A stretch of 64,000 bases of DNA, taken from positions 62,001-126,000 of the forward strand of contig DASQWI010000017.1 of NCBI GenBank assembly GCA_035640355.1, written 5' to 3'. This DNA is from Actinomycetota bacterium. Lineage in GTDB: Bacteria; Actinomycetota; UBA4738; HRBIN12. Positions 1 to 64,000 of this stretch are shown here, piece by piece; position 1 is the first letter of the stretch, and every line of letters starts with the position of its first letter. The notes under the pieces were generated by a model that saw nothing but the letters and a program-made list of their open reading frames with translations, did not search any database and was not told where the DNA came from. Position numbers and translations under genes: made by a program.

Positions 1-537
1 GTGCAGATCGGCGGGGGCGCGCTGGCGAGCGCGTGCATCCGCGCGTTCGAGGACGCCGCGCTGCTCGAGGCGCCGGAGCGTCTGCCGCGTATCCATGCCG
101 TGCAGACCGAGAGCGCGCATCCGCTCGAGCGGGCGTACGTGCGCGTCCGGCAGCGTGCCGGATACGAGGCGACGCCGGAGGGGATCGTCGACGCGATGAC
201 CTGGGCGCGGTCGAACCGGTCCGAGGTCATGTGGCCGTGGGAGACCGAACCGCGAAGCATCGCCGATGGGATCCTCGACGACGAGACGTACGACTGGGCG
301 GCGGTCATCGGCGGAATGCTGGCGACGGACGGGTCCCCGGTCCTCGTCTCAGAGGAGACGCTACGCGACGCGAACACGCTCGCGCGCGAGGCGAGTGGCA
401 TCGACGTCGACCACACGGGCTCGGCGGGACTCGCGGGCCTGATCGAGCTGTCGCGACGAGGACGCCTGCACCGGGGCGAGCGCGTCGCCGTGGTGTTCAC
501 CGGCGTCGACCGGAACGGGACAATGGTGGGCCGATGA
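1..537 (+). CDS. PLP-dependent lyase/threonine synthase-like protein (5' end missing)
   Basis: C-terminal 178 residues of a fold-type II PLP enzyme; the N-terminus with the PLP lysine lies outside the window. The glycine-rich GGGALAS stretch near the left edge and the motif around GSAGLAGLIEL are typical of threonine synthase and related lyases, where they contact the cofactor phosphate. The stop overlaps the next start (ATGA at 534-537), so it is translationally coupled to the YgeY-like hydrolase. In the E. coli purine-catabolism locus the equivalent position is held by YgeX (diaminopropionate ammonia-lyase), another fold-type II enzyme. The visible sequence looks more like threonine synthase, so the substrate is undecided. 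Confidence 0.75.
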   Translation: MQIGGGALASACIRAFEDAALLEAPERLPRIHAVQTESAHPLERAYVRVRQRAGYEATPEGIVDAMTWARSNRSEVMWPWETEPRSIADGILDDETYDWAAVIGGMLATDGSPVLVSEETLRDANTLAREASGIDVDHTGSAGLAGLIELSRRGRLHRGERVAVVFTGVDRNGTMVGR

Positions 538-1748
538 ACGTCGACGAACGCTACGCGCGGGAGGCAGAAGGTCTCCGCGACGACGTCACCCGGTTCCTGG
601 CCGACCTGATCGAACGGCCGAGCCTCTCGCGCGAGGAGAACGCGGTCGTCCAACGGATCGGCGAGGAGATGAAGGCGGTTGGGTTCGACGACGTGGTCGT
701 GGACGGGTTCGGCAGCGTGATCGGGCGGATCGGCGACGGGCCGGTGCACATCGTGTTCGACTCGCACATCGACGTGGTGAACACGGGCGACCCGTCGTTG
801 TGGCGCACTGAGCCGTTCACGGCGACGATCGAGCACGGCGTGCTCTACGGCCGCGGCGCGTCGGACAACAAGGCCGCGATCGCGTCGATGGTGCACGGGG
901 GCGCGCTGCTGCGGCGGCTCGGCATCGATACGTCTCGGTTCACGCTGTGGGTCGTGGGAACGGTCCAGGAAGAGGACTGTGACGGCCTCGCCCTGGAGTA
1001 CCTCCTGACGAACACGATCCCCAAGGCCGAGATCGTCGTGCTCGGCGAGGCGACGAACCTGCAGGTCTACCGGGGACATCGCGGGCGCGCCGAGTTCGCG
1101 CTCCACACGACGGGACGGGCGGCGCACGCGTCGGCGCCGGAGCGCGGGGTGAACGCGATCTACCGGATGGCGCCGATCGTCGAGCAGGTCGAGGCCCTGA
1201 ACGAACGACTCGCGTCCGATCCGTTCCTGGGAAAGGGAACGGTGGTCGTCTCGAAGATCGACGCTCAGACGCCCTCGTTGAACGCCGTGCCCGACGGTTG
1301 CACGATCTACCTGGACCGGCGGCTGACGATTGGAGAGACGGTCGAGTCGGCTCGGGCCGAGCTCGAGGGGCTGCCCGCCGTGCAGGAGGGTGCCGCGACG
1401 GTCGAGCTGCTCACCTATGAAGGGCGGGCATACACGGGGTTGACCCTCTCGACCGACAAGTACTTCCCGACGTGGGTGACGCCCGAGGACCATCACGGCG
1501 TTCGCGCGGCGGTCGAGACCTCGGAGCGCGCCCTGGGGATGACGCCACAGATCGGCCGATGGGTGTTCTCGACGAACGGCGTGTCGAGCGCGGGGAAGCT
1601 CGAGATCCCCACGATCGGGTTCGGCCCGGCGAACGAGGTGTACGCGCACAGCGTTGACGACCAGTGTCCGATCGATCACCTCCCGCTCGCGGCGGCGTGG
1701 TACGCCGCGTTCCCCGAGCGCTACGTTGCGGCCGCGGGAGGGGAGTGA
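534..1748 (+). CDS. M20-family metallohydrolase, YgeY-like
   Basis: A 404-residue zinc-dependent amidohydrolase/peptidase of the M20 (ArgE/DapE) family. The metal motif DSHID is at residues 76-80, the bridging aspartate lies in GRGASDNKAA (about 111), and the catalytic glutamate is in QEED (about 146). The central dimerisation domain begins near GHRGRAEF. The start overlaps the previous stop by four bases. Family members hydrolyse N-acyl or N-carbamoyl amino acids. Next to a YgeW-like carbamoyltransferase and XdhD/SsnA homologues, the best guess is a YgeY-type role on a ureido or diaminopropionate derivative. The substrate is inference. Confidence 0.85.
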   Translation: MNVDERYAREAEGLRDDVTRFLADLIERPSLSREENAVVQRIGEEMKAVGFDDVVVDGFGSVIGRIGDGPVHIVFDSHIDVVNTGDPSLWRTEPFTATIEHGVLYGRGASDNKAAIASMVHGGALLRRLGIDTSRFTLWVVGTVQEEDCDGLALEYLLTNTIPKAEIVVLGEATNLQVYRGHRGRAEFALHTTGRAAHASAPERGVNAIYRMAPIVEQVEALNERLASDPFLGKGTVVVSKIDAQTPSLNAVPDGCTIYLDRRLTIGETVESARAELEGLPAVQEGAATVELLTYEGRAYTGLTLSTDKYFPTWVTPEDHHGVRAAVETSERALGMTPQIGRWVFSTNGVSSAGKLEIPTIGFGPANEVYAHSVDDQCPIDHLPLAAAWYAAFPERYVAAAGGE

Positions 1749-1749
1749 C

Positions 1750-4359
1750 GTGGACTTCACGCTGAACGGGAGCGCGGTGTCGGTCGACGTTCGTCCGGGC
1801 GCGAGCCTCCTCGACGTGCTCCGCGAGGACCTGGGTGTTACCTCGGTGAAGGACGGGTGCGCGCCGGAGGGCTCGTGCGGCGCCTGCACGGTGCTGATCG
1901 ACGGCAAAGCCGTCGTCTCGTGCGCGCAGAAGGCCGAGCGCGCGGCGGGGCGTCAGGTGATGACACAGGAAGGTCTCCCACCCGAGGAGCGCGACCGGTG
2001 GGCGGACGGGTTCGTCGTCTCCGGCGCGTCGCAGTGCGGGTTCTGCTCGCCGGGGATCGTGATGAAGGCCGAGGGTCTGCTGGCGAAGAACCCATCACCG
2101 TCACGCGAGGAGATCGGACGCTCGCTCGCCGGAAACCTGTGCAGGTGCACCGGGTACATCAAGATCGTCGACGCGGTCGAGATGGTCGCGCGGTCGCGTC
2201 TCGGCGAGCCGATGCCCCACCCGGACCTGTCGGGCCGGATCGGCTCGCGCACCGCTCGCTACCAGGGACGGGAGTTGGCCCTGGGCGACAAGCCGTACGT
2301 GAACGACCTGTCTGCGCCCGGGATGCTGCACGGCGCGCTCCGGTTCTCCGACCACCCCCGAGCGCGCGTGGTACGGATCGACGCCGGGCGGGCTCGCGCG
2401 CATCCGGGCGTCGTCGCGGTGCTACTGGCGGGCGACGTCCCCGGTCAACGCGTTCAAGGCGCGATCACCAAGGACTGGCCGCAGATCGTCGCCGAGGGCG
2501 AGATCACGCGGTACGTCGGCGACGTCCTTGCGGTCGTGGTGGCAGAGAGCCGCCACGACGCCCGCGAGGCCGCCGAGCTCATCGACGTCGAGTACGAGGT
2601 GCTCGAACCGGTCACGGATCCGTTCGAGGCGCTGGAGCCCGACGCGCCGCGACTGCACGAGAGCGGCAACGTGCTCTCGACGTCGATCGTTCGTCGCGGT
2701 GACGTCGACGCAGGGCTCCAACGCTCGACCCACGTGCTGACCGAGACGTTCCGAACGCAGTTCATCGAGCACGCTTTTCTCGAGCCCGAGTCGGCCCTCG
2801 CGGTTCCCCAGTCCGACGGCACGCTGCACGTCTCGTCGCAAGGTCAGGGCGTCTGGGAGGACCGGCATCAGATCGCGTCGTTCCTGGGCTGGCCGGAGGA
2901 GCGCGTGCGCGTCACGCAGGTCGCGAACGGGGGAGCGTTCGGCGCAAAGGAGGACCTGAACGTGCAGTGCCACGCGGCGCTCGCCGCCGTCGCCACCGGC
3001 CGTCCGGTCCTGCTCACGATGAGCCGCGCCGAGAGCATCCGGTTCCACCCCAAGCGCCACCCGCTGACGATGACGTACACGGTCGGGTGCGACGACGAAG
3101 GGCGTCTGACCGCCGTGCGGGCTCGGATCGTCGGAGACACCGGCGCATATGCGAGCGTCGGCGACAAGGTGCTCGAGCGCGCTGCGGGACACGCCTGCGG
3201 CGCCTATCGGTTCGACGCCGTCGACATCGAATCGACGGCTGTCTACACGAACAACCCGCCGGCCGGCGCGATGCGTGGGTTCGGCGTGAACCAGGTGGTG
3301 TTCGCCATCGATGGGATGCTCGATCGCCTCGCCGAGCGCGTCGGGATCGACCCGTGGGAGATGCGCTGGCGGAACGCGCTCGACGTCGGCGAGCCGTTCG
3401 GAACCGGACAGGTGCTCGGGGAGGGCGTCGGGATCAAGGCATGCCTCGAGGCCGTGCGGGACGAGTACCGCGACGCGAAGCACGCAGGGATCGGCTGCGG
3501 CGTGAAGAACACCGGCATCGGCAATGGGCTGATCGAACGGGGGCGGGCGATCCTGCGAGCCGAGGTCGACGGCACCGTGACGTTGTTCCACTCGTGGACC
3601 GAGATGGGGCAGGGGGTGCATACGGCGCTCCTGCAGATCGTGTGCGAGGAGCTCGGCCTCACCGCCGATCGGGTGCACGTCGTCGTCGACACGATGCGGG
3701 AGCTCGACACCGGTCAGACGACGGCGTCGCGTTCGACCGTGCTGGGAGGGCGCGCGATCCAGCAGGCCGCGACCGCGTTGAAGGCGGAGCTGAACGGCAA
3801 CCGCATCGAGGACCTCGCCGGGCGAGAGTTCCACGGCGAGGTCGTGGTCGACTGGACGAACAAGCCCGGCGAGGACGTCGCGAACCCCGTCACCCACTTC
3901 GCGTACTCGTGGGCGGTGCAGGTGGTGATCCTCGACGACGACGGAAGGATCGAGAGGGTCGTCGCCGCCCACGACGTCGGTCGGGCGATCAACCCGACGC
4001 TCATCGAGGGGCAGGTTGAGGGCGCCGTGCACATGGGCCTGGGATTCGCGCTCACCGAGGAGTTCGCCGTCGAGGGAGGGTTCCCCTCGACGAACACGCT
4101 CAAGTCGCTGGGGATCATCCCGGCGCCTCGGATGCCCGACGTCGAGACGATCGTCGTCGAGGTCGCGCAGCCCGAAGGACCGTACGGCGCGAAGGGCGTC
4201 GGCGAGATCGGTCTGGTCCCCACCGCAGCTGCCGTCGCCGGCGCGCTGAAGGCGTTCGACGGTCGGTGGAGAACGCAGCTGCCGATGCGCGACTCCGCCG
4301 CGGCGGTGGCCCTCGTGCCGAAACTCGCAGGGAGCGCCCGCCGCATCGAGACCGAGTGA
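1750..4359 (+). CDS. Fused 2Fe-2S/molybdopterin hydroxylase, XdhD-like
   Basis: An 869-residue molybdenum hydroxylase combining the iron-sulfur and molybdopterin subunits in one chain, with no FAD domain. Plant-type ferredoxin cysteines are at 37, 43, 46 and 58. The second cluster lies in QCGFC (96, 99) and LCRC (131, 133). A short linker leads into the aldehyde oxidase/xanthine dehydrogenase Mo-binding domain, which ends with GAKGVGE carrying the catalytic glutamate. This layout matches E. coli XdhD. A GTG start at 1750, one base after the preceding stop, is preferred over the longer frame because it puts the beta-grasp fold at the N-terminus. Electrons could leave through the FAD subunit encoded at 6744. 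Confidence 0.85.
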   Translation: MDFTLNGSAVSVDVRPGASLLDVLREDLGVTSVKDGCAPEGSCGACTVLIDGKAVVSCAQKAERAAGRQVMTQEGLPPEERDRWADGFVVSGASQCGFCSPGIVMKAEGLLAKNPSPSREEIGRSLAGNLCRCTGYIKIVDAVEMVARSRLGEPMPHPDLSGRIGSRTARYQGRELALGDKPYVNDLSAPGMLHGALRFSDHPRARVVRIDAGRARAHPGVVAVLLAGDVPGQRVQGAITKDWPQIVAEGEITRYVGDVLAVVVAESRHDAREAAELIDVEYEVLEPVTDPFEALEPDAPRLHESGNVLSTSIVRRGDVDAGLQRSTHVLTETFRTQFIEHAFLEPESALAVPQSDGTLHVSSQGQGVWEDRHQIASFLGWPEERVRVTQVANGGAFGAKEDLNVQCHAALAAVATGRPVLLTMSRAESIRFHPKRHPLTMTYTVGCDDEGRLTAVRARIVGDTGAYASVGDKVLERAAGHACGAYRFDAVDIESTAVYTNNPPAGAMRGFGVNQVVFAIDGMLDRLAERVGIDPWEMRWRNALDVGEPFGTGQVLGEGVGIKACLEAVRDEYRDAKHAGIGCGVKNTGIGNGLIERGRAILRAEVDGTVTLFHSWTEMGQGVHTALLQIVCEELGLTADRVHVVVDTMRELDTGQTTASRSTVLGGRAIQQAATALKAELNGNRIEDLAGREFHGEVVVDWTNKPGEDVANPVTHFAYSWAVQVVILDDDGRIERVVAAHDVGRAINPTLIEGQVEGAVHMGLGFALTEEFAVEGGFPSTNTLKSLGIIPAPRMPDVETIVVEVAQPEGPYGAKGVGEIGLVPTAAAVAGALKAFDGRWRTQLPMRDSAAAVALVPKLAGSARRIETE

Positions 4360-4369
4360 GTCCCGCGGG

Positions 4370-5719
4370 GTGAGCATCGTTCTGCGGGGAGGCACCGTCG
4401 TCACGTCGCTCGACCCGCCGTCCCTCCGACCGACCGACGTCACGGTGGTGAACGGACGAGTCGCGGCCGACGGCGGTACCGAGCCCGGGGCCGACTCGAT
4501 CGATTGCACCGGCTGCTTGGTGATCCCGGGCAACGTCTGCGCGCACCACCACCTGTACTCGGCGCTCGCGAGGGGCATGCCGTACCGGCTCGAGCCACCC
4601 CAGGACTTCCTGCAGGTTCTCCAGCGCGTGTGGTGGCGCCTCGACCGGGCACTCGACGAATCGTCGATCTTCCACTCGGCGTTCGTCGGCGGTGCCGATG
4701 CCCTCCTCGCCGGGACCACGACGATCGTGGATCATCACGCCTCACCGAACGCGATCGACCGGTCCCTTGAATGGCTGGACGGTGGGCTGCGCGGCCTCGG
4801 CGCCCGAAGGATCCTTTGCTACGAGGTCACCGACCGCGACGGGCTCGATCGAGCGGCCGCCGGGCTCGAGGAGACGCATCTGCGACTGAAAGAAGACGCG
4901 TCGGCGGGGCACGTGGAGCCGCTGCTCCGAACGATGGTTGGTGCGCACGCGTCCTTCACGCTGTCCGCGGAGACGCTCCACGCGTGTGTGTCGCTCGCCG
5001 ACGAGTTCGACGTCGGTATCCACGTCCACGTCGCCGAGGACGCGGTCGACGAGCGGGACAGCGAGGCCCGCTTCGGTCGACGCGTGATCGAGCGCCTCGC
5101 CGACGCCGGCGCGCTCTCCGACCGCTCGCTGCTCGCCCATTGCGTGCACGTCGACGACCGCGAGATAGCGCTGATCCGAGAGACCGGGGCGTGGGTCGCT
5201 CACAACGCTCGCTCGAACATGAACAACCGCGTGGGCCGCGCACCCGTGGGACGGCTGGGCGACCGCGTGGCACTGGGGACCGACGGGATCGACGGCGACA
5301 TGTTCGCCGAGTCGCGCGCCGTCTACTGGCGGGGGCGCGAGGACGACCCTTCGATCACCCCCCCGTGGGTGCTCGGACGCATGGCGGCTGGAGCGGCGTT
5401 CGCCGGGCGGACGTTCGACGAGCCGCTCCTCGGCCGCATCGAGCCCGGCGCGCCGGCCGATCTCGTCGTTCTCGACTACGATCCGCCGACGCCCCTGACC
5501 GCTGAGAATCTCGCGGGGCACTGGATGTTTGGGCTGTCGGCTCGAGACGTCCGCGACGTGGTCGTCGGCGGCTCGGTCGTCGTTCGCGACCGGAGGCTCG
5601 TCCACACCGGCGAGGCCGAGCTACGCGCCTTCAGCCAGGCGACCGCCCAAGAGCTGTGGCGGCGGATGGACGACATCGAGGAACATCCGTTCGCGCCGAC
5701 CGGGGGCGCTGCGCGGTGA
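4370..5719 (+). CDS. ssnA: SsnA-like amidohydrolase
   Basis: A 449-residue metal-dependent amidohydrolase of the cytosine deaminase/TRZ-ATZ superfamily. The His-rich metal motif HHH is at 59-61, an HxH-type motif appears near IHVHVAEDA, and the distal metal aspartate lies in LGTDGIDGD. The composite C-terminal beta-sandwich ends in [17 protein letters not shown]. The sequence resembles SsnA of the E. coli xdhD region. It probably deaminates or ring-opens a purine-derived substrate made by the neighbouring hydroxylase. The GTG start sits 10 bases after the previous stop, and the end overlaps the next start (GTGA). Confidence 0.8.
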
Positions 5720-6753
5720 GCGGGGCGGAAGGACGTATCGCGCTCTACCTGCAGGACAAGCACCCCATCCGCGACGGGATCCGTTACGTCCGTCGAGCGG
5801 AGGCGCTCGGGTTCGAGGCCGTGTGGCAGGCCGAGAGCCGCCTCGTCCGCGAGGCGACGGTGCCGATGGCCGCGTTCGCCGCGACCACCTCGACGATCCG
5901 CGTCGGTTCGGGCGTTGTGAACTGCTGGACGCGAAACGTCGGCCTCATGGCGTCGACGTTCATCACGCTCGACGACCTGGCGCCCGGACGGATCTTGTTG
6001 GGGATCGGCGCCTGGTGGGACCCGCTCGCGTCCAAGGTCGGCATCAGGCGCGAGCGGCCGCTGAGGGCGATGCGCGAGTACGTCGAGGTGCTTCGCCGGT
6101 TGATCGCGATGGACAACGTCACGTTCCATGGCGAGTTCGTCGACGTCACCGACATCCAGATCGACATCGTGCACGGCGATCGGTCGCCCAGGCAGATCCC
6201 GATCTACCTCGGCGCGACGGGGATGAAGATGATGGAGGTTGCCGGCGAGATCGCGGACGGCGTGGTGCTGAACTACCTGGTCAGCCCGACCTACAACGCG
6301 GAGGCGATGGCGCGCCTCGCGGATGGAGCGGCCCGGTCGGGGAGGACGGTCGAGGACATCGACCGTCCGCAGCTCGTCGTGTGCTCGCTCGACGACGACC
6401 GGGAGGTCGCGCTCGATCGCGCGCGCGAACTGGTCACTCAGTACCTCGGTCAGCAGCCGCACATCGGCAAGGCGAGTGGGGTCGACCAGTCGCTGCTCGA
6501 CGATATCGCAGAGGAGCTCACGTGGCCGGCGACGCCGGAGCAGATCCGAAAGGCCATGGCGCTCGTTCCGGACGAAGTCGTGCAGATGCTCACCGCGTCG
6601 GGGACCGCCGACGAGTGCCGGGCGAAGGTGCGAGAGTACGTCGCGTCGGGATGCACGAGTCCGATCCTGTACCCGCTCGGTGACGACGTGGATGCCATGC
6701 TCGAGACGTTCGCGGGGGGCGTTCGCTCCCGCGAGGAAGGCGGGTGGTCCTGA
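5716..6753 (+). CDS. LLM-class flavin-dependent oxidoreductase
   Basis: A 345-residue luciferase-like monooxygenase with a TIM barrel. It opens with the family pattern of an aligned substrate strand, [14 protein letters not shown] and a catalytic-region GSGVVN segment, and ends with [21 protein letters not shown], common in F420- or FMN-dependent LLM enzymes. The GTG at 5716 overlaps the ssnA stop and is preferred over upstream in-frame starts. A CofC gene at 16309-16953 shows the host makes F420, so F420 is a plausible cofactor. An LLM enzyme inside a Xdh/SsnA/YgeW operon is unusual; oxidation or reduction of a heterocycle intermediate is possible. Confidence 0.85.
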
Positions 6754-7637
6754 GCGTGGACGTCGTTCTTCCCCGCACCCTCGCCGAAGCGCTCGAGCGC
6801 CGTGCGGCGGAACCCGAGTCCGTCCCGATCGCCGGTGGCACGGACCTCATGTTCGAGATCAACTTCGACAAGATCCGGCCGCAGACCCTGATCGACGTGT
6901 CGCATCTGCGCGAGCTCCGCGAGTTGCGCTCGGACGGCGACGGCCACGTATTCCTCGGCGCGGGTGTGACCTACTCGCGCATCCTCCGCGAGCTGCCGCA
7001 CCAGCGCGCGCTCGCGCAGGCGTCCCGAGGCGTTGGATCGCCGCAGATCCGGAACGCCGGCACGATCGGCGGGAACCTCGGAACCGCGTCACCGGCTGGT
7101 GAAGCGCTGCCCGTGCTCGCCGCTCACGATGCAGAGATCGGTCTGGTCGCGGGCGATCGCGAACGGTGGTTGCCGTGGAACGAGTTCCTCGTCGGCGTGA
7201 AGCGCACGACGCTCCAGCCCGACGAGCTGATCATCGGCGCGCGCTACCGGGCGCTGTCCGGGCCGCAGTCGTACTCGAAGGTCGGAACGCGCAACGCGAT
7301 GGTCATCTCCATCGCGATGCTGTGCTTCGCCATGGACCCGCCCAGCCGAACCGTGCGCGTTGCGCTCGGCGCCGTGGCACCGACGGCAGTGCGGGCGACC
7401 GACGCGGAGACGTTCCTGGCCGCCGAGCTGGAGCGGGCCGGCGCGTGGGACGAACTCACGGCGCCGGTGCCCAACGACGTGGCCGATGGGTTCGCCGAAC
7501 GCGTGGTCGCGGCGGCGACGCCGATCGACGACGTGCGCGGCACCGCCGCGTACCGCCTGCACGCGCTTCGCGTGCTCGCTCGCCGTGCGCTGGGATGGGC
7601 GATGCAGGAACGGGCCGACGAGGCGATGGTGTCGTGA
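6744..7637 (+). CDS. Xanthine dehydrogenase FAD-binding subunit
   Basis: A 297-residue CoxM/XdhB-type FAD subunit. The FAD pyrophosphate motif AGGTDLM is near residues 30-36 and the second FAD loop [15 protein letters not shown] near 110-124. The C-terminal CO_deh_flav_C domain follows. It passes electrons from the 2Fe-2S protein encoded next to NAD or another acceptor. Two GTG starts are possible: 6744, with GGAAGG close upstream, and 6756. The reading frame overlaps the LLM gene end. Together with 7657-8136 and 9479-11866 it forms a complete three-subunit xanthine dehydrogenase-type enzyme. Confidence 0.88.
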
Positions 7638-7656
7638 TCGCGGGACGACGCTGACC

Positions 7657-8136
7657 ATGCTCGTCCGCGTGAACGTGAACGGCGAGTGGCGCGAGGCTGA
7701 CGCGTGGGAGGGCTCGAGCCTGCTGTCGTTCCTCCGTGACGAGCTGCACCTGCCGGGTTCGAAGAACGCGTGCGAGCAGGGAGAGTGTGGTTCTTGCTCG
7801 GTCTGGCTCGACGGGACGCTCGTGTGCGCATGCCTCGTCCTCGCCGCGCAAGCGCAGGATCGCGAGGTCCGGACGGTCGAGGGGCTTGTCGACGGCGATG
7901 CGATGAACGACGTCCAATCGGCGTTCGTCGAGGCAGGCGCGGTGCAGTGCGGATTCTGCACGCCGGGCTTCGTCGTCGCCGTGACCGACCTGCTCGATCA
8001 CGACCCATCGCCGGACGAGATCGCGGTGCGCGAGGCGCTCTCGGGCAACCTGTGTCGGTGCACCGGCTACCAGAAGATCCTCGACGCGGTGAGCCTCGCC
8101 TCGCAGCGACGTCTGGGCGGAGAGCGATCGGCGTGA
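7657..8136 (+). CDS. Xanthine dehydrogenase 2Fe-2S subunit
   Basis: A 159-residue CoxS/XdhC-type iron-sulfur protein. The plant-ferredoxin cysteines are in CEQGECGSCSVW and VCAC. The second cluster is in QCGFCTPG and GNLCRCTGY. Length and layout are standard for the small subunit of heterotrimeric molybdenum hydroxylases. The ATG start lies 19 bases after the FAD-subunit stop, and the stop overlaps the next start (GTGA at 8133). It relays electrons from the Mo site (9479-11866) to FAD (6744-7637). Confidence 0.92.
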   Translation: MLVRVNVNGEWREADAWEGSSLLSFLRDELHLPGSKNACEQGECGSCSVWLDGTLVCACLVLAAQAQDREVRTVEGLVDGDAMNDVQSAFVEAGAVQCGFCTPGFVVAVTDLLDHDPSPDEIAVREALSGNLCRCTGYQKILDAVSLASQRRLGGERSA

Positions 8137-9482
8137 CGCGGCTGCTGATCGAGTCGTGCGAGGTCGTCGTCACCGTCGACGACGCGAGCACCGAGATCGC
8201 CGGCGGATCGATCCTCGTGGAAGACGGCATGATCGCCTGGGTCGGAACCGGCGATCCACCGGTGGAACCGGATCACCGACTGGACGGGCGAGGCACCGTT
8301 GCCACGCCCGGTCTGGTGAACACGCATCACCACCTCTATCAGACGCTCACGCGCGCCCGCGCTCGCGACAAGGGACTGTTCGGGTGGCTCGTGGACTTGT
8401 ATCCGGTCTGGGCGCGCGTCGACCAGGAGTGGGAACGCGCGGCCGCGCGCGTGGGGCTCGCGCAGCTCGCGCTGTCGGGATGCTCGACGACGACCGACCA
8501 TCATTACGTCCATCCCGCAGGCGCGGGCGACCTGCTCGCCGTGGAGATCGACGTCGCGCGCGAGCTCGGCGTCCGCTTCCACCCCTGCCGCGGGTCAATG
8601 GATCTCGGGGAGCGGGACGGCGGGTTGCCGCCCGACAGCGTGGTCGAGACCACCGACGACGCGCTCGCCGCTTCGGAGGAGGCGGTGCGGCGGTTCCACG
8701 ACCCCTCGATCGGTTCGATGGTGCGGATCGCGATCGCGCCGTGCTCACCGTTCAGCGTGACGGAACGGTTGATGCGAGAGAGCGCTGACCTCGCGCGGCG
8801 GCTCGGCGTCCTCCTGCACACGCACCTCGCCGAGACGCAGGACGAGGAACGATTCTGCCTGGAGCGGTTCGGCCGCCGGCCGCTCGAGCTGATGGACGAC
8901 TGGGGATGGCTCGGCCCGGACGTGTGGTTCGCACACGCCGTGTACCTCGACGAGAAGGACGTGCGCCGCGTCGCGGACACCTCGAGCGGCATCGCATCGT
9001 GTCCGTCGTCGAACCTCCGGCTCGGAGCGGGCATCGCGCCGGTGCGTTCGCTCGTCGACGAGGGCACTCGGGTCGGCCTCGGCGTCGACGGTCCGGCCTC
9101 CAACGAGGCGAGCGATCTGTTCGGCGAGATCCGTCAGGCGATGCTCGTGTCGCGCGCGACGGGTCCGGAAGGCGGCCTCAGCGAACGCGAGGCGTTGCGG
9201 CTGGCAACGCGTGGCGGCGCCGACGTTCTCGGGCGTGACGACGTCGGTTCGATCGAAGCAGGCAAGCGCGCGGACGTCGCGCTGTTCCCGGTCGACGGCC
9301 TCGAGCTTGCCGGCGCGTCGGACGTCGTCGCCGGTCTGTTGATGGGTCGAACGCAACGCGCGCGTCATCTATTGGTCGAGGGGCGGTTCGTCGTTCGGGA
9401 TGGGCGACTGGCCTCGGCCGACCAGGACGAGATCGCACGGGAGGGGCGCCGGGTGGCCCAACGGGTCGCGAGCAAAGCATGA
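8133..9482 (+). CDS. 8-oxoguanine deaminase-like amidohydrolase
   Basis: A 449-residue amidohydrolase of the TRZ/ATZ group. It has a triple histidine metal motif at 65-67 followed by LYQTLTRA, a hallmark of 8-oxoguanine deaminases and hydroxyatrazine-type hydrolases. Further metal ligands are in LLHTHLAET and GVDGPASNEASD. It deaminates aminated purines or triazines to the oxo form. The gene sits between the Fe-S and Mo subunits of a xanthine dehydrogenase, so a purine is the likely substrate: deamination followed by hydroxylation. It overlaps both neighbours by four bases, implying coupled translation. A GTG start is used. Confidence 0.85.
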   Translation: MTRLLIESCEVVVTVDDASTEIAGGSILVEDGMIAWVGTGDPPVEPDHRLDGRGTVATPGLVNTHHHLYQTLTRARARDKGLFGWLVDLYPVWARVDQEWERAAARVGLAQLALSGCSTTTDHHYVHPAGAGDLLAVEIDVARELGVRFHPCRGSMDLGERDGGLPPDSVVETTDDALAASEEAVRRFHDPSIGSMVRIAIAPCSPFSVTERLMRESADLARRLGVLLHTHLAETQDEERFCLERFGRRPLELMDDWGWLGPDVWFAHAVYLDEKDVRRVADTSSGIASCPSSNLRLGAGIAPVRSLVDEGTRVGLGVDGPASNEASDLFGEIRQAMLVSRATGPEGGLSEREALRLATRGGADVLGRDDVGSIEAGKRADVALFPVDGLELAGASDVVAGLLMGRTQRARHLLVEGRFVVRDGRLASADQDEIAREGRRVAQRVASKA

Positions 9483-11866
9483 GCCGCCGAACGCTCGAAC
9501 GCACTCGTGGAACCGTCGGCGAGAGCCTTGGCCGCGTCGACGGTGTCCCCAAGGTAACCGGCGCATTCGCGTACGGCAGCGATCTGTGGCACGACAGGAT
9601 GCTGTGGGGTGCGACGGTTCGAAGTCCTCACCCGCACGCGCGCATCGAGTCCGTCGACATCGCCGACGCGGTCACGAGCCCCGGCGTTCACGCCGTGCTG
9701 ACGCACGACGACGTTCGAGGGAAGAAGACGTACGGACTCGAGTTCGCCGACCAGCCGGTGCTCGCCGACGATCGTGTGCTCTACGTGGGGCAGCCAGTCG
9801 TCGTCGTCGCCGCCGAGACGCTCGAGCTCGGCAAGCGCGCGGCGGACAAGGTGCGCGTGCGGTACGAGGTGCTCGAGCCTGTGCTGGACATGGAGCACGC
9901 GCTCGATCCGTCCGCGCCGAAGCTTCACGACTGGGGGAACGTGCTCCGGCACCTCCGCATCGAGCACGGCGATCCAGACACCGAGGCCGAGGTGTGGGTG
10001 GAGGGGTACTACGAGACCGGGATGCAGGATCAGGCCGCGCTCGGTCCGGAAGCGGGTCTGGCCATCCCCGCGGAGGACGGCGGGATCGAACTGATCGTCT
10101 CGACGCAATGGCTTCACGTCGACCGACGCCAGATCGCGCCGGCGCTCGGCCTTCCCGAGGACAAGGTGCGGATGACGCTCGGCGGCGTGGGAGGGGCGTT
10201 CGGCAGCCGGGAGGACGTCCACATGCAGATCCACGCCTGCATGCTCGCCCTGTACACGGGGCGCCCGGTGAAGATGTCGTACGGGCGTGCGGAGTCGTTC
10301 CTCGGCCACGTCCACCGTCATCCCTCGCGCGTGTGGCTCCGCACCGGGGCCGATCGTGACGGCAGGCTCGTCGCCGTTCGTGGCCGCATCCTGATCGACG
10401 GCGGCGCGTTCGCATCGTCGTCGAGCGCGGTCATCGCCAACGCGACCTCGTTCATGACCGGGCCGTACGAGGTGCCGAACGCGCTCCTCGAGGGAACGGC
10501 CGTGTACACGAACAACCCGCCGTGCGGCGCGATGCGGGGATTCGGCGCGCCGCAGGTGTGCTTCGCGCACGAGGCGAACCTGGACAAGCTGGCGCGCGAG
10601 CTCGGCCTCGATCCGATCGAGCTGCGGCTGCGGAATGCCGTCTCGCCCGGATCGGTGCTGCCGACGGGACAGGTCATCCGGGGAAGCGCACCGTTGCGGG
10701 AAGTGATCGAGGCGGCGCGAGACGCTCCGATGCCGCCCGAACCCGACCCGCCTCGCATGCGCGATCCAATGACGTTCCCCGGTGGCGCCGGCAACGTCGG
10801 CCACGGAGAGGGGATGAGACGCGGCGTCGGGTTTGCCGTGGGCTACAAGAACGTCGCGTACAGCGCCGGCTACGACGATTTCCACCAGGCCCGGGTGACG
10901 CTCTCGGCGGGCGAGGACGGCCCAGTCGCGGTCATCCATACCGCGGGCGTCGAGTGCGGCCAGGGGTTCTCGACGATCGTCACGCAGGTCGCGCGGACGG
11001 AGCTCGGCGTCGACCACGTCGTCCTGCACGCCGCCGATACCGCGGTCGACTCGGCCGGATCGACGTCGGCGTCGCGTCAGACGTTCATGGGTGGGGGAGC
11101 GGTACAGTTCGCGTGTCGCGCAGTCGCCGAGGAGCTCTTCGCCAGGGCCATCGCGCACGTCCAACCCGAAGGTGAGCTGTCGCTCGCGGACGGTCAGGTG
11201 CTCGCGGGCGGCGTGCCGGTCGCCGACGTTGGAGACCTGCTCGCCGAACCGATCGTCGCGACGCGAACGTTCCACCACCGTGACACGACCGATTTCGACG
11301 ACAAGGGGCAGGGCGACATCCACGTGATGTTCACGTTCGGCGCGCAGCGCGCGGTCGTCGACGTGGATACCGAGCTCGGTCTGGTCAAGGTCGTGCAGCT
11401 CGCCTCTGCGCTCGACGCCGGCCGATCCATCAACCCTCAGGGCGTCGAGGGACAGAGCGAGGGCGGCAGCGCGCAGGGGCTCGGGCTCGCGGTGATGGAG
11501 GAGATCCAGCTGCGCGATGGCGCGATCGCGAACGCGTCGTTCACCGACTACCTCATCCCCACGACGCTCGACATGCCGCCGGTCGAGACGAGGATCGTCG
11601 AGGATCCCGAGCCCGGCGTCCCCTTCGGTGCGAAGGGCGTGGGTGAGACGTCGACGATCGTCTCCACGGCTGCGGTGGTCGCCGCGATCCGCGATGCGAC
11701 GGGGCGCGAGCTCAACCGGGCTCCCGTGCAGCCGGACGACATCGTCGGGCTCCGCGAACCGTCGCGGCGCGACTGTCCCCCGGTCCCCGACGTGCCGGGC
11801 CAGGAAGCCGTGCCGAAGTACTTCGGCGTCGAGCTCGGACAGGAATCCCTGACGCCCAAGGAGTAG
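9479..11866 (+). CDS. Xanthine dehydrogenase molybdopterin-binding subunit
   Basis: A 795-residue large subunit of a molybdenum hydroxylase. The hammerhead domain (about 15-125) is followed by the two Mo-cofactor domains. Visible features are GGVGGAFGSRED (Moco contact), a CGAMRGFG loop, and GAKGVGE near the C-terminus with the base-catalytic glutamate. It hydroxylates a purine or related heterocycle using water. It works with the FAD (6744) and Fe-S (7657) subunits and overlaps the deaminase gene. The operon also holds a second, fused hydroxylase (1750-4359), so two different hydroxylation steps are likely. Confidence 0.9.
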   Translation: MSRRTLERTRGTVGESLGRVDGVPKVTGAFAYGSDLWHDRMLWGATVRSPHPHARIESVDIADAVTSPGVHAVLTHDDVRGKKTYGLEFADQPVLADDRVLYVGQPVVVVAAETLELGKRAADKVRVRYEVLEPVLDMEHALDPSAPKLHDWGNVLRHLRIEHGDPDTEAEVWVEGYYETGMQDQAALGPEAGLAIPAEDGGIELIVSTQWLHVDRRQIAPALGLPEDKVRMTLGGVGGAFGSREDVHMQIHACMLALYTGRPVKMSYGRAESFLGHVHRHPSRVWLRTGADRDGRLVAVRGRILIDGGAFASSSSAVIANATSFMTGPYEVPNALLEGTAVYTNNPPCGAMRGFGAPQVCFAHEANLDKLARELGLDPIELRLRNAVSPGSVLPTGQVIRGSAPLREVIEAARDAPMPPEPDPPRMRDPMTFPGGAGNVGHGEGMRRGVGFAVGYKNVAYSAGYDDFHQARVTLSAGEDGPVAVIHTAGVECGQGFSTIVTQVARTELGVDHVVLHAADTAVDSAGSTSASRQTFMGGGAVQFACRAVAEELFARAIAHVQPEGELSLADGQVLAGGVPVADVGDLLAEPIVATRTFHHRDTTDFDDKGQGDIHVMFTFGAQRAVVDVDTELGLVKVVQLASALDAGRSINPQGVEGQSEGGSAQGLGLAVMEEIQLRDGAIANASFTDYLIPTTLDMPPVETRIVEDPEPGVPFGAKGVGETSTIVSTAAVVAAIRDATGRELNRAPVQPDDIVGLREPSRRDCPPVPDVPGQEAVPKYFGVELGQESLTPKE

Positions 11867-11874
11867 GCAACCAC

Positions 11875-12867
11875 GTGGATAGGAAGACGCTCCGGGGACG
11901 CGACTACATCGAGACCCTCGACTGGACCACCGAGGAGATCGACGAGTCGATCGGGCTCGCCGGCGAGCTGAAAGAGAGCTTCAAGCGAGGGAACCCGCAT
12001 CGCCTGCTCCCGGACAAGACGCTGTTCATGCTGTTCTTCGACAAGAGCACTCGGACGCGGAACGCCTTCGAGGCCGGCATGACGCAGCTCGGCGGACACG
12101 CGCACTTCCTGGATGCCGACAAGACGCAAGTGGCGCACGGAGAGAGCCCCAAGGACATGGGCATCATCCTGTCGCGCTACGGCCACGGTCTGGCGATCCG
12201 CCACGACCTCATCCCGTACGAGGGGAACGCGTTCATGCGCGAGGTTGCGCGTTGGGCGGAGGTCCCGGTGATCAACCTGCAGTGCGACGTCGACCATCCC
12301 ACGCAGACGCTCGCCGACCTGATGACGATCCGTGAGAAGCGCGGCGACGAGCTTCGCGGTCTTCGCGTCGCGGTGTCGTGGGCGTACGCGCCGAGCTACG
12401 CGAAGCCGCTGAGCGTTCCTCAGGGCCTCATCTCCCTGCTGCCCCGGTTCGGGGTGGACGTCGTGCTCGCGCACCCGCCGGGGTTCGACCTGATGCCGGA
12501 GGTCCGCGCTCGTGCCGAGGAAGCGGCCCGGGCGGGCGGTGGCTCGATCAGGGAAACCGACGACATGGACGCCGCGTTCGATGGTGCCGACGTCGTGTAC
12601 CCCAAGTCGTGGGGACGGCTCGATCTGTTCACCGACGAGGGCGCCGCGCTCGCCGATGCGAAGCGGTACACGGACTGGATCTGCGACGCGCGAAGGATGT
12701 CGCTGGCGAACGACGACGCGCTGTACATGCACTGTCTCCCCGCCGACAGGGGCTTCGAGGTGACCGACGAGGTGATCGACGGGCCGAACTCCGTCGTCTA
12801 CGACGAGGCAGAGAACCGCATGCACACGGGCAAGGCGCTGATGGCGCTCACCATGGCGTCGAGCTGA
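11875..12867 (+). CDS. ygeW: YgeW-like knotted carbamoyltransferase
   Basis: A 330-residue transcarbamylase-fold protein. FFDKSTRTR (about 55-63) is the carbamoyl-phosphate loop, YGHGLAIRH and VDHPTQTLADL follow, and HCLPA (about 285) resembles the ornithine transcarbamylase loop. The insert between VAVSWAYAPSYAKPLSVPQGL fits the knotted YgeW group, whose substrate is not ornithine. In E. coli ygeW lies beside ygeX, ygeY, ssnA and xdhD, the same partners as here. It could release carbamoyl phosphate from a ureido intermediate, giving ATP through a kinase not seen here. The GTG start is eight bases after the Mo-subunit stop. It converges on aacS. Confidence 0.85.
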   Translation: MDRKTLRGRDYIETLDWTTEEIDESIGLAGELKESFKRGNPHRLLPDKTLFMLFFDKSTRTRNAFEAGMTQLGGHAHFLDADKTQVAHGESPKDMGIILSRYGHGLAIRHDLIPYEGNAFMREVARWAEVPVINLQCDVDHPTQTLADLMTIREKRGDELRGLRVAVSWAYAPSYAKPLSVPQGLISLLPRFGVDVVLAHPPGFDLMPEVRARAEEAARAGGGSIRETDDMDAAFDGADVVYPKSWGRLDLFTDEGAALADAKRYTDWICDARRMSLANDDALYMHCLPADRGFEVTDEVIDGPNSVVYDEAENRMHTGKALMALTMASS

Positions 12868-12868
12868 T

Positions 12869-14842
12869 TCAGCGCTTCCTGCGTTCGCGGCTGAACTCGG
12901 CGAACACGCGGAGCGCCTCGGGGTTGGCGAGCGCGTCGGGGCTCGCCACGTCTTCGGGGTTCGCGCCCAGCAGGATCCGCTTGACCGGCACCTCGAGCCG
13001 CTTGCCGCTCAGCGTCTTGGGGATGTCGGGCACCGGGATGATCTCGTCGGGGACGTGTCGCGGCGAGAGCTGCGTTCGGATCTCGTTCTTGAGACGTGCG
13101 CGAAGCGCCTCGTCCAGGTCGCGGCCCTCATCCAGGACCACGAACAGAACGAGCTCGCCCTCAATGCCGAGCTCGCCGGTATCGACCACGAGGCTCTCGC
13201 GGATCTCGGGGAGCGCTTCGACGACGCGGTACAGCTCAGAGGTGCCGACGCGAACACCCTGACGGTTCAGCGTCGCGTCCGAACGGCCGTAGATGACGCA
13301 GCTGCCCCGTTCGGTGATCTTGATCCAGTCGCCGTGGCGCCACACGCCCGGGTACACGTCGAAATAGCTGTCCCGGTAGCGCGCGCCGTCGGAGTCGTTC
13401 CAGAACGAGGTCGGCATCGACGGCATGGGTTCGGTGATCACGAGCTCGCCCACCTCACCGATCACGGATCGGCCCTCGGTGTCGAACGCCTCCACCTTCG
13501 CACCGAGACACCGGCACTGGATCTCGCCGGTGTACACCGGAAGGAGTGGACAGGATCCGACGAACGCAGTGCAGAGGTCCGTTCCGCCGCTGATCGATCC
13601 CAGCCACACGTCCGAACCGACCGCGTCGTACACCCACGCGAAGCCTTCCGGCGAGAGCGGCGACCCCGTCGAGCCGATCGCCCGCAACGCGGCGAGGTCG
13701 GCGATCGTCTTCGGATCGAGCCGCCGCTTCATGCACGCGTGCAGGTACGGCGCGCTCGTCCCGAAGTACGTGATGCCGGTCTCCGCGGCGAGCCGCCACA
13801 GCGCACCGACCCCCGGATGCGCCGGCGCGCCGTCGTAGAGCACGATGGTCGAGCCGACCAGAAGGCCGCCGAGCAGGAAGTTCCACATCATCCAGCCCGT
13901 CGTGGTGAACCAGAAGAACCTGTCGTTCGGCCCCAGGTCGAGGTGGAGTGAGAGCGACTTCAGGTGCTCGAGCAGGATCCCGCCGTGCCCGTGCACCATC
14001 GCCTTCGGCAGGCCGGTGGTTCCGGACGAGTACAGGACCCAAAGCGGATGGTCGAACGCGACCGGCTCGAACGCCGGAGGCGCCGGCTCGGACATCACGT
14101 CCGCCCAGCGCGCTGCCATTTGTGCATCGCTGAGGTCGGGATCGTCGCGGAGGGTCGGAACGATCACGACATGCTCGAGACCGGGCAGCTTGCGCGCGAC
14201 GTCCGTTACCACGGAGAGCCTGTCCTGTTCGCGCCCGCTGTAGCGATAGCCGTCGACGGCGAGCAGCACCTTGGGTTCGATCTGGCGGAATCGGTCGACG
14301 ACCGCCCGAGGCCCGAAGTCCGGCGAGCACGACGACCAGACGGCCCCGATGCTCGCGGCCGCGAGGAATCCGATCGCCGCCTCGACCCCGTTGGGCAGGT
14401 ATGCCGCCACGCGGTCGCCCGGACGCACCCCCAGTCGCCGCAGCCCCGCGGCCGCCGCCGCCACGCGTTCGGCGACCTCCGCGCGCGTGAGGTCGAGCGC
14501 GAACCCGTCCTCGCGCCGGAACAGGATCGCCGGCCGATCGTCGGGACCCGCCAGCGCGTTCTCCGCGTAGTTGAGCCTCGCGCCCTCGAACCACCGAGCG
14601 CCCGGCATGTGGCGCTCGCTCAGTATCGATGTGAACGGCTCGTGCGCCCGGACCGCAAAGAACTCCCAGAGGGAAGACCAGAACGCGTCGAGCTCGGTGA
14701 CCGACCACCGCCAGAGCCCGTCGTACGAGTCGAAGGCCAGACCGCGTTCCTCGTCGAGCCACCGTAGGTAGCGCGTGATGTTGGAGTCCGCGACGAGCTC
14801 ATCCGAAGGACGCCACAGCGGCCGGCCCTCTTCGACGCTCAT
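12869..14842 (-). CDS. aacS: Acetoacetate-CoA ligase
   Basis: A 657-residue ANL-superfamily adenylate-forming ligase that activates acetoacetate with ATP and CoA. It has the AMP-binding P-loop YSSGTTGLPKAMVHG, the aryl/acyl pocket region, and the late A8/A10 motifs around GRSDATLNRQGVRVGTSELY and LSGKRLEVPVK. The N-terminal ACAS-type domain (LWRPSDELV...) and the length match acetoacetyl-CoA synthetase rather than acetyl-CoA synthetase. The ATG at 14842 is chosen because family proteins begin shortly before the PLWRPS segment. Transcribed alone on the minus strand, with its 3' end one base from ygeW. Confidence 0.9.
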   Translation of the reverse strand: MSVEEGRPLWRPSDELVADSNITRYLRWLDEERGLAFDSYDGLWRWSVTELDAFWSSLWEFFAVRAHEPFTSILSERHMPGARWFEGARLNYAENALAGPDDRPAILFRREDGFALDLTRAEVAERVAAAAAGLRRLGVRPGDRVAAYLPNGVEAAIGFLAAASIGAVWSSCSPDFGPRAVVDRFRQIEPKVLLAVDGYRYSGREQDRLSVVTDVARKLPGLEHVVIVPTLRDDPDLSDAQMAARWADVMSEPAPPAFEPVAFDHPLWVLYSSGTTGLPKAMVHGHGGILLEHLKSLSLHLDLGPNDRFFWFTTTGWMMWNFLLGGLLVGSTIVLYDGAPAHPGVGALWRLAAETGITYFGTSAPYLHACMKRRLDPKTIADLAALRAIGSTGSPLSPEGFAWVYDAVGSDVWLGSISGGTDLCTAFVGSCPLLPVYTGEIQCRCLGAKVEAFDTEGRSVIGEVGELVITEPMPSMPTSFWNDSDGARYRDSYFDVYPGVWRHGDWIKITERGSCVIYGRSDATLNRQGVRVGTSELYRVVEALPEIRESLVVDTGELGIEGELVLFVVLDEGRDLDEALRARLKNEIRTQLSPRHVPDEIIPVPDIPKTLSGKRLEVPVKRILLGANPEDVASPDALANPEALRVFAEFSRERRKR

Positions 14843-14917
14843 GGGATTCCGTCCAACGCGATCCAGACCGGCACGAGCGTACTCACGGCCGCGCCGTTCC
14901 GCGGCGCCCACGACGGG

Positions 14918-14923
14918 TAGGAT
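14918..14923 (+). promoter_or_regulatory. -10-like hexamer of tRNA-Gln
   Basis: TAGGAT lies 12 bases before the mature 5' end of the tRNA, a suitable place for a -10 box. No good -35 box is visible. Confidence 0.35.
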
Positions 14924-14935
14924 GGCTCGGATCGT

Positions 14936-15006
14936 TGGCGGGTCGTCTAATGGCAGGACGCCAGGTTCTGGCCCTGGAAGTTGGGGTTCGAGTCCCTGCC
15001 CGCCAG
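14936..15006 (+). tRNA. tRNA-Gln (anticodon CTG)
   Basis: A full cloverleaf folds by eye. The acceptor stem is TGGCGGG with CCCGCCA, the D-stem GTC with GAC, and the anticodon stem CCAGG with CCTGG around loop TTCTGGC. The T-loop is TTCGAGT. The anticodon CTG at 14968-14970 reads CAG glutamine codons. The CCA end is not encoded. It sits between aacS and a lipoprotein gene, both on the opposite strand. Confidence 0.95.
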
Positions 15007-15020
15007 CAAGCGAACCGGAT

Positions 15021-15665
15021 CTATGCTTCCCCGCCCGTCACCGGGAACGCGTTCAATCCCGGCGGAACCTCCGCCCGGAACGACTCGAGGATCCGCATGA
15101 AGTCGTCGCGTTCCGCGTCCCACCCGCCAGGCGGGAACACAGCGATCAGGATGTAGCCCGTCCCGTCGCTACCGAGCGTGAACGCCATCGCGGCGGACGC
15201 AGCCACTGCTCCTTCGTTCACGATGTCGGCGACGAGCAGGCGCGCCTCGAGACCATCCATCCGCACGCCCTCGTCGATCTGGACGTCGACGGACGGTTGG
15301 CCGGTCAGCAGCAACAACCCCATGTGGTCGAGATCGTCGAACTCGGCGGTCGTGAGGGCGAACGCGCGATAGACGGTCTGGTCCGGCGCCTCGGTCTGGG
15401 AAGCATCGAATGCCGCGCCACCGCCGAACGCGCTCTGCGGCTCGGGGCTGGGGAGCGGCGGCGTCGAGATCACGCCGGTCAGGAAGGGAGGACCTTCCCC
15501 GCCGGTAGACGGCGGCGTCACCGTGATGTCGTTGGCGGCTGGGAGATTGGTGGTGAACAGGCCGCGAGGATCGTAGTAACGAGCGAACTCGCGGCCGTCC
15601 TCGCCCGAGCACGCGGCGAGCGTTATCGCGACGGCCAGGGCGGCGAGCGAGCGTCTCACGTTCAT
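15021..15665 (-). CDS. Putative lipoprotein, unknown function
   Basis: A 214-residue protein starting with a basic N-region, a hydrophobic stretch and a lipobox LAAC (Cys about 17), so probably exported and lipid-anchored. The rest shows no catalytic motif I recognise. A Pro/Gly/Ser-rich linker follows the anchor, then a mixed alpha/beta region that includes a TGYILIAVFPPGGW segment. The start ATG at 15665 gives the shortest proper signal peptide. It ends 15 bases from the tRNA-Gln gene, transcribed convergently, and is divergent from the HU gene. Confidence 0.75.
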   Translation of the reverse strand: MNVRRSLAALAVAITLAACSGEDGREFARYYDPRGLFTTNLPAANDITVTPPSTGGEGPPFLTGVISTPPLPSPEPQSAFGGGAAFDASQTEAPDQTVYRAFALTTAEFDDLDHMGLLLLTGQPSVDVQIDEGVRMDGLEARLLVADIVNEGAVAASAAMAFTLGSDGTGYILIAVFPPGGWDAERDDFMRILESFRAEVPPGLNAFPVTGGEA

Positions 15666-15690
15666 GTCATCGTCGCACGGCCCACGCCCA

Positions 15691-15720
15691 TTGACCACGG
15701 GGAGCGCATCTCGTTACGGT
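15691..15720 (+). promoter_or_regulatory. Promoter of the HU gene
   Basis: TTGACC (15691-15696), an 18-base spacer and TACGGT (15715-15720) match an actinobacterial SigA-type promoter. Transcription would start near 15727, and the G-rich stretch before the ATG at 15743 serves as Shine-Dalgarno. Confidence 0.6.
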
Positions 15721-15742
15721 GCAGGGGACGGGGGAGGCGAGC

Positions 15743-16054
15743 ATGAACAAGAGCGGACTCGTCGCGGAGGTCGCGAAGCGCACCGGGGCGAGCAAGGCGG
15801 ACGTCGCCCGGGCGATCGACACGTCGATGGACGTGATCCGCGAGACGGTCGCTCGCGGCGACAGGGTCTCACTCGTAGGGTTCGGCACGTTCGAGCGCAA
15901 GCGCCGCAACCGCCGGATCGCCCGCAATCCCCGGAAGCCGCTCACGCCGATCGTGGTCCCCGCGCGCGATCTCCCGTGGTTCACCGCGGGCAAGGAGTTC
16001 AAGGAGATGATCGCGGCCAAACGCCGGCGATCGACGTCTAGGCGTTCGAGCTAG
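15743..16054 (+). CDS. HU-family DNA-binding protein
   Basis: A 103-residue histone-like protein. The N-terminal helical dimerisation part (NKSGLVAEVAKRTGASKADVARAI) and the beta-arm signature VSLVGFGTFERKRRNRRIARNP are typical of HU/IHF. A short basic Ser/Arg tail follows. It bends and compacts DNA as a dimer. ATG 15743 is preferred over the upstream in-frame start because it follows a G-rich ribosome site. It has its own promoter at 15691-15720. Confidence 0.92.
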   Translation: MNKSGLVAEVAKRTGASKADVARAIDTSMDVIRETVARGDRVSLVGFGTFERKRRNRRIARNPRKPLTPIVVPARDLPWFTAGKEFKEMIAAKRRRSTSRRSS

Positions 16055-16079
16055 GCCGTCCCCGGACTCGGCGTGCGGC

Positions 16080-16286
16080 TCAGAACGTGACGAGCCGGAG
16101 CGTGCGCGCGACCTTTCGACCGGCCTCCTCGACGAGGTCGAACCGCACGCGTTGACCGATGCGCAGGTAGAGGATTCCGCCGCCCTCGATCGACGTCGCG
16201 TCGATCGAGACCTCGGTCCGGTCGTCCAGGAGCAGCGAGCCGTCGCGCGTTTCCGGGTTGAAGTGCCTGATCGTTCCCTGCGGCAC
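16080..16286 (-). CDS. Cold-shock-domain-like small protein
   Basis: A 68-residue protein whose start (GTIRHFNPETRDGSLLLDD) and predicted five-strand barrel resemble cold-shock proteins. The RNP-1 aromatic motif (KGYGFI in CspA) is replaced by TRDGSLL, so classical nucleic-acid stacking residues are missing. It may be a diverged CSD that binds differently or not at all. It lies convergent to the HU gene and 22 bases downstream of cofC on the same strand, so it could be cotranscribed with cofC. Confidence 0.65.
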   Translation of the reverse strand: MPQGTIRHFNPETRDGSLLLDDRTEVSIDATSIEGGGILYLRIGQRVRFDLVEEAGRKVARTLRLVTF

Positions 16287-16308
16287 CGTTCCTCCTCGTC
16301 CCGCGCTG

Positions 16309-16953
16309 CTACGCGATGTTCCGAAGACGTTCGGGAAGATCCATCTGCAGACAGACCTCTCGCGTTCGTCCCCTCCGCCCGTTCGAGAGCAGCGTGAGGA
16401 TATCGCTCGGCGTGTCGAGATCGAACTCGAGCTCTGTGCGTTCGATCACCGAGACGGGGAGGCCCCGCTCTGCCGCGAGCTCCATGTGCCGGTGGAACGA
16501 TTCCGGTCCGAACCGAGCGGGGATCGCCCGCGGAGGCCGTCGCAACAACAGGCTCGTTCCGTTGCCGTCGCCCGAACGCGCCAATACGACCGCCCCAAGC
16601 GTTCGGAAGGCGTCGTGCAACGCCTCCGGTGTGACGAGCGGGAGGTCCCCCGGAAGGATCGTCAGCGCGTCGGCCTCCACGTCCTTGGCCAGGACCTCGA
16701 CCTGTCGGATGGCGTTCGCCAGGGACGACTTCGTCTCGGCGATCGCGCGCACGCCGCGACGGGCGGCAACCTCGAGCGCGACCTCGTCCGGGGACACGAT
16801 CCACGTCTCCCAACCGGGAACCTCTTCGGTCGCATCGAGGACGTCCTCGAGCATCGCGAGGGTCAAGGCGCCACGTTCGAGCGCGGACAGCTTCGGCGCG
16901 AGACGCGTCTTCGCGCGCGAGAGCGACTTCACCGGAACGGCGACCACGCGCAT
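16309..16953 (-). CDS. cofC: 2-phospho-L-lactate/phosphoenolpyruvate guanylyltransferase
   Basis: A 214-residue CofC/FbiD-family nucleotidyltransferase for coenzyme F420 biosynthesis. The N-terminal VPVKSLSRAKTRL contains the GTP-binding basic motif, and LPGDLPLVTPE holds the metal-binding aspartates. The FDLDTPSDI motif near the end is typical. It makes the guanylated three-carbon precursor joined to Fo by CofD/FbiA. Its presence means the host probably makes F420, relevant to the LLM flavoenzyme at 5716. A TAGCCT hexamer ends six bases before the ATG, suggesting a leaderless mRNA. Confidence 0.9.
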   Translation of the reverse strand: MRVVAVPVKSLSRAKTRLAPKLSALERGALTLAMLEDVLDATEEVPGWETWIVSPDEVALEVAARRGVRAIAETKSSLANAIRQVEVLAKDVEADALTILPGDLPLVTPEALHDAFRTLGAVVLARSGDGNGTSLLLRRPPRAIPARFGPESFHRHMELAAERGLPVSVIERTELEFDLDTPSDILTLLSNGRRGRTREVCLQMDLPERLRNIA

Positions 16954-16959
16954 TCGGAA

Positions 16960-16965
16960 AGGCTA
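16960..16965 (-). promoter_or_regulatory. -10-like box of cofC
   Basis: Read on the minus strand, TAGCCT is followed by six bases and then the ATG at 16953. That spacing predicts transcription starting at or next to the start codon. Confidence 0.45.
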
Positions 16966-17050
16966 ACGCCTCCACCGCGCCAACGCCGCCCGCGGCAGGC
17001 GCGCGGTGAAGCGTTCTCGGAACGCGATAGCATCGCGCGACCGGGGCTCT

Positions 17051-17092
17051 GGGGAGCACAGTGAGCGAAGCGAACGTCGTGCGAACCCCCGG
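17051..17092 (+). repeat. Possible diverged copy of the GC-rich palindromic repeat
   Basis: A GGGG...CCCCC-bounded segment with an AGCGA-GCGAACG core resembles the repeats at 26554-26606 and 41973-42024. Internal GCAC/GTGC arms are also complementary. If related, it supplies the GTG start and first codons of plsC. The resemblance is weak and could be compositional. Confidence 0.3.
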
Positions 17093-17804
17093 TTCCAGAC
17101 GAGGTGGCGCCAAGTTGGAGCCGTGGTACCGCGCGATGGTCGGGGTGCTGCGCCCACCGTTCCAGCTCTGGTTCAACTGGCGATTCGAGGGTCTCGAGCG
17201 GGTGCCGGCCGAGGGTCCGGCCATCATCGCAGGCAATCACCTGTCATACCTCGACCCGTTCGCGCACGCCTACTTCGTCGTGAAGGCGGGGCGACGGCCG
17301 AGGTTCCTGGCGAAGCAGGAGCTGTTCGACGCGCCGTTCGTGGGGGCGGTGCTCCGCGGCGCGGGGCAGATTCCCGTTCGCCGCGGAACGGGCGATCGAT
17401 CGCCCCTCGAGGAGGCGGAACGAGCGATCGCGGAGGGTGATGTCGTCGTGATCTACCCCGAGGGAACGAGCACGACGACGAACACGGACTTCTCTCCGAG
17501 TCGTGGAAAGACCGGCGCCGTTCGCCTGTCGGTCGCGACGGGCGTCCCCATCATCCCCGTGGCGACGTGGGGCGGTCAGTACGTGTGGCGGCGCGATGGG
17601 AGGCAGAGCGTCGCGTTCGGCCGTCCCATCTGGTTGCGAGCGGGCGAGCCGTTCGACGCGGCCACTCGAGCCGGCGCGGATCCCGATCACTCGATGGTTC
17701 GCGCGGTGACCGATCAGTTGATGGACGAGCTCGCCTCGCTCGTCGATGGGCTACGAGGGCGCTACCCCGAGCGCTGGACGAATGCAGAAAGGCCAACGAA
17801 GTAG
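17061..17804 (+). CDS. plsC: 1-acyl-sn-glycerol-3-phosphate acyltransferase
   Basis: A 247-residue PlsC-family acyltransferase. The catalytic motif GNHLSYLDPF carries the H(x)4D pair, FLAKQELF is block II, and YPEGTST is block III binding the acceptor phosphate. It adds the second acyl chain to lysophosphatidic acid at the membrane. The GTG start at 17061 lies in a repeat-like GC palindrome. The gene is divergent from cofC and followed after 47 bases by the trans-sulfuration enzyme. Confidence 0.9.
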   Translation: MSEANVVRTPGSRRGGAKLEPWYRAMVGVLRPPFQLWFNWRFEGLERVPAEGPAIIAGNHLSYLDPFAHAYFVVKAGRRPRFLAKQELFDAPFVGAVLRGAGQIPVRRGTGDRSPLEEAERAIAEGDVVVIYPEGTSTTTNTDFSPSRGKTGAVRLSVATGVPIIPVATWGGQYVWRRDGRQSVAFGRPIWLRAGEPFDAATRAGADPDHSMVRAVTDQLMDELASLVDGLRGRYPERWTNAERPTK

Positions 17805-17851
17805 GCTGCCGAGCGAGCCGCGCGATCGAACGTGGCTCAGCGGAGGTGGCT

Positions 17852-19039
17852 GTGGACGAGGATTGGCGCCCGGGGTTCGCGACCAGGGCGGTCCACGGCG
17901 CCCGGATGCCGCCGATCGACCAGGACGCGCCGAGCGTTCCGATCTTCCAATCCTCGACGTTCCGGTTCGAGACGTCGGAACGGTATGCCGACACGATCTC
18001 GTTCCGCCGGCCTGGCTACACCTATACGCGCGGGTACGGGAACCCAACGCTCGCCGCGTTCGAGACGCTCATGGCCGATCTCGAGGAGACCGAGGCGGCC
18101 TTCTCGTTCGCGAGCGGCATGGCGGCCATCCACACCGTCGTCACGGCGTGCGCCGGTGCCGGCGATCGCATCGTCGCGAGTCCGGAGCTCTATGGAGGCA
18201 CCTTCTCGCTGTTTCGGAACGTCCTTCCGCGGTACGGCATCGAGGTCACGTTCGTCGACGCTCACGATCACGACGCGGTCGGCGATGCGCTGCCGGGCGC
18301 GAAGCTCTTCTATTGCGAGACGATCGCCAACCCGAACGTCACGGTCGTTGACCTCGAGGCACTCTCGAAGCTCTGTCAGAACGCCGGTGTGCCGGCGGCG
18401 GTTGACAACACGTTCGCGTCGCCGTACCTGTGCAACCCGGCGCGGTACGGATTCGATTTCGTGTTGCATTCGGCGACGAAGTACATCGGCGGCCACAGCG
18501 ACCTGATCGCGGGCGTCGTCTGCTGCTCCGAACGCGACGCGGCGCGACTGCGCAACACGGTGATCGAGACCGGAGCGACGATGGCGCCACTCGAGGCCTG
18601 GTTGTGCATGCGCGGCCTCGCGACGCTCGAGCTCCGGATGCACCGACACTCGGCGAACGCGCTCTCGCTCGCGACGTTCCTCGAACAGCATCCGAAGGTG
18701 GACCGCGTGCATTACCCGGGATTGGCGACGCATCCGCATCATGCGCTGGCGCGCCGGCAACTCCCAATGGGGTTCGGCGGCATGCTCGCGTTCGAGGTCG
18801 ATGGCGGCGTGGACGCGGGAAGGCGGTTCTGCGACGGCGTCGAGCTCGCATGGATCGCAGCCAGCCTCGGCGGGACGCAGACCCTGGTCGGTCACGCGGC
18901 GTCGACGACGCACAGACAGCTCGACGCCCAGGCGCGTCGCGCCGCCGGCCTCGCAGACGGCCTGGTCCGCGTCAGCGTGGGGATCGAGGACCCCGATGAC
19001 ATCGCCGCCGACTTCGCGCGAGCGCTGGAGAAGGTGTGA
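17852..19039 (+). CDS. Trans-sulfuration PLP enzyme (cystathionine gamma-lyase/synthase or methionine gamma-lyase type)
   Basis: A 395-residue Cys/Met-metabolism PLP enzyme. YGNPT and the ASGMAAI loop bind PLP phosphate, DNTFASPYL holds the cofactor aspartate, and SATKYIGGHSD contains the Schiff-base lysine. Family members cleave or form C-S bonds; the sequence alone does not separate cystathionine gamma-lyase from methionine gamma-lyase or O-succinylhomoserine sulfhydrylase. GTG 17852 is chosen over GTG 17846 because GGAGG ends five bases upstream. It overlaps ddl by four bases (GTGTGA). Confidence 0.85.
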   Translation: MDEDWRPGFATRAVHGARMPPIDQDAPSVPIFQSSTFRFETSERYADTISFRRPGYTYTRGYGNPTLAAFETLMADLEETEAAFSFASGMAAIHTVVTACAGAGDRIVASPELYGGTFSLFRNVLPRYGIEVTFVDAHDHDAVGDALPGAKLFYCETIANPNVTVVDLEALSKLCQNAGVPAAVDNTFASPYLCNPARYGFDFVLHSATKYIGGHSDLIAGVVCCSERDAARLRNTVIETGATMAPLEAWLCMRGLATLELRMHRHSANALSLATFLEQHPKVDRVHYPGLATHPHHALARRQLPMGFGGMLAFEVDGGVDAGRRFCDGVELAWIAASLGGTQTLVGHAASTTHRQLDAQARRAAGLADGLVRVSVGIEDPDDIAADFARALEKV

Positions 19040-20139
19040 GACGCCGCGTCGTGCTGCTGTTCGGTGGGCGCTCCGCCGAGCACGAGATCTCCGTGATCTC
19101 GGCGCGTTCGGTGTTCGACGCGCTCGACCGCGATCGGTACGAGGTCGTCGCGATCGGTGTGACGAGGGACGGCCGGTGGCAGCTCATGCCGAGCGGACCG
19201 CCGGCGTTGCAGGGAGGTTCGTCGCAGACGCTGCCGTCGGTAGAGCGATCTCCGGGGGAAGAGGTGGCGCTCGACCAGGAACCGGGGGCGCACGCGATCG
19301 TCGCCGCCGACGGCTGTCGGACCGAGATCGACGTCGTGTTCCCGGTGATGCACGGCCCCTACGGCGAGGACGGGTCGATCCAGGGGTTCCTCGAGATGGC
19401 CGGCGTGCCGTACGTCGGTTCGGGCGTGCTCGGATCCGCACTGGGGATGGACAAAGCGGTGCAGAAGGTCCTGTTTCACTCGGCGGGCATCCCCGTCGTG
19501 CTCCACGACGCGGTGTACGAACGCGAGTGGGAGGAGGACCCACAGGCGGTCGAGGCCCGCGCCGAGCATCTGGGGACGCCGTTGTTCGTCAAGCCCGCGG
19601 CACTCGGGTCGTCCGTCGGCGTCACCAAGGTGCGCGAGCGCGGGGAGCTCCGTGCCGGACTGGAGGAAGCGTTTCGCTACGGGACAAAGGCGCTCCTCGA
19701 GGCGGCGGTCGACGGCGGTCGAGAGCTCGAGTGCGCGGTGCTCGGCAACGACGATCCAGTCGCGTCGTTAGCTGGCGAGATCATCCCGCGCGGCCACGAG
19801 TTCTACGACTACGACGCGAAGTACCTCGACGAGCACGGTGCCGAGCTCGTGATCCCCGCCGACATCCCGCCCGAGACGCTCGAAGACATTCAGCGGCTGT
19901 CGATCGCGGCGTTCCGAGCGATCGACGCCTCCGGCCTCGCGCGCGTCGACTTCTTCCTGACGAGCGACGGGGGTTTGTTCGTGAACGAGCTCAACACGAT
20001 CCCCGGATTCACCAGCATCTCGATGTACCCGAAGCTCTGGGAGGCGTCCGGCGTTCCGTACGCTGATCTCGTCGACCGGTTGATCGAGCTGGCGATCGAG
20101 CGCCACGAGCACGATCGGAAGAAGGGTTTCGGCGGGTAA
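19036..20139 (+). CDS. ddl: D-alanine--D-alanine ligase
   Basis: A 367-residue ATP-grasp ligase joining two D-alanines for peptidoglycan. It begins with LLFGGRSAEHEISVISA, the family N-terminal signature, followed by MHGPYGEDGSIQG, KPAALGSSVGVTKV (ATP-grasp lysine) and the metal-binding FFLTSDGGLFVNELNTIPGFT. The GTG start overlaps the previous stop, an unusual pairing with a sulfur-amino-acid gene. The product is cytoplasmic. Confidence 0.95.
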   Translation: MRRRVVLLFGGRSAEHEISVISARSVFDALDRDRYEVVAIGVTRDGRWQLMPSGPPALQGGSSQTLPSVERSPGEEVALDQEPGAHAIVAADGCRTEIDVVFPVMHGPYGEDGSIQGFLEMAGVPYVGSGVLGSALGMDKAVQKVLFHSAGIPVVLHDAVYEREWEEDPQAVEARAEHLGTPLFVKPAALGSSVGVTKVRERGELRAGLEEAFRYGTKALLEAAVDGGRELECAVLGNDDPVASLAGEIIPRGHEFYDYDAKYLDEHGAELVIPADIPPETLEDIQRLSIAAFRAIDASGLARVDFFLTSDGGLFVNELNTIPGFTSISMYPKLWEASGVPYADLVDRLIELAIERHEHDRKKGFGG

Positions 20140-20158
20140 CAGCTCCTCGCCGTTTCGA

Positions 20159-20392
20159 CTAAAGGTGCACGACGGGGCAGGTGAGCGTCCGCGTGATGCC
20201 CTCGACGCCCTGGATCCTGGCGACGACGAGCCTGCCGAGTTCGTCCACGTTCTTCGCCTCCGCGCGGACGATTACGTCGTACGGTCCGGTGACGTCCTCG
20301 GCCTCCGATACGCCGGTGATCCCGCGAACGTCCTTGGCGACCTGCGCGGCCTTTCCGACCTCGGTCTGGATGAGGATGTAGGCCTGGACCAC
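20159..20392 (-). CDS. Lrp/AsnC-type ligand-binding (RAM) domain protein
   Basis: A 77-residue stand-alone RAM domain: AYILIQTEVGKAAQVAKDV, then VTGPYDVIVRAEAKNVDELGRLVVARIQ and a final strand. It has the effector-binding half of Lrp/AsnC regulators without the helix-turn-helix. Such small proteins bind amino acids and form ring oligomers; their regulatory role is unclear. The GTG at 20392 follows GGGAGG on the minus strand. It converges on ddl and is divergent from the small basic protein at 20502. Confidence 0.85.
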   Translation of the reverse strand: MVQAYILIQTEVGKAAQVAKDVRGITGVSEAEDVTGPYDVIVRAEAKNVDELGRLVVARIQGVEGITRTLTCPVVHL

Positions 20393-20501
20393 CGAACGCC
20401 TCCCTCCGTCGGATACGCCCCGCGCGTTCGAACGCGGCCACTCTATGCACGCACCGTGGAGGCGGCAAACGCACGCACCGACAGAGTGGGATGATCGACA
20501 C

Positions 20502-20708
20502 ATGTCCGCCGCCAAGCGGAAGCGAACGAGCCGCGACGACCCGCTCGCGCCGTACCGCAGGCTTCGAAGACCGATGCCGCCTCCGGAGAAGGTGATCGGC
20601 GACCGGCGGCATGAGATCGAGGACGACGAAGCGCGTCGCGAGATCGACGACGCGACGCGCCGTCGAACTCGCAGCGACGAACAGACGCCGAACGAGGACG
20701 AGGGGTGA
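20502..20708 (+). CDS. Small charged hypothetical protein
   Basis: A 68-residue protein rich in Arg, Asp and Glu, with a basic start (KRKRTSR), a PPPEKVIGDRRHEIEDDEARREIDD segment and an acidic end. It is likely helical or disordered; I recognise no domain. Its stop overlaps the GTG of the phosphoribosyltransferase (GTGA at 20705), which supports it as a real gene. Confidence 0.6.
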   Translation: MSAAKRKRTSRDDPLAPYRRLRRPMPPPEKVIGDRRHEIEDDEARREIDDATRRRTRSDEQTPNEDEG

Positions 20709-21403
20709 TCTTCTCCGACCGCGCCGAGGCGGGCGACGTCCTCGCCGATGCACTGCTCGAGTACGCCGGCACGGACTCCGTAGTCCTGGCCATCCCCCGC
20801 GGCGGCGTCGTCGTCGGCCGGGCCGTCGCCGACGCGCTCGGCGCGCCACTCGACGTCGTCGTGCCACGAAAGATCGGCGCACCAGGCAATCCCGAGCTCG
20901 GCCTCGGCGCCGTTGCTCCGGGCGTCCGCGTGCTCGACGACCGTCTCGTCCGCTCGCTGCACGTGACGCCGGAGTACCTCGAGCGCGAGATCGCCGCGCA
21001 GGAGCGCGAGATCGAACGGCGCGTACGCGCGTATCGGGAGGGACGTCCTCCCGCCGACGTTCGGGGCAAGGTGGCGATCGTCGTCGACGACGGAATCGCC
21101 ACGGGAGGAACCGCCGCGGCCGCTCTTCGGTGGGCGCGCGAGCGTGGCGCGTCGAAGGTCATCCTTGCCGTTCCCGTCGCTCCGGTTCAATCGATCGCGA
21201 AGCTTCGGGAGGACGCCGACCGGATGGTGGTGCTCGCAACGCCCGAGCCGTTCCTCGCCGTCGGCGAGTGGTACCGCACGTTCAACCAGACGAGCGACGA
21301 CGAGGTGGTTCGGCTGCTTGCGAGGGCGCCAGGGTCCAGGGGTAGCACGGCGAGCGATCCGAGCGTGGTGCGGCCCCACCGGGAAGAGGGAGGTGCGGCG
21401 TGA
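20705..21403 (+). CDS. Phosphoribosyltransferase domain protein
   Basis: A 232-residue type I PRTase. The PRPP loop is VAIVVDDGIATGGTAAAA (about 119-136), and IPRGGVVVGRAVADAL near the start is typical of the group often found as stand-alone proteins or fused to hydrolases. An acidic/basic tail rich in Arg and Ser follows. The substrate base is unknown. The gene overlaps both neighbours by four bases, forming a three-gene operon with a membrane protein. Confidence 0.8.
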   Translation: MIFSDRAEAGDVLADALLEYAGTDSVVLAIPRGGVVVGRAVADALGAPLDVVVPRKIGAPGNPELGLGAVAPGVRVLDDRLVRSLHVTPEYLEREIAAQEREIERRVRAYREGRPPADVRGKVAIVVDDGIATGGTAAAALRWARERGASKVILAVPVAPVQSIAKLREDADRMVVLATPEPFLAVGEWYRTFNQTSDDEVVRLLARAPGSRGSTASDPSVVRPHREEGGAA

Positions 21404-21741
21404 GGATCGTGGAGGTGGTGATCGCCATCGTGTTCGTCCTCCTCGGCCTTCGCTCGCTGTGGAGTTGGACGCGCCGGCCGTTCGACGGAACCGACGTGTC
21501 CGATCACGCGTTGTACGCGTTGTTCGTGACGGGGCGCGTGGGCCTGTGGTTCGCGGTGGCCGGGTTGTTCGCGATCTATGCGTCGGTGGATCTGCGCGGG
21601 CGAGCGTGGGTGGACGAGGTCGAGCCCTACCGGTGGTACCTGATCGTTCCCCTCGTTCTGGCGGCGTTGCAACTCCTGGCCGGGTGGTTCCTCGGCCGGC
21701 GCTCGCCGTCGGGCGAGCGCGACGTCAGCCCGCCGCCTTGA
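21400..21741 (+). CDS. Small membrane protein, unknown function
   Basis: A 113-residue protein with three predicted transmembrane segments: VEVVIAIVFVLLGLRSLW at the N-terminus, ALYALFVTGRVGLWFAVAGLFAIYA in the middle, and WYLIVPLVLAALQLLAGWFLG near the end, then a polar tail. No known domain recognised. The GTG start overlaps the PRTase stop, and the 3' end overlaps pckA convergently by 17 bases. Confidence 0.7.
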   Translation: MRIVEVVIAIVFVLLGLRSLWSWTRRPFDGTDVSDHALYALFVTGRVGLWFAVAGLFAIYASVDLRGRAWVDEVEPYRWYLIVPLVLAALQLLAGWFLGRRSPSGERDVSPPP

Positions 21742-23236
21742 TGATCTCCGGTGTGAGCTCGGGGAACTCCTCCAGCCTGGCGACCCGCTCCCGTTTCAGC
21801 CGATCGACGACCTCGCCGTACTCGACCATCCTGCCTTGCCGCTCGTACAGGAGGCGGGGCCGCAGCAGGTCGGCGTCGTCGATGCCGGGCAGGTTCTCGG
21901 CGACGAGGTAGCCGAAGTCATCGTCCTCGGTCCACGAGATCGAACCCTCAGCGATGCCCTCGACGCACGCCGACGTATCCGGGATCCGTACCTTCTTGGA
22001 CCGCTCATCGCCGTCCGGCCCGCCCACGCGTCCCGTGTTGAGCAGGTACGTCTCGATCGGGTGCGTGGCGAGCAGTTCGAGAATGCGGTTCCCCTGCAGC
22101 CCGTGGGGTATCGGGAAGAACGGGTTGGTTCCCGGAACGCGGAGGAACTTCCCCGCCTCCGCGGCGCCGCCCGCAGACGTTCCGGTGGTCTCGCCGAGCA
22201 TGAAGTACGCCGCGGCCTGTTCGTCGTTGAGCTTCGCCACGGCCGGGATGATGTCCTGGTTGCGGTTGAGGATGAGGAGCGCGTCGACCGGTCCGACCTC
22301 GCGAGCGTCACGGTAGCGCTCCAGGTCGTCCATACCGAACACGGCACGCCCGTTCTGTGTGTAGGACTGCTCGAAGAAGTTCACCTTCCCCGATCCGTCC
22401 TGGAACACGTTCTCCAGATACGTGGTCGGCTTCACCACCGCGCGGTAGATGTTCGGCTCGAAGCTCGGGTCGAGGCTGAACGTCTTGGCGAAGCACCCGT
22501 TCTCCGTTCCGTGCGCCTTGCCGCCAGGCATCAGCGCGACGAAGTCGTCCTGCACGGGGAGCGAGTCGTTCTGCGTAGTGAACGTCGTGGTCGTCTTTCC
22601 GGTCCCGGACAATCCGATGATCATGAACACGCGTTCGCCGCGGGCCGTCGGGATCACCTTCATGCCGGCGTGGAGCGCGAGCCCCCCGAGGTCGTAGACC
22701 TTCTTGTTCCACATCCGAAGGCCGCCCTTCTTCGACTCCCCGAAGTAGTCGGCGCCGATCACCCGCGTGAGGCCGTTCTCGAGATCGACCGCGATGACGC
22801 GATCATCGGGATAGCCGGGAGCGGAGAGGTTCGGCGTGTAGACGACGTGCACTTCCGGGTCGGCATCGTCGTCTCGCCGGAAGTAGAGCTTCTGCTGCAT
22901 GCCCGCGATGTTCGCGTTCGCCGTCTCGATCGATAGGCGGGCGCGCGTTCGAAACTCCGGGTCGTTGCCTATGTAACCGTCGATCACCAGCGCGTCTCGA
23001 CCGCGAAGGTATTCGTCCTGCATGGCCGCGATCCGTTCGAACTCCTCGCGGGTCATCGTCTTTCCGGACGAACGCTCGGCGACGACGTATGTGCTTCCCG
23101 CGCTCCGCGAGGTCACCCGCGCCTGGACGTTGACGCTCCCGAACTCGGTGATCCGGCACGTGGGCATGCGCTCGGTGTAATCGCGCAGCTCCTCCGGCGT
23201 TGGGCTCTGATGGACGGTGCGCGCCTGGACGAGCAA
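21725..23236 (-). CDS. pckA: Phosphoenolpyruvate carboxykinase (ATP)
   Basis: A 503-residue ATP-type PEPCK that converts oxaloacetate to PEP for gluconeogenesis. GLSGTGKTTT is the P-loop, followed by the kinase-2-like DDF and metal-binding HGTENGCFAKT region. Most characterised actinobacteria use the unrelated GTP-type enzyme, so this type is notable. The start is a TTG at 23236: the sequence AGAAGGAGA lies seven bases upstream on the minus strand and no in-frame ATG gives the full N-terminus. Divergent from thiL. Confidence 0.92.
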   Translation of the reverse strand: MLVQARTVHQSPTPEELRDYTERMPTCRITEFGSVNVQARVTSRSAGSTYVVAERSSGKTMTREEFERIAAMQDEYLRGRDALVIDGYIGNDPEFRTRARLSIETANANIAGMQQKLYFRRDDDADPEVHVVYTPNLSAPGYPDDRVIAVDLENGLTRVIGADYFGESKKGGLRMWNKKVYDLGGLALHAGMKVIPTARGERVFMIIGLSGTGKTTTTFTTQNDSLPVQDDFVALMPGGKAHGTENGCFAKTFSLDPSFEPNIYRAVVKPTTYLENVFQDGSGKVNFFEQSYTQNGRAVFGMDDLERYRDAREVGPVDALLILNRNQDIIPAVAKLNDEQAAAYFMLGETTGTSAGGAAEAGKFLRVPGTNPFFPIPHGLQGNRILELLATHPIETYLLNTGRVGGPDGDERSKKVRIPDTSACVEGIAEGSISWTEDDDFGYLVAENLPGIDDADLLRPRLLYERQGRMVEYGEVVDRLKRERVARLEEFPELTPEIIKAAG

Positions 23237-23270
23237 ACGAACGTCTCCTTCTGTGGTGGGCGCGAGCGCA

Positions 23271-23298
23271 TCGACGCAGCTCGGAGCCCATCTATCCT
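23271..23298 (+). promoter_or_regulatory. Possible promoter of thiL-thiD
   Basis: TCGACG, a 16-base spacer and TATCCT (23293-23298) lie 46 bases before the thiL start. No TPP-riboswitch-like structure is evident in this leader. Confidence 0.35.
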
Positions 23299-23344
23299 AC
23301 AGAACGTCCGGCGCCCAATCGAACACAATCGCGCCGCAGCCGCC

Positions 23345-24346
23345 ATGGACCTGACCGAGGACGAGCTCGTCGCAGCGATCACCCGGCTCCTCACCGGGGA
23401 GGCGCGCGACGTCGTGGTCGGCCTCGGCGACGACGCGGCCGTGCTCGCGGCCGGCACCGGTCAGCTGGTCGTGACGACGGACATGCTCGTGGAGGGCGTG
23501 CACTTCGAGCGATCGTCGATCTCACCGCGCGATCTCGGTGCGAAGTCCGTCACCGTGAACGTGTCCGACATCGCCGCGATGGGAGGGAGCCCCCGCTCGG
23601 CGCTGGTATCGATCGCGCTGTCGCCCGACGTCGACGCCGCGTGGGTGATCGAGCTGTACGGGGGGATGCGCGACGCGTGCGCCGAATACGCGCTCGCCCT
23701 GGTCGGCGGCGACACCAATCGGGGCGACATCCTGATCGTCGCCGTCACCGTGATCGGTCAGGTCGCGCCGGGTCGCGCGGTGCCGCGCTCGGGCGCTCGC
23801 CCGGGCGATGCGATCGCCGTCACCGGTTCGCTCGGCGCTGCCGCCGGAGGACTCCGTGTCTCGCGGGCCAGCGCGGCCGTTCGGCAGGCGGCGCTGTCGA
23901 AGCCGTGGGGCCGCGCGCTCCTCGGTGCGCTCGCGCGGCCGTTCGCGCGTGTCGGAGAAGGGCAGATGCTCGCGCGAAGCGGCGCGCGCGCGATGATCGA
24001 CCTTTCCGACGGGCTCGCGAAGGACCTCGCTCGCGTGTGCCTCGCCAGTGGCGTCGGCGCGCGCGTGGAGCTCGACGCGGTTCCCGTCGCGCAGGCGCTC
24101 CGTGACGGGGCGGAGACGCTGGACGTCGATGCGCTCGGGCTCGCGCTTTCCGGCGGCGAGGACTACGAGCTGCTCGCGACGCTCGATCCGGACGATGCGG
24201 ACGCGGCGGGGCGAGCGCTTCGGGAGCGTTTCGGCGTGACGCTCGCGACGATCGGAACGATCATCGAAGGTGATGGGCTCGTCGGCGTCGACGCCGACGG
24301 ACGCGAGAAGCCGATCGAGCCGGAGGGGTGGGACCACTTCGCATGA
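23345..24346 (+). CDS. thiL: Thiamine-monophosphate kinase
   Basis: A 333-residue ThiL that phosphorylates thiamine monophosphate to thiamine pyrophosphate. It belongs to the PurM/SelD-like fold: GLGDDAAVL (metal/ATP), [21 protein letters not shown] and a late [10 protein letters not shown] motif. ATG 23345 follows the family N-terminus. It overlaps thiD by four bases (ATGA), so the two are coupled. Confidence 0.93.
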
Positions 24347-25167
24347 GCACGGCATCGGCCGCCCGACCCCGAGCGCTGTCGATCGCCGGATCCGACTCCG
24401 GGGGCGGCGCCGGAGTCCAGGCGGACCTCAAGACGTTCAGCGCGCTCGGTGTGTTCGGGATGACGGCCATCACGGCCGTCACCGTTCAGAACACCAAGGG
24501 CGTCTCCGGGTATGAGCGGCTGTCGCCGCAATCGGTCGGCGACCAGATCCGCGCGGTCGTGACCGACATCGGCGTCGACGCCGCGAAGACCGGGATGCTG
24601 GCGTCCGCGCCGATCGTCGAGGCCGTCGCCGAAGCCGTTGCCGACACACGCGTTCCGAACGTCGTCGTCGATCCGGTCTTCGTGTCGAAACATGGACACG
24701 CGCTCCTGGACGAAGACGCCGTCGACTCGCTTCGAAACCGGATCGTTCCGCTGGCGACACTGGTCACGCCGAACCTGGCCGAGGCGACCGGTCTTGCCGG
24801 ATTCCGCGTCGACTCGCGCGACCTGATGGAGGACGCCGCCGAGGCGATCCAGGCGATGGGGCCGACGGCGGTGCTGGTGAAGGGCGGACACCTCGAGGAC
24901 ACCGACCGCGCCGACGACCTGTTCTTCGACGGCGATCGACTCGTCTGGGTCGAGGGGGAACGGATCGACACCCCGCATACGCACGGGACCGGGTGCGTCC
25001 TCTCGTCCTCGATCGCGGCCTATCTCGCGCGGGGCGAGACCCTTCTGGACGCGGTTGGTCTGGGGAAGCGGTTCGTGACCGACGCGATCAGGCACGCGCT
25101 GCCGATCGGCGAGGGGATCGGTCCGGTCGACCCGCTTTTCGGGGTGCGGATCAGCCCGAGGGGGTGA
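24343..25167 (+). CDS. thiD: Hydroxymethylpyrimidine/phosphomethylpyrimidine kinase
   Basis: A 274-residue ribokinase-fold enzyme that phosphorylates HMP and HMP-P for thiamine synthesis. [18 protein letters not shown] is the substrate-binding signature, LVKGGH lies mid-protein, and [10 protein letters not shown] carries the anion hole and catalytic base. It overlaps the thiL stop. Its 3' end overlaps rpmB convergently by 17 bases. Confidence 0.95.
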
Positions 25168-25372
25168 CGGCCGACGACTTGGCCGGCGGCCGCTGCACCT
25201 TGCCGGCCTTCAGGCAGCTCGTGCAGACGTTCACGCGCTTCGGCTTCCCGTCGACGAGCGCGCGGATTCGCTGCACGTTTGGGTTCCACCGGCGAGGTGA
25301 ACGCCGGTGGGAGTGAGAGACCTGCATGCCGAAAAACGGTCTCTTCCCGCAGATTTCGCACACCGCTGCCAT
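25151..25372 (-). CDS. rpmB: Ribosomal protein bL28
   Basis: A 73-residue large-subunit protein. CEICGK and CTSC form a four-cysteine zinc-binding (C+) version, and VSHSHRRSPRRWNPNVQ is the family core. The slightly long Ser/Ala tail overlaps the thiD end. Divergent from recG, as in many bacteria. Confidence 0.95.
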   Translation of the reverse strand: MAAVCEICGKRPFFGMQVSHSHRRSPRRWNPNVQRIRALVDGKPKRVNVCTSCLKAGKVQRPPAKSSAVTPSG

Positions 25373-25514
25373 AGCGCGGCCAGGGTAACAGACACCCCTG
25401 GGGAGACTGGTTCGATCCACGAGTGGCAAGTACGACGAAGCGCCGGAAGCGTCGCATGTGCCGCGTGGTAGAACGCAGTATGCCTCCGCACGCCCGCGAA
25501 CGGCCTCGTCGCGC

Positions 25515-27782
25515 ATGCCGCTGACGCTCGACTCGCCCGTCTCCGCGATCGACCGGCGGCTCGCCAATCGACGGACGGGCGTGCAGACCAAGGGCCCACC
25601 CGCGTCAGACGTCCTCGCCGGCATCGAGATCGAAACGGTGCGGGACCTCCTGCACCACTACCCGCGCCGATACATCGACCGTTCGGAGGTCTCGCGGATC
25701 CGCGATCTCCGCGTCGGGCTGCCGGCGACGGTGATCGGACGTGTGCGGAAGGTGGAGCGACGGCGGACGCGTTCAAGGACCACGATGGTCACCGTCGTCC
25801 TGTACGACGGCACCGCGACGATCGACCTTGTCTTCTTCAACCAGCCGTGGATCGTCAACGTGTACCGGGAGGGTCACGAGGTCGCGGCGTCCGGCGTGAT
25901 GCAGCTGTACCGCGGCCGGCGTCAGCTCACCAAGCACGACGTCGAGCTCCTCACGGCGGACGAGGGAGACCTCGTTCACACCGGCCGCATCACGCCTGTG
26001 CACCGCGCGACCGACGGCATCACCACGCGAACGATCCGTGAGCTGGTGTGGCACGCGCTCGAGCAGCTCCGCTCGATCCCCGATCCGTTGCCCGAAAACG
26101 TCGTGGCCGCCGAGGCGCTCGCGGCGTTCGACGGCGCGATCCGGTCCATCCACTTCCCGGCAACCCAGCAAGAGCTCCTTACGGCGATCGAACGGCTGAA
26201 GTTCGACGAGCTGTTCGCCCTCGAGGTCGGCGTGGCGTTCCGGAAGCAACGCCTCGAGAGCGCCGAGCCCGGGGTTTCTCACACGCCCGATGGTCCGCTC
26301 ACCGAACGACTCGCCGGCGTCCTCCCGTTCGAGCCGACGAAAGCGCAAACACGCGCCATTGAGGAGATCGACGCTGCGATGGCGCGGCCCCGACCGATGA
26401 ACGTGCTCCTGCAAGGCGACGTCGGATCGGGCAAGACGCTGGTGGCGCTGCACGCGGCGCTCGTCGCCATCCAGAGCGGACACCAGGCAGCGGTGATGGC
26501 GCCGACGGAGGTGCTCGCCGGGCAGCACTTCCGTTCGATCGAGGATCTCCTGAGGGGTTCGGGGGGCCCAAGAAGCGAGCGCGAACGCGCGAGCGTTGGC
26601 CCCCCGGAGACGGGTCCATTCGGGGCGCACCCGTACCTCGATCCGAGCGGGCCCGAACCCGCGAGGACGGATGGGCAGGTGTCGCTCCTCGACCACGAAC
26701 CTCCCGCAGAGGCTCAGGCGGGCCTGACGTACGCGCTCCTCACCGCGTCGGTCACCGGGCGGAACCGCGCGAAGCTCCTCGACGCCATCGCGAGCGGTGA
26801 GGTCGATCTCGTCGTGGGGACGCACGCGCTCGTGCAGGAGGGCGTGGCCTTCGCCGATCTCTCGCTCGCGGTGGTCGACGAGCAGCACCGCTTCGGGGTC
26901 CACCAGCGGATGGCCCTGAAGGGAAAGGGCGCCTCGCCGGATGTGCTGATCATGACGGCGACACCGATCCCGCGAACGCTCGCCCTCACGTACTACGGCG
27001 ACCTGGACATGGTCGTCCTCGACGAGATGCCGAAGGGGCGGCGTCCGGTCGAGACGCGCATCGCGCGTAGTGCGGAGGAGCGCGAGGCTGCGTACGACGT
27101 CGTCCGCCGGGAGGTCGCCGCGGGGCGGCAGGCGTTCGTGGTCTGCGCGGCGATCGACGAGGCGAACAAGACCGAGGTTCGCGCGGCTGAGGTCGAGGCC
27201 GAACGCCTGGCGACCAAGGTGTTCCCCGATCTTTCCGTCGAGCTGTTGCATGGGCGCATGCGACCCGCGGAGAAGGAGCGACGCATGGAGGCGTATCGCG
27301 CCGGTGAGCACCACGTTCTGATCTCGACGACCGTGATCGAGGTCGGCGTGGACGTGCCGAACGCAACCGTCATGCTCGTCGAGAACGCGGAGCGGTTCGG
27401 CCTCGCGCAGCTCCACCAGTTGCGCGGACGGATCGGCCGCGGCGAACACGCCTCGTTCTGCATCCTGTTCGACGAGAGCACGCCGGACAACGACGACGCC
27501 AGGGCGCGACTGCTGGCGATGGTGCGGACGACGGACGGGTTCGAGCTCGCCGACGAGGACCTCCGCCTCCGGGGGGAGGGGACGCTGTTCGACGTGAAGC
27601 AGTCGGGCTTGCCCGACCTCAAGCTCGCGCGGTTGGCCGAGGACCTTGACCTCGTCCGGCGGGCCCGCGCCCGCGCGTTCGAGGTGATCGAGGCCGACCC
27701 GGGGCTCGAGGATCACCCGGCGCTGATGGGGGAGCTCCGGGCGCGGTTCGAGCATTCGATCGACTGGCTGTTCAGCTCGTAG
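25515..27782 (+). CDS. recG: ATP-dependent DNA helicase RecG (with in-frame insertion)
   Basis: A 755-residue SF2 helicase that remodels stalled forks and Holliday junctions. The N-terminal wedge/OB domain is followed by GDVGSGKT (motif I), DEQHRFG (II), MTATPIPRT (III) and the TRG-type C-terminus. Between the motif Ia region (APTEVLAGQHF) and LTYALLTASVTG lies an extra stretch of about 50 residues rich in Gly, Pro, Ser and Glu. Its first third is encoded by a GC-rich palindromic repeat (26554-26606) also present upstream of rpsP. The frame stays open, so the protein is probably functional. ATG 25515 is preferred over an upstream GTG. Confidence 0.93.
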   Translation: MPLTLDSPVSAIDRRLANRRTGVQTKGPPASDVLAGIEIETVRDLLHHYPRRYIDRSEVSRIRDLRVGLPATVIGRVRKVERRRTRSRTTMVTVVLYDGTATIDLVFFNQPWIVNVYREGHEVAASGVMQLYRGRRQLTKHDVELLTADEGDLVHTGRITPVHRATDGITTRTIRELVWHALEQLRSIPDPLPENVVAAEALAAFDGAIRSIHFPATQQELLTAIERLKFDELFALEVGVAFRKQRLESAEPGVSHTPDGPLTERLAGVLPFEPTKAQTRAIEEIDAAMARPRPMNVLLQGDVGSGKTLVALHAALVAIQSGHQAAVMAPTEVLAGQHFRSIEDLLRGSGGPRSERERASVGPPETGPFGAHPYLDPSGPEPARTDGQVSLLDHEPPAEAQAGLTYALLTASVTGRNRAKLLDAIASGEVDLVVGTHALVQEGVAFADLSLAVVDEQHRFGVHQRMALKGKGASPDVLIMTATPIPRTLALTYYGDLDMVVLDEMPKGRRPVETRIARSAEEREAAYDVVRREVAAGRQAFVVCAAIDEANKTEVRAAEVEAERLATKVFPDLSVELLHGRMRPAEKERRMEAYRAGEHHVLISTTVIEVGVDVPNATVMLVENAERFGLAQLHQLRGRIGRGEHASFCILFDESTPDNDDARARLLAMVRTTDGFELADEDLRLRGEGTLFDVKQSGLPDLKLARLAEDLDLVRRARARAFEVIEADPGLEDHPALMGELRARFEHSIDWLFSS
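26554..26606 (+). repeat. GC-rich palindromic repeat, copy in recG
   Basis: It starts GGGGTTC, has GGGG...CCCC outer arms with CCAA/TTGG next to them, and a core AGCGAGCGCGAACGCGCGAG. The segment between ffh and rpsP (41973-42024) is the same apart from a handful of substitutions and two single-base gaps. It codes in frame for a Gly-Pro-Arg-Ser-Glu-rich insert of RecG. Confidence 0.75.
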
Positions 27783-27849
27783 AGAGACGCGAGGACGGAT
27801 CACCGTCGGGACGGCCTACGCCTCCGGCCCTACAGATGAGCACGATTCC

Positions 27850-27881
27850 GCCCGAGGGATTGGGGAGATGTTCCCTCGGGC
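27850..27881 (+). promoter_or_regulatory. Perfect 10-bp inverted repeat enclosing a start codon
   Basis: GCCCGAGGGA (27850-27859) and TCCCTCGGGC (27872-27881) are exact inverse complements. The 12-base loop contains the GGGGAG ribosome site and the ATG (27868) of the histidine kinase. It could be an operator or an mRNA hairpin controlling translation. Confidence 0.6.
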
Positions 27882-30171
27882 ACCAACCGGCGCGACGCCC
27901 ACCGAGCGCGCGCACCGCTTCGCGGTTCGCGCGGCGTTCGCGTACGCCTTGGTCGCTTCGATGTGGGTCGTCGGCCTGGACATCGCGCTGCACATGCTGC
28001 TCGAGGATCCCCTGGCGCGCTCGGTCGGCATCGCCAAGGAGGCGGTCTTCGTCCTGGCTTCGACGGGCGTGGTGTGGCTATGTATCCGGCGGTTCAGGCG
28101 GGAGTGGCAGCTCGCGCAGGGCGAGGTCGACGCGGCTGATGACGCGTTGCGGGAGTCTGAACATCGGAACCGCCTGCTCGTCGAACGCGTCCCCGGCGTT
28201 GTATGGCTGAACGAGGTCGACCGGGACGATCCGAAACGAACGCATTGCATCTACGTTGCCCCGCAGCTCGAGGAGCTCTTGGGCTACAAGCCGGACGAGT
28301 GGATGACCGACGACGACCTGTGGCAACGCGTGATCGTCGAGGACGACCGCGAGGCCGTCCTGGCCGCGAGCGATGTCGCGGACGAGACGGGCGTACTGAG
28401 CATCGAGTATCGCGCACGCCGACGCGATGGCGGCATCGTCTGGATCCACGACGAGGCCGTTCTGATCCCCGCCGACAGCGGGCGTCCCTCGCAGTGGCAG
28501 GGCCTGATGGTCGACATCACGCCGCAACGTGTCCAGGACGCGGCGCTGCACGAGCTCACCCAGTCTCTCGGCGGGGTCTTCAGCGCCTCCCCGCTCGGCA
28601 TCATCGTCATCGAGTCCGACGGCCGGGTCCGCCACTGGAACCCCGCAGCCGAGCAGATGTTCGGGTGGACCGCGGCGGAGATCGTGGGCCAACCACTGCC
28701 GTACCTGCCGCCCGACAAGAAGCAGGAGTTCGCCGACCTGATGAGGCGGGAGCTCGCGGGTGAACGCATCGCGGGGTTCGAGACGACGCGGATGCGCAAG
28801 GACGGATCTCGGATCGACGTCAGCCTCTCGGTTGCCGCCCTCCGCGACGCCGACGGTGAGATCTCCGGCATGCTCGGCGTCATCGAGGACATCTCGGACC
28901 GGCGGCAGGCCGAGCAGGACAGGCGGCGAGCGCTCGACCGGCAGCTCCGTCTGGCCACGCGGCTGGAGCTGCTGCATCAGGTGGACCGCGACGTCCTGGC
29001 GGCGACGTCGATCGACGAGATGGCGGGACAGGCGCTCGAACACCTCCGACGCCTCGTGCCGTTCGATGGGGGAACCGTCGCGCTCGTCGACGCGGCGACC
29101 GGAAGGCTCACGTCCGTCGCCGTACGCCACTTCTCCGACTCGCTCGGTCCCGTTCCGGATTCGGCCACCGACATACCGGACGATGTCGTGCGAGAGCTGC
29201 TCTCGCACGACGTGCTGGTCACAGACGACCTGCAAGAGGTCGATACCCCGACTCCGTCCGCGGCGATGGCGCGAAGCGTCGGCGTCCGGAGCACGCTCTC
29301 CGTGGCGCTCAAGGCGGACGAGGGACAGCTCGGTGCGTTGATGCTCTCGTCGATGGAGCCGGGCGTGTTCGACGAGGAGGCGGCCGACATCGCGTCGGAG
29401 GTCGGCTCCGAGCTCGCCATCGCGTTCAGGCAGGCCCTGTTGCGAGACGCGCTGGCGGAACGCGCGACGCAGCTCGAGCAGCTGGCTCAGGAACGGCAAC
29501 AGATGCTGCACCGCATCGTCCGGGCCCAGGAAGAAGAGCGCGAACGTGTGGCGCTCGAACTCCACGACGGCCTCGGCCAGCTGCTCACGTCGATCTCGCT
29601 GTTCGCATCAGACTTGGAGCTGGAGGTCCCGCCGCGAGCGAGGCCCCGCGCCGTTCGCGTGACCGAGCTCGTCCGGCGCGCGATCGCGGACAGCCGTCAG
29701 CTCGTGTGGAGCCTCCGCCCACCCGAGCTCGAACGACTCGGCCTCGTACCGGCGGTGCGCCGACTCGCGGAGGACGTCTCCGTCCCGGACGTCCTCGTCG
29801 ACTTGCACGAGGAGATCGGGGAGCTTCGGCTTCCCCCGGAGTCCGAGGCGGTCGTGTATCGCGTCGTGCAAGAGGCCGTCCACAACGCGCAGAAGCACGC
29901 GCGCGCCGAGGCGATCTCGATCGTGATGCGGCGGAACGACGGCATGCTGACGACGCTCGTCGAAGACAACGGCAGGGGGTTCGATCCGGCTTCGATCCAG
30001 CCGGGACGGGGACTCGGATTGATCGGCATGCGCGAGCGCGCCGAGCTCGTCGAGGGCAGGCTCGTGGTCGAGTCGGCTACCGGGGCAGGGACCAGGATCC
30101 GGCTCGAGGTTCCGATCAAGGATGCGCCGAACGTCACACGCACCGCTGTCCCGGGGAGGGTGAACGCGTGA
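27868..30171 (+). CDS. Membrane PAS-PAS-GAF sensor histidine kinase (NarL-type partner)
   Basis: A 767-residue kinase. Two N-terminal hydrophobic segments (about 22-45 and 52-73) anchor it. Two PAS domains follow (about 100-225 and 232-345), then a GAF domain (about 370-520). The HisKA_3 helix has the phosphoacceptor His566 in LELHDGLGQ, and the ATPase domain shows DNGRGFD and GLGLIGMRER. It probably senses a small ligand or redox state and phosphorylates the regulator encoded next, which it overlaps (GTGA). Its start codon lies in the loop of a perfect inverted repeat (27850-27881). Confidence 0.92.
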   Translation: MFPRAPTGATPTERAHRFAVRAAFAYALVASMWVVGLDIALHMLLEDPLARSVGIAKEAVFVLASTGVVWLCIRRFRREWQLAQGEVDAADDALRESEHRNRLLVERVPGVVWLNEVDRDDPKRTHCIYVAPQLEELLGYKPDEWMTDDDLWQRVIVEDDREAVLAASDVADETGVLSIEYRARRRDGGIVWIHDEAVLIPADSGRPSQWQGLMVDITPQRVQDAALHELTQSLGGVFSASPLGIIVIESDGRVRHWNPAAEQMFGWTAAEIVGQPLPYLPPDKKQEFADLMRRELAGERIAGFETTRMRKDGSRIDVSLSVAALRDADGEISGMLGVIEDISDRRQAEQDRRRALDRQLRLATRLELLHQVDRDVLAATSIDEMAGQALEHLRRLVPFDGGTVALVDAATGRLTSVAVRHFSDSLGPVPDSATDIPDDVVRELLSHDVLVTDDLQEVDTPTPSAAMARSVGVRSTLSVALKADEGQLGALMLSSMEPGVFDEEAADIASEVGSELAIAFRQALLRDALAERATQLEQLAQERQQMLHRIVRAQEEERERVALELHDGLGQLLTSISLFASDLELEVPPRARPRAVRVTELVRRAIADSRQLVWSLRPPELERLGLVPAVRRLAEDVSVPDVLVDLHEEIGELRLPPESEAVVYRVVQEAVHNAQKHARAEAISIVMRRNDGMLTTLVEDNGRGFDPASIQPGRGLGLIGMRERAELVEGRLVVESATGAGTRIRLEVPIKDAPNVTRTAVPGRVNA

Positions 30172-30809
30172 ACGGCGCCACGATCGGCGTGCTCCTGATC
30201 GACGACCACGTTGTCGTCCGAGAGGGCTTGCGCGCACTTCTGGAACGACAGGACGGTGTCACCGTCGTGGCCGAGGCCGGTTCGGTCGACGACGCAGTGG
30301 CGCTCGACGTCCGTGCCGACGTCGTCGTCGCGGACTTGATGCTTCCGGACGAGCGGGGGGCCGAGGTGGTCCGCCGTCTCAAGCAACGGCACCCGGCCGC
30401 CGCGATCCTGGTGCTGACGATGGTGGACAACCCGACGGACGTGCAGATGTGTCTCGCCGCCGGCGCGAGCGGCTACCTCCTGAAGGAGACGGCCTCGACG
30501 GAGCTCGTCGACGCGGTTCGGCGCGTCGCTGCTGGCTCGGAATACCTCCAGCCCTCGCTGGGCGCCGCGCTCGCTCGGTGGCGCGACACGCCCGGTCGCG
30601 TCCGGGCGCGTGCCATCGACGACCTCAGCGAGCGCGAACGCGAGGTGCTGCGCCTCATCGCGCTCGGGCACACGAACGCCGAGATCGCCTCGATGCTGTT
30701 CGTCTCTGTGCGAACCGTCGAGAACCACCGCGCGAGCGTCATGCGCAAGCTCGGCCTTCGCACCCGCGCCGAGCTCGTTCGGCACGCGAACGAGGCCGGG
30801 GTCGTCTAG
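30168..30809 (+). CDS. NarL/FixJ-type response regulator
   Basis: A 213-residue regulator. The receiver domain has acidic residues at 12-13 and the phosphoacceptor Asp56 in VVADLMLPD. The C-terminal LuxR helix-turn-helix carries LSEREREVLRLIALGHTNAEIA and SVRTVENHRASVMRKLGL. Overlap with the kinase gene fixes the pairing. Target genes are unknown; the inverted repeat at 27850-27881 is a candidate autoregulatory site. Confidence 0.93.
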   Translation: MNGATIGVLLIDDHVVVREGLRALLERQDGVTVVAEAGSVDDAVALDVRADVVVADLMLPDERGAEVVRRLKQRHPAAAILVLTMVDNPTDVQMCLAAGASGYLLKETASTELVDAVRRVAAGSEYLQPSLGAALARWRDTPGRVRARAIDDLSEREREVLRLIALGHTNAEIASMLFVSVRTVENHRASVMRKLGLRTRAELVRHANEAGVV

Positions 30810-30833
30810 CCCCGCCGCGTGATGGAGGCTGTG

Positions 30834-30839
30834 TAGCTT
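30834..30839 (+). promoter_or_regulatory. -10-like box of rsmD
   Basis: TAGCTT ends six bases before the GTG at 30846, and no Shine-Dalgarno fits between them. This suggests a leaderless transcript. Confidence 0.45.
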
Positions 30840-30845
30840 CCGCAC

Positions 30846-31397
30846 GTGCGCGTGATCGCCGGGACCGCGAAGGGCGTCCGGCTCGCGTCCGTTCCGTCGG
30901 GAGTTCGGCCCGTCTCCGACCGCGCCAGGGAGGGGCTGTTCTCGAGCATCGGCGCAGACGTCCCCGGCGCCGACGTCCTCGACCTGTATGCCGGAACCGG
31001 GGCGCTCGGGATCGAGGCGCTCTCGCGGGGGGCCGAGCGCGCGACGTTCGTCGAGCAGAGCAGGGCCGCCCTCCGCACCATCCACCAGAACCTCGATCGG
31101 ACCCGCCTGGCCCAACGCGCCGAGGTCGTCTCATCCGAGGTCTCCGGGTTCGTCATCCGAAGGAGCGCTCCGGCCCGCAGGTTCGACCTGGTCCTGGCCG
31201 ACCCGCCCTACGACGCCGACGTCGCGGCGGTCGAGGGCGTGCTCGAAGGCCTCTCCGACGGGTGGGTGCAGGCCGGCGGGGCGGTCGTTCTCACCCGTGG
31301 CTCCAGGAGTTTCACGCCTGTCATTCCAGTACACTGGCTCGTCGCAAGGCGTCTTGAGTACGGGGACACCGCCGTACTGATCCTCCGGGAGGCATAG
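30846..31397 (+). CDS. rsmD: 16S rRNA (guanine966-N2)-methyltransferase RsmD
   Basis: A 183-residue SAM-dependent methyltransferase. RVIAGTAKGVRL is the family N-terminus, DLYAGTGALGIEALSRGA binds SAM, and ADPPYD is the catalytic NPPY-like motif. It methylates 16S rRNA during 30S assembly. Followed without gap by coaD, the usual bacterial pairing. A GTG start with a -10-like hexamer just upstream. Confidence 0.93.
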   Translation: MRVIAGTAKGVRLASVPSGVRPVSDRAREGLFSSIGADVPGADVLDLYAGTGALGIEALSRGAERATFVEQSRAALRTIHQNLDRTRLAQRAEVVSSEVSGFVIRRSAPARRFDLVLADPPYDADVAAVEGVLEGLSDGWVQAGGAVVLTRGSRSFTPVIPVHWLVARRLEYGDTAVLILREA

Positions 31398-31874
31398 ATG
31401 GGCTTGACCGCCCTGTGTCCGGGGACGTTCGACCCCGTGACGAACGGTCACCTCGACATCATCGAACGTGCTGCTCAGCGCTTCGACGCGCTGATCATCG
31501 GCGTGCTCGACAATCCCTCCAAGCAACCGCTGTTCACCGCGGAGGAGCGCGTCACCCTGCTCAAGGAGGTCACGCAGGGCCTCAACAACGTCGAGGTCGA
31601 GGCGTTCTCCGGATTGCTCGTGGAATACGCGACTCAGCGCGGCGCGGACGTCGTCGTCAAGGGCCTCCGCGCGGTGACCGACTTCGAGTACGAGATCCAG
31701 ATGGCGCAGATGAACCACTCGCTCGCCGGCGTGGAGACGCTGTTCATGACCACAGCGCCGCAGTGGTCGTTCCTGTCGTCCTCCCTGGTGAGGGAGGTCG
31801 CGAAGCTGGGCGGAGAAGTGAGCGGCCTCGTTCCTCCCGTCGTCGCCGAGCGCCTCAAGGAGAGGTTCGCGTAG
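31398..31874 (+). CDS. coaD: Phosphopantetheine adenylyltransferase
   Basis: A 158-residue CoaD catalysing the penultimate step of CoA synthesis. CPGTFDPVTNGHLDII is the nucleotidyltransferase signature with the T/HxGH motif, and SFLSSSLVREVA carries the late ATP-binding motif. ATG 31398 directly follows the rsmD stop, with GGGAGG upstream inside rsmD. Confidence 0.96.
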   Translation: MGLTALCPGTFDPVTNGHLDIIERAAQRFDALIIGVLDNPSKQPLFTAEERVTLLKEVTQGLNNVEVEAFSGLLVEYATQRGADVVVKGLRAVTDFEYEIQMAQMNHSLAGVETLFMTTAPQWSFLSSSLVREVAKLGGEVSGLVPPVVAERLKERFA

Positions 31875-31876
31875 GC

Positions 31877-32428
31877 ATGGACCTTTCCGCCCGGATCCAG
31901 CAGCTTGAGGAGCTCGTGCGCGACGCGAAGTCGATGCCGCTGTCGTCGTCAGCACTCTTGAACCGCGACGAGGTGCTCGAGCTCATCACGCAGATGAAGG
32001 ACTCGCTCCCGGACGAGATCAAGCAGGCACGGTGGATCGTGAAGGACCGTGAGGAGCTCTTGGCGAAGGCTCGCCGCGACACGGAGGCGATGGTCGAAGC
32101 CGCGCGCGAGGAGCAGTTGCGAATGGCCTCCCACGAGGCGGTCGTGCAGCGCGCGCAGGAGGAGGCGCAGCGCATCGTGCAGGAAGCAAGCGAGGACGGT
32201 CGCCGGCTCCGTCTGGAGTCGGAGGACTACGTCGACGCGAAGCTCGCGCAGCTCGAGGGCGCGCTGCAGCGGATCCTCGAGGACGTGATCGAGACCAACC
32301 AGTCGATCAGCCGGACGATCGACCAGGTTCAGGCGGGGCGCGAGAAGCTCCGCGGCTCCGTTCCCACGACCAACGTCGAGATCGGTCCCGACGTCCAGAT
32401 GCCGATGCTCGAGGACGAGGGCGCATGA
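31877..32428 (+). CDS. Coiled-coil cell-division-type protein, SepIVA-like
   Basis: A 183-residue, almost wholly helical, Glu/Arg/Gln-rich protein (about 55-150 coiled coil) with no catalytic motif. In mycobacteria the gene just upstream of the DUF177 protein, rnc and fpg encodes SepIVA, a DivIVA-like septal factor. Position and composition match, so a role at the division site or in envelope growth is inferred. It overlaps the DUF177 gene by four bases (ATGA). Confidence 0.65.
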   Translation: MDLSARIQQLEELVRDAKSMPLSSSALLNRDEVLELITQMKDSLPDEIKQARWIVKDREELLAKARRDTEAMVEAAREEQLRMASHEAVVQRAQEEAQRIVQEASEDGRRLRLESEDYVDAKLAQLEGALQRILEDVIETNQSISRTIDQVQAGREKLRGSVPTTNVEIGPDVQMPMLEDEGA

Positions 32429-32979
32429 TGCGCCCCATCGATGTGCGCGACCTGATCGAACACCCCGGCGCCTCGAAGAGCGTTCGCGTCGAGGAGGGCG
32501 TTCCCGGTCTGCACACCGAGCTCGCCGACGTCCGCGAGGACGAACCGATCGAGGGTGACCTCACGCTCGAGAGCGTCCTCGACGGGATCTTCGTTCACGG
32601 AAGCATCTCCGGGCGGTTCACGATGCGCTGTGCCAGATGTCTGAAGGAGTTCGCACGCGACTTCGATCTCGCGGTCGAGGAGATGTTCGCGCGCGAGCCA
32701 GGACCCGAGGACGACTACGCGATCGACCCGGACCTGAGCCTCGACCCCGAGCCCATGGTTCGAGACGCGGTCGTGCTGGAGATGCCGTTCTCGCCGCTGT
32801 GCAAGCCGGACTGCCTGGGGCTGTGCCCCGTATGCGGCGGAGACCGCAACCTCGGAGAGTGCCCGGGCCACGACACGACGGATCCGCGGTGGTCCGCGCT
32901 CGCCGGACTCCTCATCGACGCGCCGGATGTTCCATCCGACGAGGGCGCAGGCCCATCCCCACGCCACGCCGAAAGCTGA
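32425..32979 (+). CDS. DUF177/YceD family protein
   Basis: A 184-residue protein of the YceD group, nearly always found upstream of rpmF. The FTMRCARCLKEFARDFDLAVEE segment and a C-terminal CKPDCLGLCPVCGGDRN cysteine cluster are typical. It is linked in other bacteria to 23S rRNA/ribosome assembly. Translation may start at either of two tandem ATG codons (32425 or 32428). Confidence 0.88.
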   Translation: MMRPIDVRDLIEHPGASKSVRVEEGVPGLHTELADVREDEPIEGDLTLESVLDGIFVHGSISGRFTMRCARCLKEFARDFDLAVEEMFAREPGPEDDYAIDPDLSLDPEPMVRDAVVLEMPFSPLCKPDCLGLCPVCGGDRNLGECPGHDTTDPRWSALAGLLIDAPDVPSDEGAGPSPRHAES

Positions 32980-33006
32980 CCGCGACCAACAGAAAGGACA
33001 GGATCG

Positions 33007-33183
33007 ATGCCGGTTCCGAAGCGACGCCAGTCCCACACGAGGAGCGCCAAGCGAAAGGCCAACTGGAAGGCGCAACCGCCGACCTACTCGGAGTGCCCGC
33101 AGTGCCACCAGCCGAAGCTTCCGCACCGCGTCTGCTCGAACTGCGGCTACTACGCAGGGCGCCAAGCGGTGGAGGTCGAGTGA
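33007..33183 (+). CDS. rpmF: Ribosomal protein bL32
   Basis: A 58-residue protein beginning MPVPKRRQSHTRSAKRKANW, the invariant bL32 N-terminus, followed by CPQC and CSNCGYY zinc-binding cysteines. An AAAGGA ribosome site lies upstream. It sits between DUF177 and rnc as in most bacteria. Confidence 0.95.
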   Translation: MPVPKRRQSHTRSAKRKANWKAQPPTYSECPQCHQPKLPHRVCSNCGYYAGRQAVEVE

Positions 33184-33187
33184 CGGC

Positions 33188-34048
33188 GTGACACCCGCTG
33201 CTGATTCCCAGGCCTCGAAGGGCGGAGCGCGGGGCCGAACGAAGAGAGCCTCGCGCGCAGGAGCGGCGAACGGGCACAACGATCAGGCGCTCGACCGGTT
33301 GCTCGGCGTTCGGTTCAAGGACGCCGCGCTGCGCGAGATCGCACTCACGCACCGTTCATACGCGTTCGAGAACGACACGCACGCCCACAACGAACGCCTG
33401 GAGTTCCTGGGCGACGCCGTCCTCGGCATCGTCGTCACCGACATGGCGTTTCGTGAGTTCCCCGAGATGACGGAGGGTGAGCTGGCGAAGCTGCGTGCGG
33501 CGATCGTGAACATGGGCGCGCTGGCCGACGTCGCACGCGATCTCGGGATCGGGAGGTACGTACTCCTTGGGAAGGGCGAAGAGGGCAGCGGAGGGCGAGA
33601 CAAGAGCAGCATCCTCGCCGATGCGCTCGAGGCGCTTCTCGGCGCCGTCTACCTGGACCGAGGACTCGACGCGGCAAGCAAGCTGATCGTGCGGGTGTTC
33701 AGGCCACGGATGATCGCGTACGTGCGCGGCGAAGGCGGCCGCGATTACAAGACGATCCTTCAGGAGCTGGCGTCGGCGGATCTGCACTCGCTCCCCGAGT
33801 ACCGCATCAGCGAGCGAGGCCCAGATCACGAGAAGGAGTTCACGGCGACGGTGTTCCTCGGTGGACGGGAGCTCGGGAGCGGCATGGGCCGCTCGAAAAA
33901 GGAGGCCGAACAGGAGGCCGCACACCAGGCGTACGTCCGACTGACCGAGCGGGACGGCGCCCGCCGCACCCAGAGCCTGGAATCGCACGCCGGCGCGACG
34001 GCGAGGACTGACGCCCAGCCCGCGGCGGTACGGAAGAAGGCGAGGTAA
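33188..34048 (+). CDS. rnc: Ribonuclease III
   Basis: A 286-residue double-strand RNA endonuclease. HNERLEFLGDAVLG is the catalytic signature and LADALEALLGAVYLD holds the second acidic cluster. The dsRNA-binding domain spans about residues 185-255. An Ala/Arg-rich tail and a Lys/Arg-rich N-terminal leader are extra. GTG 33188 lies four bases after rpmF. Its stop is immediately followed by the mutM start. Confidence 0.93.
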   Translation: MTPAADSQASKGGARGRTKRASRAGAANGHNDQALDRLLGVRFKDAALREIALTHRSYAFENDTHAHNERLEFLGDAVLGIVVTDMAFREFPEMTEGELAKLRAAIVNMGALADVARDLGIGRYVLLGKGEEGSGGRDKSSILADALEALLGAVYLDRGLDAASKLIVRVFRPRMIAYVRGEGGRDYKTILQELASADLHSLPEYRISERGPDHEKEFTATVFLGGRELGSGMGRSKKEAEQEAAHQAYVRLTERDGARRTQSLESHAGATARTDAQPAAVRKKAR

Positions 34049-34891
34049 GTGGAACTCCCCGAGGTCGAGGTCATGCGGCGCGACTTGGAAAAGGACGTCG
34101 TCGGACGCAAGGTGGCAACGGCCGACGTCCGGGCGTCGAGGAATGCGATGCGCGTGATCCGACGTCACGGAAAGCGCAAGGAGTTCACCGACCGGGTCGT
34201 GGGCCGGAAGTTCACCAAGGCCGAGCGCCGCGGTAAGTACGTCCTGCTTCACATGGATGACGGCGACGTCCTCGTCGTGCACTTCGGGATGTCCGGACAG
34301 TTCGTGCGCGGCACCAAGCGCGTGCCCCTCCCCCAGCACACACACGTCGTGATCACGTTCGTCCAAGGCGGCGACCTACGCTTCGTCGACCCGCGCACGT
34401 TCGGCGAGATGTTCGTGACGGGCGCGGACGAGCTGGGCAAGGTGAGGGAGCTACAGCACATTGCGATCGACCCGCTCGATCACGTCTTCACGTGGAACGC
34501 GTTCGGCGGCGCGCTCACGCAGCGCGCGACGAAGATGAAACAGCTGCTCATGGACCAGAAGTTCGTGAGCGGCCTGGGGAATATCTACTCGGACGAAGTG
34601 CTGTTCGGCGCAGGTCTGCGATACGACCGGCTCTCCGATTCGCTGTCCTCGCAGGAGGTCCGGCGCCTGTACCGAGCGATGCAGGAGGTGCTGCAGGAGG
34701 CGATCCGATTCCGCGGCACGACGCTCGACGACGAGGCGTACATGGATCTGTTCGGCAAGCCGGGGGAGTTCCAGAACGAGTTGAAGGTGTACGGACGGGC
34801 CGGGCTCCCGTGCCGCCGGTGTCGAACGCCGATCCAGGCCGTCAAGATCTCGGGGCGGAACGCGTACTTCTGCCCCCAGTGCCAGAGCTGA
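34049..34891 (+). CDS. mutM: Formamidopyrimidine-DNA glycosylase-like protein lacking the N-terminal proline
   Basis: A 280-residue Fpg/Nei-family protein. The body is canonical: RRGKYVLLH (beta-hairpin lysine), QKFVSGLGNIYSDE (helix-two-turn-helix), KVYGRAGLPCRRC and a final CPQC zinc finger. Most Fpg proteins start MPELPEVE, where Pro becomes the N-terminal nucleophile. Here the chain starts (M)ELPEVE, with the rnc stop directly before the GTG, so no upstream proline can be added. Either activity differs or this is a binding or alternative-chemistry variant. Confidence 0.85.
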   Translation: MELPEVEVMRRDLEKDVVGRKVATADVRASRNAMRVIRRHGKRKEFTDRVVGRKFTKAERRGKYVLLHMDDGDVLVVHFGMSGQFVRGTKRVPLPQHTHVVITFVQGGDLRFVDPRTFGEMFVTGADELGKVRELQHIAIDPLDHVFTWNAFGGALTQRATKMKQLLMDQKFVSGLGNIYSDEVLFGAGLRYDRLSDSLSSQEVRRLYRAMQEVLQEAIRFRGTTLDDEAYMDLFGKPGEFQNELKVYGRAGLPCRRCRTPIQAVKISGRNAYFCPQCQS

Positions 34892-34892
34892 C

Positions 34893-35483
34893 CTAGTCCA
34901 GCTCCGCTCCGGCTGCGCGCATCCGCTCGAGGGCGCGTTCGCCGTCGCCGTCCCGCAAGTCCACCGCGCGGACCCCGTCGACGAGCACCGTCATATCGTG
35001 TCCGAATCGGATCGCATCGAGCGTCGTCTCGACCACGCAGTAGTCCGTGGCCAGGCCGGCGATCGCGAGCGAGTCGGCGCTTCGTTGGCGAAGGATGAAC
35101 TCGAGCTCGGTCGCGCGGACGTCGCCGGTCTCGGGATGGCGCACGCTGAACCCGGAGTAACCGTCACTGCCGTCCTCACCCTTGCGAACGATCGTCGCGC
35201 TCTCGGCGACGCGGAGTCCCGGGTGGAACTGCGCTCCCCACGTATCTCGAACGCAGTGGACGGGCCAGATGCCGCCGTCTTTCCGGAAGTGCGGAGTGAC
35301 CGGGGGATGCCAGTCCTGCGTGTACACGACCGACGCGCCGCCATCGAAGGCGCGCTCGATCTCACGGTTCACGAACGGAACGACCTCCTCGCCGCGTCGC
35401 ACGTACAGGCTGCCCCTCGGGTCGGCGAAATCGTTCTGCACGTCGACGACGATCAGGGCCGTCCGAGGGTCGTACTGGATCAC
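34893..35483 (-). CDS. Nicotinamidase/isochorismatase-family hydrolase
   Basis: A 196-residue cysteine hydrolase. The catalytic Asp is in VVDVQNDFADP, the lysine in the central region, and the Cys in ATDYCVVETTLDA. TQDWHPP matches the metal-binding DWHP(x)H region of nicotinamidases, so conversion of nicotinamide to nicotinate is likely. GTG 35483 is the only start before the conserved core. It is divergent from acyP by nine bases, sharing a control region. Confidence 0.85.
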   Translation of the reverse strand: MIQYDPRTALIVVDVQNDFADPRGSLYVRRGEEVVPFVNREIERAFDGGASVVYTQDWHPPVTPHFRKDGGIWPVHCVRDTWGAQFHPGLRVAESATIVRKGEDGSDGYSGFSVRHPETGDVRATELEFILRQRSADSLAIAGLATDYCVVETTLDAIRFGHDMTVLVDGVRAVDLRDGDGERALERMRAAGAELD

Positions 35484-35492
35484 GAACCTAGT

Positions 35493-35771
35493 ATGCCGAC
35501 GGTGAAACGAACCCGTGTGGTCGTGTCGGGTCGCGTTCAGGGCGTCTTCTTTCGAGCTACGTGCGCGCGTCTCGCTCGCGAGGCCGGCGTCGGCGGCTAC
35601 GTGCGGAACCGTTCGGACGGTGGCGTCGAGGCCGCGTTCGAAGGAACGAACGACGCCGTAGACCGGATGGTCGATTGGTGCCGCAGCGGACCGGAGCTCG
35701 CTCGTATCGACGAGGTCGAGGCGGTCGCCGAGGACCCCGTCGGGGACATCTCGTTCCGCGTGGTGCACTGA
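35493..35771 (+). CDS. acyP: Acylphosphatase
   Basis: A 92-residue enzyme hydrolysing carboxyl-phosphate mixed anhydrides. VSGRVQGVFFRATCARLA carries the catalytic arginine, and GGYVRNRSDGGVEAAFEG the catalytic asparagine. Usual length. Lies just upstream of smc, as in other actinobacteria. Confidence 0.95.
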   Translation: MPTVKRTRVVVSGRVQGVFFRATCARLAREAGVGGYVRNRSDGGVEAAFEGTNDAVDRMVDWCRSGPELARIDEVEAVAEDPVGDISFRVVH

Positions 35772-35842
35772 TCCTGTCGGCCCGAAGTTCGGGCTCGGAA
35801 ATGCGAGGCCGGGCGCAAAGCCGCTGCTAGCATCGCCTTTCG

Positions 35843-38800
35843 ATGTTCCTCCGATCCCTGCAGGTCCGAGGCTTCAAGTCGTTCGCCGACAAGACCACGC
35901 TGGAACTGGCGCCGGGCGTCTCGGTGATCATCGGCCCCAACGGGTCGGGTAAGTCCAACCTCGTCGACGCGATCAGCTGGGTGCTTGGGGAGCAGGGGCC
36001 TCGAGCGCTTCGCGGCGGGCAGATGGCCGACGTGATCTTCGCCGGAAGTCCACAGCGTCCTGCGCTGGGTATGGCCGAGGTGAAGCTGGTGATCGACAAC
36101 TCCGCCGGGCTGATCCCTGTACCGATGACCGAGATCGAGATCGCTCGCACGATCTTCCGCTCGGGCGACAGCGAGTACCGCATCGGCGGTCAGGTCGTCA
36201 GGTTGCTCGACGTGCAGGAGCTGCTCTCCGAGAGCGGCATCGGTCGCGGTCTGCACACCGTCGTCGGGCAAGGTCAGCTGGAGGACGTGCTGTCGGCACG
36301 CCCCGAGGACCGACGCCGCTACGTCGAGGAAGCAGCCGGTGTGGCGAAGCATCGCAAACGCAAGGAGCGTGCCGAGCGCAAGCTCAGCGGACTCGATCAA
36401 GACCTACTGCGGCTGAAAGACGTCCAGGCCGAGCTGCGGCGGCAACTGAAGCCGCTCAAGCAACAAGCCGAGGTGGCGCGGCGCCATGAGGAGCTCACCG
36501 CGGAGGCCGACGCGCTCGCGGTGCAGCTCGCCGCCGCGCGTCTGCGGGAGCTGTTGAACGAGCGCGAGAGCCGGAGCGGCGGATGGCAGGAGGGGCTGGC
36601 ACGACGTACGGCGGCGCGCGAGCGGCTCGACTCGCTGGATGCGCGGGTCGCCGCAGCGGCGGACGACCGTGCACGCGCGGTGTGGGCGCTCCAGGAATCC
36701 GAGGGACGCCTTCGCGACGCGCAGGCGGCGAAGTCCGCAGCCGAGCTCGAGCTGAGGCGCGCGGTGGAGCTCGAGTCAGAGGCACGTGAGACACTTGCGG
36801 CGCAAGGTTCTCGGGGAGCACGACTCTCTTCACTCGAGACCGAGGTGCTCGGGCTTCAACGCCGAGCGGCTGACCTGGCCGATGAGATGGCCACGCGCGA
36901 ACGCGAGCTGGACGAGGCCGAACGCGCGTTCCTCTCCGCGGCCGAGATGAGATTGCATGTCGAAGAGGAGCGGCGCCGCGCCCTCGAGGAGGCGGCGGCG
37001 CATCGCGCCGAGATGCAGACGCTCAGGCGCTCGCTCGCGTCGTACGAGCGTGAACGGGCGCGGCTCGAGGAGGGGATTGCGAACGTTCGGGAACGTCGGA
37101 CGGTCGCCGAACGCGAACGCGAGAGCCTGGGCGACGAGGTCGAGCGCCTCGACGCAGAGACGGCGCCGCTGTCGGAACGGCGCGCCGAGCTCGAACGCGA
37201 ACGCCACTCAGTGGCGGCGGCGGTGGAAACGCTCGAACAGACGCTGCGGCGTCATGAGTATCGGCGCGACGTGCTCGGTGCGCGGCTGGAGGACCTGGAA
37301 CAGACGCCGGGCCGGCGCTTCATCACGGGTCACAAGGAGCGCGCGCTCGGTCTGCTCGGCGAGCTCGTCCGCGCGGAGAAGGGATGGGAACGAGCCCTGC
37401 GCGCCGGGCTCGGGCCACTGTCGGACGCGGTCGTCTACGCCGACGAGGAGCTTGCGATCGGGGACGCGGCGGACGGAGACGGCGCCACGCTCACCATCGC
37501 GGGAGGGGGTCCGACGGCGTCCGTCCTGCCGGGCGAGCGCACCCTGCTGAGCGTCGTCGACGCGGATGCGTCCGCGCGCGGTCTGGTCACGACCGTGCTG
37601 GCGGACATCTACCTTGCCGAGACGCTCGTGGAAGCGACCGAGAAGCATCGGAGGCATCCCAAGGCGTCGTTCGTCACGCCGAAAGGGGTCCTACTCGGAC
37701 CCGCGGTGATCCGGACGGCTGCGGTCGCGGACTCGCGCGGAGCGGAGATCCGGCGGGAGCTGAACGTCGTCGAACACGACCTGGCGCGAGCGACGTCGTC
37801 GGCGAGGCCGCGACGCGAACGGCTCGACGCCATCGCCACCGAGATCGACGAGCTGACCGAGCAGATCGAGCGCTCGGACGCGATGATCACGCGAGCCGCG
37901 GATCGCATCGCTCGGGTCGACGCGGAGATCGCGTCGATCGCCAAGGAGGACGAGCTCCTCTCGCAACGGCTCGCCGGCCTGGACGACGCGGCAGCGGCGT
38001 GGCGCGACGCGCTCGCCGCGGCGGAGCCGATGACGCACGAGGTTCCGGACCTGCCGCAGGCCCCCGAGCCGCCGGTGCAAGCGCGAGTCGCCGTTGAGAC
38101 GCTTCGACGAGATCGCGCCGGGGTCGAGGAGCGGCTGGCGGCGGCGCGCGGCGAGCGCGACGCGCTCGCCGGGCAGGACGAGGACACCTTCCGGACGACG
38201 CTCCAAACCGCTCGGAACGAGCGCGCCGATGCCGAGGGGCGACTCTCGAGCGCCGAGACCGCGCTCGAGGCCGCGGCCTCTGCCCGCATCGCCGCCGCAG
38301 AAGCGGACCGCGCAGCCACGGAGGAGGAGGCCGAGTCGAATCGCCTGTGGCGCGACGCGTCGACGGAGCTCGATCGTCTTCGCGAGGACTATCAGGACGA
38401 AGATCGGCTCCGCGGTGACCTCGAACGCCGCATCCGGGACGCGGAGCGCCTCTTGCGCGAGGGACACCAGCGCGAGCCGAACGACGCGGTGGCCGAGCTC
38501 ACCGAGGAAGCCACGGTGTCCACGATCGAGCGGCGAGCGGAGCTCGTTCAGCGACGTCTCGGACTGCTCGGCCGCGTCAACCTGCTCGCGGGCGGCGAGT
38601 TCGAGGCGATGCAGGAGCGGTACGACTTCATGCAGCGAGAGCTAGACGACGTTCGCAAGGCGCGGAGAGATCTGCTCGAGGTGATCCAGCGTGTCGAGAT
38701 GGAGATCGCCACGACGTTCGAGGCGGCGTACCGCGACGTGGCGGCGGAGTTCGAACGGCTGATCGCGGAGTTGTTCCCGGGCGGCGAGGGACGACTCATT

Positions 38801-39232
38801 GCGACCGAGCCGGGTGACCTGCTGAACACGGGTATCGAGATCGAGGCTCGCCCCGGCCGCAAGCGCGTCAAGCGCATCAGTCTGCTGTCGGGCGGCGAGC
38901 GCGCGCTGACCGCGCTGGCGTTCCTGTTCGCGATCTTCAAGGCTCGGCCGAGCCCGTTCTACCTGATGGACGAGGTCGAACCCGCGCTCGACGACATCAA
39001 CCTGCACCGATTCATCAAGCTGGTGGAGGGCTTCGCCGCCGAGTCGCAGGTCATCATCGTGACGCACCAGAAACGGACGATGGAGGTCGCCGGGATCATG
39101 TACGGCATCTCGATGTCGAAGGACGGTACGTCGCGCGTCCTCGCGCAGCGGCTGGATCAGCTCACGGACGGGATCGAGACGGCGCCAACACCCCGCGGCG
39201 CCGTCGTACCCGAGTCGAACCCCGTCGGCTAG
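35843..39232 (+). CDS. smc: Chromosome partition protein SMC
   Basis: A 1129-residue structural-maintenance ATPase. The N-terminal Walker A is GPNGSGKSNLVDAI. Two long coiled coils flank a hinge (about 500-630), and the C-terminal LLSGGERALTALAFLFAI signature and YLMDEVEPALDD Walker B complete the ATPase head. With ScpAB it loads at parS and condenses the chromosome. A TAGCAT hexamer lies nine bases before the ATG. Followed by ftsY as in other Gram-positives. Confidence 0.96.
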   Translation: MFLRSLQVRGFKSFADKTTLELAPGVSVIIGPNGSGKSNLVDAISWVLGEQGPRALRGGQMADVIFAGSPQRPALGMAEVKLVIDNSAGLIPVPMTEIEIARTIFRSGDSEYRIGGQVVRLLDVQELLSESGIGRGLHTVVGQGQLEDVLSARPEDRRRYVEEAAGVAKHRKRKERAERKLSGLDQDLLRLKDVQAELRRQLKPLKQQAEVARRHEELTAEADALAVQLAAARLRELLNERESRSGGWQEGLARRTAARERLDSLDARVAAAADDRARAVWALQESEGRLRDAQAAKSAAELELRRAVELESEARETLAAQGSRGARLSSLETEVLGLQRRAADLADEMATRERELDEAERAFLSAAEMRLHVEEERRRALEEAAAHRAEMQTLRRSLASYERERARLEEGIANVRERRTVAERERESLGDEVERLDAETAPLSERRAELERERHSVAAAVETLEQTLRRHEYRRDVLGARLEDLEQTPGRRFITGHKERALGLLGELVRAEKGWERALRAGLGPLSDAVVYADEELAIGDAADGDGATLTIAGGGPTASVLPGERTLLSVVDADASARGLVTTVLADIYLAETLVEATEKHRRHPKASFVTPKGVLLGPAVIRTAAVADSRGAEIRRELNVVEHDLARATSSARPRRERLDAIATEIDELTEQIERSDAMITRAADRIARVDAEIASIAKEDELLSQRLAGLDDAAAAWRDALAAAEPMTHEVPDLPQAPEPPVQARVAVETLRRDRAGVEERLAAARGERDALAGQDEDTFRTTLQTARNERADAEGRLSSAETALEAAASARIAAAEADRAATEEEAESNRLWRDASTELDRLREDYQDEDRLRGDLERRIRDAERLLREGHQREPNDAVAELTEEATVSTIERRAELVQRRLGLLGRVNLLAGGEFEAMQERYDFMQRELDDVRKARRDLLEVIQRVEMEIATTFEAAYRDVAAEFERLIAELFPGGEGRLIATEPGDLLNTGIEIEARPGRKRVKRISLLSGGERALTALAFLFAIFKARPSPFYLMDEVEPALDDINLHRFIKLVEGFAAESQVIIVTHQKRTMEVAGIMYGISMSKDGTSRVLAQRLDQLTDGIETAPTPRGAVVPESNPVG

Positions 39233-39235
39233 CCT
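39230..39235 (+). promoter_or_regulatory. -10-like box of ftsY
   Basis: TAGCCT, overlapping the smc stop codon, ends eight bases before the GTG at 39244. Confidence 0.35.
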
Positions 39236-39243
39236 GCGCGCTC

Positions 39244-40239
39244 GTGGAGCTCTGGTGGATCCCTGTCGTCGTCGTGGCGATCTTCATCGCGGCGATACTC
39301 GTCTTGCGCGTCTCGGGGCGGCGGGGCGCCACGACGGAGAGCGTGGTGCCTCGCACCAGGCCGGCCCCCGTCGAAGTTCCGCCGCCGCGGCGGACCGAAA
39401 CGCTGAGCGCGCGGATCCGGTCGCTGTTCGGCGGGGCCGTCGACGACCCGTGGGCACGGCTCGAAGAGCTCTTGGTGAAGGCCGACGTCGGTCCGTCGAC
39501 GGCCGGCCGCGTCGTCTCGGCCGTTCGCGACCGCTACACGTCCGGATCCGACCCCGTCGAGCTCGTCTCGGACGAGGTGGCCGAGATCCTCGCCGGTGAT
39601 GGTGCCCTCGACCTGCCGGAGGGACGTCTCGCGGTGATCATGGTGGTCGGCGTGAACGGCTCGGGGAAGACCACGACGATCGGCAAGCTCGCCTCCCGAC
39701 TGGCGCGGGCCGGCAGATCCGTAAGCCTCGCCGGAAGCGACACCTTCCGCGCGGCCGCATCCGAGCAGTTGGACGTCTGGGCGCGTCGTGCCGATGCCCA
39801 TCTGGTCACGCAGCAACGCGGCGCGGACCCGGGGTCGGTAGCCTTCGACGCGGTCAAGGCGGCAGAGGCACGGGGCTCGGACGTCCTGATCGTCGACACG
39901 GCGGGGCGCCTTCACACCAAACAGCCGCTGATGGACGAGCTACGGAAGGTACGCCGCGTCCTGGAGAAGGCTGCCGGCCGGCCACCCGACGAGACCCTGC
40001 TCGTACTCGACGCGACGACGGGTCAGAATGGCATCGCCCAAGCGAGGGCGTTCACCGACGCAGTCGAGGTAACGGGCGTGGCGCTGACAAAGCTCGACGG
40101 CACGGCGAAGGGAGGATTCGTCCTGGCCGTTCGCGAACAGCTCGGCCTGCCGGTCAAGCTCATCGGCATGGGCGAGGCGATCGAGGACCTCGAGCCGTTC
40201 GAGCCGCGCACGTTCGCGGATCGGCTGCTGAGCGCATGA
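39244..40239 (+). CDS. ftsY: Signal recognition particle receptor FtsY (membrane-anchored)
   Basis: A 331-residue SRP GTPase. An N-terminal hydrophobic segment (about 4-23) anchors it to the membrane, and a short acidic/Pro linker precedes the NG domain. GVNGSGKTTT (136-145) is the P-loop; DTAGRLHTK and TKLDGTAKGG complete the GTP site. It docks ribosome-SRP complexes to the translocon. Overlaps the following response-regulator gene (ATGA). Confidence 0.95.
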   Translation: MELWWIPVVVVAIFIAAILVLRVSGRRGATTESVVPRTRPAPVEVPPPRRTETLSARIRSLFGGAVDDPWARLEELLVKADVGPSTAGRVVSAVRDRYTSGSDPVELVSDEVAEILAGDGALDLPEGRLAVIMVVGVNGSGKTTTIGKLASRLARAGRSVSLAGSDTFRAAASEQLDVWARRADAHLVTQQRGADPGSVAFDAVKAAEARGSDVLIVDTAGRLHTKQPLMDELRKVRRVLEKAAGRPPDETLLVLDATTGQNGIAQARAFTDAVEVTGVALTKLDGTAKGGFVLAVREQLGLPVKLIGMGEAIEDLEPFEPRTFADRLLSA

Positions 40240-40616
40240 GCACGACGACCAAGGCCGACATCCTGATCGTCGAGGATCACGCGACGATGCGTGAAGCGAT
40301 GCGGCTGATCCTCGAGCACGAGGGGTTCGAGATCCGCGAGGCGCCCGACGGCGCGAGGGCGCTCGAGATGGCCAAGACGCAGCCGCCCGACCTGATGTTC
40401 CTGGACCTGAACATCCCCGGCGCGAGCGGCGCCGACGTGCTGGCCGAGCTCAAGAACGACCCCGCCACGAAAAACGTCCGCGTGATCGTGGTGACCGCAA
40501 CGGGTGAAGAGGGTCGCGCGTTCGTCCTGTCGTTGGGCGCGGACGAGTACTTCACGAAGCCGTTCTCGCCCACGGCGTTGCTGAACACCGTCGAGCGCGT
40601 TCTCGAGACGTCGTAA
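40236..40616 (+). CDS. Stand-alone response regulator receiver
   Basis: A 126-residue single receiver domain. Acidic pocket residues are in ILIVEDH, the phosphoacceptor is Asp57 in MFLDLNIPG, and the conserved lysine lies in YFTKPFSP. No output domain. It overlaps the ftsY stop and precedes ffh by 10 bases, so it is embedded in the SRP operon, where a CheY-like protein is not usual. The partner kinase is unknown. Confidence 0.92.
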   Translation: MSTTTKADILIVEDHATMREAMRLILEHEGFEIREAPDGARALEMAKTQPPDLMFLDLNIPGASGADVLAELKNDPATKNVRVIVVTATGEEGRAFVLSLGADEYFTKPFSPTALLNTVERVLETS

Positions 40617-40619
40617 TCT
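40614..40619 (+). promoter_or_regulatory. -10-like box of ffh
   Basis: TAATCT overlaps the stop codon of the receiver gene and ends seven bases before the ffh ATG (40627), consistent with an extra leaderless start inside the operon. Confidence 0.45.
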
Positions 40620-40626
40620 CGTTCCG

Positions 40627-41967
40627 ATGTTCGACACCTTGACCGGCCGTCTCGACGGCATCTTCAAGAAGCTGCGCACGCGCGGGAAGCTCCACCCGAA
40701 GCAGGTGGATAGCGCTCTGGACGAGATGCGCACCGCGCTGCTCGATGCGGATGTCGCCGTCGAGGTCGCCGACGACCTGCTCCAGCGCGTTCGAACGCGG
40801 GCGCTATCCGAAGAGGTGATGAATAGCCTCACGCCGGCGCAGCAGGTGATCAAGGTGGTCCGCGACGAGCTCCAGGAGACGATGGGCAGAACGCAGGCAA
40901 CGTTTCAGCTGTCGGGCGCGAAGCCCGCGGTGATCATGATGGCGGGAGTCCAGGGCTCGGGGAAGACGACCGCGTGCGCGAAGCTCGGGCGCATGTACAA
41001 GGAAAAGGGCAAACGTCCGCTCCTCGTCGCCGCCGACCTGTGGCGCCCCGCTGCCGTCGACCAACTCGTGACGCTCGGCCGAGAGATCGACGTACCGGTC
41101 GTCTCCGAAGGCAAGGACGCCGTCAAGGTCGCGAAGTCGGGGCTGAAGCACGCGCAGCGCGAGAGCTTCGACGTCGTGATCGTCGACACGGCCGGTCGTC
41201 TCCACGTCGACGTGGACATGATGCGCGAGGCGCGGCGCGTGAAGGACGCCATCAGGCCGCACCACGTCCTGATGGCGTGCGACGCGATGACCGGACAGGA
41301 CGCCGTCGTCCAGGCGCGGGCCTTCATGCGCGAGATCGACACGACCGGATTCGTCCTGACCAAGCTCGACGGCGACGCCCGGGGGGGCGCCGCGCTGTCG
41401 ATCACGGCCGTGACGGGGCGACCGGTGTTCTTCGCCGGAACGGGCGAACGTCCGGCGGACCTCGAGCCGTTCCATCCGGACCGGATGGCCTCGCGGATCA
41501 TGGGCATGGGCGACGTGCTTTCGCTGATCGACAAGGCGCAGGAGAACCTCGACGCCGAGCGTGCGGCGGATGCGGCCAAGAAGATGATGGACGCGTCGTT
41601 CACGCTCGAGGACTTCCTCGAGCAGATGGAACAGGTGCGCAAGCTCGGGCCGCTCCAGGATCTGCTGGCGATGCTCCCCGGCGTTCCGGGCGGCAAGAAC
41701 GCGCTGAAGGACCTCCAGGTCGACGACGGTCACATGGCGCGCGCCGAGGCGATCATCAGGTCCATGACCAGGGAAGAGCGACGCGATCCCGCTATGATCG
41801 GCGGGCCCCGGCGCCTCCGGATCGCTCGAGGGTCGGGGACGACGACCGCTGAGGTGAACGCCCTGCTCAAGGAGTTCGAGCAGGCGCGCAAGATGATGAA
41901 GTCGATGCTGGGCGGCAAGCGGATGCCCCGGATCCCGGGCATGCCGAACCTCCCCGGCCTGGGATAG
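40627..41967 (+). CDS. ffh: Signal recognition particle protein Ffh
   Basis: A 446-residue SRP54 homologue. The N domain is followed by GTPase motifs GVQGSGKTTACAKLG, DTAGRLHVD and TKLDGDARGG. The Met-rich M domain has MTREERRDPAMIGGPRRLRIARGSG, which binds 4.5S RNA, and ends in a Gly/Pro/Met tail. It binds signal peptides at the ribosome exit. The repeat copy at 41973-42024 lies just after its stop. Confidence 0.96.
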   Translation: MFDTLTGRLDGIFKKLRTRGKLHPKQVDSALDEMRTALLDADVAVEVADDLLQRVRTRALSEEVMNSLTPAQQVIKVVRDELQETMGRTQATFQLSGAKPAVIMMAGVQGSGKTTACAKLGRMYKEKGKRPLLVAADLWRPAAVDQLVTLGREIDVPVVSEGKDAVKVAKSGLKHAQRESFDVVIVDTAGRLHVDVDMMREARRVKDAIRPHHVLMACDAMTGQDAVVQARAFMREIDTTGFVLTKLDGDARGGAALSITAVTGRPVFFAGTGERPADLEPFHPDRMASRIMGMGDVLSLIDKAQENLDAERAADAAKKMMDASFTLEDFLEQMEQVRKLGPLQDLLAMLPGVPGGKNALKDLQVDDGHMARAEAIIRSMTREERRDPAMIGGPRRLRIARGSGTTTAEVNALLKEFEQARKMMKSMLGGKRMPRIPGMPNLPGLG

Positions 41968-41972
41968 GAGCG

Positions 41973-42024
41973 GGGGTTCGGGGGTCCAAGGAGCGAGCGC
42001 GGATGCGCGAGCGTGGCCCCCGAG
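41973..42024 (+). repeat. GC-rich palindromic repeat, copy upstream of rpsP
   Basis: It has the same GGGGTTC start, GGGG...CCCC outer arms and AGCGAGCGCG...GCGCGAGCG core as the copy inside recG (26554-26606). It fills nearly all of the ffh-rpsP gap, ending 12 bases before the rpsP ATG and next to its AGGAGGAG ribosome site. It may also act as a hairpin in the transcript. Confidence 0.75.
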
Positions 42025-42036
42025 TCAGGAGGAGAG

Positions 42037-42348
42037 ATGGCGGTACGGATCAGGCTGCGGCGGATGGGGAAGACCAAGCGGCCCTTCTACCGCGTCGTCG
42101 TCGCGGACCAGCGAAGTCCTCGTGACGGCCGGTTCCTCGAGAACATCGGCAGGTATCACCCGCTCGACGATCCCTCGATCATCGAGATCGACGAGGAACG
42201 GGCCCTGCACTGGCTCCGCGTCGGGGCACAGCCCTCGAACACCGTCAAGGTGCTCATGACCAAGACGGGCATCTGGGAGAAGTTCGCCGGGTCAAAGGGC
42301 GAGGGCACCACCGAGAAGGGGACGAAGGCGGCCGCGAAGGCGAGCTGA
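42037..42348 (+). CDS. rpsP: Ribosomal protein bS16
   Basis: A 103-residue small-subunit protein: [23 protein letters not shown] is the family signature. A Lys/Gly/Ala tail of about 20 residues follows the core. ATG 42037 follows AGGAGGAG. First gene of the rpsP-KH-rimM-trmD-rplS operon. Confidence 0.96.
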
Positions 42349-42352
42349 CCCC

Positions 42353-42610
42353 GTGGCAGAAGCCCCTTCGGACGGTCTCAGGGATCTTCTCGAGTACCTC
42401 GCGCGCGAGATCGTCGATGAGCCGGACTCGGTCGAAGTGACGGAGGCCGCCGACGATCGTGGTGTTCTCCTCACGCTCCGCGTGGCCCAGGACGACATGG
42501 GGAAGGTCATCGGCCGGGGCGGCCGAACCGCCCGTGCGCTGCGAACGGTGGTGAAGGCCGCGGGTCTTCGGGCCGGCGTTCGGCACACGCACGTCGAGAT
42601 CGCGGACTAG
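42353..42610 (+). CDS. khpA: KH-domain RNA-binding protein KhpA
   Basis: An 85-residue single KH domain with VIGRGGRTARALRTVV as the GxxG loop. It binds RNA and in Gram-positives works with KhpB (Jag) in small-RNA and cell-elongation control. Found between rpsP and rimM in most actinobacteria and firmicutes. GTG start. Confidence 0.92.
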   Translation: MAEAPSDGLRDLLEYLAREIVDEPDSVEVTEAADDRGVLLTLRVAQDDMGKVIGRGGRTARALRTVVKAAGLRAGVRHTHVEIAD

Positions 42611-42616
42611 GCACTC

Positions 42617-43123
42617 GTGGACGAGCCGACCGTCGCGGTCGGCCGGGTCGCTCGCGCCCACGGGGTCCAGGGCGAGCTAACGGTTCTCGTGCTGTCGGAG
42701 GTCGAAGATCGTTTCGCCCCCGGCGCGACGCTGTGGCTGGAAGATGGGCGGACCCTGACCGTCGAGTCGTCGAGGCCGCATCGCGGCCGGCTGCTCGTTC
42801 GGTTCCGCGAGGTTCGAGACCGAGAGCAGGCGGAGAGACTCCAGCGGGCGCTCCTCGTCGTTCCCGAATCGTCGTCTCCCTTTCTTCCCGAAGGATCGTG
42901 GTGGGATCACCAGATCGAGGGGTGCGCCGTCGAGACGGACCGAGGTCGCGCGCTCGGCATGGTTCGCGAGGTGATCCACACCGCCGCGAACGACGTCTGG
43001 TCGGTGGTCGACGGCGAAGGTCGTGAAACGCTTGTGCCCGTGTTGAACGACGTGCTCCTCTCCGTCGACGTTGGCGCCAAGCGCATCGTCGTCCGCGAGA
43101 TCGCCGGACTCACCGTGGAATGA
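42617..43123 (+). CDS. rimM: Ribosome maturation factor RimM
   Basis: A 168-residue two-domain protein: VGRVARAHGVQGELTV (RimM N-terminal barrel) and a PRC-barrel with WWDHQIEGCAVET and LVPVLNDVLLSVDV. It helps fold the 30S head around bS16/uS19. GTG start six bases after khpA. Confidence 0.94.
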   Translation: MDEPTVAVGRVARAHGVQGELTVLVLSEVEDRFAPGATLWLEDGRTLTVESSRPHRGRLLVRFREVRDREQAERLQRALLVVPESSSPFLPEGSWWDHQIEGCAVETDRGRALGMVREVIHTAANDVWSVVDGEGRETLVPVLNDVLLSVDVGAKRIVVREIAGLTVE

Positions 43124-43130
43124 TGCGTTC

Positions 43131-43805
43131 GTGCGCGTCGACGTCCTGACCATCTTCCCGTCGATCTTCGACAGCCCTCTTCGCGAGAGTTTGCTCGGCA
43201 AGGCGATCGACGCCGGCACGCTCGACGTTCGGGTGCACGACGTCCGTGATCACACGACGGACCGGCATCGGCAGGTGGACGACGAGTCGTACGGCGGAGG
43301 CCCGGGAATGGTGATGAAGCCGGAGCCGGTCTTTCGCGCGGTCGAGTCGCTCGGCAATGAACCGAAGCGCCTGTTGGTGATGTCGCCGGCCGGTCGGCGT
43401 CTCGATCAGGCGCTCGTCCGCGAGCTGTCGAAGGAACCGTGGCTGGTCTTGATCGCCGGACGGTACGAGGGAATCGACGAGCGCGTCGTGGAGGGTCTCG
43501 GCGCCGAGGAGGTCTCGATCGGCGACTACGTGCTCTCAGGCGGAGAGCTCCCGGCGCTCGTCGTGCTGGAGGCAGTGACCCGGCTCGTTCCAGGCGTCAT
43601 CGGACGGGAGGAGTCGCACGAGCGCGACTCCTTTGGCGCTGACGGCCTCCTCGACCATCCGCACTACACGCGGCCGGCGGAGTTCAGAGGGATGCGCGTA
43701 CCCGAGGTTCTGCTTTCGGGGGACCACGCGGCTGTCGAGCGGTGGCGACGCGAGGCTGCGGTCGAGAAGACCCGTCGCAACCGCCCCGACCTGCTTGAAC
43801 GCTGA
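43131..43805 (+). CDS. trmD: tRNA (guanine37-N1)-methyltransferase
   Basis: A 224-residue SPOUT methyltransferase. It starts with RVDVLTIFPSIFDSPL, and the knotted SAM site is in LIAGRYEGIDERV and SIGDYVLSGGELPALV. HPHYTRPAEFRG binds tRNA. It methylates G37 to prevent frameshifting. GTG 43131. Confidence 0.96.
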   Translation: MRVDVLTIFPSIFDSPLRESLLGKAIDAGTLDVRVHDVRDHTTDRHRQVDDESYGGGPGMVMKPEPVFRAVESLGNEPKRLLVMSPAGRRLDQALVRELSKEPWLVLIAGRYEGIDERVVEGLGAEEVSIGDYVLSGGELPALVVLEAVTRLVPGVIGREESHERDSFGADGLLDHPHYTRPAEFRGMRVPEVLLSGDHAAVERWRREAAVEKTRRNRPDLLER

Positions 43806-43859
43806 GCGAACGACTTCCCCGGGAGCCTCGGGCGTGCCTGTTACGATGAGACTCCCGCC

Positions 43860-44420
43860 ATGAACAAGACCGATCTCGTCGACCGAGCCTATCTCCGCAC
43901 GGACCAGCCCGAATTCCGTCCGGGTGACACCGTCAAGGTGCACGTTCGCGTCGTGGAGGCCGGTCGGGAGCGGATCCAGGTCTTCCAGGGCGTGGTGATC
44001 CGTCGCCAGGGCTCCGGACTGCACGAGACGTTCACCGTTCGCAAGATCTCGTTCGGCGTCGGCGTTGAGCGGACGTTCCCGCTCCACTCACCGTCCATCG
44101 GCAAGCTGGAGGTGGTCTCCCGCGGTCGCGTTCGTCGCGCAAAGCTGTATTACCTGCGTGAGCGTCGAGGGAAGAAGGCGCGGATCCGCGAGCGCCGGCT
44201 CGGCGACGAGGAGCTGGCCGCGATCGCGTCGGCCGAGGCCCGTCGCGCCGCCGCGGCGGACAACGGTTCCGCAGACCCCGATTCGGTCGAAGTCTCGGAG
44301 GCGGCTGCCGACGAGGGCACCGTCGCGGCAGGGAACGTCGTCGATGGTGTGGCGGAGCTCGAGCCCTCGGCCGCATCAGCCGGAGGCGGCGAGAGCGGCG
44401 AGAGCGCGGAGCAGGGCTAG
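43860..44420 (+). CDS. rplS: Ribosomal protein bL19 with long acidic tail
   Basis: A 186-residue protein; bL19 is normally about 115. The core [15 protein letters not shown]...[14 protein letters not shown] and [18 protein letters not shown] ends near residue 115. Beyond it is an Ala/Glu/Asp/Ser-rich tail of about 65 residues. The tail has the same reading frame and high-GC style as the core, so it is a lineage extension rather than a readthrough. A TACGAT hexamer lies 12 bases upstream of the ATG. Confidence 0.94.
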
Positions 44421-44423
44421 AAG

Positions 44424-45110
44424 GTGACGGACCGGCCGATCGGCCCGGCCGGGCCGGCCGGAGGGACGAAGACCCGCGAGGTGCCGGACAAGACGCCGAA
44501 CGGGCGCCCGACCGGTGGCAAGGCCGTTCTGTCGTTCCTCCGAGAGCTTCCCGTTCTCATCGTCCTTGCCTTCGCGCTGGCGATCCTGCTCAAGACCCTG
44601 GTCGTCCAGGCGTTCTTCATCCCGTCCGGCTCGATGGAGCCGGTCCTCAAACCGGGCGATCGCGTCCTGGTCAACAAGGTCTTGTACGAGCCGGAACGCG
44701 GGCACGTCATCGTGTTCTCCGATCCGCAGGACGGGCGAGGTCCCGACCGCGGCGTGGTCGGCGGCTTCCTGCACTGGCTGTCCGAGGGCATCGGGATCGC
44801 CCGGCCCGAGCACGAGGACTTCATCAAGCGGGTGATCGGGCTTCCGGGGGAGTCGCTGGAGATCCGAAACACCATCGTGTACATCGACGGTCGTCCTCTC
44901 CAGGAGCCGTACCTCACGCGGGAGGCGCGGGTGTCGATGAGCGACTTCGGCCCCGTTCAGATCCCTCGCGACTCGCTGTTCGTGATGGGCGACAACCGGG
45001 GACACTCGAACGACTCTCGTGGGAGCCTCGGGTTCATCCCCGTCGACAAGGTGATCGGTCGTGCGTTCGTGGTGATCTGGCCGCTCTCCAGGGCGGGAGG
45101 GGTGCAGTAG
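44424..45110 (+). CDS. lepB: Signal peptidase I
   Basis: A 228-residue S26 serine protease. After a Pro/Gly/Lys-rich cytosolic leader comes one transmembrane helix (about 37-58). PSGSMEPVLKPGDRVLVNKV carries the catalytic serine, and FIKRVIGLPGESLEI the general-base lysine. MGDNRGHSNDSR is the conserved box D/E. It cleaves Sec and Tat signal peptides. GTG start three bases after rplS. Confidence 0.95.
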   Translation: MTDRPIGPAGPAGGTKTREVPDKTPNGRPTGGKAVLSFLRELPVLIVLAFALAILLKTLVVQAFFIPSGSMEPVLKPGDRVLVNKVLYEPERGHVIVFSDPQDGRGPDRGVVGGFLHWLSEGIGIARPEHEDFIKRVIGLPGESLEIRNTIVYIDGRPLQEPYLTREARVSMSDFGPVQIPRDSLFVMGDNRGHSNDSRGSLGFIPVDKVIGRAFVVIWPLSRAGGVQ

Positions 45111-45111
45111 C

Positions 45112-45891
45112 GTGGGTAGCGCGGTGCGTGAAGCGAACAGGGCGCGGACGCCCGGGCCTGGTCCGGTCGATCTCGCTCGATACGAGCGCGGTCTTCGGGA
45201 GCAAGGGTTCAGTCTGATCGCCGGCGTGGACGAGGCGGGTCGCGGTGCGCTGGCCGGTCCGCTCTTCGCGGCAGCCGTGATCCTTCCGGATGGGTTCGAC
45301 CTCGAAGGAGTGAACGATTCGAAGCTCCTGACCGCGGCTCAGCGCGAAGATGCGTTCGAACGGATCGTTCGAGACGCGATCGCGTGGTCGGTGTGCAAGT
45401 GCATGCCGCAACGAATCGATCACCGCGGCCTCCAGCGCACGAACGTGTGGCTACTTCGTCGGTGCGTCACGAGGCTGAGCGTTCAACCCGATTACGTGTT
45501 GACCGATGGGTTCCCGGTCCGACGGCTTCCCGTGCCGAACCTGTCGATCAAAAAAGGCGACGCGGTGACCGCATCGGTCGCTGCAGCCTCGATCGTGGCG
45601 AAGGTGTTGCGCGATCGGATGATGGATCGGTACCACCGGCGGTTCCCGGCGTACGGGTTCGACCACAACCGGGGCTACGGGACGAAGGGCCATCGCGACG
45701 CGTTGTTCCGCCACGGCCCTTCGCCGATACACCGGTATTCGTTCAAGGGCCTCCGCACCGGCTACTACCCGGGGTCGCTCGACGAAGCGCTCGGACGCGC
45801 CGATGGCGTGGCGCCCGAGCGAGCCAACGGCGATGTCACCGTCGAGGACATGAACGCCGAGATCGTCGTCATCGAGGAGGCGGGCCCGTGA
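45112..45891 (+). CDS. rnhB: Ribonuclease HII
   Basis: A 259-residue RNase H type 2. IAGVDEAGRGALAGPL has the catalytic Asp-Glu pair, LTDGFPV the third acidic residue, and AASIVAKVLRDRMM the conserved helix. It removes ribonucleotides from DNA. A C-terminal extension of about 40 residues is acidic. It overlaps the DUF2469 gene. Confidence 0.95.
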   Translation: MGSAVREANRARTPGPGPVDLARYERGLREQGFSLIAGVDEAGRGALAGPLFAAAVILPDGFDLEGVNDSKLLTAAQREDAFERIVRDAIAWSVCKCMPQRIDHRGLQRTNVWLLRRCVTRLSVQPDYVLTDGFPVRRLPVPNLSIKKGDAVTASVAAASIVAKVLRDRMMDRYHRRFPAYGFDHNRGYGTKGHRDALFRHGPSPIHRYSFKGLRTGYYPGSLDEALGRADGVAPERANGDVTVEDMNAEIVVIEEAGP

Positions 45892-46190
45892 ACGAAGAAG
45901 ACGACATCGAGCGGTTCGAGGAGCAACGCGAGCTCGAGCTGTATCGCGAATACCGCGACGTCGTCCCGATGTTCCGCTACGTCATCGAGACGGAGCGCCG
46001 CTTCTACCTCGCCAACCAGGTGGACGTTCAAACGCGCGACGGGGGATGGGTGGAGGTGAACCTCGGCGACGCGTGGGTGTGGGACATGTTCCGGCCGGCG
46101 CGGTTCGTTACGAGCGTGCGTGTGATGACGCGCCGCGACGTGAATGTGGAAGAGCTTCGTCACGACGACGATCCAACGATCGCCCCGTAG
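45888..46190 (+). CDS. DUF2469 family protein
   Basis: A 100-residue, acidic protein with EREL-type repeats at the start and YRDVVPMFRYVIETERRFYLAN, VDVQTRDGGWVEVNLGDAWVWDMFRPARFV. This family is restricted to actinobacteria and sits after rnhB in Mycobacterium and Streptomyces, so it is a lineage marker. Function unknown. GTG overlapping the rnhB stop. Confidence 0.9.
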   Translation: MNEEDDIERFEEQRELELYREYRDVVPMFRYVIETERRFYLANQVDVQTRDGGWVEVNLGDAWVWDMFRPARFVTSVRVMTRRDVNVEELRHDDDPTIAP

Positions 46191-46255
46191 CTCGGGGGTT
46201 CGCTCCTTCGTTCCTCCCACTCGGCGCCGACGGCACGGATGTCGGTATCGGGGGA

Positions 46256-46261
46256 TAGCGT
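46256..46261 (+). promoter_or_regulatory. -10-like box of the YraN-family gene
   Basis: TAGCGT ends six bases before the GTG at 46268, with no room for a Shine-Dalgarno. Probably a leaderless start. Confidence 0.45.
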
Positions 46262-46267
46262 CCGGAC

Positions 46268-46630
46268 GTGCCCGCGACAGATCGACGACTGTCTCGCGCG
46301 CGCGATGGCGAGGAGGCCGCGGCGCGGGTGTATGAGCGCCGCGGGTACAGGGGTATCGCCCGCAACTGGCGGTGCGCGATCGGCGAGCTCGACCTCGTGG
46401 TGCACCGGGGAGGCACGCTTGTGTTCTGCGAGGTCAAGACACGGACCGGCATGGCCTTCGGCGGCGGGTACGAGGCCGTCACGTGGGCCAAGCGACGGAA
46501 GTTGCGCCAGCTCGCGGACGCGTTCATGCAGTCGTTCCGGTTCCAGGCCGTGCAGACGCGGTTCGACGTGGCGAGCGTGTGGCTCGGACCGCGCGGACCC
46601 GACGTCGAGATCTTCGAAGACGCCTTCTGA
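46268..46630 (+). CDS. YraN/UPF0102 family nuclease-like protein
   Basis: A 120-residue protein with the endonuclease-like fold of the UPF0102 family: GYRGIARNWRCAIGELDLVVHRGGTLVFCEVKTRTG has the E-x-D...E-x-K pattern of restriction-like nucleases. Next to rnhB and comM in most bacteria; thought to act in DNA processing. GTG start. Confidence 0.92.
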   Translation: MPATDRRLSRARDGEEAAARVYERRGYRGIARNWRCAIGELDLVVHRGGTLVFCEVKTRTGMAFGGGYEAVTWAKRRKLRQLADAFMQSFRFQAVQTRFDVASVWLGPRGPDVEIFEDAF

Positions 46631-46673
46631 CGTAGCTCGCCGTGTCGGTGGTGGACGCTAGGGTCGCGCGACC

Positions 46674-47560
46674 GTGTACGGGCGCGTCATGGGGGTCGCC
46701 GTCGTCGGCGTTCGTGGGCGCCCGGTCGTCGTCGAGGCGCACGTCGGTCGCGGTCTCCCGTCGCTCACGTTGACGGGACTGCCCGGCGCGGCGGTCCAGG
46801 ACGCGCGAGATCGCATCCGTCCGGCGGTCGAGAGCGCAAGGCTCGAGTGGCCGCTCCGCCGCGTCGTGGTGAACCTGTCGCCGGGCAACATCCGGAAGGA
46901 TGGGCCCGGGCTCGACCTTGCCGTCGCGATGAGCGTGCTCGTGGCGACGGGACAGGCGCCGGCCGACGGCGTGCGACGGTGGGGGTTCGTCGGCGAGCTC
47001 TCGCTCAAGGGGACGCTCGTGTCGACGCCGGGCGTGCTTTCCATGTCGATCGCCGCCGCGGCCGACGGGCTGCGCGGCGTCGTGGTTCCCGAGATGAACG
47101 CGACCGAGGCGGCGCTCGTCGATGGCATCGAGGTCGTCGGCGCTCCATCGCTCGCCGAAGTGGTGGGGTTCTTCCGCGGGACGTGGCGGCCGTCGCCGCC
47201 GGCGCGCACCGTGCCCCGGGGCGAAGGCCGCCACACCGTCGACCTCTCCGAGGTCCGCGGCCAGGCGCAGGCGCGACGCGCACTGGAGGTCGCCGCGGCC
47301 GGCGGACACAACGCGCTGTTCGTCGGCGCGCCGGGTGCAGGCAAGACGATGCTTGCGCGCCGGTTGGCAACCATCTTGCCGGCGATGTCGGGCCCGGAGG
47401 CGCTGGAGGTCACGCAGTTGCACTCGGTCGCGGGGCTGCTCGAAGGGGACGGGCTCGTCCGCGACCGGCCGTTTCGCTCACCGCATCACTCGGCGTCGCC
47501 CGCGGCGCTTCTCGGCGGGGGCGCGTCGTACCTGCGACCCGGTGAAGTGTCGCTCGCGCA
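46674..47560 (+). pseudogene. comM: comM, 5' part (interrupted by integrative element)
   Basis: Encodes the first 296 residues of a ComM-type AAA+ helicase used in branch migration during transformation: the Lon-like N-terminal domain (ALVEVEVHLGNGLP-type VEAHVGRGLPSLTLTGLPG) and Walker A GAPGAGKT (218-225). The sequence leaves the family at SLAHN, just before the Walker B VLFLDE, which is found at 58019-58039. Translation would run on into the integrase region in another frame to a stop at 48125, giving a protein without Walker B. The frame is rejoined with 58015-58663 if the element excises at CTCGCGCA. Confidence 0.92.
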
Positions 47561-47578
47561 TAACAGTGTTGACCTATG
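47553..47578 (+). other. attL
   Basis: The shared CTCGCGCA (47553-47560) is followed by the right attP half-arm: TAAC, AGTGTT (47565-47570), GACC and TATG (47575-47578). The comM reading is in frame up to the A of the core CA dinucleotide (47559-47560). Confidence 0.8.
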
Positions 47579-47598
47579 TACTCCGACGCGCGTAGGGT
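47569..47598 (+). promoter_or_regulatory. Integrase promoter overlapping attL
   Basis: TTGACC (47569-47574), an 18-base spacer and TAGGGT (47593-47598) stand just ahead of the integrase ATG (47605), predicting a leaderless mRNA. The -35 box lies inside the AGTGTT-GACC arm of the attachment site, so integrase bound at att could block its own promoter. Confidence 0.6.
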
Positions 47599-47604
47599 GC
47601 GCTA

Positions 47605-49014
47605 ATGGCCACCCGCGCCGCCAAGGTCGCGCCCCGCGCCGGTGTGTACGCGCGGATCTCGCACGACCGGATCGGCGACGAGCTCGGCGTCCGCCGGCAG
47701 CTCGCCGACTGCGAGAAGCTCGCGCGCTCCCGCGGGTTCACCATCACCGATCGGTATGTCGACAACGACGTCTCGGCCTACGCGGGGCGCCGAAGGCCGG
47801 AGTACGAGCGGATGCTTGCGGACTTGTCCGCCGGTCGCATCGGCGCGGTCGTCGCCTGGCACCCCGATCGGATTTACCGCCACCCCCGCGACCTCGAGGC
47901 GTTCGTCGAGACGATCGAGCAGGCCGGAGCGGCGGTGCTCACGGTCCAGGCCGGCGAGCTCGACCTGTCGACGGCGAGCGGTCGCATGGTCGCCAGGATG
48001 CTCGGCGCCGCTGCGCGGTACGAGTCCGAGCACAAGGCCGAGCGGCAGCGTCGCAAGCACCGCGAGCTCGCGGAGGCCGGCAAGCCGGTCGGCGGGGGAG
48101 ACCGGCCGTTCGGTTTCGAGGATGACCGCGTCGGCATCCGCGAGGGCGAAGCACACGAGATCCGCGACGCCGTTGAGCGTCTGATCGCCGGCGCGTCGAT
48201 GCGGAGCATCTGGCTCGACTGGCGGCATCGCGGCGTGCGCTCGCCGCGGGGGACCGACTGGCAGGTCGCCTCGCTCAAGCGGATGTTCGTCTCGCCGCGG
48301 ATCGCCGGGCTGCGCGAGCACCGAGGCGTCGTCGTCGGTCCGGCCGTCTGGCCCGCCGTCATCACGCCGGAGCAGCACGAGGCCGTCGTCGCGATCCTGG
48401 CCGATCGTTCGCACCCGCGCGCACCGGCAAGGCGGTACTTGCTCACCGGCGGAGTGTTGCGCTGCGGACGGTGCGGCGCCGCGATGGTCGCTCGGCCCAA
48501 CGATCGGCGTCAGCCGCGTTACGCGTGCACCGTGGACGCTGGCGGCTGCAACCGAATGTTCCACCTGGCCGAGCCGCTCGAGGACTTCATCCGCGACGCT
48601 ATCTTGATAGCACTCGACGGTCCGGCGCTGCGCGCGCTTGCCGCTGGCGTCGCGACGGACGATCCGCCCACCGAGGTAGCCGCGGAGCTTGCCGCACTCG
48701 AGGATCGTCGCCGTGAGGCCGCGGGCGCCTACTCCTCCGGCGAGATCTCGCTCGAGGCCTTCCGCGCCGCCGACCGCGATCTGGCCGGACGGATCGACCA
48801 CGCCCGCGACGAGCTTCGCTCGCGCTCGCGCGCAACCATGGCGGCCGCGCTGCCGACGTCGGCCGACGAGCTCGCGGCGTGGTGGGAGCAGGCGAGCCTC
48901 GACGAGCGGCGGACCCTGCTCGCTCTCGTCGTCGAGGGCGTCGTGCTGAACCCCGGCGTTCCAGGACGGAGCAGGTTCGATCCCGCTCGCGTTGAGATCG
49001 TCTGGCGGGCCTAG
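47605..49014 (+). CDS. Large serine integrase
   Basis: A 469-residue large serine recombinase. The resolvase catalytic domain has the nucleophile Ser19 in YARISHD and continues with RIGAVVAWHPDRIYR. A recombinase domain follows, then a zinc ribbon with CGRCG and a second Cys pair around ACTVDAGGC. A coiled-coil region (about 355-420) is likely the inter-subunit motif controlling direction. It recombines attP with comM attB. ATG 47605 abuts its promoter. Confidence 0.95.
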   Translation: MATRAAKVAPRAGVYARISHDRIGDELGVRRQLADCEKLARSRGFTITDRYVDNDVSAYAGRRRPEYERMLADLSAGRIGAVVAWHPDRIYRHPRDLEAFVETIEQAGAAVLTVQAGELDLSTASGRMVARMLGAAARYESEHKAERQRRKHRELAEAGKPVGGGDRPFGFEDDRVGIREGEAHEIRDAVERLIAGASMRSIWLDWRHRGVRSPRGTDWQVASLKRMFVSPRIAGLREHRGVVVGPAVWPAVITPEQHEAVVAILADRSHPRAPARRYLLTGGVLRCGRCGAAMVARPNDRRQPRYACTVDAGGCNRMFHLAEPLEDFIRDAILIALDGPALRALAAGVATDDPPTEVAAELAALEDRRREAAGAYSSGEISLEAFRAADRDLAGRIDHARDELRSRSRATMAAALPTSADELAAWWEQASLDERRTLLALVVEGVVLNPGVPGRSRFDPARVEIVWRA

Positions 49015-49325
49015 AGCTGCGGCGCGTACATCGACGTGACGACAGGAGCCCTCCCGGGCTCGTCGTGACGCCAGGCGAGGGGGTCACCGTCGGGGTTGAT
49101 ATACGCGAGGTGCTCCCGAGTGTTCTCGTCGAAGCCGCGCAGGACGTTCGGCATCTCCCGCGCGAGTCGGTTGAGAAGCTTCCGATGCTTCTCGCCGGTC
49201 CCGACGACGAGGATCGTCTCGTCCTCGCGGCCCGCGATCTCACGTCTAAGCCGCTTCAAGTTGTACTCGGGCGTGAGGGTGATCCGAGGTTGCGCGATCA
49301 CTCTCACTAGTGTAACTTCAGGCAT
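49011..49325 (-). CDS. Hypothetical protein convergent with the integrase
   Basis: A 104-residue protein with mixed alpha/beta character (MPEVTLVRVIAQPRITL, LVVGTGEKHRKLLNRLAREMPNVLRGFD). No domain recognised. It overlaps the integrase stop by four bases and is divergent from the XRE gene, a position where phage directionality factors or Cro-like regulators can occur. The CACTAGTG palindrome at 49305-49312 is inside its first codons. Confidence 0.55.
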   Translation of the reverse strand: MPEVTLVRVIAQPRITLTPEYNLKRLRREIAGREDETILVVGTGEKHRKLLNRLAREMPNVLRGFDENTREHLAYINPDGDPLAWRHDEPGRAPVVTSMYAPQL

Positions 49326-49407
49326 GTAGTCTGCAAGTCGCTGCTCGGCTGGTGTGCCGATAGGCGCGCTCTCTCTGCCAGGCGACCCGATCCGAAGGAG
49401 GATCAGG

Positions 49408-49644
49408 TTGGCTGGCTTTTTCACTTTCGACGGCCCGGCTCTCCGGGAGCTCCGCGAGGCCAAGGGCTGGCGACGTGAGCACCTTGCGCTGACGCTGGGC
49501 GTGAGCGCCGGCGCTGTCGACCACTGGGAGAGCGGACGCCGCAGCCCCTCCCGCATGACGGTCATTCGGCTCGCTGCGGTTCTGGGCTGTCATCCGCGGG
49601 ACCTCCTCGCCGAGGACCCACTGCACGCCGGGATGTCGGCGTGA
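49408..49644 (+). CDS. XRE-family HTH regulator
   Basis: A 78-residue protein with a Cro/CI-type helix-turn-helix: ALRELREAKGWRREHLALTLGVSAGAVDHWESGRRSPS. Probably the element's repressor. The start is a TTG at 49408: AAGGAGGA sits six bases upstream, while alternative GTG starts further up lack a ribosome site. It overlaps the next small ORF by four bases (GTGA). Confidence 0.8.
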   Translation: MAGFFTFDGPALRELREAKGWRREHLALTLGVSAGAVDHWESGRRSPSRMTVIRLAAVLGCHPRDLLAEDPLHAGMSA

Positions 49645-49793
49645 TCGACCGCGAGACCGTCCGCGCATCTCGTGAAGCGCAAGGCTTGCCCGCTCGCGTC
49701 GAGGATCCAACCGCGCTCCGCGCCGTCGTCGCGCTCATCCGCCGTAGACCCGTTCGAAAGGCTCGCGTGGAGCGGAAGGCGGGGACCGGATGA
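49641..49793 (+). CDS. Small 50-residue ORF
   Basis: GTG-started, Arg-rich, with a short helix-forming N-terminus and an RRRPVRKARVERK tail. No domain recognised. It overlaps both neighbours by four bases, as expected of a translated phage-type operon. Confidence 0.45.
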   Translation: MIDRETVRASREAQGLPARVEDPTALRAVVALIRRRPVRKARVERKAGTG

Positions 49794-50230
49794 GTCCGCC
49801 TACAGACGAACGCACCCCCGGCTTGGGAACCGGAGGTGCGCAAGACCAGCAACCGGCTGAGAGCATAACCCGAGACGCGGACGCGGCCGACAAGGCTATC
49901 GCCGAGATCCGCCGGTGGGAACGTGCGGCGCGTCTGGTCGCAGACGATCCCGCCCTCTCGCTACGAGCCAAGTGCCGCGCGCTCCTCGAGATGACGGCCA
50001 GGGCGCGGCGGTCCGATATCGCCAGCTTCCTCGAGCATGCGATCTGGCGCGGTTGCGGCCACTTGTTCGAGGAGGACATCCGCGTCCCCACCGACGTCAT
50101 CGGTGCTATTCGCCGGCTTCGGCGACAAGGCCGCGACGCCTGCCCCACGTGCCTGCGGCCGCTCCCCGATCACGACGAGCTAGATCACTGGCGCGAACTC
50201 ATCCACAACTACAACAAGAGGCCGGCATGA
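49790..50230 (+). CDS. Hypothetical protein with zinc-knuckle tail
   Basis: A 146-residue protein. An acidic low-complexity start leads into a helical middle (AIAEIRRWERAARLV, ALLEMTARARRSDIASFLEHA) and ends in CPTCLRPLPDHDELDHW, a possible Cys/His metal site. ATG start overlapping the previous stop. Role unknown; it precedes the DUF3631 ATPase in a coupled operon. Confidence 0.6.
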   Translation: MSPPTDERTPGLGTGGAQDQQPAESITRDADAADKAIAEIRRWERAARLVADDPALSLRAKCRALLEMTARARRSDIASFLEHAIWRGCGHLFEEDIRVPTDVIGAIRRLRRQGRDACPTCLRPLPDHDELDHWRELIHNYNKRPA

Positions 50231-51594
50231 CGCCCGACGACGACCGCGCCACCCTCGAGCTCGTCGCCGAGGTAACGGAAGGACTCCCTCGGGAGACTCT
50301 GGCCGGTCTTCTCGACGATATCCGCTCGCACGTGAACCGGTTCATCGGCTTTACGTCGGACCACGCTCCGATCGCCATCGCATTGTGGGTCGCTCACTGC
50401 TACGTCGTGAGTGCCGCCGCGATCGCGGCCTATCTTCGGATCCGGTCGGCTGCCGAGGAGTCGGGCAAGTCGACGCTGCTCGAGGTGCTGCACCAGCTGC
50501 TCCGCACACGCGGCATCAACGCCGTCTCGGTCTCGCCGTCGGTGGTGTACCGACTGAGAGAGAAGGTCGGCCCGGTTGCGCTCCTGCTCGACGAGACCGA
50601 CAACGGCCTCGCCAAACGCCAGGACGACTCGGCGCGCGACCTGCTCTCGATCGTGAACGCCGGATACCGGGACTCGGCGATGGTGTACCGGACCGAGGGC
50701 CGCAGCTTCGAGCCGCGTGGGTTCAAGTGCTTCGGCCCGGCCGCGATCGCCGGCATCGGCTACCTCGAGCCGACGACGGAGTCACGGTGCATCCCGATCG
50801 TGCTCCCCCGGAAGCCGCGCGGGAGCCTGGAGCGGTTCCTGTCGTTCAAGGTGGAACCGGCAGCCAACCGGATCGCAGAGCGTCTGGAGGCGTGGGCGAC
50901 GCCGGACGTGATCGACACGCTCCGGGACGCCTCTCCTTTCTACCCGGCCGAGCTCCGTGATCGCCACGTCGAGGTCTGGTGGAACTTGTTCGCGATCGCC
51001 GACCTCGCTGGGGAAGGCTGGCCCGAGGCCGCACGCGCTGCCGCGGTGGCGCTCCATGTAGGTGATGACGACGAGTCCGTCTACTCGGTCGGCGTGCTCC
51101 TGCTCTCACATGTGCTCCGCGCGTTCACCGAGCGCGACGCCGACCGGCTCCCCACGGCAGAGCTGCTCGAGCTCCTGGCCGCGAACGAGGAGGGCCCATG
51201 GGGCCGCTGGTGGAGCACCGAGCTAAACCGCGATGGCCCCCCTCGTGCGGCCGCGGCCGACCTGGCTCGCAAGCTGAAGGCGTTCCCAAAGCCGGACGGC
51301 AAGCCGATCAAGCCCGGCGTGATCCGGATGCCCGATGGATCGACCCCCCGCGGCTATCACCGTGATGACTTCGAGGCGGCGTGGGCGGCCTATCTGGGGT
51401 TTGGGTCCCCCCACGCAACGGATGCAACACATGCAACGCCCCTGGCCAGCACCGTTGCGTCTGTTGCGTCTGTTGCGTCCCCCCACCCAAACGAGGCAGA
51501 GGAGGCCGAGGCTCCGAAGTGCGTTCGGTGCGCGCGGTATGGGCCGGATCACCTCGGCGCCCATGTCTCGGTCTGGCCCGGAGGTGCGGCGTGA
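50227..51594 (+). CDS. DUF3631-type P-loop protein (replication/primase-like)
   Basis: A 455-residue protein of the actinophage DUF3631 type. AAEESGKSTLLEVL (about 75-88) is the Walker A, and VALLLDETDNGL the Walker B-like motif. The C-terminal part ends with a Cys-rich CVRCARYGPDH segment. Relatives lie in phage and plasmid replication modules, so helicase/primase support is likely. Codons for HATDATHAT...TVASVASVAS sit on a 26+26-base inverted repeat (51413-51478). ATG 50227 overlaps the previous stop. Confidence 0.75.
   Translation: MTPDDDRATLELVAEVTEGLPRETLAGLLDDIRSHVNRFIGFTSDHAPIAIALWVAHCYVVSAAAIAAYLRIRSAAEESGKSTLLEVLHQLLRTRGINAVSVSPSVVYRLREKVGPVALLLDETDNGLAKRQDDSARDLLSIVNAGYRDSAMVYRTEGRSFEPRGFKCFGPAAIAGIGYLEPTTESRCIPIVLPRKPRGSLERFLSFKVEPAANRIAERLEAWATPDVIDTLRDASPFYPAELRDRHVEVWWNLFAIADLAGEGWPEAARAAAVALHVGDDDESVYSVGVLLLSHVLRAFTERDADRLPTAELLELLAANEEGPWGRWWSTELNRDGPPRAAAADLARKLKAFPKPDGKPIKPGVIRMPDGSTPRGYHRDDFEAAWAAYLGFGSPHATDATHATPLASTVASVASVASPHPNEAEEAEAPKCVRCARYGPDHLGAHVSVWPGGAA
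51413..51478 (+). repeat. Inverted array of three ACGCAAC-type 9-mers
   Basis: Left arm 51413-51438 holds three direct copies of a GCAACR-type 9-mer. Right arm 51453-51478 holds three copies of GTTGCGTCT in the opposite sense. The arms match in 22 of 26 positions, with a 14-base loop containing CTGGCCAG. It can fold into a long hairpin in DNA or RNA and resembles an iteron array. Lies inside the DUF3631 gene. Confidence 0.7.
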
Positions 51595-52502
51595 GCGCCG
51601 TTACGGACAGCGACCGTCGCGCGCGCGGCGACGCCAGCAGCCGTAACGGGCACAAAGGTCAACCCAATCTGCCGGGCTTCGAGCCTTCGCAGCTGGACTA
51701 CGAGTCCCGGGTCATCGCGCTCCGAGCCCTGGTCACCGGACAGAGCTCCGAATACGAGTTCTGGCACGAGGTCGATGGAAAGCGCTTCGACGGCCTGACG
51801 ATCGGGCTGGACGAGGAGGGGCGGCTATGGGGCGCCACGTGGGCGACTTGGCTCGAGGGCGCACTACAGGAACGCCGCCAGGAGGAACGGGCCGCTCGAG
51901 TCCGACAACGCGCGGAGGAGATGGAGGAGGCTCGTCGCCGGATCCATGCATTCCGCGAGGGAAGTGTCACGGATACGGCTCGCGCGGTCGCTGTGTCACT
52001 GGAAGCCGTCACGACGCTGGAGCGCGCGATCAAGTGGGACCAGCCGATCCCTCACAAGAGGGTCGACATGCCGAACGCGCTGCAATGGATTATGTGGCGG
52101 GCGAAGGACGGCGCCGGCCACGACGAGGAACCCTGTGGCTTCTGCGCCGGGCGGTCCCCGCGTTACTACCGCTCCATGTGCGACGAGCATTTGCTCGAGT
52201 GCTTCCGGAGGGAGGTCCGCGAGCGGATCTGGGAGTGCACAGCATGTGGCCGCGGCTACCTCAGTCGCCGTCGCTGGGAAGACCGCGTCGGGTACTGCTC
52301 GGACGAGTGCGAGGTCGTTACGAAAGTCGATGCCGCTCGCGCGCGGCGTACCGATAGCCGTAACGCGCTCGGGCTACGTTGCCAGGTCTGCGACGAGGTG
52401 ATCGACGCTGGCCGCTCCGACGCTCGCTACTGCTCGCCGGCCTGCCGGCAGAAGGCCTACCGATCGAGGAGAACGCGGCGTGATCCCGCGCGCACGCTGT
52501 GA
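51591..52502 (+). CDS. Multi-zinc-finger hypothetical protein
   Basis: A 303-residue protein. A helical, Arg/Glu-rich middle is followed by at least three cysteine clusters: CGFCAGRSPRYYRSMCDEH, CTACGRGYL...CSDEC and CQVCDEVIDAGRSDARYCSPACRQKAYRSRR. The last resembles the C-terminal zinc modules common in actinophage proteins. Nucleic-acid binding is likely; specific role unknown. GTG overlapping the previous stop. Confidence 0.65.
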   Translation: MSAVTDSDRRARGDASSRNGHKGQPNLPGFEPSQLDYESRVIALRALVTGQSSEYEFWHEVDGKRFDGLTIGLDEEGRLWGATWATWLEGALQERRQEERAARVRQRAEEMEEARRRIHAFREGSVTDTARAVAVSLEAVTTLERAIKWDQPIPHKRVDMPNALQWIMWRAKDGAGHDEEPCGFCAGRSPRYYRSMCDEHLLECFRREVRERIWECTACGRGYLSRRRWEDRVGYCSDECEVVTKVDAARARRTDSRNALGLRCQVCDEVIDAGRSDARYCSPACRQKAYRSRRTRRDPARTL

Positions 52503-52668
52503 GTTCTGCGGCGAGGGCCTCGCAGTGGGAGATGCCGTGATCTTCGGTCCGTCGCCCTCGGCCGAAGTGCTCACGTCCCTTGCCGAGCGGTTCATGGCGG
52601 GCGAGGAGGTTGAGCTCGTGTTCTTGCATCCGGAGTGCGACGCCCTTATCGATGGAGGCTCAGCGTGA
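52480..52668 (+). CDS. Small zinc-ribbon protein
   Basis: A 62-residue protein starting MIPRARCEFCGEGL and ending with HPECDALI, a CxxC...HxxxC metal site around a helical middle. The GTG start lies inside the preceding gene's end (22-base overlap). Role unknown. Confidence 0.5.
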   Translation: MIPRARCEFCGEGLAVGDAVIFGPSPSAEVLTSLAERFMAGEEVELVFLHPECDALIDGGSA

Positions 52669-52841
52669 GCGGCTCGGTCCTTGAGGCTCGGTGCCACAAG
52701 GTCGCCTTCGGGAGCGAGGCCGAGGCCATGCGGCGATTGATCGAGCTCGCGCTGAAAGCACCTCGCCGCGAGAACTTGCCGGTCCGCGCCTATCGCTGTC
52801 CAGGGTGTGAGGCCTGGCACCTCACGAGGCGAGCAACATGA
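52665..52841 (+). CDS. Small zinc-ribbon protein
   Basis: A 58-residue protein. CHKVAFGSEAEAMRRLIELAL followed by VRAYRCPGCEAWHLTRR is a pattern often found in small prophage proteins. It overlaps both neighbours by four bases. Role unknown. Confidence 0.55.
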   Translation: MSGSVLEARCHKVAFGSEAEAMRRLIELALKAPRRENLPVRAYRCPGCEAWHLTRRAT

Positions 52842-53173
52842 GCAGCGTCCTGCCGGTCCAGTGCGCTGAGCCACGATGTGCCCGTCGGGCGATCCCCGGT
52901 CGTGGACGATGCGAGTTGCACGGCGGGCGGGCCTGGCTGGGCACCCACCCCATGCCCCGAGGCTGGTCCCGACTCAGGGCCCAGGTACTCCTCGAGGAGC
53001 CTCGGTGTCGATCGTGCGGGGGACCGAGCACCGAGGTCGACCACGTCTTGGCCCGAGCCAACGGTGGGACGGACGATCGAGCCAACCTGGCCGCCCTCTG
53101 TTCGGCCTGCCACGCAGCGAAGACCGTCCGCGATCGAACCGACGCGCGTCGGCGGAAGCGAGCGGCGAGATGA
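52838..53173 (+). CDS. HNH endonuclease
   Basis: A 111-residue HNH nuclease: CRSCGGPSTEVDHVLARANGGTDDRANLAALCSACHAAK carries two CxxC metal knuckles and the DH...N...H active site. In HK97-type phages such a gene next to terminase is needed for packaging-site cleavage. A Cys/His N-terminal knot (CAEPRCARRAIPGRGRCELH) precedes it. Confidence 0.9.
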   Translation: MSSVLPVQCAEPRCARRAIPGRGRCELHGGRAWLGTHPMPRGWSRLRAQVLLEEPRCRSCGGPSTEVDHVLARANGGTDDRANLAALCSACHAAKTVRDRTDARRRKRAAR

Positions 53174-53183
53174 CCTCGCATTT

Positions 53184-53267
53184 TTTCCCGCGGCGTGTTC
53201 AAGAGCGGCAATCTTCGGCGGGAGGCGCCGCCGCGTTTCCCCGCCGCCGTTTTCAAACGCAGCAACC
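53184..53267 (+). repeat. Imperfect direct repeats upstream of the terminase genes
   Basis: Two about 31-base units (53184-53213 and 53236-53267) share TTTCCC, a GT-TTCAA block and a GC-GCAA block, separated by a GC-rich inverted segment. Their place between the HNH and terminase genes suggests a packaging (cos/pac) or promoter region. Function is inferred. Confidence 0.4.
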
Positions 53268-53307
53268 GCCCAGAACGGCCTAGAACGACCGGAGAGGAGC
53301 AGATGAC

Positions 53308-53580
53308 GTGAGCGATCGACCGAAGGTCCCACCGCCGAGCGATGAGGCCCTGAACGACGTGGCGGCCGCCGTCCAAAGGGCGTTGACGCGTCCAGGTGAC
53401 GAGCTCGACGGCATGTTCATGTTCGCCACGGCACTCGCGCCCGATGGCCAGCGGTACATGCAGGCCATGATGTGGCCGACCGAGCAGGCCGACGAGATCC
53501 GCGAGGCTCTGCGCCGGTTCCTCGACGGCCGCCCCGGCTGGGAAGGCGGCCCGTCGTGGGAGGAGCCCGATGCCGAATAG
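53308..53580 (+). CDS. Hypothetical protein upstream of TerS
   Basis: A 90-residue acidic protein: a helical start (EALNDVAAAVQRALTRPGDEL), a hydrophobic FMFATALAP segment, and WPTEQADEIREALRRFLDG with an acidic tail. No domain recognised. GTG start with GGAGAGGAG upstream; overlaps TerS. Confidence 0.55.
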   Translation: MSDRPKVPPPSDEALNDVAAAVQRALTRPGDELDGMFMFATALAPDGQRYMQAMMWPTEQADEIREALRRFLDGRPGWEGGPSWEEPDAE

Positions 53581-54040
53581 GCCCAAGCCCGTCGAACGCA
53601 AGCGCCGCGCGGGCAACCCCGGCAAGCGGGCGTTGCCGAAGCCCGTCGCGATCGTTCCTGCCGTCGACGGCATTCCTCGGGCGCCCGTGCCGCTCGATCG
53701 AGCGGGCCGCGATCTGTGGCGCACGATCTGGTCCGAGGCCTCGGAGTGGTTGGCGCCTTCGGACGTCCCGATGGTCGCGCTGCTCGCGCAGTTCGCCGAC
53801 GAGCGCGCCCGGTGGCTCGCCCTGGTCGACGAGGAGGGACTGACGCACACCACGGCCCACAAGACCATGCGCGTGCATCCCGGAGTGAGTGAGGTTCGCC
53901 GCCTCGAGGCGGCCATGATCACCGTGATGTCGCTGCTCGGTCTGTCGCCGTCGGACCGCGCCCGACTCGGACTCACCGAGGTGCGCAAGCTCTCCGGTCT
54001 GGCCGACCTGATGCAACGGAGGCAGCGTGACCTCGGGTAG
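53570..54040 (+). CDS. Phage terminase small subunit, P27 family
   Basis: A 156-residue TerS. The basic KRRAGNPGKRALPKP start, GRDLWRTIWSEASEWLAPSDVPMVALLAQFADE middle and SPSDRARLGL end match the P27 family that recognises the packaging site. It overlaps TerL by 14 bases. Confidence 0.88.
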   Translation: MPNRPKPVERKRRAGNPGKRALPKPVAIVPAVDGIPRAPVPLDRAGRDLWRTIWSEASEWLAPSDVPMVALLAQFADERARWLALVDEEGLTHTTAHKTMRVHPGVSEVRRLEAAMITVMSLLGLSPSDRARLGLTEVRKLSGLADLMQRRQRDLG

Positions 54041-55490
54041 GAACGCAACCTCTGAGGGTGCGTTCGTCATCGAGTTCATCGAGCGCCACTGCTGCTTGAC
54101 CAAGGGCACACGCGCGGGCGAGCGCGTGCATCTCTTGCAGTGGCAGAAGGACCTGATCACCGACCTGTTCGCGCTCGATGTGTCGCGGCGCCGTTACAGA
54201 CGCGCCTATGTGCAGATGGCGAGGAAGAACGGCAAGACGTTCCTGATGGCCTGTGTCGCCCTGTACGAGGCCGTGGTGGGGGAAATGGGGGGCGAGGTCT
54301 ATTTCGTCGCTGGCGACCGGATGCAGGCGTCGCGTGCCTTCGGTGAGATCCGCAAGATCGCCGAGGCCGACGACGAGCTCCGCGGTCTGTTCACGTTCTA
54401 CAAACACGCGGCCGAGATCCCGTCGTCGGGCACGGTCCTTCGAGTGCTATCCGCAGACGCCGGGTTGCAGCTCGGACTCGAGCCATCGTTCACCGTGTTC
54501 GACGAGGTCGCGGTGCAACCGAACGATCGGTTGTGGAACGCGATGTCGCTCGGTTCCGGATCGCGCGAACACCCGATGCTCGTCGGCATCTCAACACCGG
54601 GATGGGAGCGCGACTCGCTCGCATACAAGCTGTACATGCACGGCAAGAAGATCGACGCCGGCGAGATCGAGGACCCGACGTTCTACTTCAAGGCCTATGA
54701 GCCGTCCGACGTCGACGCCGATCACACCGACCCGAAGGTGTGGGCCGAGGCCAACCCGTCGCTCGGCGCGTTCCTTCACGCGGAAGACTTCGCCGCTGCC
54801 CTTGCGTCCACCGACGAGAACGAGTTCCGGCGGTTCCGGCTGGGCCAGTGGACCGCGACGCATTCGGTCGCGTTCACGTCCGGAGTGTGGGACGCCGCGA
54901 AAGATCGCTCGCGAGCGACCATTCCCGAGGGCACGGACGTCGTGGTTGCGTTCGTCGCCGCGCGCAAACGTGACGCCGTCGCCATCGTCGGCTGCACCGT
55001 GGACGACCCGCACATCTTCCCCATCAAGATCTGGGAAGACTCCAACCGGGTCGATCCGAACGACGTCGCCGAGGAGCTCCGCGATGTGTGGCGTCGGTAC
55101 GACGTGCGCGACCTCGTGTGCTCTCAACGGGACTGGTCCTGGGTCCTGCTCTCACTCGCCGAGGAGGGTCTGCCGGTCGCGGCCGTCCCGCGTTCTCCTC
55201 AACGGCTGGCCTCGGAGTGGCAGGTGTTCTTCGACGCCGTCACCGAGAAGCGCGTGACGCACGACGGCGACCCTGTGCTCGCGCGCCACGTCGGGAACCT
55301 CTCGCTCATCTCGGGACCCTCGGGCCCGCGGCCGGACCTGGACGTCGCCGAGGGCCAGCCGGTGGCGGCCGCGCTCGCCGCGATCATCGCGTTCGACACG
55401 GTCGCGCGCTTCGAACCCGCTGCCGACCTCCGAGTCATCCTGCCGTCATGGGTCGAGTCGGGGAGCACGCCGCCGGAGGTGGTCGGATAG
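54027..55490 (+). CDS. Phage terminase large subunit
   Basis: A 487-residue packaging motor. The ATPase half has a Walker A-like MARKNGKTF (about 64-72) and Walker B VFDEV. The nuclease half follows from about 300. The usual first RNase H-like aspartate (GFDGS-type) is AFVAARKRD here, and the second acidic position reads CSQRDW, so nuclease activity may be lost. With TerS and the HNH it forms a packaging set, but no portal or capsid gene is present. Confidence 0.85.
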   Translation: MTSGRNATSEGAFVIEFIERHCCLTKGTRAGERVHLLQWQKDLITDLFALDVSRRRYRRAYVQMARKNGKTFLMACVALYEAVVGEMGGEVYFVAGDRMQASRAFGEIRKIAEADDELRGLFTFYKHAAEIPSSGTVLRVLSADAGLQLGLEPSFTVFDEVAVQPNDRLWNAMSLGSGSREHPMLVGISTPGWERDSLAYKLYMHGKKIDAGEIEDPTFYFKAYEPSDVDADHTDPKVWAEANPSLGAFLHAEDFAAALASTDENEFRRFRLGQWTATHSVAFTSGVWDAAKDRSRATIPEGTDVVVAFVAARKRDAVAIVGCTVDDPHIFPIKIWEDSNRVDPNDVAEELRDVWRRYDVRDLVCSQRDWSWVLLSLAEEGLPVAAVPRSPQRLASEWQVFFDAVTEKRVTHDGDPVLARHVGNLSLISGPSGPRPDLDVAEGQPVAAALAAIIAFDTVARFEPAADLRVILPSWVESGSTPPEVVG

Positions 55491-55546
55491 CAGGAACGCA
55501 TCGTCATGCAGCCGTCCTACAGTCGCGAAACGAGAGGAGAAATGAC

Positions 55547-55918
55547 ATGTTCGGTCTGAAGAAGAAGGGTCCCGACACGGTGTTCATCCACACCGACGAC
55601 TGCAAGATCTGGAAGGCCGATCCAAACGTCGAGATCCCCTGGTCCTATGTCGGTGACGGGCTCTGGAAGGCAGAGTGCGTGTGCACGCACGAGTTCTGGC
55701 GTGAGCCCATCACCGACAAACGTCCTCGGCAGGATCCGCTCGATCCGAAGACGTCGCGTCACATGCCGGAGTGCGAGTTCGCCGGCGAGACCGAGCCCTC
55801 CGTCCTCCGGCTCGTCCTGAGGGTCCAGGAGGGCGCGGGTGGAACCTATTGGTTGGTGCAGTGCGCCGTCTGCGACGCCGGCTGGCAAGTCGCGCACTAC
55901 GCCAGGGAGACCGGGTGA
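55547..55918 (+). CDS. Hypothetical Cys/His/Trp-rich protein
   Basis: A 123-residue protein: DCKIWKADPNVEIPWSYVGDGLWKAECVCTHEFW, HMPECEF and VQCAVCDAGWQVAHY. Several Cys/His pairs suggest metal binding. Similar small proteins lie after terminase in some actinophages; role unknown. ATG 55547 follows GAGAGGAG. It converges on the excisionase-like gene. Confidence 0.6.
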   Translation: MFGLKKKGPDTVFIHTDDCKIWKADPNVEIPWSYVGDGLWKAECVCTHEFWREPITDKRPRQDPLDPKTSRHMPECEFAGETEPSVLRLVLRVQEGAGGTYWLVQCAVCDAGWQVAHYARETG

Positions 55919-55929
55919 GGACGCATCCG

Positions 55930-56124
55930 TTACCGCCAGGGCTTGGCCTGCCGCCATGTCCTCGCCCACGTCGTGACCTCTCGTCTATTCCATACGCGCC
56001 CTCGAACGTCCTCGGCGACTGGAGCGGGAAAGCCCGGCTCGCCCACGAGCTGATGTGCTCGCTGCTTGGTGACGCCGAGAAGCTCGGCGACGTCGACGAG
56101 GCGGATAGTTGCGGCCTGGGTCAT
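55930..56124 (-). CDS. AlpA/Xis-like HTH protein (candidate directionality factor)
   Basis: A 64-residue MerR/AlpA-type winged helix: IRLVDVAELLGVTKQRAHQLVGEPGFPAPVAEDVRGRVWNRREV. Such proteins are excisionases or AlpA-like activators. It could steer the serine integrase toward excision. A TAACGT hexamer ends eight bases before the ATG, suggesting a leaderless mRNA. Divergent from the DprA-like gene, sharing a 146-base control region. Confidence 0.75.
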   Translation of the reverse strand: MTQAATIRLVDVAELLGVTKQRAHQLVGEPGFPAPVAEDVRGRVWNRREVTTWARTWRQAKPWR

Positions 56125-56132
56125 GCAGTTTG

Positions 56133-56138
56133 ACGTTA
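56133..56138 (-). promoter_or_regulatory. -10-like box of the Xis-like gene
   Basis: TAACGT on the minus strand lies eight bases ahead of the ATG at 56124. The divergent region (56125-56270) also has two copies of TACGTTCG (56141-56148 and 56244-56251), possible operators. Confidence 0.35.
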
Positions 56139-56270
56139 TCTACGTTCGCGTTGACCCGTGCATTTGGCGGTGTGGCCACGCTCCCGAGCAGCTGCGAGTC
56201 TCGTGTCGATGGGTACGTGTATCGTCCCAAACCCATGCGAACATACGTTCGATTGAGAAGGAGGCGGACC

Positions 56271-57206
56271 GTGAGTGTGCGTGAGGAGCAGCGCGACCTC
56301 CTCGCCCTATGCGCAATCCCTAATGTGAACTGGAGCCTGCTGGCCCGGGAGGCGCAACGACCGGGTGGCCTCGCACGGCTCTGGCGCGCCGAGGTCACCG
56401 AGAAGACAGATCAGGCGCGGACAGCATCCGAGCTCCTCGCGGTGGCGCTCGCGAACCCTAGGAATCTGACCAGGCGCGTCGATGACGAGGTCCGCCAGCT
56501 CCCCGGGGGCGTGCGTCTGTGCACCGTGCTCGACGACGAATATCCCTCGAATCTCCGCCTGATCGCGAACCTCCCGCCATTCCTGTTCTACCTGGGTGAG
56601 CTCCGCGGATCCGATGCCTTTTCGGTTGCCGTCGTGGGAACACGTACACCGTCCGCTCTTGGCGTGCAGGAGGCGGATCGTCTTTCGAGGGAGCTCGCGG
56701 GACGCGACGTCACTGTCCTGTCCGGTCTCGCGCTCGGCATCGATACTGCCGCTCACCGCGGAACTCTTGCCGCCCGCGGACGAACGATCGCTGTAGTCGG
56801 GACAGGAATCCGGACGTGCTATCCGAAGGAGAACGCCGGGCTCGCGAGCGATATCGTTTCCTCAGGTGGTGCGGTCGTCTCGCAGTTCTGGCCGTCGGCA
56901 CCCCCGACGAAGTCCTCATTCCCCATGCGCAATGTCGTCTCGTCTGGCATGAGTCAGGGGACAGTCGTGATCGAGGCGACCGGGATGTCAGGTGCGCGGA
57001 ACCAGGCACGGCGAGCCCTTGAGCAGGGCAAGAAGGCGTTCCTGCTGCGCGATCGGGTCACGTCGCAGCAGTGGGCTAGGCGCTACCTCGAGCGCGGTGC
57101 GATCGAGGTCAGCACCGTCGACGAGATTCTCCCCTTGCTTCGTGCGCCAGAGGTCATCGAGCACTTATCGGACAGGCGCAGGCAGCTCGCACTCGAGCTC
57201 GCGTAG
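56271..57206 (+). CDS. DprA-like SLOG-domain protein (cargo module gene 1)
   Basis: A 311-residue protein. The helical N-terminal part (about 1-110) is not conserved with DprA. The SLOG/Rossmann part has AVVGTRTPSALG, LSGLALGIDTAAHRGTL, GTGIRTCYPKENA, SSFPMRNVVSSGM and VVIEATGMSGA. It lacks the winged-helix C-terminus of DprA. It has a TTA leucine codon (57165), uncommon here. The start GTG 56271 has AAGGAGG six bases upstream. It is followed by the PRTase, and as a SLOG protein may bind a nucleotide signal or act as an antitoxin. Confidence 0.85.
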   Translation: MSVREEQRDLLALCAIPNVNWSLLAREAQRPGGLARLWRAEVTEKTDQARTASELLAVALANPRNLTRRVDDEVRQLPGGVRLCTVLDDEYPSNLRLIANLPPFLFYLGELRGSDAFSVAVVGTRTPSALGVQEADRLSRELAGRDVTVLSGLALGIDTAAHRGTLAARGRTIAVVGTGIRTCYPKENAGLASDIVSSGGAVVSQFWPSAPPTKSSFPMRNVVSSGMSQGTVVIEATGMSGARNQARRALEQGKKAFLLRDRVTSQQWARRYLERGAIEVSTVDEILPLLRAPEVIEHLSDRRRQLALELA

Positions 57207-57228
57207 GGGACGTACCCAACCCGCGTCG

Positions 57229-57987
57229 ATGCTCGATATACAGCGTCTCGATCCTCCACCGGCAGGGTTCGGCAAATGCTCCGGCTGCCCCTATCTAGAT
57301 CACGGTGCTGCGGCGATCTGCTTCGCCTGTGCGTCCAGTCGTCTGGAGCCCCTCGCCGAGCTGCGGTGTGATGTCTGCGATCTTGAGCTCGGGGAGACGG
57401 GGTTATGTCAGAACCCGGTGTGCAACTTCTCGGACCGCGGTTTCCGGTACGTGTACGCGATCTCGATGATGACGGGTCCTCTTCGCAAGGCGATCCTTCG
57501 CTACAAGTACGAAGACGTTCGCCGGTGGGCCGATATCTTCGGCCGCGTTCTCGCCGGCTATCTCGATGAGAACGAGGCGGCATTCAAGCGGTTCGACATC
57601 ATCGCCCCGAGCCCTACCTATGTCGGTTCGGGCGGGCGCGAGTGGGACCACACCGAAGCAATCGTTCAGGTAGCCGCCGATGAGAGCGAGACCGACTGGC
57701 CGTTCCAGCTCGAACGCCCGTACGTCATAGAGCAAGTGCGCCCGACGCCGAGGTTTGTGGAGCAGAAGAGATGGCAGGACCGCCGGCACCTAGCCGAGGG
57801 AGAGTTCCGTCGCTCACTCCTGGTGCCCGACCAAGACCGGGTGTCTGGGCAGTCGATACTCCTAATCGACGACGTCTTCACTGACGGCCTTCGGACACGG
57901 GAAGTCGCGCTCGCTCTCCAGAGCCAGGGAGCGACCGAGGTCTCGCAGGTCGTTCTCGCACGGCAGCCGTACCGACCGAAGTCATAG
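57229..57987 (+). CDS. Zinc-ribbon phosphoribosyltransferase (cargo module gene 2)
   Basis: A 252-residue protein of ComF-like layout. The N-terminal zinc ribbons are KCSGCPYLDHGAAAICFACA and LRCDVCDLELGETGLCQNPVC. The PRTase domain follows, with LLIDDVFTDGLRTRE as the PRPP loop (about 218-232). TTA (57403) and ATA codons and lower G+C set it apart from host genes. Its 3' end is 20 bases from attR. With the DprA-like gene it may form a toxin-antitoxin or defence pair in which the PRTase modifies a nucleotide or nucleic acid. Confidence 0.85.
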   Translation: MLDIQRLDPPPAGFGKCSGCPYLDHGAAAICFACASSRLEPLAELRCDVCDLELGETGLCQNPVCNFSDRGFRYVYAISMMTGPLRKAILRYKYEDVRRWADIFGRVLAGYLDENEAAFKRFDIIAPSPTYVGSGGREWDHTEAIVQVAADESETDWPFQLERPYVIEQVRPTPRFVEQKRWQDRRHLAEGEFRRSLLVPDQDRVSGQSILLIDDVFTDGLRTREVALALQSQGATEVSQVVLARQPYRPKS

Positions 57988-57994
57988 CGGGCGA

Positions 57995-58018
57995 CATAAG
58001 CGAACACTCGCGCACAAC
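57995..58018 (+). other. attR
   Basis: Left attP half-arm CATA (57995-57998), AGCG, AACACT (58003-58008) and CGCGCA, the last ending at 58014. CTCGCGCA is at 58007-58014. From 58015 the sequence continues in frame as comM (caac, then GGCGTG). Confidence 0.8.
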
Positions 58019-58663
58019 GGCGTGCTGTTCCTCGACGAGCTCACTGAGTTCCGCCGTGACGCGCTCGAGGGACTTCGGCAGCCGCTCGAGGACGGACGGG
58101 TCGTCGTGACGCGTGTGATCGGTTCCGTGGAGTTCCCGGCTCGGTTCACGCTCGTCGCGGCGGCGAACCCCTGCCCGTGCGGCTACGACGGTGATGTCTC
58201 GCGCCGGTGCACGTGCCGCACAGACCGCGTCGAGATCTATCGGTCCAAGCTGTCGGGACCGTTGCTCGATCGGGTCGACATCCGACTGACGATCCCCAGG
58301 CTCACCAAACAGGAGCTGCTCGGGCAGTCGGCCGGCGAGCCCTCGGCGGCCGTCCGCGGACGCGTCGAGGAGGCGCGCGATCGCCAGCGCGTGCGCTACG
58401 CGACGCTCGGTTTCCACTGCAACGCGCAGCTGCCGGGTCCGGTCGCGCGGCGACACATGAGAGTGGCTCCGGCGGCCGAAGAGCTCCTGGCCAACGCGGT
58501 CGAGACGCATTCGCTGAGCGGACGCGGCTTCGATCGCGCGCTGAAGGTCGCGCGGACGATCGCGGATCTCGCCGGGGCAGAACGCGTGAATGCCGACCAC
58601 GTCGTCGAGGCGCTCGCGTACCGAACGGCGATCTCCGCCGAAGGCCTGGTCCGTGCGGGCTGA
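58015..58663 (+). pseudogene. comM: comM, 3' part
   Basis: Continues ComM from Walker B: GVLFLDELTEFRRDALEGLRQPLEDG, AANPCPCGYDGD, CTCRTDRVEIYRSKLSGPLLDRVDIR and LSGRGFDRALKVARTIADLAGAE. When joined to 46674-47560 at the core dinucleotide it gives a 511-residue protein, the normal size. On its own it has only an internal GTG (58022) start, so is unlikely to be made. It overlaps the dprA start by 11 bases. Confidence 0.92.
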
Positions 58664-59800
58664 GGCAGGTCCGGCAGGCGCGTGGCCGGCGGAATTCGCC
58701 TCGACGGCGGAGGACCGCCGCGCCGTCCTGGTTCTCTCGTCGCTCCGCGGCATCACCCCGCGCAAGCTGATCGACGTCGCGGCGGAGCGTCGGACGGCTT
58801 CGGCGACGCTCGCATGGATCCGCGAGGGAAGAGCCGGGAGCGACAACGACGTCGCGTACGCGAACGAGCTCGACGGGCACGAGATCGAGCGCGCCCTCGT
58901 GGCTTGTGGAGCGCGCGTCGTCCACTGGGGTCGCCCGAGTACCCGAGTCAACTCACCACGATCCACGACCCGCCGGCGGCGATCTTCGTGATCGGCCGCT
59001 CTCTGCCCGACGTGGTCCACGCGGTGGCCGTCGTCGGGGCCCGGTCGTGCTCGGAGCTCGGCCGCGACATCGCGCGCGACGTGGGACGTGCGCTGTCGCT
59101 CGCCGGCGTGGACGTCGTGAGCGGTGCCGCTCGTGGCGTCGACTTCGCCGCGCACGAAGGAGCGCTCGCGGCCGGCGGCCGAACGGTCGCCGTGATGGGC
59201 TCGGGCATCGGTTCGGTCTACCCGGCGGGCAGCAGGCGTCTCGTCGAACGGATCGCGGTGACCGGCACGATCATCAGCGAGTACCCGCCGCGACGGCCGC
59301 CCAGCCACTACAGCTTCCCGGCGCGCAACCGCATCGTCGCGGGGCTCGCACGCGCCACGGTCGTCGTCGAGGGCGCGCGGGGAAGCGGCTCACTCATCTC
59401 CGCCGAGCACGCGATGGAGTTCGGCCGGGACGTGTTCGCCGTGCCGGGCGCCGTGACGAACGCGCTCGCCGAGGTTCCGCTCCAACTGATCCGCGACGGC
59501 GCGACGATGATCCGCAGTGCCGAGGACCTCCTGAACGACCTGGGGCTCCAGCTCGTCGTCGGTGAGGTCGCAGATCGTGTCGAGCTCTCGGACGCCGAGC
59601 GCGACGTGCTCGCTCATCTCGGGACCCCGATCCTGCCCGACCGGCTCGGGCCACTCGTCGGCTCGACCGTCCCGGAGGTGGTGGCCGTGCTGATGCGCTT
59701 GGAGCTGCGTGGGTTCGTCAGGAACGTCGGCGGACGCTACGAGACGACCCTCACGGGAGCCGCACCGCAGCGTTCCGCACCTGGCGTCGTCGAGCATTGA
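58653..59800 (+). pseudogene. dprA: dprA, apparent one-base frameshift
   Basis: Host DprA/Smf, which loads RecA on incoming ssDNA. The first 93 codons (58653-58931; RAVLVLSSLRGITPRKLIDVA... GARVVHWG) are in one frame. The rest, from SPEYPSQL (58931) with VVGARSCSELG, SGAARGVDFAAHEGAL and a C-terminal winged helix, is in another. One base is missing near 58928-58931 (TGGGG-TCGCCC). The body ends at 59800. It could be a real inactivation, a sequencing error, or recoding; the gene is otherwise intact. Confidence 0.8.
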
Positions 59801-59811
59801 GGCGCCGGGCC

Positions 59812-61191
59812 CTACGCGGAACGCGCGAGCAACCGGAGCGCTCTCGGTACGCCGCCCCGCGCGACGAGCCGAACCGGAACCCCGGCGCGATCGAGCACGC
59901 TTGCCGCCATAGCCGAGCGGTACCCGCTCGCACACACGACGGTGTTGACAGCATCCCGGTCGAACGCGTCGAGTCGATCGGGAACGTCGCCCACGAACAC
60001 GTGCCGCGACCCCTCGAGGTGTCCCGCTTCCCACTCGGAGCGTTGACGCACGTCGATCACGTCACCCGCCTCGCCGCGCCCGACGTCCTCGACGAGATCC
60101 TGTGCGGACATCGTCGGATACGAGCGGACGTCGCGTCCCGACGCCCGCCACCCGTCGATGCCGCCCTCGAGGTACCCGGTCACGCGGTCGTAACCGATCC
60201 GGAACAGCTGCGCCGCCGCGTCGAAAAGTGCGCGGCGGTCCGGCACGAGCAGCACCACCTCGTCGCCGAACGGCACGAGCCAGCCCACGTAGCTCCCGAA
60301 CGACTCCGCGATCGGAACGTTCAATGATCCGGGCGCGTGCATCGCGGCGTACGCGGCACCCTCGCGCGCATCCACCAGCGAGGCCCCGCGCCGCATCGCG
60401 CCGTCGACCTCATCGGCGGAACGCGGCGGTGGGATCGGAACGTCGCCGAATACCGGCGCGCCGTTTCTGTTGATCGGCGCGAGGTACGCGTAGTAGTCCG
60501 GGTACGCCGCGAGGCCGTCGAGCTGGTGGGCCACGAACAGCGCCTCGTCGACCACTGTGAGTGCCGGATTCCCCACGCGCTCCGCTCCGATCGACGACGT
60601 CCGCTGCTTCCCCGGCGGCGTCGACGCGCAGAAGCTCCCGGCGCCGTGAGTCGGCAGCAGTTCCACGTCGTCGGGAAGGTCGGCCAGGCGCCGCATCGTT
60701 CGAAACTGCTGCTTGGTCAGCGACTCGGTGTTCTCGTCGCCGAGGAGATCGGTCCGTCCCGCGCTGCCCACGATGAGGCTTCCGCCGGAGAACAGCGCGC
60801 TCGGCGCTGAGGATCCTGCCTCACGAAGGAGGTACGACGTGTGCTCCGGTGTGTGGCCGGGTGTTGTGAGCGCGACGAGCGTGAGGTCGCCGACGCTGAG
60901 CGCGTCGCCGTCATCCATCGGCTCGTACGCGAACCGATATCCGGCTCGCGCCGGACCGACGACGTCCGCGCCGACCGCGGCTCTGAGCTCCTGCGCACCG
61001 GAGACGTAGTCGTTGTGGACGTGCGTCTCGACGACGTACCGGATGCGAACGCCCCGTGCTTCGGCCACACCGAGCAGCCGCACCACGTCACGCTGTGGAT
61101 CGATCACCGCGGCCTCGGCGCCGGACGACACGAGGTAGCTGTTGTCGCCGAGACCGGGCGTCGTGAGTACCTCGACCGCCACGCACGGCAT
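59812..61191 (-). CDS. Metallo-beta-lactamase fold plus double rhodanese protein
   Basis: A 459-residue protein. The N-terminal MBL domain (about 1-240) has THVHNDYVSGA, a TPGHTPEHTSY motif and an ALFSGGSL segment, typical of persulfide-dioxygenase/ETHE1-like enzymes. Two rhodanese domains follow (about 270-360 and 370-455); the second has the cysteine loop VVCASGYRSAMAA. It probably oxidises or transfers sulfane sulfur. ATG 61191 is preferred over the longer frame. Divergent from xerC. Confidence 0.85.
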   Translation of the reverse strand: MPCVAVEVLTTPGLGDNSYLVSSGAEAAVIDPQRDVVRLLGVAEARGVRIRYVVETHVHNDYVSGAQELRAAVGADVVGPARAGYRFAYEPMDDGDALSVGDLTLVALTTPGHTPEHTSYLLREAGSSAPSALFSGGSLIVGSAGRTDLLGDENTESLTKQQFRTMRRLADLPDDVELLPTHGAGSFCASTPPGKQRTSSIGAERVGNPALTVVDEALFVAHQLDGLAAYPDYYAYLAPINRNGAPVFGDVPIPPPRSADEVDGAMRRGASLVDAREGAAYAAMHAPGSLNVPIAESFGSYVGWLVPFGDEVVLLVPDRRALFDAAAQLFRIGYDRVTGYLEGGIDGWRASGRDVRSYPTMSAQDLVEDVGRGEAGDVIDVRQRSEWEAGHLEGSRHVFVGDVPDRLDAFDRDAVNTVVCASGYRSAMAASVLDRAGVPVRLVARGGVPRALRLLARSA

Positions 61192-61227
61192 CGTAGTAGG
61201 GCGGTCGGGGGGCGGGCGTCCGGAGTC

Positions 61228-61256
61228 TTGAACGGACCTCTGGGCGGGGGTACAAG
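61228..61256 (+). promoter_or_regulatory. Possible promoter of xerC-whiG
   Basis: TTGAAC (61228-61233), a 17-base spacer and TACAAG (61251-61256) lie 11 bases ahead of the ATG at 61268. The last -10 base is G, not T. Confidence 0.4.
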
Positions 61257-61267
61257 GGACCGACCGC

Positions 61268-62197
61268 ATGGCCGCCTCCGACGAGCTTCCCCGCGGCGAC
61301 GCACGCCTCATCGAGGCGTTCTGTGGGCATCTCGCGTTCGAACGTCACCTGGCCGGGGGCACGGTGACGGCGTATCGCCGCGACCTCACGCAGCTGGCGC
61401 GCTTCCTGGTGCGTCTTCGTCGATCGCTCCCTTCTGCGACGCTTCACGACCTTCGTCGATACCTCGCCCAACTCTCGACGCTGGGGTACGCGCGGGCCTC
61501 GGTGGCGCGTCGCGTCGGGGCGATCCACACCTTCTACCGATGGGCCTCGGCGAACGATCATGTCCACGTGGATCCGGCGGCGCTCCTCGGCAGGCCGAGG
61601 GTGGCGTCGCGCCTTCCGGTCGTGTTGCGGGTTCCCGAAGCGACGGCCCTCGTCGAGACACCAGAGCCGGCGAGCGACAACGACGTCGCGCGTGCCGTCG
61701 CCCTTCGGGACCGCGCCATCCTGGAGCTGATGTACGGGTCCGGACTCCGCGTGAGCGAGGTTGCCGGCCTGACGCTCGACCGCGTCGACCTCCGGCGCGG
61801 GCGCGTCCTGGTGTTCGGGAAGGGATCGAAGGAGCGCGAACTACCGCTGTCGGCCCCCGCTCGTGACGCCCTGATGGCGTGGATCCGACGAGGACGGCCG
61901 ATATTGGCGGCCGACAGTCAACCCGCGCTCTTCCTAAACCGAAAGAACGACCAGTTGGGTGTACGCGACATCCGTCGCCTTGTGGGACGATACGGGGGCG
62001 CCGCTCTCGCGGGGAGACGGGTGACGCCACACACGCTTCGACATTCGTTCGCGACGCACTTGCTGGAGGGAGGGGCAGACATTCGGGCTGTTCAGGAACT
62101 TCTGGGGCACGCGAGCGTCGCGACGACCCAGCGGTACACGCATGTCTCTCGTGCGCGCCTGTTCGAGGCGTACCGACAGAGTCATCCGAGGGCATGA
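61268..62197 (+). CDS. xerC: Tyrosine recombinase XerC
   Basis: A 309-residue tyrosine recombinase: SAM-like N-terminal core-binding domain, then [10 protein letters not shown] (catalytic Arg), GKGSKEREL (Lys), [12 protein letters not shown] (His-x-x-Arg), [16 protein letters not shown] (His and nucleophile Tyr). Standard length and dprA-xerC neighbourhood point to chromosome-dimer resolution at dif rather than a phage integrase. It overlaps the sigma-factor gene (ATGA). Confidence 0.93.
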
Positions 62198-63105
62198 TGG
62201 CGCGCGCCACGAACACATCGGAGAAGCGGCCGAAGGCCGCGGGCAATGGCTCGTCGAAGGTCGTCGTGAAGGCGTCGACGAAGGTCGATCCGGTAACCGT
62301 ATCGACCGCGTCGACAACCGTGCGCAGCGGGCGGCCCCAGCCCGACCCGACCGACGAGCTCTCCCGTCTGTGGCAGGAGTTCAAGCGAACCGCGTCGCCG
62401 TCCGCGCGTGAGCGGTTGATCCTCCACTATGCGCCGCTCGTGAAGTACGTCGCGAGCCGTGTCGCGACAGGACTGCCGTCGAGCGTCGAGCAGGCCGACC
62501 TCGTCTCATACGGGATGTTCGGCTTGATCGACGCGCTCGAGAAATTCGAGCCGCCGCGGGGCAACAAGTTCGAGACATACGCGATCCCCCGCATCAAGGG
62601 CGCGATCATCGACGAGCTCCGCGCGATGGACTGGGTGCCGCGGTCGGTTCGGTTCAAGGCGCGCGAGATCGAGAAGGCGTACGCGGACCTCGAGTCGATC
62701 CTGAAGCGCGCGCCGAGCGAGCGAGAGGTCGCCGAACGACTCGGCGTCTCGCTTCGCGAGCTGCACGACGTCATCAACCAGATCTCCTTCGTGTCGGTCT
62801 TCGCTCTCGACGAGCTGCTCTCGGTGGGAACCGATCGCGGCGAGCAGATCTCGCTCCTCGACACGCTCGCCGATCGCGGTGTCGACCCCACGACGAGCCT
62901 CGAGAGTCAGGAGACGCGCGGCATGCTCGCTGCCGCGATCAACTCGCTCTCCGAACGCGAGAAGATCGTCGTGACCCTGTACTACTTCGAGGGGCTCACG
63001 CTCGCAGAGATCGGCGACGTGCTCGGCGTCACGGAGTCGCGCGTCTGCCAGATCCATACGAAGGCGGTCGGGCAGCTGCGGTTGCAGTTCGTCGAGACCG
63101 ACTGA
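62194..63105 (+). CDS. whiG: WhiG/FliA-type RNA polymerase sigma factor
   Basis: A 303-residue sigma-70 group 3 factor. An Ala/Lys/Thr-rich leader is followed by region 2 ([39 protein letters not shown]), region 3 ([13 protein letters not shown]) and region 4 ([40 protein letters not shown]). WhiG in Streptomyces controls sporulation; in motile actinobacteria relatives control flagella. Neither set of targets is visible here. Starts at ATG 62194 or 62197. Confidence 0.9.
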
Positions 63106-63204
63106 CGCTTCGCGATACACCATTGCGCTCGTTCGCACTGTGCGGCGCGTCACACCATCCGAAGACCCGTAAGGCTAAGGTTCGATGCCTCGAAGGAGGT
63201 GCGG

Positions 63205-63735
63205 GTGGGCGTCGTGGTTCCCTCCGTCCTCCCCCTTCTGCTCGCGTTGACCGTTACCGTGCCGGTCCGCGTCGTCGTGGAGTTGGGCGCCGCGGCGCCG
63301 ACGTCGGGGACGTGGGCGTGGCCCGTCGTCGGACCGGTCATGGGCACGTTCGATCCACCCGACACACCGTTCGGCGCGGGTCACCGCGGAATCGACATCG
63401 CGACAGGGGTCGGAACCGTCGTGATCGCTCCCGAGCCGGGCATCGTCGCGTTCGCCGGCAGGATCGGCGGTGAGCTGTTCGTGACGCTCGACCACGGTGC
63501 AGGGCTCACCAGCACCTACTCGTGGCTTTCGAGCAGCCTCGTCCGCAAGGGCGACTCGGTTCCCCGGGGCGCCGCCATCGCGTTGAGCGGGCGTGGACAT
63601 CCGGACTCGACAACGGCGCACCTGCATTTCGGCGTCCGGCGGGACGGGGTCTACCTCGATCCGCTGTCGTTCCTCGTGCCGCCGAACGTCTCCGAGTTCA
63701 TCCGCCTCGCGCCGCTGGACGACGTCGCCGCCTGA
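63205..63735 (+). CDS. M23-family peptidoglycan endopeptidase-like protein
   Basis: A 176-residue LytM/M23 domain protein. A hydrophobic N-terminal segment is a probable signal sequence. GHRGIDIATGVGT (His/Asp zinc ligands), then ALSGRGHPDSTTAHLHFGVRRDG with the HxH motif, match active M23 peptidases. GTG 63205 is chosen because AAGGAGG lies six bases upstream. It may cut cross-links in the wall. Confidence 0.88.
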   Translation: MGVVVPSVLPLLLALTVTVPVRVVVELGAAAPTSGTWAWPVVGPVMGTFDPPDTPFGAGHRGIDIATGVGTVVIAPEPGIVAFAGRIGGELFVTLDHGAGLTSTYSWLSSSLVRKGDSVPRGAAIALSGRGHPDSTTAHLHFGVRRDGVYLDPLSFLVPPNVSEFIRLAPLDDVAA

Positions 63736-63794
63736 CGCAGCTCGCGTCGCGGATCGACGGCGCGTCGATAGGATGAGCCGCTTCTCGACCTCTC

Positions 63795-64000
63795 ATGTCA
63801 CGGACGCGCTCGTTCCTGGCGAATGCATGCCGGCGCACGCCGGTCGTCGTCGTCTTTTCGGTCGCCGCGGTCGTTTCCTATGCGCTCGCCGCCGCGAGCT
63901 CGTTCGCACAAACGAGTGGTGGCGCCGAGTGGCCGCAGTTCCAGGGCGGGCCCGAACATCGTGGAGTATCCGAGAGCGGCCCGGCACCTCCGTATCGAAC
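63795..64000 (+). CDS. Secreted PQQ-propeller-like protein (3' end missing)
   Basis: The first 68 residues of a protein with a signal peptide (basic start, VVVVFSVAAVVSYALAAASSFA) and then WPQFQGGPEHRGVSESGP, which resembles the first blade of PQQ-binding/BamB-type beta-propellers. No catalytic part is visible. Start ATG 63795. Confidence 0.65.
   Translation, partial: MSRTRSFLANACRRTPVVVVFSVAAVVSYALAAASSFAQTSGGAEWPQFQGGPEHRGVSESGPAPPYR

What the first reader, a model, noticed from the sequence alone, without database searches (positions are those of the whole stretch)
56271..57987. Two-gene DprA-like (SLOG) plus zinc-ribbon phosphoribosyltransferase cargo module
At the right end of the comM element, a DprA-related protein without the DprA winged helix and with a new N-terminal domain lies 22 bases before a ComF-like PRTase with double zinc ribbons. 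Both have TTA leucine codons and lower G+C than host genes. SLOG proteins bind nucleotide signals, and a DprA-family antitoxin is known in the PsyrTA toxin-antitoxin/defence system, whose toxin includes a PRTase-type domain. I recall no description of this compact form without a helicase. It could be a defence, superinfection-exclusion or addiction module. The function is inferred.
Basis: partly seen in the sequence, partly recalled or inferred. Interest (0 to 1): 0.85.

Follow-up and report, generated by a model that had tools for sequence, protein, structure and literature searches.

The report
ShosTA-type anti-phage gene pair
A small mobile element sitting inside a bacterial competence gene carries a two-gene pair that closely resembles ShosTA, an already described toxin-antitoxin anti-phage system, so the pair is a new member of a known kind rather than a new system.

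Summary
A 311-aa DprA/SLOG protein without winged helix (56271-57206) lies 22 bases before a 252-codon PRTase with eight conserved zinc-ribbon cysteines (57229-57987), at the right end of a ~10.4-kb element that splits comM.

The novelty claim fails. Compact DprA+PRTase pairs without a helicase are ShosTA: toxin-antitoxin history, validated phage defence from a P2-like prophage, solved structures (8zva; 8zvb-d), and prior reports from actinobacterial prophages and plasmids.

Pairing is strongly conserved. 23 of 26 close PRTase relatives have a DprA-like gene directly adjacent, against 0 of 87 ComF-type ones. Searching viral contigs with the SLOG protein alone, 16 of 26 loci have a PRTase ORF directly downstream. 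Gordonia and Burkholderia phages and Streptomyces plasmids carry the same arrangement. The SLOG protein groups with PRTase-paired proteins, not the host DprA.

Best reading: a ShosTA-type toxin-antitoxin/defence cargo, PRTase toxin and DprA-like antitoxin, of a ComF-like zinc-ribbon lineage that lacks the HAD-like region of E. coli ShosT. Toxicity, neutralisation and defence are inferred from relatives. PADLOC's ShosA model does not discriminate, because ordinary DprA scores nearly as well.

The parts
56271..57206 (+). DprA/SLOG protein without winged helix, ShosA-like putative antitoxin, 311 aa
   Evidence: preceded by AAGGAGG ribosome-binding site in the sequence
57229..57987 (+). ComF-like double-zinc-ribbon PRTase, ShosT-like putative toxin/effector, 252 aa
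47565..58004 (.). ~10.4-kb integrated element inside comM that carries the pair as its right-end cargo
   Evidence: comM halves end/resume here; imperfect repeat CTCGCGCAYAAC at both junctions
47605..49014 (+). large serine recombinase (integrase) of the element
   Evidence: Resolvase, Recombinase and Zn_ribbon_recom; phrog_95 integrase
52838..53173 (+). HNH endonuclease of the element
53570..54040 (+). terminase small subunit of the element
54027..55490 (+). terminase large subunit of the element

Best explanation
The pair is a ShosTA-type module: a PRTase toxin/effector (57229-57987) held in check by, or having its damage repaired through, the co-transcribed DprA-like SLOG protein (56271-57206). 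It is carried as cargo by a phage-derived or satellite-like element integrated in comM. On infection by a competing phage the balance is lost, the PRTase acts through PRPP and nucleotide metabolism, and the cell is damaged before the phage completes its cycle; between infections the pair may also stabilise the element. Shown here: anatomy, conserved pairing, mobile distribution, clade membership apart from housekeeping DprA and ComF, and retention of the DD..T.G core of the PRPP loop. Inferred from E. coli ShosTA: co-transcription, toxicity, neutralisation, trigger and defence.
For: Pairing: 23 of 26 close PRTase relatives have a DprA-like gene adjacent on the same strand, against 0 of 87 ComF-type PRTases (Fisher p 4e-21); the Streptomyces pairs measured overlap by 4 bases. 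The SLOG-only viral search found a PRTase ORF directly downstream in 16 of 26 loci. Annotated pairs occur near integrase/repressor genes of Gordonia phages Vasanti and Bosnia, in Burkholderia phage Mana and on Streptomyces, Kitasatospora and Embleya plasmids. Tree: P0001 falls on the PRTase-paired side, with that group on one side of a branch in 92% of bootstrap trees. Structure: the P0001 model matches DprA and solved ShosA 8zva; the P0002 model matches ComF first, with ShosT 8zvd/8zvb among the next hits. Literature: a DprA+PRTase pair from a P2-like prophage protects against T7 and lambda; ShosTA is reported in actinobacterial prophages and plasmids; ShosT toxicity and ShosA rescue are summarised in PMC12593503.
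Against: No toxicity or defence data were found for this lineage. P0002 hits PADLOC ShosT only weakly (1.3e-3) and ComF proteins hit it too. PADLOC ShosA is not diagnostic: an ordinary intact DprA scores 2e-60. P0002 lacks the HAD-like N-terminal region of E. coli ShosT (weak Pfam match), so any pyrophosphatase activity may be absent. Its PRPP loop is DDVFTDGLR instead of ComF's DDVFTTGAT. Its nearest relative (Geodermatophilus, L014) is unpaired.
Confidence: 0.8

Rival explanations
1. The pair is a competence-related module: DprA-like and ComF-like proteins encoded by an element that destroys comM, acting on incoming single-stranded DNA, either to block transformation-mediated loss of the element or to help its own recombination.
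For: Insertion in comM directly upstream of host dprA; both proteins resemble competence proteins; best structural hit of P0002 is H. pylori ComF.
Against: Closest homologous pairs are on Streptomyces plasmids and in Gordonia phages without any comM link in the stretches read. Pairs whose PRTase lacks the ComF-like zinc ribbons occur in Burkholderia and E. coli phages. The SLOG protein lacks the winged helix.
Confidence: 0.1
2. The pair is an addiction or plasmid/prophage maintenance toxin-antitoxin module without a dedicated anti-phage role.
For: Plasmid and prophage distribution; shosTA was known as a toxin-antitoxin pair before its defence role (cited in PMC9122126).
Against: A DprA+PRTase pair from a P2-like prophage gave direct protection in E. 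coli. Not exclusive of the best explanation.
Confidence: 0.1

Closest known systems
ShosTA (DprA-like ShosA + PRTase ShosT; E. coli, P2-like prophage hotspot)
   Same: Two-gene operon of DprA/SLOG then PRTase in the same order, no helicase, prophage cargo; SLOG model matches 8zva and PRTase model matches 8zvb-d
   Different: E. coli ShosT is 424 aa with a HAD-like N-terminal region and no zinc ribbons; here the PRTase is 252 aa with double zinc ribbons
DprA+ComF-family pairs of Streptomyces, Kitasatospora and Embleya plasmids and chromosomes
   Same: Same order, full-length homology (47-51% SLOG, 33-38% PRTase), same eight cysteines
   Different: 4-base overlap instead of a 22-base gap; PRPP loop mostly DDVFTSGSQL instead of DDVFTDGLRT
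PsyrTA / RqlHI
   Same: DprA-like antitoxin and PRTase-domain toxin
   Different: Toxin there is a RecQ-type helicase fused to the PRTase; no helicase here
Housekeeping DprA and ComF
   Same: Same folds
   Different: Separate clades; DprA keeps the winged helix; ComF-type relatives are not adjacent to DprA (0 of 87)

Membership tests
ShosTA | Adjacent DprA/SLOG and PRTase genes in one operon | tested here: met
   22-base gap, same strand; pairing conserved in relatives; co-transcription itself not testable
ShosTA | No RecQ helicase in the toxin | tested here: met
   P0002 is 252 aa, zinc ribbons plus PRTase only
ShosTA | SLOG protein groups with PRTase-paired proteins, not with housekeeping DprA | tested here: met
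   92% of bootstrap trees have the group on one side of a branch; E. coli-type ShosA sits on a very long branch, so direct kinship with it is unresolved
ShosTA | Specific match to ShosA and ShosT profiles | tested here: inconclusive
   ShosA 3e-65, ShosT 1.3e-3, but ordinary DprA (2e-60) and ComF match as well
ShosTA | HAD-like N-terminal region of the E. coli toxin | tested here: not met
   Absent in P0002; also not detected in Burkholderia phage Mana ShosT, which matches PADLOC ShosT at 1.2e-41, so it is not a requirement of the broad family
ShosTA | PRTase toxic alone, neutralised by the SLOG protein; phage protection | not testable with these tools
   needs bench work
PsyrTA | RecQ-type helicase fused to the PRTase | tested here: not met
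   P0002 matches only positions 617-684 of the 689-position PsyrT model
Housekeeping ComF | ComF family score and PRPP loop DDVFTTGxT | tested here: not met
   TIGR00201 28 bits against a cutoff of 233.55; loop DDVFTDGLRT; separate clade at 100/100

The most novel reading that the evidence does not exclude
The zinc-ribbon, HAD-free PRTases paired with SLOG proteins form a mechanistically distinct actinobacterial branch in which a ComF-derived, DNA-binding PRTase is the effector (for example acting on DNA ends or ssDNA), rather than the nucleotide-pool toxin described for E. coli ShosT.
Probability: 0.25. Interest if true: 0.55.

Novelty: new member of a known kind. Interest (0 to 1): 0.3.

Why it matters
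It extends ShosTA-type cargo to a small terminase-bearing element in an actinobacterial-type MAG lineage. It also shows that in one branch the paired PRTase is a ComF-like zinc-ribbon protein with a changed PRPP loop, which gives a concrete variant to test beside E. coli ShosT. It does not reveal a new kind of system.

Tried and rejected
PADLOC profile identity as proof of ShosA: rejected, because ordinary DprA scores 2e-60 and ComF proteins hit ShosT/PsyrT. An earlier control with the window's own dprA ORF was flawed, because that gene is out of frame near 58930; I repeated it with the intact same-genus gene. Viral-contig searches with the PRTase, alone or as an alignment, found nothing; the SLOG alignment worked. 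A DprA paralogue in family member G010 (L143) looked promising at 46% identity, but no PRTase was seen beside it and it falls outside the paired group. Relatives of the whole element were sought with TerL; only TerS, TerL or HNH were shared, never the pair. No promoter or terminator consensus was found. The primary paper on the ShosTA mechanism (Nat Commun 16, 3141) is not held, so its content is taken from a review.

Full report
OBSERVATION. The first is a DprA-family SLOG protein (DNA_processg_A 2.4e-58) that ends after the SLOG domain, with no DprA_WH match. The DprA of a same-genus genome does have the winged helix. The second has eight cysteines in two zinc-ribbon-like sets, invariant in 20 relatives, and a C-terminal type I PRTase domain (weak Pfam match; AlphaFold2 model with mean pLDDT 90). 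Each gene carries one TTA codon and has lower GC than its surroundings. The 'new N-terminal domain' is less new than stated: the model shows a small helical bundle, and the structural alignment to pneumococcal DprA spans 301 columns against a 282-residue chain.

SURROUNDINGS. comM is split. Its left half ends near 47564 and its right half resumes near 58005, while a same-genus genome carries the stretch uninterrupted at about 96% protein identity. An imperfect repeat CTCGCGCAYAAC lies at both junctions. The ~10.4-kb insert starts with a large serine recombinase and holds an HTH gene, a DUF3631 protein, an HNH endonuclease and both terminase subunits. No capsid, portal or tail gene was recognised, and the pair sits at the right end. 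A satellite-like element or a reduced prophage are both possible; I did not resolve this.

DISTRIBUTION OF THE PAIR. PRTase relatives were collected without using the DprA-like gene. Their profile scores fall in two groups with no values between 155 and 91 bits. In the upper group 23 of 26 have a DprA-like gene adjacent on the same strand; in the lower, ComF-type group 0 of 87 do (Fisher p about 4e-21; many rows are close Streptomyces relatives, so the p value overstates independence). The three exceptions are L014, L126 and L040. In the Streptomyces-type loci measured the two genes overlap by 4 bases. The reverse test, searching viral contigs with the SLOG alignment only, gave 26 loci, of which 16 have a PRTase ORF directly downstream on the same strand; several of these contigs are near copies. 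Annotated records show the pair near integrase or repressor genes of Gordonia phages Vasanti and Bosnia, in Burkholderia phage Mana, and on Streptomyces, Kitasatospora and Embleya plasmids. Among 60 other genomes of the same genus, family, order or phylum the PRTase had only weak ComF-type matches (best E 7e-9), which fits acquisition by a mobile element.

PHYLOGENY AND STRUCTURE. The SLOG protein groups with PRTase-paired proteins, away from the housekeeping DprAs of the same family and order (one side of a branch in 92% of bootstrap trees). E. coli-type ShosA and Burkholderia ShosA sit on very long branches, so their exact relation is open. The PRTase falls in a 100/100 clade of mostly paired PRTases, next to the unpaired Geodermatophilus protein. 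ComF-type PRTases read DDVFTTGAT in the PRPP loop. The paired clade mostly reads DDVFT[ST]GSQ, the window DDVFTDGLR, and E. coli ShosT DDFCTEGNA. The shared acid residue before the glycine in the window and in E. coli ShosT is suggestive only. Fold searches match P0001 to DprA and ShosA 8zva, and P0002 to ComF 7p0h first, with ShosT 8zvd/8zvb among the next hits at modest scores.

WHAT IS KNOWN. ShosTA is that form. A DprA+PRTase pair from a P2-like prophage protects E. coli against T7 and lambda, and the authors connect it to shosTA and rqlHI (PMC9122126). ShosTA is listed among systems in actinobacterial prophages (PMC10023795) and described as often plasmid-encoded in Actinobacteria (PMC10482375). 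A review summarises ShosT as a phosphoribosyltransferase and pyrophosphatase toxin that disturbs purine metabolism, with ShosA counteracting it and T7 Gp0.7 as a trigger (PMC12593503). For RqlHI the PRTase domain is needed for toxicity (PMC4670107).

LIMITS. PADLOC's ShosA model gives 3e-65 for P0001 but also 2e-60 for an ordinary DprA, and ShosT/PsyrT models hit ComF proteins, so profile names alone prove nothing. The case rests on pairing, mobile context and phylogeny. The PRTase here lacks the HAD-like region of E. coli ShosT, so its chemistry may differ. No toxicity or defence measurement was found for this lineage.

VERDICT. A real and intact-looking ShosTA-type module, carried as cargo on a small element in comM. 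It is a new member of a known kind, in a ComF-like zinc-ribbon branch that deserves a functional test.

Noticed in passing
window 47565-58004: The comM element encodes a serine integrase, HNH, TerS and TerL but no recognisable capsid, portal or tail genes: possibly a phage satellite or a reduced prophage.
   Followed up: partly
window 58635-59797, near 58930: Host dprA, directly after comM, is out of frame by one base compared with the intact gene of a same-genus genome; real inactivation or an assembly error. With split comM this would hit two competence genes in a row.
   Followed up: partly
L014 4995-5732: Geodermatophilus carries a solitary relative of the window PRTase (40% identity) with loop DDVYSEGFS and no DprA-like gene in the held stretch.
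   Followed up: partly
L126 1477-2148: Genome G228 has a second, unpaired PRTase of this clade besides a paired one (L103).
   Followed up: no
L016 4986-5726 and the other DprA-paired PRTases of alignment A4: Most DprA-paired PRTases have Q in place of the last Thr of the ComF PRPP loop (DDVFTTGAT to DDVFTSGSQ), a possible signature of the paired lineage.
   Followed up: partly
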